Below, piece by piece: positions 1 through 41,741 of a stretch of DNA of 41,741 bases. The notes beneath the pieces were generated by a model. That model was not told the origin of the DNA. It ran no database searches and worked only from the letters and a program-made list of their open reading frames with translations. The stretch spans positions 1 to 41,741 of the IMG/VR virus record IMGVR_UViG_3300009507_003143. One strand, 5' to 3'. A program made the position numbers and the translations under genes. Source of the stretch: a virus. Positions within the stretch are counted from its first letter, which is position 1. Each line of letters starts with the position of its first letter.

Positions 1-104
1 AGTATATCACGGGCATTGCAGATACAATTGACATTGTGTTTTGGAGAAGAAAACTAAAGCTATATCCAAATGATGTAGCATTTATTAATACGGTACTACA
101 ATGA
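1..104 (+). CDS. C-terminal end of an unknown protein (partial)
   Basis: An open frame enters from the left edge and ends at a TGA that overlaps the next gene's ATG in an ATGA arrangement. About 33 residues are visible, ending in PNDVAFINTVLQ. The overlap and shared strand suggest translational coupling to the polymerase-like gene that follows. Too little is present to name a family. Confidence 0.55.
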   Translation, partial: YITGIADTIDIVFWRRKLKLYPNDVAFINTVLQ

Positions 105-679
105 AGATAGCACATACAGATATTGACATCGACACATATGATCGTGACAAACTGCTAAAGATACTTGGCGGTGTTCCGGCTAGTATGGATCGCGATGGTA
201 AAATTACCAAGCACAACACCGGTGTGTACTTTCATAAGATTCCAACTGATCCATTTAATGGATGGAGTACTGTGGAATATAAAAAAGCAGAAGACATTGG
301 ATACTTTAAGATTGACGTACTTAATGTTAACATCTACAAAGACGTTAGAGATGACAAGCACTTGGAAGAACTTTGTAAGCAAGAACCAATGTGGACATTG
401 TTAGAAGAACAAGAGTTTTGTGATATGTTGTTTCACGTAAGCGGACATCACGAATTGTGTAAAACACTAAAGCCAGATAATTTAGAAAAGCTAGCCGCTT
501 TATTGGCAGTTATTCGTCCAGCTAAACGTCACTTGATTAATCAAGACTGGGATACTATCTTACGTGAGGTATGGACACCGCCAGAGGATGGCACGTACTA
601 CTTTAAAAAAGCTCACGCAATTTCGTATGCGTTAGCCGTAGTAGCACATATGAACTTGTTAATAGAACAAGCACTGTAG
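101..679 (+). CDS. Miniature C-family DNA polymerase (DnaE/PolC-like) protein
   Basis: This 192-residue protein reads like a severely condensed bacterial replicative polymerase alpha subunit. Residues 7-11 (DIDID) followed by DRDK match the PDxDxDF catalytic block. Residues 38-42 (HNTGV) resemble the HAAGV segment. GYFKIDVLNV at 67-76 matches GLLKxDFLGL and would supply the third catalytic aspartate, D72. Residues 110-140 follow the family pattern ending LIALVALxRPGP (here LAALLAVIRPAK), and FKKAHAISYAL at 168-178 matches FNKSHAxxYAL. The PHP domain, most of the fingers, the beta-binding region and the OB fold are absent. DnaE proteins usually exceed 1,000 residues. Possible roles are an accessory or repair polymerase, a decoy or a structural remnant. 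It lies just upstream of the primase-helicase region. The family resemblance is fairly secure but activity is unproven. Confidence 0.6.
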   Translation: MKIAHTDIDIDTYDRDKLLKILGGVPASMDRDGKITKHNTGVYFHKIPTDPFNGWSTVEYKKAEDIGYFKIDVLNVNIYKDVRDDKHLEELCKQEPMWTLLEEQEFCDMLFHVSGHHELCKTLKPDNLEKLAALLAVIRPAKRHLINQDWDTILREVWTPPEDGTYYFKKAHAISYALAVVAHMNLLIEQAL

Positions 680-682
680 ACG

Positions 683-1054
683 TTAAGGTTTTCTTATAAG
701 CTGAATATTCTTGCGTTTAACACGCTTGGTCATAATATCACGTAGACATACTACGGGACCGTGAAGTATTTCAAAGTCCTTAGGAGTGAAACTAACTAAA
801 CATTCTTTGAATGGTTTAAATCGTTCCCCCATAATGATATTGATTGGTATCTGCCTATTTGTTTCCCACCACCATTCTTCACCTAGTTCTAGAAATACTT
901 TACGCATTTCTTGTTCACGGATCATTTCATACACGTACATACTTGTAATACCGGCATCACTATTTTGTATAATGCCAACGTATTCGTTGCTTCCGCAACG
1001 TGCAAGTGTTAGGAATGGAAAATCGTCCAAAAAGTTTTTATAATCATTTGTCAT
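683..1054 (-). CDS. Conserved hypothetical protein of T4-like marine phages
   Basis: This is one of only three genes on the minus strand. The 123-residue product has a compact, strongly patterned sequence: FLTLARCGSNEYVGIIQN near the start, FLELGEEWWWETNRQIPINI in the middle, and KDFEILHGPVVCLRDI then a KRVKRKNIQLIRK basic tail. I recall very similar proteins in T4-like cyanophages, where they have no assigned function. That comes from memory and not from a search. Its end lies 3 bases from the end of the polymerase-like gene, so the two converge. The tryptophan triplet and basic C-terminus might suit nucleic acid or protein contacts, but no function is assigned. Confidence 0.7.
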   Translation of the reverse strand: MTNDYKNFLDDFPFLTLARCGSNEYVGIIQNSDAGITSMYVYEMIREQEMRKVFLELGEEWWWETNRQIPINIIMGERFKPFKECLVSFTPKDFEILHGPVVCLRDIMTKRVKRKNIQLIRKP

Positions 1055-1062
1055 TGTACTAT

Positions 1063-1070
1063 TACTTATC
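1063..1070 (-). promoter_or_regulatory. Possible late-type promoter element GATAAGTA (minus strand)
   Basis: Read on the minus strand, GATAAGTA ends 8 bases before the ATG of the leftward conserved gene. It differs from the NATAAATA late octamer at one position. The other leftward gene with a weak signal (start 4919) has CATAAGTA in the same relative place, which raises the chance that it is real. Confidence 0.35.
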
Positions 1071-1071
1071 T

Positions 1072-1079
1072 CATAAATA
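1072..1079 (+). promoter_or_regulatory. Late promoter CATAAATA
   Basis: This octamer matches the T4 late promoter TATAAATA in 7 of 8 positions and lies 25 bases upstream of a structural protein gene. The same NATAAATA core occurs in front of most late-type genes in the window. Confidence 0.65.
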
Positions 1080-1104
1080 GTAGTGCAGTTTTAAGGAAAA
1101 GAAA

Positions 1105-1905
1105 ATGACAGCAGGCACAAGCTATAACTATTCACAACGTGGCGATATGGTAGTAAACCGTAACGCAGGTACAACACGACATCAACCAACTAATTTTAGA
1201 CGTTTCAAAGCTATTAAAGGCGTTGATACACGTATTGTTTTTTATATTAAAGACGATCGTGCGCCAATGCAACTTAATAATGTTACAATAACAGCAAGCG
1301 TTGCAAAAGTAGACGGTTCAGAAATTGTACTTACTAAAACACTTGAAATAGTAGAAGCAGATATTGGTATGGCAGCTACAACTATTACAATGAGTGACAT
1401 CAGCGAAATAGACGCAGGCTTGTATCAAATGGTATTAACTTACCAAGACAGCACAGGTTCAACTCGTGCATTGTTTGTTGATCAAAACTATCGTGTAGAA
1501 TACACACTAGAAATACTTGACAACGTTATTCCACAAACTGCTGCAAGTCAAGAGTTTGAAGGCACTGATGCATTTACAAGCACGGACAACACAGACTTAC
1601 CAAACGAAGCCGCTACAGCAAAGGTACCAGGTGGTGCTGATACAACTGTATGGGGCTTGCACACTGTTGCTATACACGGCACCGGAGCTACTGGAACAGT
1701 TAGAGTCCAGGGTAGCCTAGCAGAATCACCAACAGAGCGTGATTACTTTGATATCATACTAGATCCAAACACTGGCAACGGACAATTAGAGCTTACAGAC
1801 TTTACTGGCATTGACAGTTATATATTTGAAGGTAACTTGCTTTGGGTAAGATTTATTTCAGATATCAGTCAAGGATCGGTTGACAAAATCCAATATAGAC
1901 ATTAA
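1105..1905 (+). CDS. Predicted virion structural protein
   Basis: The 266-residue product is rich in Thr, Ser, Val and Asp and is predicted to be all beta. It has no signal peptide or membrane segment. The N-terminal half (residues about 30-130) has the pattern of phage upper-baseplate or fibre attachment domains: a strand, RIVFYIKDD, then alternating strands ending GLYQMVLTYQDSTG. The C-terminal half resembles a jelly-roll decoration domain (WGLHTVAIHGTGATGTVRVQ). A late promoter and a good Shine-Dalgarno (TTAAGGAAAAG) precede it. The exact virion location is not determined, and a baseplate or fibre role is an inference. Confidence 0.6.
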   Translation: MTAGTSYNYSQRGDMVVNRNAGTTRHQPTNFRRFKAIKGVDTRIVFYIKDDRAPMQLNNVTITASVAKVDGSEIVLTKTLEIVEADIGMAATTITMSDISEIDAGLYQMVLTYQDSTGSTRALFVDQNYRVEYTLEILDNVIPQTAASQEFEGTDAFTSTDNTDLPNEAATAKVPGGADTTVWGLHTVAIHGTGATGTVRVQGSLAESPTERDYFDIILDPNTGNGQLELTDFTGIDSYIFEGNLLWVRFISDISQGSVDKIQYRH

Positions 1906-1914
1906 ACTTAGTAT

Positions 1915-2931
1915 ATGCACTTTATCATAGACTATGTTCAAAACAGTATGCCACCTGGCTGGAAATCTAACAGCACAGGATGGACCAGCGGAAATTGCCC
2001 TATGTGTATTCACAATGGACAAATTCGTGCTGACAAACGCCGTCGCGGTGGGTTTCACTTTGACGACGAAGGAGTAACCTACAATTGCTTTAACTGTGGC
2101 TTCAAAGCCAGTTACAGAGTAGGGCAAACAGCTATAAGTGGAAAGTTCAAAAGTTTACTAGTACGTGGACTTGGATTTGACAAAGCTGATGTACAACGAC
2201 TTACAATGCGTTTGATGCAAGACAGAACAGCAGACCAAATATTCATTGAGGCAAAGAAGCCAGAGATACATCGCAACAACTGGCCAACAGTTGCATTGCC
2301 CGATGGCGCATTGCCCATACAAGATGTAAATATTGATGAACTACGCAGTCCTAGCAGTTTCATACAAAGTTGTGAACACATAGCTGATAGAGGATTGTTG
2401 TATCACAATGATTGGTATTACTCTAGCAGTTTGCAACATAGAAGCAGAATTATCCTTCCGTTTAGGCACCAAGGAAACATTGTAGGATATATTTCACGTT
2501 GGACAAAACCAGAGCGTAATAAAGAAACACCAAAGTATATGCTAAGCAAGCCACAGAACTTTGTGTTTAATTTAGATGCGCAAAAACATAACCAAACTGT
2601 AATTGTTACAGAAGGCCCATATGATGCAATTGTAACAGGCGGCGTAGCATTAAACGGAACAGCACTAAGCGAACAGCAAGTGCGCACTATCGACGCACTA
2701 CGCAAACGAGTAGTGGTATTGCCAGATTTTGATAGCGCAGGCAGTGCATTGGTACACGCCGCATTAGAGCAAGGTTGGGACATAGCATACCCAGATTGGG
2801 CAGAAGATTGTAAAGATGCCAACGAAGCTATGCTCAAATACGGAAGATTGTTTACAGTTAAAAACACACTTGACAACATTGTAACCAGTACAACAAAAGC
2901 AAGGTTGCTCAGCAGAAAGTACTGTAAATAA
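1915..2931 (+). CDS. 61: DNA primase, T4 gp61-like
   Basis: The protein makes RNA primers for lagging-strand synthesis with the replicative helicase. The 338-residue product has an N-terminal zinc ribbon with C28 and C31 (CPMC) and C58 and C61 (CFNCGF). A TOPRIM-type catalytic core follows, with VTEGPYDAI (E233), LPDFDSAG (D271, D273) and DCKDANE at 298-304. The length matches the T4 gp61 family. It is followed at once by a small gene in a TAATG overlap and then by the helicase, so the primosome pair is nearly adjacent. The start is the first ATG, 9 bases after the structural gene's stop. No strong promoter was seen directly in front. Confidence 0.92.
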   Translation: MHFIIDYVQNSMPPGWKSNSTGWTSGNCPMCIHNGQIRADKRRRGGFHFDDEGVTYNCFNCGFKASYRVGQTAISGKFKSLLVRGLGFDKADVQRLTMRLMQDRTADQIFIEAKKPEIHRNNWPTVALPDGALPIQDVNIDELRSPSSFIQSCEHIADRGLLYHNDWYYSSSLQHRSRIILPFRHQGNIVGYISRWTKPERNKETPKYMLSKPQNFVFNLDAQKHNQTVIVTEGPYDAIVTGGVALNGTALSEQQVRTIDALRKRVVVLPDFDSAGSALVHAALEQGWDIAYPDWAEDCKDANEAMLKYGRLFTVKNTLDNIVTSTTKARLLSRKYCK

Positions 2932-3182
2932 TGTTCTACTGGAGTGAAGGTGATAAAGCAATAGAGTGGACGCAACAGTTTGCTTGGAAACCAGTAACAC
3001 TAGATGATGACACACGTACTTGGCTAACATATTACTGGGTAGGCGATGTTGTTGAAAAGTCTAGATTTTATCAGCCACAATCAGTAAAGATAATTATGAA
3101 ACAAGCATTTACAATTTCAGATGCTGAATATGTAGAAGCAAAACTAATAGACCAACTACCAACATACGGCATTGACAAATAG
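2931..3182 (+). CDS. Small hypothetical protein between primase and helicase
   Basis: This is an 83-residue acidic and aromatic-rich protein starting in a TAATG overlap with the primase stop, so it is probably translationally coupled. It has no signal peptide, membrane segment or cysteine motif. The host-type promoter for the helicase begins inside its last codons. Its position inside the primosome cluster makes a replication-linked role conceivable, but nothing in the sequence identifies a function. Confidence 0.75.
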   Translation: MFYWSEGDKAIEWTQQFAWKPVTLDDDTRTWLTYYWVGDVVEKSRFYQPQSVKIIMKQAFTISDAEYVEAKLIDQLPTYGIDK

Positions 3183-3200
3183 GCAAACTTGTCGTATACT
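3172..3200 (+). promoter_or_regulatory. Sigma-70-type early promoter for the helicase gene
   Basis: TTGACA at 3172-3177 is followed after exactly 17 bases by TATACT at 3195-3200. A second -10-like TATAAT lies at 3204-3209. The -35 overlaps the end of the preceding gene, and the helicase ATG follows about 30 bases downstream. Confidence 0.75.
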
Positions 3201-3229
3201 AACTATAATAGGTTCAGGAATAAACACAT

Positions 3230-4612
3230 ATGTCAGAAGAATATAATTATGACTTGCAAAAACTTTATTTAGAGTTTTTACAAGCAGACAAAGAACTCTT
3301 TGTGCAGTGTAACGCTATTTTAAAGCCAGTCTACTTTGATCGAAAACTACAGACTGCGGTTACATTTATGCAAGAGCACGTTGAAAAATATGGTGATATG
3401 CCAACCATCGAACAAATGGCAGTTAAGGGCGAAATCGAGTTACAAGATTTGCGAGACAATACTGATGGGCATCAGAAATGGTTTCGTGACGAGTTTGAAA
3501 AGTTTTGTAGATACAAAGCTATTGAAGGAGCAATCCTTGAAGGCGCAGAAAGACTAGAACGTGGAGAATACGGCACAGTTGAAAAGCTAGTTAAGGATGC
3601 AGTTGCAATTGGCTTAACTAGAGAACTAGGAACAAACTACTGGGATGATCCTGCAGGACGTATCCAAAGCATTAAAGACAACAGAGGACAAAATAGTACT
3701 GGTTGGAAAACTATGGACAGTATTTTGTATGGTGGATTTAATCCAGGCGAACTAAACATCTTTGCAGGTGGCTCGGGATCAGGTAAGAGTTTGTTTATGC
3801 AAAATATGGCACTAAATTGGAGTCAGCAAGGAAAGAACGTTGTTTACATTAGTTTAGAACTTAGTGAAGAACTTTGTGCTATGCGACTAGATGCTATGCT
3901 TACAGATATGAGTACTAGAGATGTATTGCGTAAAGCCAGTGACGTTGAACTAAAAGTTAAGATGACAAGTAAAACATCAGGACGTTTGGATATTATTCAG
4001 ATGCCTAATGGTAGTACTGTTAATGACATCAAAGCATATATCAAAGAAGTACAGATAAACAAAGGCATTAAAGTAGATGCGCTATTTGTAGACTATTTGG
4101 ATTTGATGATGCCTGTGACAGTAAAAGTTAATCCAAGTGATCAGTTTATCAAAGACAAATTTGTATCAGAAGAACTACGTAACTTGGCAACAGAATTAAA
4201 CATCTTGTTTGTAACAGCTTCACAGTTAAACCGTGGTAGTGTTGACGAAGTTGATTTTGATCACAGTCACATTGCAGGTGGTATCAGTAAAATTAATACA
4301 GCGGATAACTTGATTGGTATTTTCAGCAGTAGAGCAATGCGTGAGCGTGGCAGAATACAAATTCAGTTTATGAAGACACGTAGTAGTAGCGGAGTAGGTA
4401 CTAAGCTAGATTTAGGCTACAGTATGGAAAGTTTAAGAATTTTTGATTTGGATGAGGATGATCTAGAAGAAGACAGTACTGGAACAACTAGCGCAATGAT
4501 GGATAAGCTCAAGCGCAGAACAGAAACAGAAGGTACACAACCTACTGCGAATGTTGCCGCAGTTGCCGATCATAGTGACAAACTGCGCGGTTTGCTAAAA
4601 CGAATGGAGTAA
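3230..4612 (+). CDS. 41: Replicative DNA helicase, T4 gp41/DnaB family
   Basis: This is a hexameric 5'-3' helicase that unwinds the fork and activates the primase. The 460-residue protein has an N-terminal helical region and a RecA-like ATPase core. Walker A is GGSGSGKS at 180-187, and Walker B is ALFVDYLDLM at 284-293. ASQLNRGS around residue 340 serves as the sensor motif, and the MRERGRIQIQFMKTRSS segment near 375-390 contains arginine-finger candidates. The length is close to T4 gp41 (about 475). It has its own host-type promoter, which fits early expression. The acidic C-terminal tail is typical of partner contacts. Family assignment is secure. Confidence 0.93.
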   Translation: MSEEYNYDLQKLYLEFLQADKELFVQCNAILKPVYFDRKLQTAVTFMQEHVEKYGDMPTIEQMAVKGEIELQDLRDNTDGHQKWFRDEFEKFCRYKAIEGAILEGAERLERGEYGTVEKLVKDAVAIGLTRELGTNYWDDPAGRIQSIKDNRGQNSTGWKTMDSILYGGFNPGELNIFAGGSGSGKSLFMQNMALNWSQQGKNVVYISLELSEELCAMRLDAMLTDMSTRDVLRKASDVELKVKMTSKTSGRLDIIQMPNGSTVNDIKAYIKEVQINKGIKVDALFVDYLDLMMPVTVKVNPSDQFIKDKFVSEELRNLATELNILFVTASQLNRGSVDEVDFDHSHIAGGISKINTADNLIGIFSSRAMRERGRIQIQFMKTRSSSGVGTKLDLGYSMESLRIFDLDEDDLEEDSTGTTSAMMDKLKRRTETEGTQPTANVAAVADHSDKLRGLLKRME

Positions 4613-4613
4613 G

Positions 4614-4919
4614 TTACTCGTCGTCTTTGCTTCTTAGTTCTGTACGCATTCTTGAAAACATACTTGGATCCGCTGTTATCATATCAACTAGCGTTCCTAA
4701 CATTTTCATTAATACTGTACGTTGTGGTAGTGTAGGTAGACGTCCTGCGTTCATAGCGATCATTGCCGTTCTCACCATACGAACATCTTCTTCGTCCACT
4801 AAACCATCTTTAGCTAGTAAAGCTAGTTTTGCAATTTGTGAGTTATCCATGTCTAAACTGTTTTCTTCTACTACACGGAGTCTATCAATAATGTGCTTTA
4901 TATTATCTGTATCTTGCAT
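4614..4919 (-). CDS. Small hypothetical protein
   Basis: This leftward gene of 101 residues converges on the helicase gene, ending 1 base from it. I chose the ATG at 4919 because AAGGAAG lies 5-6 bases upstream. A longer reading from a GTG at 4934 would place that Shine-Dalgarno inside the coding region. The product is acidic and helical (DTDNIKHIIDRLRVVEEN, then DEEDVRMVRTAM) with no membrane segment. Possible late-type element CATAAGTA lies just upstream. It is of unknown function. The opposite-strand open frame has no ribosome binding site and is judged a shadow. Confidence 0.7.
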   Translation of the reverse strand: MQDTDNIKHIIDRLRVVEENSLDMDNSQIAKLALLAKDGLVDEEDVRMVRTAMIAMNAGRLPTLPQRTVLMKMLGTLVDMITADPSMFSRMRTELRSKDDE

Positions 4920-4937
4920 ATTGTCTTCCTTCACTAC

Positions 4938-4945
4938 TACTTATG
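4938..4945 (-). promoter_or_regulatory. Possible late-type promoter element CATAAGTA (minus strand)
   Basis: Minus-strand CATAAGTA lies 18 bases before the leftward ATG, leaving room for the AAGGAAG ribosome site. It sits back to back with a plus-strand CATAAATA, as at the 1.06 kb divergent pair. Confidence 0.35.
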
Positions 4946-4952
4946 CAAATGG

Positions 4953-4960
4953 CATAAATA
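4953..4960 (+). promoter_or_regulatory. Late promoter CATAAATA
   Basis: The NATAAATA octamer lies 21 bases upstream of the next rightward ATG and is followed by a purine-rich leader. Confidence 0.6.
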
Positions 4961-4981
4961 TCTATAACAAAAGGCAATAAT

Positions 4982-5236
4982 ATGAAAAAACGTACTAGAT
5001 CTATACTTGAAGAAATTAATAGCATCGCGGCAACCCGTGATCGCAGGTATCTGATTGAAAACAATGCTAGTAATGTTGTTGCCAGTGCAATTAACCTTAT
5101 AGATATGATAAACGAGACTTACGACGAAGAAACTGCAAATGATCTTATCAAACGGTTAATCAACAGCATACGTGCTAAGGATATTAAAAAGTTTGACAGA
5201 GGGATCAAGAAAGCCAATGACAAAGCAGACAAATAA
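4982..5236 (+). CDS. Small conserved phage protein
   Basis: This 84-residue protein is highly charged (K, R, D and E) and predicted helical throughout. It begins KKRTRSILEEINSIA and contains NVVASAINLIDMINETYD. Similar short proteins next to late genes in T4-like cyanophages come to mind, but with no assigned role. It is directly downstream of a late promoter and 12 bases ahead of the large nucleotidyltransferase-ligase gene, so the two probably share a transcript. No motif indicates a biochemical activity. Confidence 0.72.
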   Translation: MKKRTRSILEEINSIAATRDRRYLIENNASNVVASAINLIDMINETYDEETANDLIKRLINSIRAKDIKKFDRGIKKANDKADK

Positions 5237-5248
5237 AGGAACACAGCT

Positions 5249-7294
5249 ATGAAGATATCTGACATCCTATCAACAGGTAGTAAGCGTAAAACTACAAGAG
5301 GCCCTCGTGCAACTCGTATAGTTCAAACAGCATTTCACATCAACGAAGGCGGAGCAATGCCGGGCGTTGGTAGTATTCACCACAGCGAAATCGAACCTAC
5401 ACTAGCACAACTTGAAAAAGAGTTGGGAGTGCCTTTGTTGGCAAATGCACTTGGCAGTGTTGGCAAAAAAGAATTCTCAGGCGATATAGATATTGCAGTA
5501 CAGCTTGACAAAGAACAATTAGCAGACTTTGCTAAGAAACTAGATTCAAGTTCACTTATCCAAGACATTAAAAAGTCTAGTGTGTTTATGACAGTAGTAG
5601 ACATTGTTGACTACGACGAAACTAAAACAGCACCAGGACTAACACGCACAGGCAAAGTACAAATTGACTTTATGCCAGGTGACGTAGACTTTATGAAAAA
5701 CTATTACTTTAGTCCAAGTTCAAAAGAAATGAGCCAAGACGGAAGAAGCAGTAAGTACAAAGGCGTACATCGTAATATTATGATTGCAAGTATTGCTGCC
5801 GCACTACCAACACGTAAAAGTGAAGAAACTACAGAAGATGGTAGACCAATGGAACTAGAGCGTTGGATGTATTCACCTAGTGATGGAATGGTAAGAGTTG
5901 TACGTAAACCAGTTGCTAAAAAAGACGGCAGTGGTTACACAAAACAAAACAGCAATACAATTGTTAAAGGTCCATACAAGAAGCCAGAAGATTGGGCAAA
6001 GATTTTAAAGCTAGACAGCGCAAAAGATTTGTACAGCTTTGAAACACTTTATGCGGCAGTTAAGAAAAACTATCCAGCAGATGTAGCAAAACAAATATTT
6101 GATCAAGTTGCGTCAAACCCAAGCATTATAGCAAAAGGTGTTCCAACTGAACTAACTGAAACAGCACGTAAGAAAAGCGATGTTCATACGCTATACAACT
6201 TAGGCTTAACAGAAGACGCACGTATTCAGCACGTAGAAGATTTAGCTATCTGGAATGGCAGTGCTGGTATTAACAAAGCAATCGGCACACTACACGGATT
6301 AGAAAATGATCCTTCAAACATTACAGTTAAGTGGGACGGCTCACCAGCAGTTATATTTGGACGTGACGAAGAAGGCAACTTTATCCTAACAGACAAAAGT
6401 GGCTTTGGTGCTAAAGGATATAACGGTAGAGCAAAGTCAGCAGACGAACTAGAAACTATGCTAAAGAATCGTCCAGGTTATGCTAACAACCCAGATGGCT
6501 ACGGACCATTCATTGAAAAGATGAAAACAGTTTACGGTACATTTGAAGCGGCAACACCAGAAAGCTTTGAAGGCTATGTACTAGGAGACTTGCTATACTT
6601 CTCAACACCAAGTGTTGTTGAAGGAGCGTATGAGTTTACACCAAACATTGTTACATATCGTGTTAAAACAGACAGTGACATTGGTAGCCAGATTGCTGCA
6701 AGTGACGCAGGCGTTGTATTACACGCACATATGGACTTTGAAGGTAACAAAAGCAAAGTTGACGTAAGCAAGCTAAACGCAGGCAAACTGCTTATTATGC
6801 CGCCTGTAACAGTAACACAAGCACCTAAAGTAGAAGCTGACAATCTAAATAAACTTGAAGCATTTGCAAAAAGCAACGCAAGTAAAATTGACACACTATT
6901 AGATGACAGCTATTTAAAAGCAAACAAGCTAAGTGGTTTTAAAAATGCACTTTACTCATATGTAAACAATATGACAAAAGCACGTAAGCTAGACAACTTA
7001 GACAAAGATTATGCAGGTTGGTTAGATACAGCTAAACTTTCAGCTCCAATGAAAGAGCGTATGTTAGCACACGTTGAAGCTAATATGGAAGGTATGCAAG
7101 CACTGTTTAAAATTATAACTGGCATTATGTCAGTAAAGAATGATATCATTGCACAACTGGACGCAAGTGATGCAGACGTAGAAGCATACACAGACGGACA
7201 ACGTGGCGGAGAAGGCTACGTAATTGGACAAGGTGATAGTAAATTAGTTAACCGCAGTGGTTTTAGTGCTGCGAATATGGGAAGAGAAAGATAA
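5249..7294 (+). CDS. Two-domain nucleotidyltransferase / ligase-like protein
   Basis: The 681-residue product combines two nucleotide-transfer signatures. The N-terminal region has a Pol-beta superfamily core. GS at 69-70 is followed by DID at 79-81 (the hG[GS]..DhD pattern), and D140 in VQIDFMPGD could be the third carboxylate. The C-terminal half has KWDGSP at 361-366, the motif I nucleotidylation signature of DNA and RNA ligases and capping enzymes. It also has EGYVLGDLLY at 441-450 and EGYVIGQGDSKLVN at 655-668, like motifs IV and V. If active it could add nucleotides to, and seal, nucleic acid ends, for example in RNA repair. Late promoter context is odd for a repair enzyme. The Pol-beta call is fairly strong; the ligase call rests on short motifs and the exact substrate is unknown. 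Confidence 0.65.
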   Translation: MKISDILSTGSKRKTTRGPRATRIVQTAFHINEGGAMPGVGSIHHSEIEPTLAQLEKELGVPLLANALGSVGKKEFSGDIDIAVQLDKEQLADFAKKLDSSSLIQDIKKSSVFMTVVDIVDYDETKTAPGLTRTGKVQIDFMPGDVDFMKNYYFSPSSKEMSQDGRSSKYKGVHRNIMIASIAAALPTRKSEETTEDGRPMELERWMYSPSDGMVRVVRKPVAKKDGSGYTKQNSNTIVKGPYKKPEDWAKILKLDSAKDLYSFETLYAAVKKNYPADVAKQIFDQVASNPSIIAKGVPTELTETARKKSDVHTLYNLGLTEDARIQHVEDLAIWNGSAGINKAIGTLHGLENDPSNITVKWDGSPAVIFGRDEEGNFILTDKSGFGAKGYNGRAKSADELETMLKNRPGYANNPDGYGPFIEKMKTVYGTFEAATPESFEGYVLGDLLYFSTPSVVEGAYEFTPNIVTYRVKTDSDIGSQIAASDAGVVLHAHMDFEGNKSKVDVSKLNAGKLLIMPPVTVTQAPKVEADNLNKLEAFAKSNASKIDTLLDDSYLKANKLSGFKNALYSYVNNMTKARKLDNLDKDYAGWLDTAKLSAPMKERMLAHVEANMEGMQALFKIITGIMSVKNDIIAQLDASDADVEAYTDGQRGGEGYVIGQGDSKLVNRSGFSAANMGRER

Positions 7295-7295
7295 T

Positions 7296-7496
7296 ATGTT
7301 TAGCAAAGAATGCAAACTTCATTTAGAAAAAGCCAAGATGACACGCAAGGAACATTTCTTGTTTGCTATTAATATAGCAGGACAATTACAACTGGCAGTA
7401 CTAGCTCTAGTACTACATTCAATTGCTCCAAGGTTTTTTGAAACATATGCTGGCGATACAATTAAAAAAGTACACGCTATGATTACAAAGCGATAA
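7296..7496 (+). CDS. Small membrane protein, DUF6356-like
   Basis: The 66-residue protein begins MFSKECKLHLEKAKMTRKEH and continues into one or two hydrophobic helices (FLFAINIAGQLQLAVLALVLHSIAPRFF). It ends with a cytoplasmic-type basic tail. The order (CxxHLE, a xxHxxFA segment, then H-x-xxP before an amphipathic helix) matches a small membrane protein family, DUF6356, as I remember it. I chose this ATG because it directly follows the stop of the ligase-like gene and AAGAGAAAG lies upstream. A longer in-frame reading would overlap that gene by about 40 bases. Role unknown; expected in the inner membrane. Confidence 0.65.
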   Translation: MFSKECKLHLEKAKMTRKEHFLFAINIAGQLQLAVLALVLHSIAPRFFETYAGDTIKKVHAMITKR

Positions 7497-7499
7497 ATA
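7492..7499 (+). promoter_or_regulatory. Late promoter GATAAATA
   Basis: The octamer overlaps the stop codon of the small membrane protein gene. With initiation 6-7 bases further on, the first ATG at 7505 would be at or before the transcript start. This supports the internal ATG at 7556 as the real start of the next gene. Confidence 0.6.
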
Positions 7500-7555
7500 T
7501 TAGTATGAAAAAGTATACAGCAAAACAATGGGCAGAACTAGAAGGTGGACACACT

Positions 7556-8290
7556 ATGAGTGACAACGAAGAAGAAAAGTTCTCATTTGTTAAAGACCTT
7601 AATGAAAGCAGCCAGTATCGTACACGTCAAGCACTTAACGGTGTAGATGCACGTACTATTGCTGACCATTGTTTTATTGATACTATGGCACTTTGGGTGC
7701 TATATAATGAATTTGAATACGCCCCCGCAGCAATGCGCTACGCCGCTAAAACAATGGCGTACGGTAACTTTAAACGATACAGCCAAGCAGGTACAGATAT
7801 GTATCATACTTGTCACATTCTCAGCACTAAAGACAGCAAATTAATTAATGGCGGACCTAAAGACAAAGTTCTATTAGACCGTATTAGATTTCCAGATCAA
7901 CAAATGACAGTTTTCTTGCGCAACACATCAAGCAATAAAGCAACTGATTCACAAGTACGTGGCTTCTTCCAAATATTAGAACGCAACTTGATTATCAGCA
8001 ACAGCAACTATCGCAGTGTGCGTAGACTAGTTATGGATTGGAAAAAGCTAAGTGACTCGCAAAAGAGTTTAGCAATAACACGTATGTTACAGTTTTATCG
8101 TGCCAATGCAAGACGAAGTGAACTTTATAGTATGCTAGGACAACTAGCTAAAAACAAAGGCTATAAAATTGATGATGCAGGCAATGCTGAAAACAAAAAG
8201 AGCAAGACAATGGCTAAAGTTGGAGCCGCGGCAGCAGGATTTGCTGCTGGTGCATATGTAGGGAGGCGTTTCGGTAAAGGAATCGTCTAA
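7556..8290 (+). CDS. Hypothetical protein with C-terminal glycine-zipper helix
   Basis: I chose the ATG at 7556 because GAAGGTGG lies 7 bases upstream and because a late promoter sits just before 7505, leaving no leader for an upstream ATG. The product has about 244 residues. The N-terminus is acidic (SDNEEEKFSF), followed by a mainly helical region with many Tyr, Arg and Asn. The end has KVGAAAAGFAAGAYVGRRFGKG, a small-residue hydrophobic stretch of the glycine-zipper type able to insert in membranes. Its late promoter suggests a virion, assembly or lysis role, but no homologous family is recognised. Confidence 0.65.
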   Translation: MSDNEEEKFSFVKDLNESSQYRTRQALNGVDARTIADHCFIDTMALWVLYNEFEYAPAAMRYAAKTMAYGNFKRYSQAGTDMYHTCHILSTKDSKLINGGPKDKVLLDRIRFPDQQMTVFLRNTSSNKATDSQVRGFFQILERNLIISNSNYRSVRRLVMDWKKLSDSQKSLAITRMLQFYRANARRSELYSMLGQLAKNKGYKIDDAGNAENKKSKTMAKVGAAAAGFAAGAYVGRRFGKGIV

Positions 8291-8659
8291 ATGCTCATAC
8301 GAGTGTACACGCTGGTTGACGTAACTAACAGTAAAGTTACAGACCCTGCAAAAAAATTACCATACCATCAAGAGCAAAACCTCAACACATTGTTGCGAAC
8401 AATAGATATGCGTTCGCAACCATTTGTACGAAGTACGTGGAATAAAACTTGGACCAAAAGCAACAGGTTTCATTATGAAGCACCATATACTTGTTGGGCA
8501 GTTGAAATAGAGTTAGAACACGATATAGACGTTAGACTGTTACAAGCAGACTTACACTATACTCCAGTTGTAACACAGCTCAAAGAAACAGTTGAAGTGC
8601 CTGTTCCTGTGTTTGATACTAAGGATCGTATCAATACATATTTTAGTATTATGAGCTAA
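8291..8659 (+). CDS. Hypothetical protein
   Basis: A 122-residue protein begins right after the preceding stop, so it is probably coupled. It is rich in Thr, Val and Arg with predicted beta strands (LIRVYTLVDV, then CWAVEIELEHDID) and a short acidic end. No signal peptide, transmembrane helix or metal-binding motif is visible. The internal pattern LNTLLRTIDMRSQPF recurs in small phage proteins I associate with late operons, but no function can be named. Confidence 0.7.
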   Translation: MLIRVYTLVDVTNSKVTDPAKKLPYHQEQNLNTLLRTIDMRSQPFVRSTWNKTWTKSNRFHYEAPYTCWAVEIELEHDIDVRLLQADLHYTPVVTQLKETVEVPVPVFDTKDRINTYFSIMS

Positions 8660-8662
8660 ATA
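8655..8662 (+). promoter_or_regulatory. Degenerate late-promoter-like octamer GCTAAATA
   Basis: It matches TATAAATA at 6 of 8 positions and spans the stop codon of the previous gene, as other late octamers here do. It would serve the coiled-coil membrane protein gene 50 bases on. Confidence 0.3.
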
Positions 8663-8715
8663 CATATAGAATAAAAACTCACTAGCTGAACGCAACGACG
8701 AAGGAGCAATTGAGA

Positions 8716-8958
8716 ATGAGCGATTTAGAACGAACAAACCTTGCGGCACACGTTGATTTGTGTCAAGAGCGTTATAAAGCATTACAAACAGAAGTCACAC
8801 GCATAGGTGACAGACTAGACAATATTGAAGCACAAGTTAATCAGATCCGTGAAGACAACAGAAATGCACACAACAGCAACAGAACAGTTTTGTTTGGTGG
8901 AATTGCAACTGTAGTAGCAGGCATCCTTAGTGTAATTGTTGTACTACTAATGAAATAA
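8716..8958 (+). CDS. Tail-anchored coiled-coil protein, XhlA-like layout
   Basis: The 80-residue product has an N-terminal helical segment (LERTNLAAHVDLCQERYKAL) and a heptad-rich coiled coil around RIGDRLDNIEAQVNQIRED. A single C-terminal membrane helix of about 22 residues ends in LLMK. I chose this ATG because AAGGAG lies 9 bases upstream. A TTG six bases earlier is less likely. The layout recalls haemolysin XhlA-type proteins that assist phage holins, and it could anchor lysis or membrane partners. Similarity to XhlA is one of architecture only. Confidence 0.68.
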   Translation: MSDLERTNLAAHVDLCQERYKALQTEVTRIGDRLDNIEAQVNQIREDNRNAHNSNRTVLFGGIATVVAGILSVIVVLLMK

Positions 8959-8992
8959 TAGTACTGCGTAAGAACAGTATGTACCTAAACTG

Positions 8993-9019
8993 GGCAGTGG
9001 CAACACTGCCTTTTTTTTT
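8993..9019 (+). terminator. Intrinsic terminator
   Basis: A perfect 7-base-pair stem GGCAGTG/CACTGCC with a GCAA tetraloop is followed by nine T residues. It closes the preceding operon just before a late promoter. Confidence 0.92.
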
Positions 9020-9034
9020 AATTCAAACTTTGAT

Positions 9035-9042
9035 GATAAATA
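9035..9042 (+). promoter_or_regulatory. Late promoter GATAAATA
   Basis: The octamer sits 15 bases after a terminator and 23 bases before an ATG with AGGAG upstream. Confidence 0.68.
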
Positions 9043-9065
9043 GTAGTATAAGACAGGAGCCAAAT

Positions 9066-9881
9066 ATGAACATAGCAGATATCATTCCTTTAACAGAAGC
9101 ATTTGATAAACCATACGACTATAAATGGGATACACAAGATGAAGACCATTGGGTAGCTAAAGCAGATACACCGGCTGGTTTAGGATTGATTATGTTTGAA
9201 TGGGAAGACCGCAACAAAAGTTGGACTATTGATTTTGCAATCAATGGTAGAATGGGCAAAAGCGGCGAAGGCGACGAGTTTAGAATATTTGCTACAGTAA
9301 TTGCAGTTATCAAAGACTGGCTAACTAAAGTAGATTTGAGTAACGCAAGTGAAGTTTCATTTAGTGCAGACAAAGGCGAAGAAGTAGGTAATAGCAGAAG
9401 CAAGCTATACAAGCGTTTTGGACAGATGATGGCAAAGCAACTTGGATGGGAACTAGAAGTTAAAGAACTAGGACTAAACGATTTCTTTAAGATTAAAAAT
9501 CCAGATGCACCAGTTACAGAAGAAGTTGAAGTATCACTACACGGCGATGCTAAAAAAGGTTATGTACTATCTAAAATTGAAGTATCAGGTGATGAGCGTA
9601 ATGCAGGCCAAGGTACAAAAGCAATGCAAGACCTTGTTGACAGAATGGATGCTGAAGGTGCTATAATTGCACTAACACCAGATGATGCGTTTGGTGGAAA
9701 CAAGAATAGATTAATCAAGTTCTACAAGCGTTTTGGTTTTGTACCAAACAAAGGTCGTAACAAAGACTTTCGCTTTAGAGAAACAATGATCCGTTATCCA
9801 CAGACCGAAGTAGGCGAAGGCAAATACGCTAGTGACGCACAACGCAAAGCAGTTCACGCAGCAAAGGCGGAGAAAAAATAA
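9066..9881 (+). CDS. GNAT-family acetyltransferase with N-terminal unknown domain
   Basis: This late gene encodes 271 residues. I chose the ATG at 9066 because GACAGGAGCC lies at the right distance and because a longer reading would run through the terminator. Residues about 150-245 form a GNAT fold. RNAGQGTKAMQDLVDRM has the Q/RxxGxG/A acetyl-CoA pyrophosphate loop, and KFYKRFGFVPNKG is the typical beta-bulge region. The N-terminal 130 residues are unassigned. The end (YASDAQRKAVHAAKAEKK) is a basic tail common in phage proteins. The acetyl acceptor may be a protein, a sugar or an antibiotic-like molecule. GNAT family membership is secure; the substrate is unknown. Confidence 0.8.
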   Translation: MNIADIIPLTEAFDKPYDYKWDTQDEDHWVAKADTPAGLGLIMFEWEDRNKSWTIDFAINGRMGKSGEGDEFRIFATVIAVIKDWLTKVDLSNASEVSFSADKGEEVGNSRSKLYKRFGQMMAKQLGWELEVKELGLNDFFKIKNPDAPVTEEVEVSLHGDAKKGYVLSKIEVSGDERNAGQGTKAMQDLVDRMDAEGAIIALTPDDAFGGNKNRLIKFYKRFGFVPNKGRNKDFRFRETMIRYPQTEVGEGKYASDAQRKAVHAAKAEKK

Positions 9882-10159
9882 TGAAACTAGGACAACTATC
9901 AGAAGAAGCAGTTACAGAAGCTAAACTAGTTTGGGCTCGTAAAGGCAAAAAAGTTGCACGTAAATATAGATGCTCAGTTGGTAAACGCAAAGGCCGTGTT
10001 GTATCTAGTCCTACACAGTGTAACGCTCCGGTAGATTTAAAGAAGCGTTTTGTACTAAAACGTACCAAAGCTAAAATGGGTGCTAGAATGGCACGTAAAG
10101 CTAAGCGTACTAAAAAGTATAACGCAGCAAGCAAAATTGTACAAAGGTTAAACAAATGA
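9881..10159 (+). CDS. Small highly basic protein
   Basis: The 92-residue product is extremely rich in Lys and Arg. A two-cysteine segment (YRCSVGKRKGRVV then TQCNAP) precedes long basic runs near the end. It could bind nucleic acid, for example inside the head. Similar basic proteins in T4-like marine phages come to mind without a tested role. It overlaps the GNAT gene stop by 1 base and the next gene by 4, showing tight coupling in a late operon. Confidence 0.75.
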   Translation: MKLGQLSEEAVTEAKLVWARKGKKVARKYRCSVGKRKGRVVSSPTQCNAPVDLKKRFVLKRTKAKMGARMARKAKRTKKYNAASKIVQRLNK

Positions 10160-10389
10160 AATTACTTGAAGGTCTCAAAGACTACGACAACAATATGGCA
10201 ACAGCTATTAAAGCTATGGTTGCTGATCAACTTGGACTTGAACTTACAGACGAAGAAGCTCGTGTACTAGTAAACAATCTAGGACTAAGCGATGTTCTTG
10301 CTATTGATAATGCTCTTGAAAACGAAGACACAGATGCACTAAATGACATTCTTTCTCCGCATATTGAATTGGATTCAAACAATGCGTAA
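10156..10389 (+). CDS. Small acidic hypothetical protein
   Basis: The 77-residue acidic protein has helical segments and leucine-rich patches (LTDEEARVLVNNLGLSDVLAI). It starts in an ATGA overlap with the basic protein gene. The opposite charge of the adjacent basic protein suggests a possible partner or chaperone, but that is only inference. No known domain is recognised. Confidence 0.7.
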   Translation: MKLLEGLKDYDNNMATAIKAMVADQLGLELTDEEARVLVNNLGLSDVLAIDNALENEDTDALNDILSPHIELDSNNA

Positions 10390-10615
10390 AGTTATGGTAG
10401 CAGGAGGCTTTGAAACATTTGTAAGTGTGCTTGAGGGCGACTTGCTAGAAGCTTGGGATTTAAAAGAAGATAACTATGTATATGCAGATCAGTTAGACGA
10501 GCGTGAGCTTGAACTAGCACTCACACTTATGCGCAAAGGCGTATTAGAACGTGAGTACGATGAAAAAGCTGATCGTCAATACTTTATCAGAAACATAAAC
10601 AGAGGTGAAAACTAA
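10382..10615 (+). CDS. Small hypothetical protein
   Basis: The ATG at 10382 lies in the preceding gene's last codons, so translation is probably coupled; a longer frame would overlap by about 45 bases. The 77-residue product is acidic (MRKVMVAGGFETFVSVLEG, then DERELELALTLMRKGVL) and helical. There is no visible membrane or catalytic motif. Its place between other short late genes suggests an assembly-related role, which is inference. Confidence 0.65.
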   Translation: MRKVMVAGGFETFVSVLEGDLLEAWDLKEDNYVYADQLDERELELALTLMRKGVLEREYDEKADRQYFIRNINRGEN

Positions 10616-11244
10616 TGTCAGCATCATACGAAGATACTAAAGCAATGGAAGCTATTCTAGCTAACCTATCAAAGAAAACAGAAGAACAAACTGCCGCGGC
10701 TGCCGCACATCCTAGCACAGACGAACGTGTTAAGTCAATTGGTGATCCAAGCGCAAGAGCAATGGCAGATATTCTAAGCAAGCTTGAGTCAGCAACTGAA
10801 TCAAACACAGTAGCACTAAACGAAGCTAGCGAACAAAACATTGATTTAAAAATGGCAATGAGCACCGAGCGTAATGCTACGGGTGTTAGTATTGCAGATT
10901 ATGAAATCATTGTTGAAAAACAAACAGTGGGAAAGATAATCAAAAACTTTTACACTATTCAAGACAAAAGCACCGGGGTAGATTTACACAAAGACTTAGG
11001 CTTGTTTGAAACAGCTATGAGTATTGTAAAGCGCCTAATGCTAAACAAAGGCACAAACGTTATTTCACGTATTGTTGACACAGATGCACAGTACACAGGT
11101 GCCCTACTTGAATCATACGACTACAAGCGTCGAATTGCTTCAAATACACTGTCTGAATCAAAAGAAGACATATATCAAGCAAAATATGACAGTGCAAACG
11201 AAAAGATGCGTATTGCTAAGTCAAAAATATTGAAAACGCTATAA
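10615..11244 (+). CDS. Late hypothetical protein, helical
   Basis: The 209-residue product begins in a TAATG overlap. It is rich in Ala, Ser, Lys and Glu. A long helical N-terminal region (residues 1-80) precedes a more globular part around IADYEIIVEKQTVGKII and DKSTGVDLHKDLGLFETAM. There is no signal peptide or transmembrane helix. I associate related sequences with T4-like cyanophage late clusters, possibly virion components, without a defined function. Confidence 0.68.
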   Translation: MSASYEDTKAMEAILANLSKKTEEQTAAAAAHPSTDERVKSIGDPSARAMADILSKLESATESNTVALNEASEQNIDLKMAMSTERNATGVSIADYEIIVEKQTVGKIIKNFYTIQDKSTGVDLHKDLGLFETAMSIVKRLMLNKGTNVISRIVDTDAQYTGALLESYDYKRRIASNTLSESKEDIYQAKYDSANEKMRIAKSKILKTL

Positions 11245-11247
11245 ATA
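11240..11247 (+). promoter_or_regulatory. Late promoter TATAAATA
   Basis: This is a perfect match to the T4 late promoter octamer. It overlaps the stop codon of the upstream gene and lies 23 bases before the next ATG, which has GGAGAT upstream. Confidence 0.8.
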
Positions 11248-11270
11248 CAATATACAAATGGAGATCAGTT

Positions 11271-12017
11271 ATGAACATTAGAGATTTTAACAACAAAGAA
11301 ACACAGCTTAACCAAATACAGAAGTACTTGCGTGAAGGCTTTGGTTTTGAACTATCAGTAAAAGCAGACCGTGCTGAAGCTATGCTAGCAACAACACTTG
11401 TTAAGCTAGACGAAACAAAAGACGAAGCAGAGCGTTCTAAGCTAGCACTAGTTGCAAAAAGCTTGAAACTAATCGTTGAAAACGTTAGCGACGAAGAAGT
11501 TGAAGCGGCAAAAGTTATTATGGCTGCAGACGAAATTGCAGACAAAGTACAAAAGATGGCAGAAGATGTTGCTAAGCTACACGTACAAGATTTACCAGCT
11601 ATCGTTGAAGCAATGGCAGGCGAAATTGGCGCAGAACAAGCACAAGCTTTTGAAGCAACAGTAAACGAACTACTAGTAGCACTAGGCGAAGATTTAAAAG
11701 GCGCTAAAGAAGGTCTTGTAAATGCAACTACTATTGCACAGGGTGGCGAAATTGCAACTGATATGGATGCACCAATGGATGCACCAGCAGATGATATTAT
11801 TGACTTGGACTCAAGCGAAGAAGAAGAAACAGCAGACGCTGAAGATATCTTTGGTGGCGACGACACAGCAAGCGGTGAAGAAAACCCAACTGGACGTGAA
11901 CTAAAAGCTGAAAGCACAGACTTTGATACTGCACTTCTAGAGCTAAAAGAAATGTCAACAGATGGTCAAGTGTCACGTAAAGACCTTGATGCTCTACTAG
12001 CAAAAATCAAAGGTTAA
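11271..12017 (+). CDS. Acidic late hypothetical protein
   Basis: The 248-residue protein is strongly acidic. Residues about 170-215 are a low-complexity Asp/Glu tract, with helical Ala/Glu-rich segments before it. A perfect late promoter and GGAGAT precede its ATG. Such acidic tracts occur in scaffolding or assembly proteins that are removed or mimic DNA. That role would be inference. It stands in front of another small acidic gene and the repeat-module structural gene. Confidence 0.7.
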   Translation: MNIRDFNNKETQLNQIQKYLREGFGFELSVKADRAEAMLATTLVKLDETKDEAERSKLALVAKSLKLIVENVSDEEVEAAKVIMAADEIADKVQKMAEDVAKLHVQDLPAIVEAMAGEIGAEQAQAFEATVNELLVALGEDLKGAKEGLVNATTIAQGGEIATDMDAPMDAPADDIIDLDSSEEEETADAEDIFGGDDTASGEENPTGRELKAESTDFDTALLELKEMSTDGQVSRKDLDALLAKIKG

Positions 12018-12021
12018 TACA

Positions 12022-12357
12022 ATGAAGTTATTTGAAGTAATCACAGAAAACTATTCTATCGAAATGCGAGACGACATTGTTGCATTGCTTGTGGCTATTT
12101 CAGCAGAAGGCATTCAAAGTGTTGATATGGATCAGCTCAAAAATGATCTCCAAGAGCTTGGATACACAGTTGACACCAAGAGCCTTTTTAACATTGTAAA
12201 ATCATTGCCAGTTGTAGCTAATGCAAGTTATAACAAGATTGATCTTGTTACTGACGTAGATACATCAGGTGGCGAACTAGATGACGAAGAAGTAGAGATA
12301 GATGATACTGCGGTTGACAAACTAGCAGCCAAGCAAGTAAGTAAGGATATCAAATGA
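12022..12357 (+). CDS. Hypothetical late protein
   Basis: The 111-residue product starts 4 bases after the previous stop. It begins MKLFEVITENYSIEMRDD and ends with an acidic stretch (GGELDDEEVEIDDTAVD) before a short basic tail. The first 70 residues look like a small helical fold with GIQSVDMDQLKNDLQELGY. It overlaps the next gene in ATGA. The function is unknown, and co-transcription with virion genes is the only clue. Confidence 0.68.
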   Translation: MKLFEVITENYSIEMRDDIVALLVAISAEGIQSVDMDQLKNDLQELGYTVDTKSLFNIVKSLPVVANASYNKIDLVTDVDTSGGELDDEEVEIDDTAVDKLAAKQVSKDIK

Positions 12358-12971
12358 CAAGAAAATTAAGTAGCAATGACGCACGAAGCTTAGCCCGTGC
12401 AAATCTAGTAATACACGATGAAGTTTCAGCAATTGCTCGTGCAGTTATAGTAGCCGCTGACAGTGGACTTTATGAAATTGAAGTTGATGATGGCACTACA
12501 ATGACTGAATCAACACCAGTGCTTCTACTAGGTGGAACAGTTTCAAATCCAACATATGTAGCAGGCGAAACACTTATTTTTGCAGGTAGTACAATTACAC
12601 TTGGTACAACTGGAACAGACTTAAACAGTGCTATTATGGATATCAACGATGCAGCTATTCCCGGACTTTGTGCAACCAAAGACACTGATAACCGCTTGGT
12701 AATTGAATATACAGCACTAGCAACAGCTTGGAGTTTAGATGTTGGCGCAGGTACAGCTAATACACGTTTTGGCTTTCTAGCTCAAACAGTTGAAATTGCA
12801 AGCCCAAGCAGTGTTGAGTACTATCAAACAAATGTTGGAACACGTGAAGACCGCAAGAAAAAAGACGAGTTGGATAGAGTTAAAACACATTTCACTAACC
12901 AAGGTTACCAAGTTGATATCCTAACAAATGGTTCAACAAATAAAACGCTAAAGTGGAAGCTTTACTGGTAA
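12354..12971 (+). CDS. Structural protein with one fibre-type repeat module
   Basis: The 205-residue product contains, around residues 58-150, a single copy of the beta-rich unit tandemly repeated in the nearby long fibre. It has GGTVSNPTYVAGETLIF, then TDLNSAIMDINDAAIPGL, then TRFGFLAQT, in the same order and spacing. The C-terminus (RKKKDELDRVKTHFTNQGY then LKWKLYW) is a module I associate with T4-like cyanophage structural proteins. A fibre, decoration or baseplate role is likely. The shared module suggests recombination or gene duplication between the two structural genes. Confidence 0.7.
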   Translation: MTRKLSSNDARSLARANLVIHDEVSAIARAVIVAADSGLYEIEVDDGTTMTESTPVLLLGGTVSNPTYVAGETLIFAGSTITLGTTGTDLNSAIMDINDAAIPGLCATKDTDNRLVIEYTALATAWSLDVGAGTANTRFGFLAQTVEIASPSSVEYYQTNVGTREDRKKKDELDRVKTHFTNQGYQVDILTNGSTNKTLKWKLYW

Positions 12972-12979
12972 CTTTTCAC

Positions 12980-13008
12980 TAGACAAACTGTTAGCATAGT
13001 GTTATACT
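12980..13008 (+). promoter_or_regulatory. Sigma-70-type promoter for the RecB-like nuclease
   Basis: TAGACA at 12980-12985 and TATACT at 13003-13008 are 17 bases apart. The predicted start of transcription, about 7 bases after the -10, falls on the A of the next ATG. Confidence 0.7.
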
Positions 13009-13014
13009 AAATTT

Positions 13015-13692
13015 ATGCTAACAGTAAAATCACCATACCCGTATACCGAAATTAAACGTAAACAAGTTGACGGCAAACGCCTATACGCAACTGAGAGCGG
13101 CCCTTTGCCCAGCGTTACCACTATTTTAAGTAAAACACAAAGTGCCGAAAAGATGGCAGGCTTGAACAAGTGGAAACAGCGAGTCGGCGAACAAGAAGCT
13201 CAGCGTGTAGTAACAGAAGCCAGCAACGTTGGTACTATTATGCACAACATCTTAGAACATTGGGTGTTGAACACAGAGTACGAACCAGGCAACAATATTG
13301 TACATCGTCAAGCAAAAGCTATGGCACAAGTGATCAAAGACAATATTGAACCACACCTAAATGAAGTTTGGGGAACAGAAGTAAATTTATACTATCCTGG
13401 ACTATACGCAGGCACAACAGACTTGCTTGGTGTGTGGAAAGGCAAGCCAACTATTATGGACTTCAAACAAACCAACAAGCCCAAGAAGCGTGATTGGATT
13501 GAAGATTACTTTATGCAAGGTGCAGCCTACGGTGGCGCACACAATGCATTATATGACACAGAAATTGAAAACATTGCTATCTTTATGTGTAGTAGAGATT
13601 TAGGCTGGCAACTATTTGAAGTCGAAGCTGACGAATATAAGTTTTGGACAGACAAGTGGGGACAGCGTTTAGAAAAGTTTTATAATCTCTAA
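13015..13692 (+). CDS. PD-(D/E)XK nuclease, RecB/Cas4-like
   Basis: This is a predicted metal-dependent DNA exonuclease or endonuclease of 225 residues. The order of motifs is typical: LPSVTTIL near residues 31-38, H77 in MHNILEH, E122, D136 (TTDLLG) and the central D149-F-K151 in IMDFKQ. A QGAAYG helix near residue 170 matches the QxxxY motif of RecB-type enzymes. A role in DNA degradation or recombination during replication is plausible. The gene has its own early-type promoter. No Shine-Dalgarno precedes the ATG, and the likely +1 coincides with it, so the message may be leaderless. The fold call is strong; the precise reaction is open. Confidence 0.85.
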   Translation: MLTVKSPYPYTEIKRKQVDGKRLYATESGPLPSVTTILSKTQSAEKMAGLNKWKQRVGEQEAQRVVTEASNVGTIMHNILEHWVLNTEYEPGNNIVHRQAKAMAQVIKDNIEPHLNEVWGTEVNLYYPGLYAGTTDLLGVWKGKPTIMDFKQTNKPKKRDWIEDYFMQGAAYGGAHNALYDTEIENIAIFMCSRDLGWQLFEVEADEYKFWTDKWGQRLEKFYNL

Positions 13693-13722
13693 CACCAATC
13701 ACTAAATGTCATCATTTGCTGG

Positions 13723-13730
13723 CATAAATA
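13723..13730 (+). promoter_or_regulatory. Late promoter CATAAATA
   Basis: The octamer lies 30 bases upstream of the long fibre gene, with AAAGGAT near its ATG. Confidence 0.7.
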
Positions 13731-13760
13731 GTGTATAGAAGATACAAAGGATAACCTATC

Positions 13761-16316
13761 ATGCCAGATACAAGAATTAGTAAAATACAAGTTAGACGAG
13801 GTAGCATTGCTGACCTTCCTCTACTTGACGCCGGTGAATTCGGCTATGCAACAGACGAGCAACGTTTGTTCATTGGTAATGAATCACTTACAATTGGTTC
13901 AGGAGATGGAAGCAACACAGTTTTCACAATGCCAAGCACAAGCTTATACCCAGCAGACTTAGAAACACCAGTTAGCTACATTAGCCCAAAGTTTTATTTG
14001 GACAACGTAGAAGACACAGGTGTTACTGTTAGCGGTATTACTGTTACGTTTGCAACAGCACCAGCTAACGGAGCAGTTGTTACAACACGCTTTAACAGCG
14101 AAGTTAAACTAAAAACAGACTTTGTTGTACCAGGTGAAGAAACACTTACAGCAAGCGCAAGCGCAGGCACTCAAACAGCTTTCCAATTTGATAAAACAAC
14201 ATACAACGCATTGTTTATGAACTACACTCTAAAGAAAGAGTACACTGCGGTTGTAACTGGCACAGTACAAAATCCAACAGTTAGTGTTGGTGACACATTA
14301 GAAATTAACGGCACAACTGTTAGCTTTACATCTACTAGCAACCTAACTACTATGGTTAATGACATCAACAACGCAAGTATTACTGGCATTACTGCGGACC
14401 TTGATGGAACAGCTATTAGACTTTCAAGCTCGGGCGACGATTTGGTTATCGGACTTACTAATGGTGCAACAACATTTGGCTTTACACCTGGTACATATCA
14501 AGGTGTTGCTACTGTTACAGGAACAGAAGCAAGTCCAAATGTAAATGCGGCACACACGCTTACTATTGATGGCACACGTATCACACTAGATGGTAACACA
14601 CTAGCAGAAGCAATTGTATCTATTAATGACGCTAGCTCAAGTGTTGTAGCAGACAGCGATGCAGGTGCATTGCGTTTAACAGCTACAGCGCCAAGCACTG
14701 ACATTGTTCTAAGTGGCGATGGCACTACAATGACAGACTTTGGTTTAACAGTGGGCACAATTGCACACGGTGGTGGCACAGCAACAGTAACAGGTAGTAT
14801 AACAACTCCTACTCCATATGGTAGACACGGTTTGGTAGTTAATGGTGCAGAAGTATTCTTTACATCAGGTACAACACTAACAGACGTAGTTGCAGACTTA
14901 ACTGGTGCAAGTATTGCCGGCGTAACATTTGCAGACGTTGGCACACAGCTAACTATGACAAGCTCTAGTGCTATTACAATTGATGGCTTTGGTAGCGCAC
15001 TTGCAGACTTGGGATTATCAGCAGGCACAAGCAACGCTTCGGTTACAGTTGTTGGCTCAGTTGATACTCCGGTAATTGCTCCAAGTGCAATTACACTTAA
15101 CGGTAGCATTGTAGCGTTTACAGGTACAGACGTAGCTACTATGGCATCGGACGTTACAAGCGCAGGTATTACTGGTGTAACAGGCAGTGTTAACGGAAGC
15201 AACCAACTTGAAATTTTACACACAGTTGATCTTACAGTTGGACTTGACGAAGGTAACGCAAACAACCTTATTGGTATTTCACCAGGTACTAACCTTGCAG
15301 CAAGTTCTCCTATCTCTGGTACAGTAAGCAACCCAACAGTAACAGTTGCTAACATCAGCATCAATGGTACAGTTGTTAACTTTACAGGTACAACAGTAAC
15401 AGATATGGCAAGTAATATTACCGATGCAGGTATTACTGGTATCACTGGCGGAACATCAGGAAACTTTGTAAGCATTACAGCAACAAACGTTGACTTAGTT
15501 TTAGCAGAAGGTTCAAACACAACACTTGCAACACTAGGTTTTGCCGAAGACACAACACCACCAGCTAATAACATTGTTGGCAGTGTAACTGCACCAACAG
15601 TAACTAGCCCAGACAGCATTACAATTAATGGCGTACAAGTACCATTTACAACTGGTCCATTACTAGCAGATGTAATCACAGACATTACTGCCGCAGGTGT
15701 CACAGATGTTGCGGCTACAGCAACTGGTTCAAGTGAACTATTGTTAACAGGTACAAGTGTTGATCTAGTAGTTAGTGGCACAGGAACATCACTAACAAAC
15801 CTAGGACTAACAGCAGGTACTACAAGCCAAGTAATACAACAAACAGGAACAGTATCAGGACCAACAATTACATTAGCAGATACTATGGTTATTGACAGTA
15901 CTACAATTGTACTAGATCAAGGAACAGGTACACTTGCAGATGTAATATCAGACATTACTGCCGCAGGTATTGTTGGCATCACTGCAGAAGACAATGGCAG
16001 TGGATATCTAGTAATACGCAAAAGCGGTAGCGGAAGTATCACACTTGCAAACGGCAATGGTACTCCTTTAACTGCATTGGGACTCACAGCAGGTACAACA
16101 GCTACTTCAGGTGGTATGCGAACAGGACATATGCGCATACTAGTTGATGATAGTGCTAATGTGTACAGCATTGACGACCAGTACAACATTCCATCAAGCA
16201 GTGTTGACGTTACTTTTGACGGTAATATTACCGGTGATACTTTTGTTATCACATATCAAAATGACGAAAACGTAAACGTAACCCTTAACTATACATTTGA
16301 GATTTGGAAAGCCTAA
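13761..16316 (+). CDS. Long tail-fibre or structural protein with seven tandem repeats
   Basis: The 851-residue product begins RISKIQVRRGSIADLPLLD, then AGEFGYATDEQRLFIGN, an N-terminal attachment signature found in phage fibre and structural proteins. Residues about 165-784 contain seven degenerate repeats of about 88 residues. Each has a GTVxxPT-type strand, an ING or similar turn, DVxxDITxAGITG and an LxLTxGT-like close. The last 67 residues (starting GMRTGHMRILVDDS) differ and are probably the tip or trimer-forming part. The layout recalls flagellin/hook-type IN motifs. A host-recognition fibre is the favoured role but the receptor is unknown. The long open frame on the opposite strand is a by-product of biased codons. 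Confidence 0.78.
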   Translation: MPDTRISKIQVRRGSIADLPLLDAGEFGYATDEQRLFIGNESLTIGSGDGSNTVFTMPSTSLYPADLETPVSYISPKFYLDNVEDTGVTVSGITVTFATAPANGAVVTTRFNSEVKLKTDFVVPGEETLTASASAGTQTAFQFDKTTYNALFMNYTLKKEYTAVVTGTVQNPTVSVGDTLEINGTTVSFTSTSNLTTMVNDINNASITGITADLDGTAIRLSSSGDDLVIGLTNGATTFGFTPGTYQGVATVTGTEASPNVNAAHTLTIDGTRITLDGNTLAEAIVSINDASSSVVADSDAGALRLTATAPSTDIVLSGDGTTMTDFGLTVGTIAHGGGTATVTGSITTPTPYGRHGLVVNGAEVFFTSGTTLTDVVADLTGASIAGVTFADVGTQLTMTSSSAITIDGFGSALADLGLSAGTSNASVTVVGSVDTPVIAPSAITLNGSIVAFTGTDVATMASDVTSAGITGVTGSVNGSNQLEILHTVDLTVGLDEGNANNLIGISPGTNLAASSPISGTVSNPTVTVANISINGTVVNFTGTTVTDMASNITDAGITGITGGTSGNFVSITATNVDLVLAEGSNTTLATLGFAEDTTPPANNIVGSVTAPTVTSPDSITINGVQVPFTTGPLLADVITDITAAGVTDVAATATGSSELLLTGTSVDLVVSGTGTSLTNLGLTAGTTSQVIQQTGTVSGPTITLADTMVIDSTTIVLDQGTGTLADVISDITAAGIVGITAEDNGSGYLVIRKSGSGSITLANGNGTPLTALGLTAGTTATSGGMRTGHMRILVDDSANVYSIDDQYNIPSSSVDVTFDGNITGDTFVITYQNDENVNVTLNYTFEIWKA
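14253..16112 (+). repeat. Seven degenerate tandem repeats within the fibre gene
   Basis: At protein level, seven units of about 88 residues can be aligned by GTV/GSV-x-x-P starts, internal ING/NGS turns, AGITG-like segments and LGLTAGT-like ends. The nucleotide repeats have diverged, so the array is old. An eighth related unit stands in the structural gene at 12354-12971. Confidence 0.75.
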
Positions 16317-16786
16317 CAAACAACGATTCGCATAACATATGGCTAGGTCGTCCAGAACAGAGACTGGCCATATGGCGAACATTCCGCAAAGAATTTAGAG
16401 ACGCTGATGCTGAAACACTATGTTCAGCAACCGCTGAATGGTGGGGCAATGCGCCACTGCACAGCATCAGTTTAGACCCAACAAGTCCGCACAATTGGCC
16501 TGATGCTTGGGAACTAATACACAGTGGCAACATATGCAAATATAGTGCCGCACTAGGGATAGCATACACAATATATTACACCAACAGTAGCCTAAACAAC
16601 ATTATAATGCGTGTTTTCGATGAAGAGATCGATGATATATATAATACAACATTAATAAACAATCAGCTACTTTTGGGTAAAAACACTGGCCAAGTTTTAA
16701 ACTGGCAGGACGCTAAACCTTACCTTAAAATAGAAGAACAGTGGAGCGTAAGTGACATTGTTGATAGTATAAAACAAAACAAATAA
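16304..16786 (+). CDS. Conserved hypothetical protein of T4-like marine phages
   Basis: The 160-residue product begins with TTG (no in-frame ATG lies before the conserved part) and overlaps the fibre gene's end, so translation is probably coupled. Its pattern RLAIWRTFRKEFRD, a WWGNAPLH motif, then PHNWPDAWELIHSGNICKYS matches a cyanophage protein family remembered as having no function. It directly precedes nrdA without an obvious promoter. Soluble, with no membrane segment. The TTG start is the least certain point. Confidence 0.7.
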   Translation: MESLTNNDSHNIWLGRPEQRLAIWRTFRKEFRDADAETLCSATAEWWGNAPLHSISLDPTSPHNWPDAWELIHSGNICKYSAALGIAYTIYYTNSSLNNIIMRVFDEEIDDIYNTTLINNQLLLGKNTGQVLNWQDAKPYLKIEEQWSVSDIVDSIKQNK

Positions 16787-16816
16787 AAGTCCATAACTGG
16801 AAGAGGAAACAGAATA

Positions 16817-19120
16817 ATGAGTGACATTATGGTCGTCAAGCGTGACGGAACAAAAGAGGCACTAGACATTGATAAACTACACAAGGTAGTTTTCTTTGCG
16901 TGTGAAAATATCAAGGGCGTGAGTCCTAGTGAAGTGGAAATTAAAAGCCACATTCAATTCTATGATGGAATTGAGTCTACTAATATTCAAGAGACACTTA
17001 TTAAAAGTGCTGCTGATTTGATCACTGAAGAAACTCCAAACTACCAATGGGTAGCAGGACGCCTTATTAACTATCACCTGCGCAAAGAAGTTTATGACAG
17101 CTATACTCCGTTGCCTCTTCGAGAGATTGTTGTTAATAATGTAGACCGTGGCTATTATGATAGCGAACTACTAACTTCATATTCTTTGGACGAATGGGAA
17201 CATCTAAATAACTATATTGATCACGACAGAGATAATACTATTGCATATGTTGGTATGGAACAAATGCGTGGCAAGTACCTAGTACAAAATCGTGTTACTG
17301 GTGAAATATTCGAAACTCCTCAAGTTGCTTATATGCTTATTGCCGCTACACTGTTTGGTGATTATCCTGTAGAAACACGTATGAAATATGTTACAGATTA
17401 TTACGATGCAATTAGTAAATTTGAAATCAGTTTACCTACTCCTGTTATGGCTGGTGTGCGCACTCCACAGCGTCAGTTCAGTAGTTGTGTGCTTATTGAA
17501 ACAGGCGATAGCTTAGACAGCATTAATGCAACGTCAAGTGCTATTGTTAAGTACGTTAGCCAAAAAGCTGGTATTGGTGTTGGTGCAGGAAGCATACGTG
17601 CAATTGGTAGCCCTATTAGAAATGGCGATGCGTCACACACTGGTGTTATTCCATTTTACAAAATGTTCCAAAGTGCTGTTAAGAGTTGTAGCCAAGGTGG
17701 TGTACGTGGTGGAGCCGCTACGTTGTATTATCCAATTTGGCACTTGGAAGTTGAAGACTTGCTTGTTCTAAAAAACAACAAAGGTACAGAAGACAATCGT
17801 ATCCGTCACTTGGACTATGGTGTACAGTTTAACAAAATTATGTACGAACGACTAATTACAGGCGGAGACATTACATTGTTCTCTCCAAGTGATGTACCTG
17901 GACTATACGATGCATTCTTTGCTGATCAAGATGAGTTCCGTAGACTATATGAAGCCGCTGAAGCAGATCCAACTATTCGACACAAAAAGATTTCAGCTAT
18001 TGAACTGTTCTCAAACTATATGGAAGAACGCAAAAGCACAGGACGTGTTTACTTAATGAACGTAGACAATGCTAACGATCACGGAAGCTTTGACGCAAAC
18101 GTAGCGCCAGTTAAACAATCAAACTTGTGTTGTGAAATCAACTTGCCTACTAAGCCACTTAACCACGTGTTTGACGAAGAAGGTGAAATTAGCCTTTGTA
18201 CACTAAGCGCAGTCAACTGGGGTGTTATTAAAACAGTATCAGACTTTGAAAAAGTTTGTAACCTAGCAGTACGTGGCTTGGATGCACTACTTGATTATCA
18301 AAAGTACCCAGTACTAGCCGCAGAACTAAGCACAATGAAAAGACGTCCGCTAGGCGTTGGTATCATTAACTTTGCATACTGGTTAGCTAAAAATGACTTT
18401 AACTATCAAGACATTGATGCAGAAGGTTTAGCATTGGTTGACGAATGGGCAGAAGCTTGGAGCTACTACCTAATCAAAGCAAGTGCTGACTTAGCAGTTG
18501 AACTAGGCGCACCAAGTGGCATCAACGAAACAAAGTACGGACAAGGTATTACACCTAACCAAACATACAAAACAGACTTAGATGAACTAGTACCACACGT
18601 TGAGCGTATGGACTGGGCAAGCTTGCGTGAACAACTTAAAGCAACAGGTATTCGTAACAGCACACTAATGGCACTTATGCCAGCTGAAACAAGTGCGCAA
18701 ATTAGTAACAGCACAAATGGTATTGAACCACCACGTAGCTTGGTTAGTATCAAACAATCAAAGCACGGTGTACTAAAGCAAGTTGTTCCAGGTATTCACA
18801 AATTGAAAAACAAGTACGATTTACTTTGGGATCAAAAGTCACCATTGGGTTACTTGAAAATTATGGCAGTATTGCAAAAGTACATTGATCAGGGCATTAG
18901 TGTTAACACAACATACAACCCAACGTTCTACGAAGATGAAAAGATTCCAATGAGCGAAATGATTCAACACTTGTTGTTCTTTTACAAGTACGGTGGCAAA
19001 CAGCTTTACTATTATAACACATATGATGGTCAAGGCGAAATAGACGTAAGCGACGGTGCCGAAGAACAACTTGAAGCAGGTGTTGTTGACGACGAAGATT
19101 GCGATAGCTGCACTATCTAA
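16817..19120 (+). CDS. nrdA: Ribonucleoside-diphosphate reductase class Ia, alpha subunit
   Basis: The enzyme reduces NDPs to dNDPs to feed phage DNA synthesis, with NrdB providing the radical. The 767-residue product keeps the ATP-cone at its N-terminus (about residues 1-90). Catalytic cysteines sit nearly where they do in E. coli NrdA: C224, C438 in NLCCE (thiyl site) with E440, and C461 in CTLSAVNW. The C-terminal pair C762/C765 (CDSC) is the thioredoxin/glutaredoxin-reduced tail. The presence of the ATP-cone implies dATP feedback is retained. AGAGGAAAC precedes the ATG. It is followed by nrdB and a glutaredoxin gene. Confidence 0.97.
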   Translation: MSDIMVVKRDGTKEALDIDKLHKVVFFACENIKGVSPSEVEIKSHIQFYDGIESTNIQETLIKSAADLITEETPNYQWVAGRLINYHLRKEVYDSYTPLPLREIVVNNVDRGYYDSELLTSYSLDEWEHLNNYIDHDRDNTIAYVGMEQMRGKYLVQNRVTGEIFETPQVAYMLIAATLFGDYPVETRMKYVTDYYDAISKFEISLPTPVMAGVRTPQRQFSSCVLIETGDSLDSINATSSAIVKYVSQKAGIGVGAGSIRAIGSPIRNGDASHTGVIPFYKMFQSAVKSCSQGGVRGGAATLYYPIWHLEVEDLLVLKNNKGTEDNRIRHLDYGVQFNKIMYERLITGGDITLFSPSDVPGLYDAFFADQDEFRRLYEAAEADPTIRHKKISAIELFSNYMEERKSTGRVYLMNVDNANDHGSFDANVAPVKQSNLCCEINLPTKPLNHVFDEEGEISLCTLSAVNWGVIKTVSDFEKVCNLAVRGLDALLDYQKYPVLAAELSTMKRRPLGVGIINFAYWLAKNDFNYQDIDAEGLALVDEWAEAWSYYLIKASADLAVELGAPSGINETKYGQGITPNQTYKTDLDELVPHVERMDWASLREQLKATGIRNSTLMALMPAETSAQISNSTNGIEPPRSLVSIKQSKHGVLKQVVPGIHKLKNKYDLLWDQKSPLGYLKIMAVLQKYIDQGISVNTTYNPTFYEDEKIPMSEMIQHLLFFYKYGGKQLYYYNTYDGQGEIDVSDGAEEQLEAGVVDDEDCDSCTI

Positions 19121-19138
19121 AATAAACTAAATTAATCA

Positions 19139-19167
19139 TTGACAAACTGCGCATAGTTAGCTATACT
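19139..19167 (+). promoter_or_regulatory. Sigma-70-type promoter for the nrdB operon
   Basis: TTGACA at 19139-19144 and TATACT at 19162-19167 are 17 bases apart. The leader of about 35 bases ends in CCGGAGAC before the nrdB ATG. Confidence 0.82.
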
Positions 19168-19208
19168 ATGCGTAGTACCTTTACACCACTACCCCCACCG
19201 GAGACATT

Positions 19209-20348
19209 ATGACAAACAACAGCGTATTCAACACGAACAGAGAAGGCAGTCATTTGGACAGTCTTGCATTTCTTGACCCAGCAGGCGGCGTAAGTATTCA
19301 ACGTTACGATATGTTAAAGTATCGAATCTTTGACCAGCTGGTAGACAAGCAATTGGGTTTCTTTTGGCGCCCAGAAGAAGTTGACGTTATCAAAGACGCA
19401 AAAGACTTCAAAGACCTTAACGACCACGAAAGACATATCTTTACATCAAACTTGAAGCGTCAGATTCTACTTGACAGTGTACAGGGACGAGCACCAGTTG
19501 AAGCATTTAATAGTATTGTAAGTTTGCCAGAACTTGAGTCGTGGATTATGACTTGGACGTTTAGTGAAACAATTCACAGTCGTAGCTATACACATATTAT
19601 TCGTAATGTATATGCTAACCCAAGTTTAATCTTTGATGAAATGATGGACATCAATCAAATTACAGATTGTGCTGATGACATTACAGTTTACTATGATAGA
19701 CTTATTGAAATGTCAAACTGGTATAACCTACTGGGCGAAGGTACACATACTGTTAACGGCAAGAAGATTGTTGTTGACAAATACGAAATCAAAAAAGACT
19801 TGTATCGCACACTTATGAGTGTTAACATCCTTGAAGGTGTACGCTTCTACGTATCATTTGCTTGTAGTTGGGCGTTTGCTGAACTTAAGAAAATGGAAGG
19901 CAATGCTAAGATTATCAAATTGATTTGTCGTGATGAAAACTTGCACTTAGCAAGTACACAAAAGCTTCTTAAGATTCTACCAACTGATGATCCTGACTAT
20001 GCTAAGATTGCCAAAGAAACAGAAGCCGAATGCATTAAAATGTTTGTTGATGCAGTAGACCAAGAAAAAGAATGGGCTAACTATTTGTTTAAAGATGGAT
20101 CAATGATTGGTCTAAACGAAGAGTTGCTTAGTGACTTTATTGAGTGGATTGCCAACAAGCGTATGCGCACAGTTGGACTTGAAAGCCCATACACAGTTCC
20201 ACAAGCAAGTCCGCTACCTTGGACACAAAAATGGATTAGTGGCGCAGATGTACAAGTAGCACCACAAGAAACAGAAATTACAAGTTACGTTGTAGGAGGC
20301 GTTAAGAAAGACGTCGACAGTAACTCATTTAAAGGCTTCTCACTCTAA
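19209..20348 (+). CDS. nrdB: Ribonucleoside-diphosphate reductase class Ia, beta subunit
   Basis: The subunit holds the diiron-tyrosyl radical. The 379-residue product keeps the iron ligands and radical tyrosine: D89 in LLDSVQGR, E120 and H123 with Y127 in FSETIHSRSYTH, and the second ligand set around GNAKIIKLICRDENLHL. The C-terminal tail needed for binding NrdA is present. It leads an early operon with glutaredoxin, a small beta protein, GAPDH and PAAR. The close spacing of nrdA, nrdB and the redoxin is common in T4-like phages. Confidence 0.96.
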   Translation: MTNNSVFNTNREGSHLDSLAFLDPAGGVSIQRYDMLKYRIFDQLVDKQLGFFWRPEEVDVIKDAKDFKDLNDHERHIFTSNLKRQILLDSVQGRAPVEAFNSIVSLPELESWIMTWTFSETIHSRSYTHIIRNVYANPSLIFDEMMDINQITDCADDITVYYDRLIEMSNWYNLLGEGTHTVNGKKIVVDKYEIKKDLYRTLMSVNILEGVRFYVSFACSWAFAELKKMEGNAKIIKLICRDENLHLASTQKLLKILPTDDPDYAKIAKETEAECIKMFVDAVDQEKEWANYLFKDGSMIGLNEELLSDFIEWIANKRMRTVGLESPYTVPQASPLPWTQKWISGADVQVAPQETEITSYVVGGVKKDVDSNSFKGFSL

Positions 20349-20357
20349 GGAAATACA

Positions 20358-20615
20358 ATGAGACCAGTAATAGTATATTCAAAGCCAAACTGCCCGTATT
20401 GCGTAAAGGCAAAGCATCTATTGGAGATGCGCCAAATTCCTTTCGTAGAACAAGTAGTAGGCAAGGATGTAACAAGAGAAGAATTGCTCGAAGCGGCACC
20501 AAATGCACGAACAGTTCCACAGATTATTATCAATGGTAAAAGCATTGGCGGGTATGACCAGCTAGTAACTTACATTGATGAAACAGGATTTAATTCAACA
20601 GGATACACATTATGA
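20358..20615 (+). CDS. nrdC: Glutaredoxin
   Basis: The 85-residue protein is a GrxC-type disulfide reductase with active site C12-P-Y-C15, then TVPQIIINGKSIGGYDQL, which carries the cis-proline and glutathione-binding residues. It would supply electrons to the C-terminal cysteines of NrdA. It follows nrdB by 9 bases, and AAGGAAA precedes the ATG. The next gene overlaps it by ATGA. Glutaredoxin rather than thioredoxin is indicated by CPYC and by length. Confidence 0.95.
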   Translation: MRPVIVYSKPNCPYCVKAKHLLEMRQIPFVEQVVGKDVTREELLEAAPNARTVPQIIINGKSIGGYDQLVTYIDETGFNSTGYTL

Positions 20616-20932
20616 TTATTCAACCAAAAACAACAGGCACTATTGTTAGCTTAAAGCTAATCAGTGGTGAAGAAATTGTTGGACGCTTTGAAAGCGAGTC
20701 TGACACAACATTTTCAATCAGCAAGCCTTGCTTGGCTGCTATGACACAAAATGGTCCAACACTTGCACCGTTTATGTTTACTATGAGCCCACTTGATGAA
20801 GCAGACGCTAACCACGTTGTAGAGATCAACAAAAGCACAGTTGTAACATCAGTTGTAACATATAAGCCATTTGCAGATGCTTATACTAATGCAACATCAA
20901 GCATTAAACCTGCATCGGGTCTTGTACTATAA
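20612..20932 (+). CDS. Small beta-rich protein, possibly Sm-like
   Basis: The 106-residue protein starts TTGTIVSLKLISGEEIVGRF, a strand-turn-strand pattern seen in Sm-like folds and in cyanophage proteins I recall with no function. It has no transmembrane or catalytic motif. It overlaps the glutaredoxin gene and ends in a TAATG overlap with GAPDH, so all three are translated as a unit. An RNA-binding or regulatory role would fit an Sm fold, but the similarity is weak. Confidence 0.65.
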   Translation: MIIQPKTTGTIVSLKLISGEEIVGRFESESDTTFSISKPCLAAMTQNGPTLAPFMFTMSPLDEADANHVVEINKSTVVTSVVTYKPFADAYTNATSSIKPASGLVL

Positions 20933-21891
20933 TGATTAAAGTTGCAATAAATGGCTTTGGCAGAATTGGCAGAGCAACCGCTAGGCATATATTAGAATCA
21001 AGACCGGATATGCAACTTGTTAAAATTAATGCATCAGGCGACTTGGACACTAATCTACACTTGTTAAAGTATGATAGTGTTCACGGTCGCTTTGCACACC
21101 CAGACATCGACAACATTGAATGGACTCATACTAGAAGCTTAGCCGAACTAGATTGGACAGGCATTGATGTTGTGTTAGAATGCACAGGTGCATTTAACAA
21201 TGGTGAAGCTTGTAAAGTACATTTGCAAAAAGGCGCACGTAAAGTTGTTATAAGCGCACCTGCTAAAAATGTAAAGCGCACAGTTGTTTATGGTGTTAAT
21301 CACAATACTATTACAGCAAATGATCACATTATAAGTAATGCAAGTTGCACAACAAATTGTTTAGCACCACTTGCAAGAGTATTGCACAACACAGTTGGAA
21401 TACAATCGGGTATAGTAACTACAATACACGCATACACTGGTGATCAACTTACACACGACAAAGCACACAAAGATTTATATAGAGCCCGTGCTGCAGGCGT
21501 AAGTATGATTCCTACATCAACAGGAGCCGCAAGCGCAATAGGCGATGTAATACCTGCGTTGAGCGGAGTACTAGACGGCAGTGCTATTAGAGTACCAACA
21601 CCAAACGTAAGTTGTGTTGATATGACATTTGTAGCAAAGCGAGACACTATCAAAGAAGAAATTAATACTATTGTACATCAAGCAAGTCTTGAAATGCCAA
21701 CAGTATTGGGTTATGAGTCACAGCCACTTGTGAGCATTGACTTTAATCACACTAGCGAAAGCAGTATATTTGCTCCTGACCAAACAAAAGTAGTTGGCGG
21801 CAATCTAGTGCGTGTACTAGCGTGGTATGATAACGAATGGGGCTTTAGTTGCAGAATGGCAGATACTGCGAGTGTATTGGCTAAATACTAA
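20932..21891 (+). CDS. gap: Glyceraldehyde-3-phosphate dehydrogenase, type I
   Basis: The 319-residue product is complete: Rossmann start INGFGRIGR, SNASCTTNCLAP with catalytic C139, H166 in TIHAYTGDQ, and a typical end (WYDNEWGFSCRMADT). The enzyme oxidises glyceraldehyde-3-phosphate and reduces NAD(P). At the cofactor-selective sites it departs from NAD-type enzymes. The usual IND is here INAS (A34 at the place of Asp32), and the usual LP before HKDL is K177-A178. In bacterial GAPDH mutagenesis, changes at Asp32, Leu187 and Pro188 shift preference to NADP. I infer NADPH production for ribonucleotide reduction. Translationally coupled in the nrdB operon. A phage gap gene is very rare. Confidence 0.93.
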   Translation: MIKVAINGFGRIGRATARHILESRPDMQLVKINASGDLDTNLHLLKYDSVHGRFAHPDIDNIEWTHTRSLAELDWTGIDVVLECTGAFNNGEACKVHLQKGARKVVISAPAKNVKRTVVYGVNHNTITANDHIISNASCTTNCLAPLARVLHNTVGIQSGIVTTIHAYTGDQLTHDKAHKDLYRARAAGVSMIPTSTGAASAIGDVIPALSGVLDGSAIRVPTPNVSCVDMTFVAKRDTIKEEINTIVHQASLEMPTVLGYESQPLVSIDFNHTSESSIFAPDQTKVVGGNLVRVLAWYDNEWGFSCRMADTASVLAKY

Positions 21892-21909
21892 CATAGTTAG
21901 GAGAAGTCA

Positions 21910-22209
21910 ATGCCAAAAGTCACACGTATCGGAGACAGTTTTGCAACAGGTCACGGATGTACAGGAACAAGTACAATCGCAGAAGGCAGTGGTAATGTCT
22001 TTGCTAACAACATTAGCGTAAGCAGAAAAACAGACAACAGTGTAAGTCACACGCATCCAGTAGGACCTGCGTGTGTTCCTCACGTTATTCCTATCATTGG
22101 CGGCAGTGGCAGTGTGTTTGTTAACAATTTGCGAATAGCACGTATAGGCGATGCTATTGACAACGGCGCAATAACCAGCGGTAGCCCTAACGTATACGCT
22201 GGAGATTAA
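21910..22209 (+). CDS. PAAR-repeat spike tip protein
   Basis: The 99-residue product has the PAAR fold pattern. RIGDSFATGHGC and SRKTDNSVSHTHPVGP carry His and Cys candidates for zinc, followed by GSGSVFVNNLRIARIGDAI and GSPNVYAGD. It would form the sharp tip of the tail spike that pierces the outer membrane. Placement in the GAPDH-nrd early operon rather than among late genes is unusual. AGGAGAAG lies at a good distance before the ATG. Confidence 0.9.
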   Translation: MPKVTRIGDSFATGHGCTGTSTIAEGSGNVFANNISVSRKTDNSVSHTHPVGPACVPHVIPIIGGSGSVFVNNLRIARIGDAIDNGAITSGSPNVYAGD

Positions 22210-22233
22210 ATCTCTTAAAATAACATTTCTTGG

Positions 22234-22262
22234 TTGACAAGTAAAGCTTCTTACTATATAGT
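22234..22262 (+). promoter_or_regulatory. Sigma-70-type promoter
   Basis: TTGACA at 22234-22239 and TATAGT at 22257-22262 are 17 bases apart. It shares the TGGTTGACAA and CTTACT context with the promoter at 23554, suggesting related origin. Confidence 0.8.
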
Positions 22263-22308
22263 AAACGTATAGTAAATGAAAAGCAACGAATTATGACGGA
22301 AACAAACA

Positions 22309-22605
22309 ATGCGAAGTAAAGTATGTGACGACGGTCAGCGGCGTATCCTAGCCAAGATTGAAGTCCCTTTAACAACAGACGAAATTGCAGTATATGCAAT
22401 GTGTCACCCTTCTCTAAGTGAGTATGCCAATCCATTACACGGAATTGAAAAGCTAAACAAAAGACAAATGTTTCAGCTTGCAAAAGAAAGTATACGGACA
22501 CACGGAACTCACGCACCACAAGCGATCGTAGTAAAACTGTGGAAAGACGCACATATAGAAAAGGTAAAAAATTATGTTGGATTACAATTCCCCGAATGTG
22601 ATTGA
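22309..22605 (+). CDS. Hypothetical early protein
   Basis: The 98-residue protein is basic and helical, with RSKVCDDGQRRILAKIEVPL at its start and HAPQAIVVKLWKDAHIEKV later. It is the first gene after a strong early promoter. A tiny out-of-frame open frame (ATG at 22293, 8 codons) overlaps the start and could modulate it. No domain is recognised. It overlaps the next gene by about 30 bases. Confidence 0.7.
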   Translation: MRSKVCDDGQRRILAKIEVPLTTDEIAVYAMCHPSLSEYANPLHGIEKLNKRQMFQLAKESIRTHGTHAPQAIVVKLWKDAHIEKVKNYVGLQFPECD

Positions 22606-23350
22606 GTACATCACTTGTCAATCACGCAATCACGAAGTAGAAGTAGAAGAAAACTTTGACTTTAAAAGTGCCATTAAGGTATTTGCTCATCTAAATGAAG
22701 TAGATGAAGGAACTGCAACTAACGTAGTTAATTGGTTTAACGAACAAATTATTGCAGGCAAAATGACTGGTGTAAACAAACACTGGACAGAATACCAGCA
22801 ACGCCTAAGTGATGTTTTGACTTTTACAGGCAGTGAAGAACCTGGATATGTTGACTTCTTAACCACAATGGGCTTTGACAATAATGACATAGATATGTCT
22901 GATGGACGAGGATTTAGCAATGTTGGTATGTGGAAATGGATGTATGTACAATACCAACTAGAACAAATAGAACACAAGTACGGACACTTAGACACTGACT
23001 ATTTGTACGCAACCGCAGACGCTTACAGCGAACAGTATGCTAACAAAGCAACACCTAGTATGTTTGCTAATAACAACGATATTAACTTGCGATTGTTAGA
23101 AGAATCTGCACTTAACTTAGAACTAATAACTCATTACTGCACCAAAGGCAAAATAACGCTTATGTGTGTTAACAAGAAAACTGGTATCATATATTTAGAT
23201 ATGGAAGCAGAGAATCCAGCACGTCATTGGATAATTGAACGTTTGACTGGCAAAGGCGGATTGCGTGTACGACTTGGTAAGCTACAAGTACGTCACAATC
23301 TCAGTCGAGACACTGCTCATCTAAAATGTTGGCACTGGGAAGTTAGCTAA
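22574..23350 (+). CDS. Hypothetical early protein
   Basis: The 258-residue protein is acidic and rich in Asn, Tyr and Trp. It has no signal peptide or membrane helix. Segments such as WNEWFNEQIIAG-like helices (here NVVNWFNEQIIAGKM) and HYCTKGKITLMCVNKKTG suggest a globular intracellular protein with four cysteines. It is expressed from the same early promoter as the preceding gene, whose end it overlaps. No family is recognised; possible roles include host takeover. Confidence 0.7.
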   Translation: MLDYNSPNVIEYITCQSRNHEVEVEENFDFKSAIKVFAHLNEVDEGTATNVVNWFNEQIIAGKMTGVNKHWTEYQQRLSDVLTFTGSEEPGYVDFLTTMGFDNNDIDMSDGRGFSNVGMWKWMYVQYQLEQIEHKYGHLDTDYLYATADAYSEQYANKATPSMFANNNDINLRLLEESALNLELITHYCTKGKITLMCVNKKTGIIYLDMEAENPARHWIIERLTGKGGLRVRLGKLQVRHNLSRDTAHLKCWHWEVS

Positions 23351-23378
23351 AATGAAACACTTAACAAAGGAAGATATT

Positions 23379-23477
23379 ATGGATAATAAACTACTTAATT
23401 TACAGCGATTTGGTTTCGCAGTAACTTTAATCGGTTTAGTTGCATTTGCAGCTCTACAATCCGGTTACATCGTATAA
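23379..23477 (+). CDS. Very small membrane protein
   Basis: A 32-residue peptide (MDNKLLNLQRFGFAVTLIGL then VAFAALQSGYIV) is essentially one membrane helix with a short basic start. I chose this ATG because AAAGGAAG lies 5 bases before it. An ATG at 23352 in the same frame lacks a site. It is too short for usual gene finding, yet the ribosome site and hydrophobic pattern support it. It ends before a strong hairpin. Confidence 0.6.
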   Translation: MDNKLLNLQRFGFAVTLIGLVAFAALQSGYIV

Positions 23478-23481
23478 CTAA

Positions 23482-23526
23482 TTTACGCTACACAGTAAGC
23501 TCTACTCTTTTACTGTGTGGCGTAAA
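23482..23526 (+). terminator. Long hairpin without a T tract
   Basis: Two 17-base arms (23482-23498 and 23510-23526) pair with one G-T wobble around an 11-base loop. No run of T follows, so it may act as a processing or stabilising structure, or as a non-canonical terminator, just upstream of the next early promoter. Confidence 0.55.
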
Positions 23527-23553
23527 ATAATCAAAAAAACTTGCATTTATTGG

Positions 23554-23582
23554 TTGACAACCAAGACATCTTACTGTATATT
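23554..23582 (+). promoter_or_regulatory. Sigma-70-type promoter for the ligase operon
   Basis: TTGACA at 23554-23559 and TATATT at 23577-23582 are 17 bases apart, followed by AGTAAGAAAGAAG before the next ATG. Confidence 0.82.
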
Positions 23583-23611
23583 ATTAGTATAAACAGTAAG
23601 AAAGAAGTAAG

Positions 23612-24121
23612 ATGACAACAACATTTGATACATTTACAGCAATTACAAAAACACTAGAATCTACATTTGCAGACTTTGATGCTAAGTTTCGTGAAGCTGA
23701 AATTGCTTACTTCTTTGAACGTAAAGCTGCTGTTTGTGATTTTTATGATAACAAAGAAGCTAGAAAAGAAATGAACACCACTGAGTGGTATGAAACAGTT
23801 TGGGCAATTGCCGGTGGTAAAGGTATGTATCAAATTGTTGCTCCTGGTTACCACAATGCCGCAGGTATTACTGAAAAAGCAAATAAATTTGTAGACAGCA
23901 AGATTGCTAAACGCAACGCAACTATTGCTAACAAACTAACAAAGCTAGACATTACAGAAGTTAAAACTAGTAATGTAGAACGTAGCTCAGATGGCTTCCA
24001 CGGTTTGTTTACTGTTGAAACAGAAGCTGGTACAAAGCACATCGACATTGAAACAATTATTGCAGGCGGATACAACATCCAGCGTATGCACTACAGAACA
24101 CTAGTAAAGGTATCTAAATAA
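23612..24121 (+). CDS. Hypothetical early protein
   Basis: The 169-residue protein is helical in its first half (LESTFADFDAKFREAEIAYF) and beta-rich near the end (VETEAGTKHIDIETIIAGGY). No motif is recognised and no membrane segment is present. It overlaps the DNA ligase gene by 1 base (TAATG) and shares its promoter, so a DNA-related role is possible but unproven. Confidence 0.7.
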   Translation: MTTTFDTFTAITKTLESTFADFDAKFREAEIAYFFERKAAVCDFYDNKEARKEMNTTEWYETVWAIAGGKGMYQIVAPGYHNAAGITEKANKFVDSKIAKRNATIANKLTKLDITEVKTSNVERSSDGFHGLFTVETEAGTKHIDIETIIAGGYNIQRMHYRTLVKVSK

Positions 24122-25230
24122 TGAATAACATCGTATCGTTGCCAACACTTTATAAACGTGATACAAAAGGCAAAGTCCGCGAATGGACAGTGCAATACAG
24201 CACAGATGACGAAGCAGGCACTCGCACTATCAGTGGACTAGTTGACGGACAAAAAGTAACCAGCAACTGGAATATCAGTGTTGCTAAAAATGTTGGTCGT
24301 GCTAATGCTACAGACAGTCAGTCGCAAGCAAAAGCAGAAGCAGAAGCACTTTGGGCTATTAACGTAGAAAAAGAATACTTTGAAGATGTCAACAAAATTG
24401 ACAGCTACACAAAGTTTAAGCCAATGCTAGCACACGATTACACTAAGCGTCCACAAGACTCGGGCTACAGTCAACCTAAACTAGATGGTATTCGTTGTGT
24501 TGCAGATTCAAATGGACTATGGACACGCAGTGGTAAAGCTATTACAAGTTGCCCACACATTTGGGAATCATTGGAACCATTTATCCTAGCAAACCCTGGC
24601 ATTGTAATTGATGGCGAACTTTATAACCACGAACTAAAAGCAGACTTTAATAAGATTACAAGTCTTGTTCGTAAAGCAAAAAGCACACCTGAAAGTATTG
24701 CAGAAGCACGTAAGCTAGTGCAGTTTCACGTTTATGATTGCTACAACAACAATCAACCCGATATGCTGTTCAAAGAGCGTATTGTTCTTACCAAACAGCT
24801 AAAGAGTGATGTTGTACACATTGTACAAACAGACTATGCTAGTTTTCAAGAAGAACTAGATGCATTGTACAGCGACTATATGGAACGTGGTTACGAAGGA
24901 CAAATGGTACGTAACGATGCACCATATGAATGTAAGCGTAGCAAAAACTTGCTAAAGCGTAAAGAGTTTATTACCGAAGAGTTTCGTGTAGTAGAAGTTA
25001 TTGAAGGACAAGGTGCGTGGGCAGGTTATGCCAAGCGTTTTGTACTAGCACTTGAAGACGGACGTGAGTTTGGCAGTGGTGTACGTGGAAATCAAGAACA
25101 ATTAAAAGCTCTACTTGAAAGTGTTGAAAAGCCAACCTGGGCAACTTGTAGATTCTTTGAACTAACACCAGATGGTGTACCTCGTTTCCCAGTAGTAATT
25201 GACTACGGAACAGGTGTTAGAGAAGATTAA
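24121..25230 (+). CDS. lig: ATP-dependent DNA ligase
   Basis: The enzyme seals nicks and Okazaki fragments. The 369-residue product has an N-terminal region of about 90 residues with a WGR-like strand pattern (REWTVQYSTDDE, then GQKVTSNWNISVAKNVGRAN). The nucleotidyltransferase domain has motif I K120-L-D-G-I-R, motif III VIDGELYNH, motif IV YEGQMVRN and motif V KNLLKRKEF. The C-terminal OB fold ends with RFPVVIDYGTG. It is preceded by an unknown early gene in TAATG overlap and followed by a terminator. The family is secure; the N-terminal domain call is weaker. Confidence 0.93.
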   Translation: MNNIVSLPTLYKRDTKGKVREWTVQYSTDDEAGTRTISGLVDGQKVTSNWNISVAKNVGRANATDSQSQAKAEAEALWAINVEKEYFEDVNKIDSYTKFKPMLAHDYTKRPQDSGYSQPKLDGIRCVADSNGLWTRSGKAITSCPHIWESLEPFILANPGIVIDGELYNHELKADFNKITSLVRKAKSTPESIAEARKLVQFHVYDCYNNNQPDMLFKERIVLTKQLKSDVVHIVQTDYASFQEELDALYSDYMERGYEGQMVRNDAPYECKRSKNLLKRKEFITEEFRVVEVIEGQGAWAGYAKRFVLALEDGREFGSGVRGNQEQLKALLESVEKPTWATCRFFELTPDGVPRFPVVIDYGTGVRED

Positions 25231-25256
25231 ATTAAAACTATTTTATAAGTCATTGA

Positions 25257-25285
25257 AAGTGCAGGATTCTTTCTTGCACTTTTTT
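25257..25285 (+). terminator. Intrinsic terminator (cassette copy 1)
   Basis: AAGTGCA (25257-25263) pairs with TGCACTT (25275-25281) around an 11-base loop, and the T run continues to 25285. The next promoter starts 2 bases later. The surrounding segment is repeated near 40.96 kb. Confidence 0.88.
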
Positions 25286-25286
25286 C

Positions 25287-25315
25287 TTGACAAACCAGCT
25301 AAAACTAGCTATATT
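25287..25315 (+). promoter_or_regulatory. Sigma-70-type promoter for the lysin
   Basis: TTGACA at 25287-25292 and TATATT at 25310-25315 are 17 bases apart, followed by AAGTGTA as in the second copy of the cassette. Confidence 0.82.
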
Positions 25316-25356
25316 AAGTGTAAGAAACAACTAGAACTAACGCAAATGGACATAAT

Positions 25357-25935
25357 ATGTTTAAGACAATAGCTTCAGTAGTAATGAATATGACAGTAGT
25401 AGGTGCAGTAAGTTTCGCAATTGCATCTCCGTCAATGGATGAGCAAGCAATGCTTATCGAGCAAGCAGTTGAAAGAGCAAATCAACAACAGCCAGTTGCT
25501 GTTACAACAGAAAACATCGATCAGTTTCCACAGTTATTTTGCCTAGCACAGAATGTATTTTTTGAAGCAGGCATTGAAAGCACAGCAGGCAAAGCCGCAG
25601 TAGCTCGTGTTACTATCAACAGAACTTCAAGCGAACGTTTTCCTGACAGTGTATGTGATGTTGTAAAGCAAGGACACAAACACCCAAACGGTTCAATGAA
25701 ACGATACAAGTGTCAGTTTAGCTGGTACTGTGATGGCAAAAGCGATAAAGTTCCAGCAAACAGCCAAAACTGGAAAGACAGTGTAAAAGTAGCAGTTGAT
25801 GTATATGCAGCTGGCAAATACCAAGGACTAGTTGAAGGTGCTATGTGGTATCACGCAAAGTATGTTAGCCCAAGCTGGAAGCGTTCAATGAATAAAGTAG
25901 GAACCATTGATCGTCATATTTTTTACACACAATAA
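25357..25935 (+). CDS. Cell wall hydrolase, SleB family lysin with signal peptide
   Basis: The 192-residue protein has an N-terminal signal sequence (MFKTIASVVMNMTVVGAVSF then AIAS), so it is sent through the inner membrane by the host Sec system. A SleB/CwlJ-type hydrolase domain follows, with LAQNVFFEAGIES (E70 the likely catalytic acid), AAVARVTINRT, a four-cysteine core including CQFSWYCDG, and AMWYHAKYVSPSW near the end. The enzyme would cut peptidoglycan glycan strands. The family is common in alphaproteobacteria and their phages. Early-type promoter rather than late is unexpected for a lysin. An exported lysin may need a holin only to depolarise the membrane. Confidence 0.88.
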   Translation: MFKTIASVVMNMTVVGAVSFAIASPSMDEQAMLIEQAVERANQQQPVAVTTENIDQFPQLFCLAQNVFFEAGIESTAGKAAVARVTINRTSSERFPDSVCDVVKQGHKHPNGSMKRYKCQFSWYCDGKSDKVPANSQNWKDSVKVAVDVYAAGKYQGLVEGAMWYHAKYVSPSWKRSMNKVGTIDRHIFYTQ

Positions 25936-25975
25936 AATAATCCATACTAATATTTAAATTATTCTCCTAAACTAG

Positions 25976-26004
25976 GGCAGGTCTTCGGGTCTGCCTTATT
26001 TTTT
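25976..26004 (+). terminator. Intrinsic terminator with UUCG loop
   Basis: An 8-base-pair stem (GGCAGGTC/GGTCTGCC, two G-T wobbles) closes a TTCG tetraloop and is followed by TTATTTTTT. It ends the lysin transcript. Confidence 0.9.
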
Positions 26005-26046
26005 ACCCTTTAGTAAAAATATTATTAGTCGAATATGCCTCAGATT

Positions 26047-26054
26047 GATAAATA
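26047..26054 (+). promoter_or_regulatory. Late promoter GATAAATA
   Basis: The octamer follows a terminator and lies 46 bases before the nuclease-like gene. Confidence 0.65.
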
Positions 26055-26100
26055 CTACTGTAATAATATTTTAAAGTAAGTAAGTGAAAGAAGACATACA

Positions 26101-26448
26101 TTGTACACATATACAGCTAAACTGATGTCTGTAATAGATGGAAACACAGTTGATGCAGAAATTGATCTCGGGTTTAACGTTGTTATCAAACAGCGAATAA
26201 AACTCTTTGGGGTTGACGCAGCTAATTTGCACAGCACAGATGTCGAAGAAAAAGCACAAGCAGTTGAATCAAAAGCAAAGCTAATCGAACTGTTACCAAA
26301 GGAGTTTGTTGTAGAAACAATTCTAAACAAGCGTGGAAAATTTGGACGTGTGATGGGACAGATTTTTATTAAAGAAGCAGACAAGCTTGTCAGCTTAAAC
26401 GAACAGCTTATTGCACAAGGCGTAGCAAAAAAGTTTGACGTTAAATAA
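26101..26448 (+). CDS. Staphylococcal nuclease-like protein with altered active site
   Basis: The 115-residue product starts with TTG (no suitable ATG; GAAAGAAG upstream). It follows the SNase/thermonuclease fold: SVIDGNTVDAEIDLGF, QRIKLFGVDA and KFGRVMGQIF, then SLNEQLIAQGVA. R32 and R83 match the catalytic arginines R35 and R87, and D39 matches D40. However, D21 is N15, and E43 (in GIDAPE) is N42 (in GVDAAN). Two acids needed for calcium binding and general base are therefore lost, which predicts weak or absent nuclease activity. It may bind nucleic acid or act structurally. Late promoter upstream. Confidence 0.75.
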   Translation: MYTYTAKLMSVIDGNTVDAEIDLGFNVVIKQRIKLFGVDAANLHSTDVEEKAQAVESKAKLIELLPKEFVVETILNKRGKFGRVMGQIFIKEADKLVSLNEQLIAQGVAKKFDVK

Positions 26449-26457
26449 GGAACATAA

Positions 26458-28056
26458 ATGAATTCAGGTAAACTATTTGGGATTTGGACACTATTCGTAG
26501 CTCTACTGATTAGTGCCACAGCAGCATACTACAGTATCATTGGTTTGACAGCAATCTTTGCTGCCGCTGTGATACCTATTATCATTATGGGTAGTGCTTT
26601 GGAAGTAGCCAAAGTAACCACCGCAGTATGGCTACACGCCTACTGGCATACAACTCCTAAGTTAATGAGATTTTATCTGACACTTGCAACAGTAATCTTA
26701 ATGTTTATTACTAGTATGGGTATCTTTGGTTTTCTAAGTAGAGCGCACATTGAACAAACAAGTGTTGCAACAGAAAGTGTTGCTAAGATTGAAGTTATAC
26801 AAGAAGAAACACAACGTTACGAAGATTTAATTCTAAGAGCCGAAACGCAAATCATTGACATACAATCTCGTGCTGATGATCAGGACACAGGCTTGCAAGA
26901 TAAAATCGACGCAGAACAACAGCGCATTGACAGTGCTTATACTAGAATACAACCTGCTATTGATGAACAAAACACTATCATTACTACAGAGCAAGCTAAA
27001 GGCAACAACACACAAGAACTTGATATACAAGGAAACTTGGATCGTGTTAATGCTAAGATTGAAGAACTTGAACGTTTACAACGTGCTAACGATGCTCGTG
27101 CATTACAGTCTTTGGTTGGTGCCAAAGTAGATGGGCGTATAGGACCTCAAACAAGAGCCGCTATAGCCAGTTACGAAAGCGACTTACGTGCAGAAAAGTC
27201 AAGCCTACAGACACGCTTAGACCGTGTTTTAGCAACAGCACAACAGCCAGATGCAGATATCATTGCAAGTGCTAGGGACGAAATTGCACGCCTAAGAAGC
27301 AATGCAGAAAGTGAAATTGCAAACAGCTTAACACTTATTGAACGTTTACGTGAGCGTGTAAGCGTGGATACAACAAGTGATATACAAAGTGCAGTAGATG
27401 CCGAGTATGCTAAGATAGACGCCGCTAGGGACGAAATGGACACACTACGTACTGAACGTTTTGAACTAGAAAAAGAAAACCGTAAGCTAGAAGCCGAAGT
27501 TGGACCTGTTAAGTATCTAGCAGATTTAATATATGGTGACCAAGCTGACACTAATACACTTGAAGCCGCAGTACGTTGGGTAATACTATTATTGGTTGTA
27601 GTATTTGATCCACTTGCTGTTATACTTGTTATTGCGGGCGTTATGACAATTGAACGCAGTCGCAAAAAAACTCCTGCTATTATTAAAAAGCAGGTTGACA
27701 TTGTACCAGAAGTCGTACATAATAATATTATAAAAGAAAAACCGCAACAAGAAGAAGAGCCAGTTGTAGAAGTAAAATCTGAACTGGACTTGGACGCATA
27801 TACAAAACAAGAAGAGATTACACCGGTAGACGAAGTCGAAGAGGACCCAGCGTTACAAGAAATGCTTAACCAAGCAGATCCTGAAACACTAGACGAAGTT
27901 TACAAAGCATTAGCATCTGAAGAGGAAGTAGTGAAACCAAAAGTTAAACCACTACTTCCTACTTCAAACGGTAAACTTAGTCGTGTATCAGTAACTGATC
28001 CAGCTACTAAGACTATCAAAAATATAACCCTTAAAACAAAAAAGAATAATGATTAA
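26458..28056 (+). CDS. Membrane coiled-coil protein with peptidoglycan-binding motif
   Basis: The 532-residue protein has membrane helices near residues 8-24, 29-49, 75-93 and 374-397, placing a coiled-coil region (about 95-365) between them. Inside it, residues 216-239 (LQSLVGAKVDGRIGPQTRAA) match the PG_binding_1 pattern LQxxLGxxVDGxxGPxTxxA. The C-terminal 130 residues are acidic and disordered with a basic end. The coil probably lies in the periplasm, reaching the cell wall, with the tail cytoplasmic; topology is inferred. Function unknown; may tether to or sense the wall late in infection. Confidence 0.72.
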   Translation: MNSGKLFGIWTLFVALLISATAAYYSIIGLTAIFAAAVIPIIIMGSALEVAKVTTAVWLHAYWHTTPKLMRFYLTLATVILMFITSMGIFGFLSRAHIEQTSVATESVAKIEVIQEETQRYEDLILRAETQIIDIQSRADDQDTGLQDKIDAEQQRIDSAYTRIQPAIDEQNTIITTEQAKGNNTQELDIQGNLDRVNAKIEELERLQRANDARALQSLVGAKVDGRIGPQTRAAIASYESDLRAEKSSLQTRLDRVLATAQQPDADIIASARDEIARLRSNAESEIANSLTLIERLRERVSVDTTSDIQSAVDAEYAKIDAARDEMDTLRTERFELEKENRKLEAEVGPVKYLADLIYGDQADTNTLEAAVRWVILLLVVVFDPLAVILVIAGVMTIERSRKKTPAIIKKQVDIVPEVVHNNIIKEKPQQEEEPVVEVKSELDLDAYTKQEEITPVDEVEEDPALQEMLNQADPETLDEVYKALASEEEVVKPKVKPLLPTSNGKLSRVSVTDPATKTIKNITLKTKKNND

Positions 28057-28489
28057 TAACAACAGTATCTATGAAGTAACACCGCCGAGTTTATACTTAA
28101 ACGACAATGGTCCAAGTATCTTGGCATTGGGATTTACAGAAGAAGCTATTCGCACAAAGCTATGTCCAACTATAGACAAAGTATTCAGCGACACTAGTAT
28201 CACATACTATTACAATCCAAACAACCTAAACGAATCAACTATCGCTTGGGCAAGAAGTGTTGTTAACACAGTAGATCATATTGTAATCAACGCCGACACT
28301 GCAAACGAACTAGAAGTCTTTGTTGCACTTCAAGCAGTCGCGGCATCTAACCAACAGCTAGACGTTACTTGGATAGCTGAAGAATATCGCAACAAAGCAC
28401 TATGCAGAATCATCAACAGTTATCGCCAGCCCTTGTTAGGAAGTTGGGAAGAATACGCATTGATGGTAGATGGAACATTAAATGGTTGA
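28049..28489 (+). CDS. Hypothetical protein
   Basis: The 146-residue protein overlaps the membrane protein gene by 8 bases, indicating coupling. It has an alternating alpha/beta pattern (SILALGFTEEAIRTKL, VNTVDHIVINADTANELEVF, ALQAVAASNQQLDVTWIAE) resembling a small Rossmann-like fold, but no nucleotide-binding loop is visible. No family is recognised. Its last codons overlap the -35 of the IF-3 promoter. Confidence 0.68.
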   Translation: MINNNSIYEVTPPSLYLNDNGPSILALGFTEEAIRTKLCPTIDKVFSDTSITYYYNPNNLNESTIAWARSVVNTVDHIVINADTANELEVFVALQAVAASNQQLDVTWIAEEYRNKALCRIINSYRQPLLGSWEEYALMVDGTLNG

Positions 28490-28514
28490 CATAACCAGTT
28501 CTAACGTGTATAGT
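28486..28514 (+). promoter_or_regulatory. Sigma-70-type promoter for the translation takeover operon
   Basis: TTGACA at 28486-28491 and TATAGT at 28509-28514 are 17 bases apart. AGGAGAGA lies before the TTG start of IF-3. Confidence 0.8.
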
Positions 28515-28551
28515 AATAATATAAGCTATAACTCTAGGAGAGACACTCAAC

Positions 28552-29094
28552 TTGGCTAATAATTCAAAGCGTCAACAACAGTCCGTTGTTGCCAATCACG
28601 ATATACGAGCACCAAAGGTCCGTGTGATTGACGAGAATAATAATAAACTAGGAGTACTAGATACTTCTGTAGCTAAGCGTCAAGCGTTTGAAAGCAACCT
28701 AGATTTAGTATTGATTACAGACAAGGCTGATGTGCCTGTCTGCAGAATCGTAGATATGGGCAAGTTCCTGTATGAACAAAAACAAAAGGCCAAAGAAGCG
28801 GCACGTAATCAACGACAGTCTAAGATTGAAGTTAAAGAAGTACAGTTTCGTCCGAATATTGATATTCACGACTTTGAAACAAAGTGCAAACACGTTACAC
28901 GCTTTATTGCCAAAGGCGCCTTAGTAAAAGTTCTTGTACAGTTTAAAGGACGTGAACGCAGTAGAACTGAAAAGGGATTTGATATTATTAATCGTATTGT
29001 TGACACAGTACAAGATGTTGAATTTGACAGCAAGCCTACTCTCTACGGTAATCGCATAATTGCAGTATTAAGGAAAACAAAAGAAAATGTCTAA
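28552..29094 (+). CDS. infC: Translation initiation factor IF-3
   Basis: The 180-residue product is a full-length IF-3. The N-domain has IRAPKVRVIDENNNKLGVLD and VPVCRIVDMGKFLYEQKQKA, the lysine-rich linker is present, and the C-domain has VKEVQFRPNIDIHDFETK and KVLVQFKGRERSRTEKG. IF-3 binds the 30S subunit and rejects poor start codons. The gene starts with TTG, with no in-frame ATG before the conserved N-domain. In bacteria infC starts with a rare codon (AUU) to repress itself; the phage seems to keep this logic. It is followed by bS21 in an 8-base overlap, so the two are made together. Confidence 0.95.
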   Translation: MANNSKRQQQSVVANHDIRAPKVRVIDENNNKLGVLDTSVAKRQAFESNLDLVLITDKADVPVCRIVDMGKFLYEQKQKAKEAARNQRQSKIEVKEVQFRPNIDIHDFETKCKHVTRFIAKGALVKVLVQFKGRERSRTEKGFDIINRIVDTVQDVEFDSKPTLYGNRIIAVLRKTKENV

Positions 29095-29314
29095 CCATCC
29101 AAAGAGCCCAGCGGGCAAAGGCGTTAGTGTTGAAGTACGTGGCGGAGATGTTGTTAAAGCAGCTCGTCGCTTAAAGAAAATGCTAACCAACGACGGTCTT
29201 ATTAAAGAACTTCGTGACAGACAACACTTTACAAAGCCAAGTTTAAAGAAAGCGGCGGCGAAAAAAGCAGCTCGCAAAAGACATCTTAAAGAACTTAGCC
29301 GTAAAAACGACTAA
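29087..29314 (+). CDS. rpsU: Ribosomal protein bS21
   Basis: The 75-residue product has the bS21 core VEVRGGDVVKAARRLKKML and ELRDRQHFTKPSLKK, then a basic helical tail. bS21 sits by the anti-Shine-Dalgarno end of 16S rRNA and affects message choice. Phage-encoded bS21 is known from pelagiphages and huge phages. Overlap with infC suggests joint remodelling of 30S initiation. Confidence 0.94.
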   Translation: MSNHPKSPAGKGVSVEVRGGDVVKAARRLKKMLTNDGLIKELRDRQHFTKPSLKKAAAKKAARKRHLKELSRKND

Positions 29315-29342
29315 TTTATAACTCTAACTAACAAGGTTTATT

Positions 29343-29642
29343 ATGAGCAATTCAACAGATATTGCAACTGTCGATCGTACGACTGTTGCTCCACCACGAA
29401 AATGGAATGTAGTATTCTATAACGATGACAAAACTCCAATGGAATTTGTTATTGCAATTCTAATGGAATTGTATGGTCATTCAAACGAAGCCGCTATGGC
29501 TATTACTATGCAAGTACACGAGCAGGGTAAAGCAGTAGCAGGAACATATTATATTGAAGTAGCAGAACAAAAGTGTACAGACACACTAACAGCGGCACGT
29601 TCCGAAGGTATGCCACTACAAGTAGAAATCGAAAAATCATAG
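29343..29642 (+). CDS. clpS: ClpS adaptor protein
   Basis: ClpS binds N-degron proteins and presents them to ClpAP. The 99-residue product has the pocket motif YNDDKTPMEFVI and VHEQGKAVAGTYYIEVAEQK, both matching bacterial ClpS; the N-terminal extension for ClpA gating is present. The phage also has a ClpP gene near 39.2 kb. It would redirect the host protease to specific targets. Same operon as IF-3 and bS21. Confidence 0.94.
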   Translation: MSNSTDIATVDRTTVAPPRKWNVVFYNDDKTPMEFVIAILMELYGHSNEAAMAITMQVHEQGKAVAGTYYIEVAEQKCTDTLTAARSEGMPLQVEIEKS

Positions 29643-29651
29643 GATATTAAA

Positions 29652-29786
29652 ATGACACAACTAATCAAGCACATAGTTGACTATGTAGCAATTTTCTTGC
29701 TGTTTGCAGTACCGTTTTCGTTAACAGTGTTGCCTTGGGCAATTGGCATTACTACAATGTTTAAAATGCTAGTAGGTGCAAACTGA
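29652..29786 (+). CDS. Small membrane protein
   Basis: The 44-residue peptide ([20 protein letters not shown], then [12 protein letters not shown] and a short end) is nearly all one or two membrane helices. It begins 9 bases after clpS and ends in a TGATG overlap with the GMP reductase gene, so it is an integral part of the operon. No function is recognised; it may modulate host membrane complexes. Confidence 0.72.
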
Positions 29787-30871
29787 TGCGTATTGAATCT
29801 GAAGTTAAACTAGATTACAGTGATGTATTGATTCGCCCAAAGCGTAGTACACTTAAAAGCCGTAGTCAAGTAAAGTTGGCTCGCAAGTTTGAATTTAGAA
29901 ACAGCAAAAAAGAATACGAAGGTATTCCTATTATGGCTGCTAATATGGACGGTGTTGGCACAATTGAAATGGCTGATACTCTTGCACAACAAAGTATCTT
30001 CACTTGTCTTGTTAAAACATATTCAGTAGAAGTACTAGCTGAATTCTTTAACAACGATTATCCAGACCGTAGACGTCAAGAAAACGTTGCTATGAGCATT
30101 GGCACAAGTGATGCAGACTTTCTAAAGTTAGTAAACGTTGTAGCCAGTGTAGGTGGAAATTTAAAGTTTGTTTGTATGGATATTGCAAACGGATACAGTG
30201 ATCATTTTGCGGCAAGGGTACGTAAGGTACGTGACCAGTTTCCGCATTTGGTAATTATAGCAGGTAACGTTGTTACCGGAGAAATGACAGAGGAGTTAAT
30301 TTTAAGTGGAGCAGATATCGTTAAAGTTGGTATTGGTCCTGGTAGTGTATGTACTACTCGCATACAGACTGGCGTTGGGTATCCTCAATTGTCCGCTGTC
30401 ATCGAGTGCGCAGATGCTGCTCACGGTCTTGGCGGTCATATCATTGCCGATGGCGGCTGCACTTGTCCTGGCGATGTAGCTAAAGCATTTGCAGGCGGAG
30501 CAGACTTTGTAATGCTTGGCGGTATGCTAGCTGGTCACAATGAAGGCGGCGGTGAAGTAATCACAAAAGAATATCACACACAAGAAATTGGCGTTACAGA
30601 AACAAAGCAGTTTATACAGTTTTATGGTATGAGTAGTGATGCAGCAAATACAAAACACTTTGGTGGACTAAAAGACTATCGTAGCAGTGAAGGACGTGAA
30701 GTACTTGTTCCTTATCGTGGTGCAGTAGAAGCTACTGTACAAGACTTGTTGGGTGGCATACGCAGTACTTGCACATACGCTGGTGCAATGAAGCTAAAGC
30801 AGTTGAGCAAGTGTGCAACGTTTGTACGTGTACACAACCAGTTTAACGCAGTGTACGCCGGCAAAAACTAA
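29786..30871 (+). CDS. guaC: GMP reductase
   Basis: The enzyme converts GMP to IMP and ammonia using NADPH, letting salvaged guanine nucleotides feed the purine pool. The 361-residue TIM-barrel protein has the family signatures [15 protein letters not shown] with catalytic C189, [19 protein letters not shown], and [17 protein letters not shown] reductase rather than IMP dehydrogenase is indicated by length, absence of CBS domains and these flanking motifs. It is the last gene of the takeover operon, before a terminator. Confidence 0.92.
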
Positions 30872-30889
30872 TAACCCGAACATACATTT

Positions 30890-30938
30890 AAAACCCTTGC
30901 TTTGATAAATAGTTGTATCATATAAGCAAGGGTTTTTT
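30890..30938 (+). terminator. Intrinsic terminator with a late promoter in its loop
   Basis: AAAACCCTTGCTT (30890-30902) pairs perfectly with AAGCAAGGGTTTT (30924-30936), and T residues run to 30938. The 21-base loop holds GATAAATA at 30904-30911 and a smaller inner stem TGATA/TATCA. Confidence 0.88.
30904..30911 (+). promoter_or_regulatory. Late promoter GATAAATA inside terminator loop
   Basis: With initiation about 6-7 bases on, the late transcript would start within the loop and contain only the right arm, escaping termination. Confidence 0.68.
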
Positions 30939-30985
30939 GTTGACCAAAGGATCCTTTTACTAGTAGAACAACAAGGACGTATCAA

Positions 30986-32392
30986 ATGAGAGCATCACAA
31001 ATTCTTTTCGAAGCTGGACTTCAAAACAGCGAATTGCGCAAGCACAGCGGCAAATACATTGCAATACTTATTAAGAAGATTGAAAATGGTGAGCCACTTG
31101 AAGTAATTCCAGCTATGGAAGAAACACTTGGTAAAACAGTTACTATTGTACCAAGTGAATCAACTAAAGTAGCACAAGCATACTATGGTTCAGACAGTGT
31201 TCCAACAACAGATACTCTTAGCCTTGCAGACAACGGCGACTTGATTCCAGCTAACCCAGATTTGGTTAGAGCATTAAAACTTGAAACACAATCAGGCGAA
31301 ATAGTTACTACTAGCCAACTTCAAAAGACTGCTGAATTCAAAGGCGGCAAAAACTACAATGCAGGTGATGTTGCAGAAGCCGCACTTGGTGCCGCAGTTA
31401 CAGCATTGTTTGGCAAGCGTGGCGCAGAAGTAAGCGAAGCAGATGTTCTAAAAGTTATTAAAGGACTAGGCGAAGGCGAACTAGTTGGCAAGAACAACAA
31501 GTTTGGTAAAATGAAATTCACAGCAGATGGAGATACAATTGAGTATATCCTAGGCTTAAACAAAGCCAGCTACAATGCAATGTATGTAGCCGCAACAACT
31601 GGCGAGATGCCAAATGATATTCTTGGTGCTCTTAGAAGCGCAGTTACATATGCAAACACCAACACTGGTGTTAAAGAAGCGGTCAAGTATTCAGTAGACG
31701 ACAAAGGTAAAAATACTATCGTTGTTAATGCTGATGGTGTTAGTGATCAAAAAGGTGTTAAGGCAGACTTGTTTTTAACATTAGATGGTACTACAATGAA
31801 CCTAATAAGCTTAAAAGCTGGAGATGTAAAACAGTTTGGACAAGTAAGCGGATACAACTTTGCACAGATTGAAAAGTTCTTTGGTGAAACATTTGGTATA
31901 ACAGTAACACCTAGTCTTGAAGACAACTTTGTAGAAGGCGATGCTAAAGCAAGTTTTGAAGCAATACGTGAAGTATACAAAGAAGTTGAATCTAAAATCA
32001 GCAAAGAGCTAGCAGGCGACAATGATCAAGTTGAAGCTAAGTTTGTAGAACGTTTGTACAAAGGTATCGAACATCACGCAACACGTGGCGAAGAAGGTAC
32101 AAGTCTTGTTATTCTTAAAACTACTCCTAATGCCGCAGGTTACAGTGAACTACAGTTTGGACAAGTATTAGCTGATGCTATGGAAACAGTTGACCTTGAT
32201 GCAGAGCTAATCAGCACAGGCGTAGGCAAACCAGCAAAGATTCAAATATACGGAACAACACCAAGTGGCAAGCGTTCAATGTTATTGCAAGTGCGCAGTA
32301 ACTATAAAAGTGAAGGCAAAGGCTATGTGCGTAACATAGTTGAAATGGGTCCACTACTAAAGCTTTTGGCACGTATACAAACACAAGCTTAA
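30986..32392 (+). CDS. Late protein with a possible PD-(D/E)XK-type nuclease core
   Basis: The 468-residue product starts MRASQILFEAGL after CAAGGACG. Around residues 258-285 it has KADLFLTLDG followed by LISLKAGDVKQFGQVSG. D261 and S275-L-K277 resemble the D..(E/S)xK catalytic pair of restriction-like nucleases, with the QxxQxSG-like helix that often follows. The remainder is helical and unassigned. Late expression suggests a role in genome maturation or head assembly rather than host DNA breakdown. The nuclease call rests on this one segment. Confidence 0.55.
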   Translation: MRASQILFEAGLQNSELRKHSGKYIAILIKKIENGEPLEVIPAMEETLGKTVTIVPSESTKVAQAYYGSDSVPTTDTLSLADNGDLIPANPDLVRALKLETQSGEIVTTSQLQKTAEFKGGKNYNAGDVAEAALGAAVTALFGKRGAEVSEADVLKVIKGLGEGELVGKNNKFGKMKFTADGDTIEYILGLNKASYNAMYVAATTGEMPNDILGALRSAVTYANTNTGVKEAVKYSVDDKGKNTIVVNADGVSDQKGVKADLFLTLDGTTMNLISLKAGDVKQFGQVSGYNFAQIEKFFGETFGITVTPSLEDNFVEGDAKASFEAIREVYKEVESKISKELAGDNDQVEAKFVERLYKGIEHHATRGEEGTSLVILKTTPNAAGYSELQFGQVLADAMETVDLDAELISTGVGKPAKIQIYGTTPSGKRSMLLQVRSNYKSEGKGYVRNIVEMGPLLKLLARIQTQA

Positions 32393-32403
32393 ATTCTAAT
32401 AAA

Positions 32404-32442
32404 CAAGAACAAGGTATGCACTAAACGCATATCGGGTTCTTG
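32404..32442 (+). terminator. Imperfect two-part hairpin
   Basis: CAAGAAC (32404-32410) pairs with GTTCTTG (32436-32442), and inside it TATGC pairs with GCATA, separated by a symmetric 4-base internal loop. No T tract follows. It lies 12 bases after a stop codon, so it may protect the 3' end or weakly terminate. Confidence 0.45.
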
Positions 32443-32473
32443 GTATTAGCAATAGACTTTTCGGTAAAAATAG

Positions 32474-32481
32474 TGTAAATA
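32474..32481 (+). promoter_or_regulatory. Late-promoter-like octamer TGTAAATA
   Basis: It matches TATAAATA at 7 of 8 positions and lies ahead of the run of tiny genes. The expected start of transcription would be at the foot of the following hairpin. Confidence 0.5.
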
Positions 32482-32487
32482 TATATG

Positions 32488-32515
32488 TAGCGATGCAGAG
32501 CATTGCTATATTTTT
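32488..32515 (+). ncRNA. Stem-loop at the 5' end of the tiny-gene transcript or terminator
   Basis: TAGCGATGC (32488-32496) pairs with GCATTGCTA (32500-32508) with one wobble, followed by TATTTTT. It can be an intrinsic terminator or, if transcription starts at about 32488, a stabilising 5' hairpin. Confidence 0.6.
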
Positions 32516-32528
32516 AGTGGAAAAAACA

Positions 32529-32693
32529 ATGTATTATATATCACAATTAGCTTCAGTGTTGTTTGTAAACAGCAAGTCAGAGACTGAGTTGGAGCGATGG
32601 GCTCGTATTGAGTACCCAAATGAAAACCGTAATTTCGCATTAAGCATAATGCGTGAAAAAGGTCGTGCGCCAATCCGTGGCATAGACTATTAG
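32529..32693 (+). CDS. Small hypothetical protein
   Basis: I start this gene at the ATG at 32529, because GTGGAAA lies upstream and an earlier ATG falls inside the hairpin. The 54-residue product has a short hydrophobic start (MYYISQLASVLFVN) and a charged, helical remainder with ERWARIEYPNENRNFALSIM. Function unknown; first of a run of six tiny genes, several of them membrane proteins. Confidence 0.65.
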   Translation: MYYISQLASVLFVNSKSETELERWARIEYPNENRNFALSIMREKGRAPIRGIDY

Positions 32694-32709
32694 AAAAGTA
32701 GAAAAGAAA

Positions 32710-32922
32710 ATGAAACTCGTAAAAAACCTCCGTGCTTGGATTGCACGCCGTAACCGTATTAACAAAACTATCCGTGAACTAAACAGCTTGACAAACTATG
32801 AATTGCAAGACTTGGGAATTCACCGTAGCCAAATCAACAGCATTGCTAACGAAACAGCAGATGTTAAAAGATATTCAAAGTTTAATGTAGAAGTAAACAG
32901 CAACCTTGAAGGATCAGTATAA
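32710..32922 (+). CDS. DUF1127 (YjiS-like) small protein
   Basis: The 70-residue product has an arginine-rich start (LRAWIARRNRINKTIRELN) and the core LTNYELQDLGIHRSQINSIA, closely following the DUF1127 pattern LSDRELxDIGLxRxxI. The family is abundant in alphaproteobacteria, where at least one member (CcaF1 of Rhodobacter) binds RNA and influences transcript turnover. A phage copy could steer host or phage RNA stability. AAAAGAAA precedes the ATG. It overlaps the next gene by 1 base. Confidence 0.82.
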   Translation: MKLVKNLRAWIARRNRINKTIRELNSLTNYELQDLGIHRSQINSIANETADVKRYSKFNVEVNSNLEGSV

Positions 32923-33077
32923 TGTCAGTAGCAACACTTGGCAAATACCTTGTTGCATTTGCAATGGGTGTATGGGCATTTGGTGAATCAGCTGGACGTG
33001 CTAGAGCAGCATCAGCTTTGGCATCAATGGGACATCACGAAGAAGCACGTAAACTAATGTTAGGAAAAAACAAATGA
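32922..33077 (+). CDS. Small membrane-associated protein
   Basis: The 51-residue peptide has a hydrophobic helix ([17 protein letters not shown]) and an amphipathic end with [14 protein letters not shown]. The LxxMGHxExAR motif is shared with the 44-residue protein at 33520. Start and stop overlap neighbours (TAATG and ATGA), supporting a real gene. No function is recognised. Confidence 0.68.
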
Positions 33078-33295
33078 CTGGTGATATAGCAACAATGGGC
33101 GCGATGATTGGCGCAGGGTTAGCAACAATTGGAATGGGTGGCGCAGCCATCGCAGTAGGAATTATTGTAGGCAGTGTACTTAAAGCAATGCCAAAGAACA
33201 AAGACACAGGCACAATGTTTGTTGGTGTTGCGTTCGCAGAAGCATTAGGTATCTTTGCATTCCTAGTAGCTCTACTACTAATGTTTGCTGTCTAA
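33074..33295 (+). CDS. atpE: ATP synthase F0 subunit c homologue
   Basis: The 73-residue protein is a two-helix hairpin closely matching bacterial subunit c. Helix 1 has [20 protein letters not shown]. Helix 2 has [20 protein letters not shown] with E56 at the place of the proton-binding carboxylate. The polar loop lacks the usual RNP/RQP and is shortened ([11 protein letters not shown]). In cells subunit c forms the rotor ring of F1F0. A phage copy could insert into the host ring or form rings of its own, changing proton flux or coupling. It starts in an ATGA overlap within the tiny-gene run. Homology is clear; effect is inferred. Confidence 0.88.
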
Positions 33296-33296
33296 A

Positions 33297-33518
33297 ATGA
33301 CAAGCGCACAGCAAACAACTAGATCAGCACAGATGGTAGAACGCTTTGGCTATTATGCATTTGTAGTAATGACTTCATTGCTATTGATATGTATAGCCTT
33401 TGGGTTCTACGCTGTGATTGATAAGTTCCAAGAACCAAATTGGAAACAAGCTTGTATTGAAAAAGGTGGCGTACCAGTACAACTAGCACGTTCATCATTT
33501 GATTGTAAAGGAATATAA
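33297..33518 (+). CDS. Small single-pass membrane protein
   Basis: I take the ATG at 33297, just after the atpE-like stop. The 73-residue product has a polar start, a membrane helix (FVVMTSLLLICIAFGFYAVI) and a cysteine-containing tail (ACIEKGGVPVQLARSSFDC). With the tail outside, the two cysteines could form a disulfide in the periplasm. Position next to the c-subunit gene suggests a possible partner. No family is recognised. Confidence 0.7.
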   Translation: MTSAQQTTRSAQMVERFGYYAFVVMTSLLLICIAFGFYAVIDKFQEPNWKQACIEKGGVPVQLARSSFDCKGI

Positions 33519-33519
33519 A

Positions 33520-33654
33520 ATGCTTAAACGATTTTTAAAAGCTATGGAATATCGTAGTTACTGTATGAGTATTCAGCAACTACGCAATATGGGCCACTAT
33601 GAAAAGGCCCGCGAGATTACAGAGTTTAAAAATAATGTCTATCCAAGTAACTGA
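33520..33654 (+). CDS. Small basic protein with LxxMGHxExAR motif
   Basis: The 44-residue product (MLKRFLKAMEYRSYCMSIQQ, then LRNMGHYEKAREI and a polar end) starts 1 base after the previous stop. It shares LRNMGHYEKAR with the [11 protein letters not shown] of the 51-residue protein, suggesting a common origin or common partner. It is the last of the run, ahead of a strong terminator. Confidence 0.65.
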   Translation: MLKRFLKAMEYRSYCMSIQQLRNMGHYEKAREITEFKNNVYPSN

Positions 33655-33682
33655 ATAGTAATCTAATATAAATGGAAAACGC

Positions 33683-33717
33683 AAACAGCATCTAAGGTGC
33701 TGTTTTTGTTTTTTTAA
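33683..33717 (+). terminator. Intrinsic terminator
   Basis: AAACAGCATC (33683-33692) pairs with GGTGCTGTTT (33696-33705) with one wobble, followed by a T-rich tract (TTGTTTTTTT). It separates the tiny-gene run from the leftward MscS-like gene, whose stop it touches. Confidence 0.9.
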
Positions 33718-34037
33718 ACGTTCGTAAATATTACACGCTCCAATTTAATGAACGGGATACGTTCATTTGGCACATAGCGCCAAGCATATGTTCCGTCTGC
33801 TTTGGTAATACCAAACACAGTATTAAGAGTACCTATCTTTACAATAATTGCTTCCTCGCCATCTAGTATTACCTTGTCGCCTTCTGAGAAGCTATTGGCA
33901 AATCTAAACGCAAGACCTTTGGCAATACGTATTGCAAAATCTTTCATCAAAAGACCGAAGATAAGTACAAATAGGATCATTGCAACTGGTGCAACAAATT
34001 CCCATAGTTCAACCCCTAGTGTGTCAAGTGTATTCAT
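33714..34037 (-). CDS. Mini mechanosensitive channel (MscS-like) protein
   Basis: I start this leftward gene at the ATG at 34037, because GAGGAGA lies upstream; a TTG nine codons earlier would include that site. The 107-residue product has one membrane helix (FVAPVAMILFVLIFGLLM, about residues 14-31). The segment RIAKGLAFRFANSFSEGDKV then LDGEEAIIVKIGTLNTVFGI follows the MscS pore-lining helix and beta-domain pattern, and YVPNERI resembles PNxxI. Full MscS has three membrane helices and a large C-terminal domain, absent here. It may join host channels or form a small pore under late control. Confidence 0.68.
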   Translation of the reverse strand: MNTLDTLGVELWEFVAPVAMILFVLIFGLLMKDFAIRIAKGLAFRFANSFSEGDKVILDGEEAIIVKIGTLNTVFGITKADGTYAWRYVPNERIPFIKLERVIFTNV

Positions 34038-34067
34038 TGTAGTCTCCTCTGTTTTCTTTGTCAATAC

Positions 34068-34075
34068 TATTTATA
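34068..34075 (-). promoter_or_regulatory. Late promoter TATAAATA (minus strand)
   Basis: On the minus strand this is a perfect T4-type late octamer, 30 bases before the MscS-like ATG. It lies 4 bases from the -35 of the rightward early promoter. Confidence 0.78.
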
Positions 34076-34079
34076 GCGG

Positions 34080-34108
34080 TTGACATCGAAAATAACATAG
34101 TATATACT
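34080..34108 (+). promoter_or_regulatory. Sigma-70-type promoter for the reductase operon
   Basis: TTGACA at 34080-34085 and TATACT at 34103-34108 are 17 bases apart, divergent from the late promoter beside it. Confidence 0.8.
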
Positions 34109-34144
34109 TAATATAACACCAAAATACAGGAATCAACACATATT

Positions 34145-34924
34145 ATGGCTCTCCATAAACAAAAAGTAACCAAAGTCCATCATTGGACTGACAAAACATT
34201 TAGTTTTCAAGTAGAACGCCCTGCAAGCTTTCGCTTTCGTAGTGGTGAATTTGTTACCATTGGATTAGAAGTTAATGGTAAGCCATTGCTACGTGCATAC
34301 AGTATTGCATCGCCAGCGTGGGAAGATCATTTGGAATTTCTCAGCATTAAAATTGAAGATGGACCACTAACAAGCAAACTGCAACACATACAACCCGGAG
34401 ACGAAGTTGTGTTTACAAGTAAAGCAGTAGGAACATTATTGCCTGAAAATCTCAACGGAAACCGTAACTTGTATCTTATGGCAACAGGAACAGGACTTGC
34501 TCCTTTTATGAGTATTGCATTTGATCCAGCAGTATACGAACAGTTTGATAAGGTTATACTAGTACACACAGTGCGCTATACAGCTGAACACGCATACAGA
34601 GAAGAACTTAGCTCACTTACTAAACACCCAGTGTTAGGAGAGCTTACAGAGGGCAAATTTGTGTACTATCCTACTGTTACACGTGAGATGCCAGAAGATG
34701 GATTTGCAAGAAGCGGACGTGGAACAGACTTGTTCAGTCGTGGAGAAATTTACAAAGACTTAGAACTACAAGAGTTTGATGGCAATGTTGACGGAGCAAT
34801 GATTTGCGGAAGCACAGAATTTAATCAAGATTGTATTGACTTATTTGAATCACTTGGCGGTACAGGTGGCAATGCTAATAAACCCGGAAGCTATGTTTAC
34901 GAAAAGGCATTTGTAACCAAATGA
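34145..34924 (+). CDS. fpr: Ferredoxin/flavodoxin-NADP reductase
   Basis: The 259-residue flavoprotein exchanges electrons between NADP(H) and ferredoxin or flavodoxin. The FAD domain has FRSGEFVTIGL and R50-A-Y-S (RxYS, FAD). The NADP domain has MATGTGLAPFMSI and GAMICGSTEF, with the C-terminal YVYEKAFVTK matching the bacterial Fpr end. It pairs naturally with GAPDH-derived NADPH, and could serve the oxidative stress response or feed a ferredoxin-dependent enzyme. AlgH-like gene overlaps by ATGA. The family is secure. Confidence 0.93.
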   Translation: MALHKQKVTKVHHWTDKTFSFQVERPASFRFRSGEFVTIGLEVNGKPLLRAYSIASPAWEDHLEFLSIKIEDGPLTSKLQHIQPGDEVVFTSKAVGTLLPENLNGNRNLYLMATGTGLAPFMSIAFDPAVYEQFDKVILVHTVRYTAEHAYREELSSLTKHPVLGELTEGKFVYYPTVTREMPEDGFARSGRGTDLFSRGEIYKDLELQEFDGNVDGAMICGSTEFNQDCIDLFESLGGTGGNANKPGSYVYEKAFVTK

Positions 34925-35493
34925 ATTATTCAGACAGTTTATTATTCTCAGTATCACGAGATCCTTTAGCGGCAAGATACACTGATCCGCTAATGACAAA
35001 AACAGTAGCATACATTTATCATCACAGTGCAGACGGAGCAAGCGGATACCTTATTAATCTTCCAATGACAAAAGCGGCAGTTGATGAAGTAAATCACGAA
35101 CTTGCTTTTAAGGGACGTTTTGTAAAGAATGAACACTTGTATGTTGGCGGTGACGTTAGTTTAACTATGGGCTATGTAATACACTCACCGGATTACAATG
35201 GAGAGTACACCAGTAGCATAAACAGCAGTTTTTCAATTTCACACGGTGTAACAATACTAGACGATATTGGTATGGACAGAGGTCCATCTAGCTTTCAAGT
35301 AAACTTTGGTTTCTTAACTTGGGGACCAGGTGAACTAGAACAAGAAATAAAAGGCGGAACAATGTACAATCCCACGGGGCGTTGGATACCACAACCGTTT
35401 GATAAGAAATATATGTTTAATGCCACAGCGTGGCAAGAAGGCGTAGATCACATTGCACAATCACGTGCGCAAGAAATATTGGGTAAATTCTAA
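34921..35493 (+). CDS. AlgH/UPF0301 (DUF179)-like protein
   Basis: The 190-residue product shows the family landmarks in order: SLLFSVSRDPLAARYTDPLM, HHSADGASGYLINLPM, VGGDVSLTMGYVIHSPDY, FGFLTWGPGELEQEIKGG and then a W-rich end. AlgH proteins are widespread but of unclear function, linked in some bacteria to regulation or redox. Coupled to the ferredoxin reductase by a 4-base overlap, so a redox-related role is possible. The family call is by remembered pattern. Confidence 0.75.
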   Translation: MNYSDSLLFSVSRDPLAARYTDPLMTKTVAYIYHHSADGASGYLINLPMTKAAVDEVNHELAFKGRFVKNEHLYVGGDVSLTMGYVIHSPDYNGEYTSSINSSFSISHGVTILDDIGMDRGPSSFQVNFGFLTWGPGELEQEIKGGTMYNPTGRWIPQPFDKKYMFNATAWQEGVDHIAQSRAQEILGKF

Positions 35494-35732
35494 TGGATGT
35501 AACACTACAAGACTTGATCGATATGGCTATGGATATGGAACAGCCAGGTGACATTAAATGGGACGAACTCTCAATAGACAAGGAGTCAGTGTATAATATG
35601 CTGGCACTTGGTGTAGTAGATGAAGTAAACAACATATCACCACATAGACGTGAATTAGTATTATATGTAAGTTTACTAAAGCTAACAGTTGAAAACTTTG
35701 TACTTCAACTACGGCTAGGCGATAATTTGTAA
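35493..35732 (+). CDS. Small hypothetical protein
   Basis: The 79-residue acidic protein starts in a TAATG overlap after the AlgH-like gene. It is helical (LQDLIDMAMDMEQPGDIKW, then DEVNNISPHRRELVLYVSLL) without membrane or catalytic motif. It closes the ferredoxin reductase operon before a new promoter. No function is recognised. Confidence 0.7.
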   Translation: MDVTLQDLIDMAMDMEQPGDIKWDELSIDKESVYNMLALGVVDEVNNISPHRRELVLYVSLLKLTVENFVLQLRLGDNL

Positions 35733-35751
35733 CAAAATTGTAAATTATCAC

Positions 35752-35779
35752 TTGACAGACTGTCTAAACGTGCTACACT
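35752..35779 (+). promoter_or_regulatory. Sigma-70-type promoter for the envelope operon
   Basis: TTGACA at 35752-35757 and TACACT at 35774-35779 are 16 bases apart. AGAAAGGT lies before the following ATG. Six genes appear to follow without a terminator up to 40.94 kb. Confidence 0.72.
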
Positions 35780-35824
35780 TAATTAAGGAGTCGTGTATTC
35801 GATTGCCTCAGAAAGGTAAAACTT

Positions 35825-36643
35825 ATGACAACTGAAAAGAAAAGTTTCTTTCGTAAACTACTAGGCGAACCGTTGGTTATCGGAACCATCGTTGTTGGTC
35901 TAGGTACCGCCGTTGCAGTAGGAACATACTACGACGACTATATGACACTTTACGAAGAAGCAAACTCAGGAACTAAAGAAAAATCAGAAATAGAAATGCC
36001 AAGTGGATTGGTATTTTCTAAGATCGGTGAAAATTTATTTACACTCACTGGCGGAGTTGCAGTTGGAGATTGCGATAAAATCGTGCCTCAAATGCAAGAA
36101 AATATGACAGTGATATTAGAAAGCCCAGGTGGTAGTTTATCTGATGGTGCTTGTTTAGCAAGTCACTTTCAATTGCGTAACACAACCACAGTGGTAAGAA
36201 GTACACCGGTATACGATGAACTTGGTAAGATAATTTATCAACCCGGTGCAAACTCAGACGAATCATACAAGGGCAAAGTAATATGTGCAAGTAGTTGCAG
36301 TATTATGTTCTTGGGTGGAAAGAATCGTTATTTAATTGGAGACGTTGAATATGGCATACACCGCCCAGCAACAGCTCCGGGCGCAGGACAAAATCAAAGT
36401 CTTGCGGCAGTTGAATCAGCAGCTTTCCGTATAGCGGCAAGTATGATTGATCTTCTAACAAATCTAGGACTAACAGATGAAAAAGTAAAACTGCTTTTCA
36501 TTCGTGTCCCTAACTCATCTATGTACTGGTTACGTCCGTCAGACTTTGACAGATTCCCGGCACTATCAGAACTAGCAACACACTACATTGACTTTCACGG
36601 TCTAACGTGGGCTAGTCCTAGAGCTAACCTACCTACAATCTAA
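35825..36643 (+). CDS. Membrane-anchored ClpP-like serine protease (COG3904 type)
   Basis: The 272-residue product has a short basic start and a membrane helix (about residues 16-34), leaving the bulk probably periplasmic. A ClpP/SppA-like fold follows: VILESPGGSLSDGACLASHF at 96-115, CASSCSIMFLGG at 154-165 with S156 the probable nucleophile, and YGIHRP with H179. This resembles COG3904 periplasmic proteins. It would cut proteins at the membrane surface or in the periplasm. It leads the operon with the transporter and proton channel genes, so one of these could be its substrate. The fold is fairly sure; activity is inferred. Confidence 0.75.
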   Translation: MTTEKKSFFRKLLGEPLVIGTIVVGLGTAVAVGTYYDDYMTLYEEANSGTKEKSEIEMPSGLVFSKIGENLFTLTGGVAVGDCDKIVPQMQENMTVILESPGGSLSDGACLASHFQLRNTTTVVRSTPVYDELGKIIYQPGANSDESYKGKVICASSCSIMFLGGKNRYLIGDVEYGIHRPATAPGAGQNQSLAAVESAAFRIAASMIDLLTNLGLTDEKVKLLFIRVPNSSMYWLRPSDFDRFPALSELATHYIDFHGLTWASPRANLPTI

Positions 36644-36658
36644 GAAAGGTACTACAAA

Positions 36659-37675
36659 ATGCTTAACAGCTTTTTTCTAAGACGCAATGAATTTTTATAT
36701 GCTTGGGGGATGCTAGCAGTCTTGCTAACAGTCGCTTGGTATAATGTTGAAATTCTTGTGTACTACAATTCGTGGAACAAAGAGTTTTACGATTCGATCC
36801 AAACACTTCAAGAAGAGCGCTTCTGGGAACTATTATGGGGATTTGATTCAACTCGATTCAAAGACTTGATTTTACTCAAAGAAGATATTATTCCTAGCTT
36901 TGTGGAAATTATTATATTGTATACTCCACTAGCAACATATACAGTCTGGCAGACACAACGATATACTTTCCGTTGGAGAGAAGCCAATACTAAATATTAC
37001 TTGCTACGATGGGAAGACAGTAACGCTAAAATCGAAGGTGGATCGCAACGTATTCAAGAAGATTTAATGCACTTTGGTAAAACACTTCAAAGCTTGTTTA
37101 CTGGATTCTTTAGCGCAATACTTGTACTAGTTGCATTTATTCCTATTCTTTGGCACCTAAGCGCAGGACTTCCTGTGTGGAACGGTACTATCATTCCAGG
37201 GTTCTTAGTTTGGGTAGCAATTGCAATTACATTCGGTGGCACAGCGATTAGTTTGATTCTAGGTTGGAAACTTCCGGGACTAGAATATAAAAACCAAGTT
37301 GTTGAAGCAAGGTTCCGTAAGAAGCTTGTTTACTCAGAAGATGACTTTACACAACGTGCAACACAGGATTTATTCCCAATGTTCTCGGCAGTAAAACGCA
37401 ACTACTATCGCTTGTTTAACTGGTATATGGGTTTTGGCTTATGGCAAACATTGTTTGGTATGGCTGTTGGTAATATTGCTATTGTAGTATTGGCACCAAG
37501 CTATTTCGGACAACTTATTACACTAGGTGTATTGTTTCAAGTTATCAATGCATTTGGACGAGTAGAAAGCTCAATGACGTACTTTATTGACAGGTGGACA
37601 ACAATCGTTGAATTTATGTCAGTAATCAAACGTATCAAAGAGTTTGATAAAGCACTAGTTGAATCTGGCGCATAA
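36659..37675 (+). CDS. sbmA: SbmA/BacA-like peptide transporter
   Basis: SbmA/BacA proteins are proton-driven inner membrane importers of antimicrobial peptides, microcins and bleomycin; BacA is needed for Rhizobium symbiosis. The 338-residue protein follows the family from its early FYDSIQ segment. Later come FRWREANTKYYLLRWEDSNA, KIEGGSQRIQEDLMHFGKTL, LGWKLPGLEYKNQVVEARFR and KKLVYSEDDF. It is shorter than cellular SbmA (about 400 residues) by part of the N-terminus. No ATPase domain is present. A phage copy may change uptake of peptides, signal molecules or competing toxins. It is encoded just before an ExbB/ExbD-like pair. Confidence 0.9.
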   Translation: MLNSFFLRRNEFLYAWGMLAVLLTVAWYNVEILVYYNSWNKEFYDSIQTLQEERFWELLWGFDSTRFKDLILLKEDIIPSFVEIIILYTPLATYTVWQTQRYTFRWREANTKYYLLRWEDSNAKIEGGSQRIQEDLMHFGKTLQSLFTGFFSAILVLVAFIPILWHLSAGLPVWNGTIIPGFLVWVAIAITFGGTAISLILGWKLPGLEYKNQVVEARFRKKLVYSEDDFTQRATQDLFPMFSAVKRNYYRLFNWYMGFGLWQTLFGMAVGNIAIVVLAPSYFGQLITLGVLFQVINAFGRVESSMTYFIDRWTTIVEFMSVIKRIKEFDKALVESGA

Positions 37676-37694
37676 TTAACAAGAGGAAACACCA

Positions 37695-38168
37695 ATGATT
37701 TTTTGGAAATGGTGGACAAGTATTGTTTTGGTAGGAGCGAGTGTATTCGCTGGCTCTTACTACTTAAACATAGTAAGCTTTGTCCTAGAAAATGATCCAA
37801 CATATATTACAGTAGGTATTGCGGCGTTGTTTGTAATTACTACACTATGGATCGGAACACTAAGCTGGCGTGTACAAAATGGTACTAAGCTAAGCGAAAA
37901 TAATACAATGCCAACTTGGTTTATTGCTGACGCAGTAATGAGTATTGGTATGGTGGGGACACTACTGGGCTTTTTGATTGTACTAACAAGTGCTTTTCAA
38001 AACGTCGACACAAGTGACACACAAGCAATGCAGGACGTTATTGGGCAACTTGCAAGCGGTATGGGTACAGCACTATTAACAAGTCTTATGGGACTAGTAA
38101 GCAGTGTAATTCTCAAATTCCAGCTTGTTATGCTTGAAACTGATAATGCTGGTGAGGACGATGCGTAA
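37695..38168 (+). CDS. MotA/TolQ/ExbB-like proton channel subunit
   Basis: The 157-residue protein has about three membrane helices and the family core SIGMVGTLLGFLIVLTSAF, then LASGMGTALLTSLMGLVSSV. In ExbB, TolQ and MotA these two helices surround the aspartate-bearing helix of the partner to make a proton-driven motor. It is shorter than cellular TolQ (about 230). The next gene overlaps and encodes the expected partner. The unit could energise a periplasmic process such as the BacA-like transporter or a periplasmic effector. Confidence 0.82.
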   Translation: MIFWKWWTSIVLVGASVFAGSYYLNIVSFVLENDPTYITVGIAALFVITTLWIGTLSWRVQNGTKLSENNTMPTWFIADAVMSIGMVGTLLGFLIVLTSAFQNVDTSDTQAMQDVIGQLASGMGTALLTSLMGLVSSVILKFQLVMLETDNAGEDDA

Positions 38169-38757
38169 GTATAGTTCAAACCTAGCATTTGTTGATATGC
38201 TATTCAACTTGCTTATTGGATTTACAAGTTTGTTTATTATTGCATTCTTGCTAATCAACCCAATTGCCAAACAAGGTAAGATTGATCCGGTAACACAGAT
38301 TATGATTACTGCACAATGGGACGCAGAAAGTGTGGTTGATATTGATATGTGGGTAAGAGGACCCGATGGCGCAGTTGCTAGTTATCAAGGCAAAGACAGA
38401 CGCTATATGGTACTAGACAGAGACGACTTGGGTATTGCTAACGACAGATATGTTATCAATGGCGAAGTAAGAACTGTAATGCGCAATATTGAAACACTAA
38501 CTGTCAACGATATTGTACCAGGTGAGTATGTTGTTAGCATACATTACTTTGGTCCAGCTAAGAGCCCGGGCTCAGAAACTGTTACAGTTGAAATAACTGA
38601 TATGCATCCGTTTAGAATTGTTTACGGCGAATCACACACACTAACACTAAAGCAGGAAAAAAGCTTTGTTAGTTTTGTAGTTAACGAACAAGGACAAATT
38701 GTAGATATCCGCACAGACGTTGAAATCTACCTACGTAGACCACCAATGGCTAACTAA
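38161..38757 (+). CDS. ExbD/TolR/MotB-like protein with periplasmic beta domain
   Basis: I start at the ATG at 38161, inside the previous gene's end, since a longer frame gives an unlikely extension. The 198-residue product has one N-terminal membrane helix with D12 (LAFVDMLFNLLIGFTSLF), the proton-carrying aspartate of the family. The periplasmic part (about 50-180) is beta-rich. DIDMWVRGPDGAVASY and PGEYVVSIHYFGP resemble YfaP/DUF2135-like sandwich domains instead of the OmpA or ExbD ends. No peptidoglycan-binding site is visible. It should act with the ExbB-like subunit and touch an unknown partner. Confidence 0.78.
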   Translation: MRKYSSNLAFVDMLFNLLIGFTSLFIIAFLLINPIAKQGKIDPVTQIMITAQWDAESVVDIDMWVRGPDGAVASYQGKDRRYMVLDRDDLGIANDRYVINGEVRTVMRNIETLTVNDIVPGEYVVSIHYFGPAKSPGSETVTVEITDMHPFRIVYGESHTLTLKQEKSFVSFVVNEQGQIVDIRTDVEIYLRRPPMAN

Positions 38758-38769
38758 AGGAGAAACTAA

Positions 38770-39240
38770 ATGACACTTATAACCACTATTGTCTTGACAA
38801 GCTTGTTAATTTGTTGTATAGTAGCAGTATTAGTGTATTACAGCACAGCACCGTTTTTTATTAAACTAACTGCGCTACCAGTAGTACTAGTATTATGCAC
38901 TAGCTTAGTGCTAACAACAATAGATAGAATGGGTGCACCAATCAAATCATTTCCAACAGGACAGTTTGATTATGTACATCACATAACTGCTCAACAAGGC
39001 GAAGTCATTTTGTTATGGGCTACAACTAAAGAAAAAGGCACTCGACTTTATATGTTTCCATACAGCAGAGAAACACAAAAAGAACTAGACGAAGCCAAGA
39101 AGGATCAAGTTGCAGGCAAACCACAAGTTGGTGAGTTTGATACAGATCCCAAGAACGGCGGAGAGCCAAATGACCCTATGCTCAAAGTTGTTGACAAAGA
39201 CACTATTCAATTAACCCCTGAAGATTTTGTAAAGGAATAA
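38770..39240 (+). CDS. Hypothetical membrane protein
   Basis: The 156-residue product has two membrane helices at the start (about residues 4-24 and 28-50) and a soluble region. That region includes TGQFDYVHHITAQQGEVILL, then YSRETQKELDEAKKDQVAGK and a proline-acidic end. The helices leave the C-terminal half on one side of the membrane. It follows the ExbD-like gene by 12 bases with AAGGAGAAA upstream. No family is recognised; it is likely part of the same membrane assembly. Confidence 0.72.
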   Translation: MTLITTIVLTSLLICCIVAVLVYYSTAPFFIKLTALPVVLVLCTSLVLTTIDRMGAPIKSFPTGQFDYVHHITAQQGEVILLWATTKEKGTRLYMFPYSRETQKELDEAKKDQVAGKPQVGEFDTDPKNGGEPNDPMLKVVDKDTIQLTPEDFVKE

Positions 39241-39247
39241 CAAAAAA

Positions 39248-39883
39248 ATGAAAAAAGTAACAGGTGTAATACCAGAACCAAAAGAAGCACCAACACCACC
39301 GCCTCCTCCTCCGATGCCGGCTCCACAGTCGCCACCTAAGAAACCAGGAGAAGCACTATACGAAAATGGTGTGCTGTTTATGGACAAAGAGTTCAATCAA
39401 GAGAACTGTATGCCATTGGTTAAGATGATTATGGAATACAATATGATGCCTGAGCATCAACGTCCAGACGTTATCCGACTTTACATTAACTCACCAGGTG
39501 GCGCAGTACACAGTGCGTTTCATTTGATTGATGTTATCAAACAGTCACGTATTCCAGTACACACATACGGTATGGGAATGATTGCTAGCTGTGGTGTATT
39601 GCTAATGATGGCCGGAGAAAAAGGACATCGTTATCTAACACAAAACACTAGCATTATGTCTCACCAGTACAGCTGGGGTTCGGGCGGTAAAGAACACGAG
39701 CTAATGTCAATCATTAAAGAGTTTGAACTATCATCAGGACGTATGATTGACCACTATAAAAAATGCACAGGAAAAACTGAAAAGTATATTCGCAAGCATT
39801 TGCTTCCAGAGTCAGACGTATGGTTGACAACTGAAGAAGCAGTAAAACACGGCATCGCAGACCACGTTGTCGAAACTTATTAA
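39248..39883 (+). CDS. clpP: ClpP protease
   Basis: The 211-residue product has a proline-rich N-terminal extension (residues 8-33, a run of prolines), absent in usual ClpP. The ClpP domain follows: IRLYINSPGGAVHSAF, MGMIASCGVLLMMAG with S114, IMSHQYSWG with H139, and ESDVWLTTEEAVKHGIADHV with D190. The full catalytic triad is kept. It would form rings with Clp ATPases such as host ClpA or ClpX. The phage ClpS near 29.4 kb could supply substrates. Propeptide or docking roles for the proline tract are inference. Confidence 0.92.
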   Translation: MKKVTGVIPEPKEAPTPPPPPPMPAPQSPPKKPGEALYENGVLFMDKEFNQENCMPLVKMIMEYNMMPEHQRPDVIRLYINSPGGAVHSAFHLIDVIKQSRIPVHTYGMGMIASCGVLLMMAGEKGHRYLTQNTSIMSHQYSWGSGGKEHELMSIIKEFELSSGRMIDHYKKCTGKTEKYIRKHLLPESDVWLTTEEAVKHGIADHVVETY

Positions 39884-39895
39884 GGGAAAGAAGTA

Positions 39896-40942
39896 ATGGC
39901 ACTAAACGTTGAAGTCGTAGAAGCAGGTGGTTATCACCAAGTGCTTCGCGGCACTAACAGTGAAACTGGATTAGATGCAGTAGTAGCTATCCACAACACT
40001 ATGCTAGGAGTAGCACTAGGAGGTTGTCGTATTATGCAATATAATAGTTACGACGAACAACTAGCTGACGCCCTAGCGTTAAGCAAAGGTATGACCTATA
40101 AAAATAGTCTTGCTGGTTTGAATCTTGGTGGTGGTAAAACTACTATCAACACTCACGGCAAGCCAGTAACCGAAGAACTGCTAGCCAGCTTTGGTGAATT
40201 TATGGATTATGTAAACAAAGACCGAGTACAATACATTACAGCAGGTGATGTAGGTAGCGGACCAGAAGTAACAGAAGTTATTGCAAAGTACACTGACTTT
40301 ATTCAAGGTGCAGTTGGCAGTGACAGCGGTTGGGCTACAGCGTATGGAGTTTACAATGGTATGCTTGGTGCCTTGCGATTCAACAACCAAAGTATCAAGA
40401 ACAAGCACGTTGCTATCAACGGACTTGGTAAAGTAGGCGCACGTCTAGCACGTTTCTTAGTAGGTGCAGGTGCACGTATTACAGTTGCAGACATCAATAA
40501 AGAACAAGCACAACGAGTAGCAGATGAACTTGGCGGAAGATGTGTAGACTACACAGAAATCCACAAAGTAGAATGTGATATCTACAGTCCTTGTGCAGTT
40601 GGTGGAGCAATCAATTCAACTACAGTTGGCGAACTACGTTGTGCTATTGTATGCGGCGGAGCAAATAACCAATTAGCAACTGATGATATGATGGACGCAC
40701 TTATTGCAAGTAACATTATGTACGTTCCTGATTACCTAGCCAACAGTGGCGGTGTTATTATTGTATCAACAAGCGATGGCGGTAAGCTAATTGACTTGGA
40801 GTATCACACACCAGAAGTTGTTACCAAGCTTAATCATATCTGTGATGTTACTATGGAAGTATTCCGTGAAAGTGCAAAGTACGGATCAAACACAGCTAAA
40901 GTAGCAGACATTATGGCAGAACGCCGTTTGGTAGCATATTAA
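39896..40942 (+). CDS. ldh: Leucine dehydrogenase (Glu/Leu/Phe/Val dehydrogenase family)
   Basis: The enzyme oxidatively deaminates branched-chain amino acids to keto acids, with NAD. The 348-residue product has the substrate/catalytic part MTYKNSLAGLNLGGGKTTIN with K69 and K81, the family TAGDVGSGPEV segment, and a Rossmann part with AINGLGKVGARLARFL then VADIN whose Asp favours NAD. It ends the operon with ClpP, before a terminator. It would release carbon and ammonium from peptides freed by proteolysis or uptake. A phage leucine dehydrogenase is very unusual. Family secure; Leu versus Val specificity not settled. Confidence 0.9.
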   Translation: MALNVEVVEAGGYHQVLRGTNSETGLDAVVAIHNTMLGVALGGCRIMQYNSYDEQLADALALSKGMTYKNSLAGLNLGGGKTTINTHGKPVTEELLASFGEFMDYVNKDRVQYITAGDVGSGPEVTEVIAKYTDFIQGAVGSDSGWATAYGVYNGMLGALRFNNQSIKNKHVAINGLGKVGARLARFLVGAGARITVADINKEQAQRVADELGGRCVDYTEIHKVECDIYSPCAVGGAINSTTVGELRCAIVCGGANNQLATDDMMDALIASNIMYVPDYLANSGGVIIVSTSDGGKLIDLEYHTPEVVTKLNHICDVTMEVFRESAKYGSNTAKVADIMAERRLVAY

Positions 40943-40967
40943 TTTTAAATTAATTTTTAAGTCATTG

Positions 40968-40995
40968 AAAACGCAGGATTCTTATTCTGCGTTTT
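40968..40995 (+). terminator. Intrinsic terminator (cassette copy 2)
   Basis: AAAACGCAG (40968-40976) pairs with CTGCGTTTT (40987-40995) around a 10-base loop. Flanking bases repeat those at 25.25 kb while the stem differs in a compensating way. Confidence 0.83.
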
Positions 40996-40998
40996 CGC

Positions 40999-41027
40999 TT
41001 GACATCTGGGCAAACTCGTCGTATATT
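40999..41027 (+). promoter_or_regulatory. Sigma-70-type promoter
   Basis: TTGACA at 40999-41004 and TATATT at 41022-41027 are 17 bases apart, directly after the cassette terminator. Confidence 0.82.
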
Positions 41028-41065
41028 AAGTGTATAAGTTAGAAACAAACGAAAGAGAGACACAA

Positions 41066-41206
41066 ATGTTTGATGTAATTGTAAATGTAGTAATGTTCGG
41101 CGCAATGATTGTACCGGCGCTTGTTGTAATGTCAAAACTTCAAAATAACATTGATACTGCCAAAGCTGATGCTGATCGTTCAGCGGCACTATTAGCTCGC
41201 AAATAA
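41066..41206 (+). CDS. Small membrane protein
   Basis: The 46-residue product has one membrane helix (VIVNVVMFGAMIVPALVVM) and a charged amphipathic tail (LQNNIDTAKADADRSAALLA). AGAGAG lies before the ATG. Its promoter resembles that of the signal-bearing lysin. It may regulate lysis or a membrane process; no family is recognised. The opposite-strand frame over it has no start signal. Confidence 0.7.
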   Translation: MFDVIVNVVMFGAMIVPALVVMSKLQNNIDTAKADADRSAALLARK

Positions 41207-41240
41207 TTGTAGAAAACTTAAAAAAGTAGACATAATAAGG

Positions 41241-41269
41241 TTGACAACACAAACTTTATATGTTATTAA
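41241..41269 (+). promoter_or_regulatory. Probable sigma-70-type promoter
   Basis: TTGACA at 41241-41246 is followed after 17 bases by the weak -10 TATTAA at 41264-41269. AGGAAAC lies before the next ATG. Confidence 0.6.
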
Positions 41270-41298
41270 CAGTGTATAAACGAAATAGGAAACACAAA

Positions 41299-41741
41299 AT
41301 GAAAACAACTTTTATCACAGCAGTAGCACTAGCAACTGCATTAGCTACATCGGCTTCAGCTACCGGTTGGAACAACAACAATGGTGCTAAATGGGGCGGC
41401 GATATGGGCACACTTCATACTGACGGTTGTTCTTTTAAGAACCAAACTAATGGTACAATGACTTTAAACAAAGCAACAGGCAAATGGACAACTACAGTTG
41501 CCGCTTCAATTAAAGTTAAATCAACAAACGTTGGGAACCTTTATGTTAAGCAAGGTGGCAACCAACTTTATCTAACTTCAAACAGCCAACCTTTAGGTAA
41601 AACTGTAGTTGATTATAAGAACGGTGGCGTAGCTTCTGCTATCACTACTAACAACAATAACGCAGTTAAAAACATCAACACCAATGAAATTAACTTGGGC
41701 AATGCTAAAAAATCAGGTGCTACTATCACTACATTTACTAT
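41299..41741 (+). CDS. Secreted protein with signal peptide (partial)
   Basis: The frame runs off the right edge with no stop, giving at least 147 residues. A textbook signal peptide (MKTTFITAVALATALATSAS then A-T) predicts export by Sec. The mature part is Asn/Thr/Gly/Lys-rich and beta-patterned (GWNNNNGAKWGGDMG, LNKATGKWTTTVAAS, GNLYVKQGGNQLYL, KKSGATITT). It looks like an outer-surface or periplasmic protein. It has an early-type promoter. No family is recognised; a phage-made secreted protein could alter the cell surface. Confidence 0.75.
   Translation, partial: MKTTFITAVALATALATSASATGWNNNNGAKWGGDMGTLHTDGCSFKNQTNGTMTLNKATGKWTTTVAASIKVKSTNVGNLYVKQGGNQLYLTSNSQPLGKTVVDYKNGGVASAITTNNNNAVKNINTNEINLGNAKKSGATITTFT

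Follow-up and report, generated by a model that had tools for sequence, protein, structure and literature searches.

The window, by which we mean the entire 41,741-nt stretch of DNA analyzed (virus record IMGVR_UViG_3300009507_003143, positions 1 to 41,741), carries at 36659-37675 a gene whose sequence identifies it as an intact, phage-encoded member of the SbmA/BacA superfamily that lacks the TM0 domain. The transporter represents a new subfamily of a known transporter superfamily, real and well conserved. Given that the importer gene lies directly behind a gene for a membrane-anchored protease-like protein in the readable loci of its clade, we suggest that the large marine phages with the SbmA-protease pair run a "cut and import" feeding route in infected cells. 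The genes concerned, all on the plus strand, are as follows.

35825-36643, plus strand: N-terminal transmembrane anchor followed by a ClpP-fold domain, 272 amino acids, a predicted periplasmic serine protease (AF2 model, Foldseek, invariant residues).
36659-37675, plus strand: short-form SbmA/BacA-family (SLiPT-like) transporter, 338 amino acids (Pfam, NCBIfam and PDB matches, residue mapping, tree).
37695-38168, plus strand: ExbB/MotA-like proton-channel subunit, 157 amino acids (PF01618, E = 1.9e-5, barely over the cut-off).
38161-38757, plus strand: ExbD/TolR-like protein with one transmembrane helix and a beta-rich, probably periplasmic domain (invariant Asp at 38194-38196).
38770-39240, plus strand: 156-amino-acid protein with an N-terminal hydrophobic region, the third member of the cassette.
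39248-39883, plus strand: ClpP protease, probably cytosolic (PF00574, E = 2.6e-33).
39896-40942, plus strand: Glu/Leu/Phe/Val dehydrogenase (PF00208, PF02812).

The transporter open reading frame is complete from ATG to stop and contains both family motifs quoted in the preliminary description. Its product matches Pfam family PF05992 (SbmA_BacA) over positions 7-314 of 315 at 272 bits (E = 1e-80), well past the curated cut-off of 24 bits, and the solved E. coli SbmA structures 7p34 and 9g3d at E = 7e-59. Together with the viral contig context, these matches bear out the preliminary description in placing an SbmA/BacA-family protein in a phage. Against the SbmA equivalog PRK11098 the protein scores 238 bits versus a cut-off of 492, and against PRK12369 (the NCBIfam "putative transporter"), to which it aligns over 322 of 326 positions, it scores 296 bits versus a cut-off of 385. 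Because it falls below both NCBIfam equivalog cut-offs, the phage protein belongs to a divergent subfamily and is not SbmA or BacA proper. Alignment with E. coli SbmA begins at SbmA residue 86, and the shared core spans phage residues 16-332; the approximately 85 residues ahead of the E. coli transport core, corresponding to TM0, are absent. This had been read as an N-terminal truncation that could alter function. However, the phage protein starts where PRK12369 and many bacterial short forms start, and since these cellular forms align end to end from residue 1, no part is missing by comparison with them and the TM0-less architecture is a normal one. The reading frame ends after the membrane domain and has no nucleotide-binding domain.

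Scans of the viral collection detected 61 loci with the single phage SbmA protein and 64 with a profile. The approximately 60 phage relatives are 57-78% identical, most of them 65-78%, and the median dN/dS among them is 0.06, indicating strong purifying selection. Several of the large contigs carrying relatives have T4-type Gp23 capsid genes, and the one Gp23 compared (L149) shares approximately 52-54% identity, over the portion that aligns, with the capsid proteins of Pelagibacter, Methylophilales and cyanophage isolates. The window itself is a tailed-phage contig. Besides phage replication genes it encodes an endolysin, a PAAR protein and a protein that may belong to the virion. Promoter and terminator scans gave chance-level results only. 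No true high-coverage relative was detected in the phage-isolate collection. Three long hits there, to two Acinetobacter MD-2021a contigs and to Salmonella S.Kent, were rejected as full-length bacterial SbmA from host-derived or contaminated records; in one of the Acinetobacter contigs the stretch inspected is chromosomal, and the Salmonella hit lies on a 7.5-kb contig listed as unverified. A fourth match, in MT839843, is partial and covers 45% of the query. The phage-labeled records CAKLQH020000002 and OR850887 resemble bacterial chromosome with an ordinary sbmA, and the Gammaproteobacteria MAG contig PBDY01000027, which has a 75% identical relative, is a phage contig with both Gp23 and terminase genes.

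The window also contains several host-type genes assigned by Pfam, namely GAPDH (20932-21891), translation factor IF-3 (28552-29094), ClpS (29343-29642), IMPDH/GMP reductase (29786-30871) and an AlgH-like protein (34921-35493). In addition, a 73-amino-acid ATP-synthase subunit c-like protein is encoded at 33074-33295 on the plus strand (PF00137, E = 2.6e-12, over the cut-off) adjoining a small membrane protein, an unusual gene for a phage.

In maximum-likelihood trees a deep lineage with SH-aLRT 99 unites the phage proteins with one Gemmobacter MAG protein, apart from the main SbmA/BacA radiation. Its deep position is provisional, because the trees were quick searches with some long branches. 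The Gemmobacter protein, at 50% identity, is the nearest cellular relative found, and no comparable hit was detected elsewhere among 248 genomes searched from the Gemmobacter family. The lineage is almost absent from bacteria and separate from enterobacterial SbmA. Descent from alphaproteobacterial BacA, a comparison proposed in the preliminary description, finds no support in this phylogeny, in which the phage proteins have their own deep lineage with a single close cellular gene; judged from the tree, the phage gene is not a recent capture of a host BacA.

The residues of the proton path were examined against E. coli SbmA, for which a 2026 structural paper names six ladder glutamates and the gate residue Tyr368, and in which transport is abolished or badly impaired once a ladder glutamate is gone (PMC13316013). 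Five of the six are retained in the phage protein (E. coli numbering first: E193=E134, E269=E209, E276=E216, E287=E227, E378=E318), as is the gate tyrosine (Y368=Y308). The sole ladder glutamate missing is E203, the equivalent of which is Q144. Key transport-pathway residues are thus lost at one position of six, and glutamine occupies this position in 41 of 50 aligned sequences. At the E378 position most of the clade has aspartate, whereas the window protein retains glutamate. Every phage protein in the tree has glutamate at the equivalents of E269 and E287, as opposed to asparagine and arginine in the ABC relatives. Neither the window nor five large contigs carrying relatives (121-342 kb) has an ABC ATPase (ABC_tran) match over the cut-off, and the idea of an ATPase acting in trans was discarded on this basis. 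Given the glutamates at positions 269 and 287 and no ABC ATPase, a proton-driven importer with an altered ladder would be expected. The earlier reading of a proton-driven importer is consistent with the family assignment, the five retained glutamates and the purifying selection; it is weakened by the glutamine at E203. Since most of the clade has glutamine in place of E203 and E. coli SbmA is crippled when a ladder glutamate is lost, proton coupling in the phage protein may differ. The substitution offers a natural test case for the glutamate-ladder model of proton coupling.

The most constant feature of the phage SbmA loci is the gene immediately upstream. It lies on the same strand and belongs to the 35825-36643 family in 58 of the 59 loci that can be read, the median gap being 19 bp; the lone exception (L061) is a 37%-identical protein from outside the clade. 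Other neighbors vary from locus to locus. The reverse check gave the same picture, as SbmA lies within the 4-kb flanks of 65 of 70 loci of the partner family, the remaining five comprising two contig ends, two very weak matches and one real exception (L220). The AF2 model of the partner (pLDDT 79) has a ClpP fold behind an N-terminal hydrophobic helix, with a best Foldseek E-value to ClpP of 4e-6 (VIA Z 14.9, rmsd 2.7 over 159 residues). Six residues are invariant among 25 sequences: Ser156 (36290-36292) and His179 (36359-36361), both located in ClpP-type active-site motifs, and Cys83, Cys110, Cys154 and Cys158. No third residue of a catalytic triad could be pinpointed beside Ser156 and His179, and the 272-amino-acid protein matches no Pfam family, CLP_protease included. 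A positively charged N-terminus precedes the hydrophobic helix, and this, along with the conserved cysteines, suggests that the putative catalytic domain is periplasmic.

A search of 240 alphaproteobacterial genomes at E = 1e-8 returned no member of the partner family, a weak result given that the search had no positive control, and no partner-family gene lies within approximately 1.5 kb of the bacterial short-form SbmA copies examined. This protease-like partner of a phage SbmA is striking and apparently undescribed in the open-access literature. Another small gene of approximately 83-109 amino acids, possibly exported, often sits directly upstream of the ClpP-fold gene (L034, L027, L045) and is a possible further member of the unit.

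Downstream of the transporter lie the ExbB-like, ExbD-like and 156-amino-acid genes. The listed frame for the ExbD-like protein opens at a TTG at 38125, but the ATG at 38161 is the likelier start, and its outer domain has no significant match in the PDB. This cassette is less tightly tied to SbmA. Of 62 loci in the window's clade, 31 have relatives of ExbB and ExbD next to SbmA, and 21 have ClpP relatives near it. Where ExbB and ExbD are not adjacent, ExbD is found elsewhere on the contig in two cases (G005, G008) and is not detected on three other contigs, some of them large. The cassette itself is cohesive. A scan with the ExbD family matched 442 viral stretches, and among the best 80 of these ExbB precedes ExbD in all 76 loci that could be judged, and the 156-amino-acid gene follows in 77; an SbmA gene lies no more than 3 kb away in 30 and a ClpP gene no more than 4 kb away in 20. 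ExbD homologues also occur in 27 Rhizobium/Sinorhizobium phage records, and the 156-amino-acid protein, too, is present in Rhizobium phages. The bacterial search covered Alphaproteobacteria, where the ExbD family occurs in 57 of 385 genomes and, in the 12 neighborhoods read, the three-gene cassette stands alone. Its solitary occurrence in alphaproteobacterial chromosomes suggests that the cassette is of host origin and that the phages have alphaproteobacterial hosts, and no more than that. Stand-alone copies (L458-L469) include some from low-GC (27-29%) alphaproteobacterial genomes, and in two of them (L465, L469) a beta-propeller-type gene is close by. As for the dehydrogenase at 39896-40942, it is a possible candidate for downstream amino-acid catabolism and a putative member of the module.

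The SbmA genes found near the best 80 of the 442 ExbD-like loci nearly all come from a second lineage of phage SbmA, which shares 31-36% identity with the window protein, is of the short form, has an intact ladder and is placed elsewhere in the tree. Three of four of its proteins tested pass the PRK12369 cut-off. A single origin of both phage lineages is rejected (p-AU 3e-5), and therefore the SbmA-cassette neighborhood arose with two different SbmA lineages. The second lineage is apparently common, with 339 matching viral stretches (L369-L448 and L231-L302 among the loci). The cassette is not obligate here, being adjacent in only 8 of the 80 closest of these loci. In 13 of the same 80, an HtrA-like trypsin-PDZ protease lies 0.8 kb downstream of SbmA, and in one locus (L283) a ClpS gene sits between cassette and SbmA. 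Proteases recur in the Rhizobium phages as well. A trypsin-like peptidase adjoins the cassette or lies within approximately 3 kb of it in phages 16-3, X2_25, TM3_3_14B and N3_13, and for 16-3 p036 Trypsin_2 was confirmed and the N-terminus resembles a signal peptide. Across six Rhizobium phage loci read (L140-L145), genes annotated as "hypothetical" match ExbB-ExbD-156 in the three tested, and trypsin-like peptidases are near in four.

For transport, protease activity, topology, substrate and the purpose of the module, we infer the following route. The ClpP-fold protein would cut envelope or incoming proteins on the outer side of the inner membrane, and an SbmA-like dimer would import the resulting peptides, driven by the proton gradient. 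ClpP and host peptidases would then degrade the imported peptides and feed phage synthesis, with the ExbB-ExbD-156 cassette likely applying proton-motive force to the envelope step, or gating it. Our case for this salvage of peptides is built mainly on the recurrence of unrelated proteases around the same parts. Against it, the linkage of the cassette is loose, as half of the clade's loci have none nearby. Taken whole, with protease, importer and cassette acting as one module, the model is plausible but tentative, with somewhat less than an even chance of being right. A more specific form is doubtful, though possible: that marine T4-like phages encode a "digest and import" machine in which a periplasmic ClpP-fold protease forms an operon with an altered-ladder SbmA importer, often energized or gated by the proton-driven ExbB-ExbD-156 cassette, and that such machines came together on two or more occasions, each time with a different SbmA lineage. 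A machine of this sort, if real, would constitute a novel type of phage system. The preliminary description had offered import of competing bacteriocins or supply of nutrients as roles. The former gains no support; the latter is the better half of that guess and is favored by the fixed pairing with the ClpP-fold protein, the importer role itself being predicted.

ZorAB in the Zorya system senses or responds to envelope disturbance, and the same parts could conceivably serve superinfection exclusion or envelope defense, with the ExbBD-like cassette sensing disturbance, the protease destroying incoming phage proteins and SbmA clearing the peptides. The ExbB-like protein is indeed nearest to ZorA motor domains in the defense library (E = 2.5e-9), and proteases do recur beside the cassette in Rhizobium phages. 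Nevertheless, it aligns to the motor domain only and, at 157 amino acids in all, has no ZorA tail, and none of the module proteins tested matches ZorB, ZorC or ZorD. Moreover, the constant mate of the protease is SbmA and not the motor, and the cassette stands alone in bacterial chromosomes. We consider this reading unlikely. When defense-system membership of the module was checked, nothing emerged but the weak ZorA motor match.

Quite improbable is a role in maintaining or sabotaging the host envelope, whereby the inner membrane or proton gradient is altered, through BacA-like lipid effects or a pre-lysis proton leak, and nothing useful is imported. Proton-channel-like genes do cluster here (the ExbB/ExbD-like pair and the ATP-synthase-c-like gene at 33074-33295), and loss of E203 could favor a leak. 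However, the residues of the transport core are conserved under strong purifying selection, and the conserved unit contains no lysis gene. About as improbable is that the protein takes in one particular cargo with no nutritional role, for instance cobalamin, a signal or a modified peptide, as has been suggested for certain SbmA/BacA/Rv1819c relatives. Class I ribonucleotide reductase, of the NrdA plus NrdB type, needs no cobalamin, and it is this type for which the same phage carries both genes. The constant protease partner likewise points to peptides, although the superfamily is promiscuous, with Rv1819c transporting cobalamin (PMC3603451, PMC13316013). Finally, that the gene is an incidental host gene, or that bacterial DNA was mistaken for viral, as seems to be the case for two public "phage" records with sbmA that resemble host DNA, is barely credible in view of some 60 relatives located on viral contigs, of which several carry Gp23, their dN/dS, the deep phage-specific lineage and the fixed gene partner.

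Phage gene sets are known to boost nucleotide, carbon and energy metabolism. If the conserved protease-importer pair works as peptide salvage would have it, some marine phages make the host periplasm a source of amino acids, a supply of importance where water is poor in nitrogen. What SbmA/BacA proteins do in nature is still a matter of debate, and a phage lineage that couples SbmA to a protease-like protein is a clear, testable hint that peptide salvage may be their natural role. In the open-access literature, with subscription journals and preprints mostly outside coverage, no title or abstract describes SbmA in phages, and a 2025 survey of SbmA/BacA distribution makes no mention of phages.

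Several known systems share parts with the one reported here. The membrane domain of the BclA/Rv1819c/YddA-type ABC transporters is homologous to phage SbmA (PF06472, E = 2e-10; 6tqe, E = 1e-14), but these proteins carry an ATPase domain and have asparagine and arginine at ladder positions 269 and 287. With ExbBD/TolQR and Zorya ZorAB, the cassette has in common a transmembrane helix with an invariant aspartate and a MotA/ExbB-type channel subunit. In contrast to them, its beta-rich outer domain has no significant structural match, its third, 156-amino-acid protein is constant, and no TonB, TolA or ZorC/D was seen with it. The upstream partner shares its predicted fold and Ser/His motifs with ClpP, but differs from it in having a membrane anchor, four invariant cysteines and no Pfam Clp match. 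The short cellular transporters (PRK12369), such as that of a SAR11 genome, have the same length and start as the phage protein and are likewise TM0-less and ATPase-less, whereas the phage protein branches outside them and scores below their cut-off. The Gemmobacter MAG protein falls in the same clade as the phage proteins, but its gene is chromosomal and without the module, and it has tyrosine at the E203 and glycine at the E378 position. Lastly, E. coli SbmA (SLiPT family; 7p34, 9g3d) shares with the phage protein the transport core, E193, E269, E276, E287, E378 and Y368; unlike it, the phage protein has no TM0, has glutamine at E203, and comes from a phage gene adjacent to one for a ClpP-fold protein.
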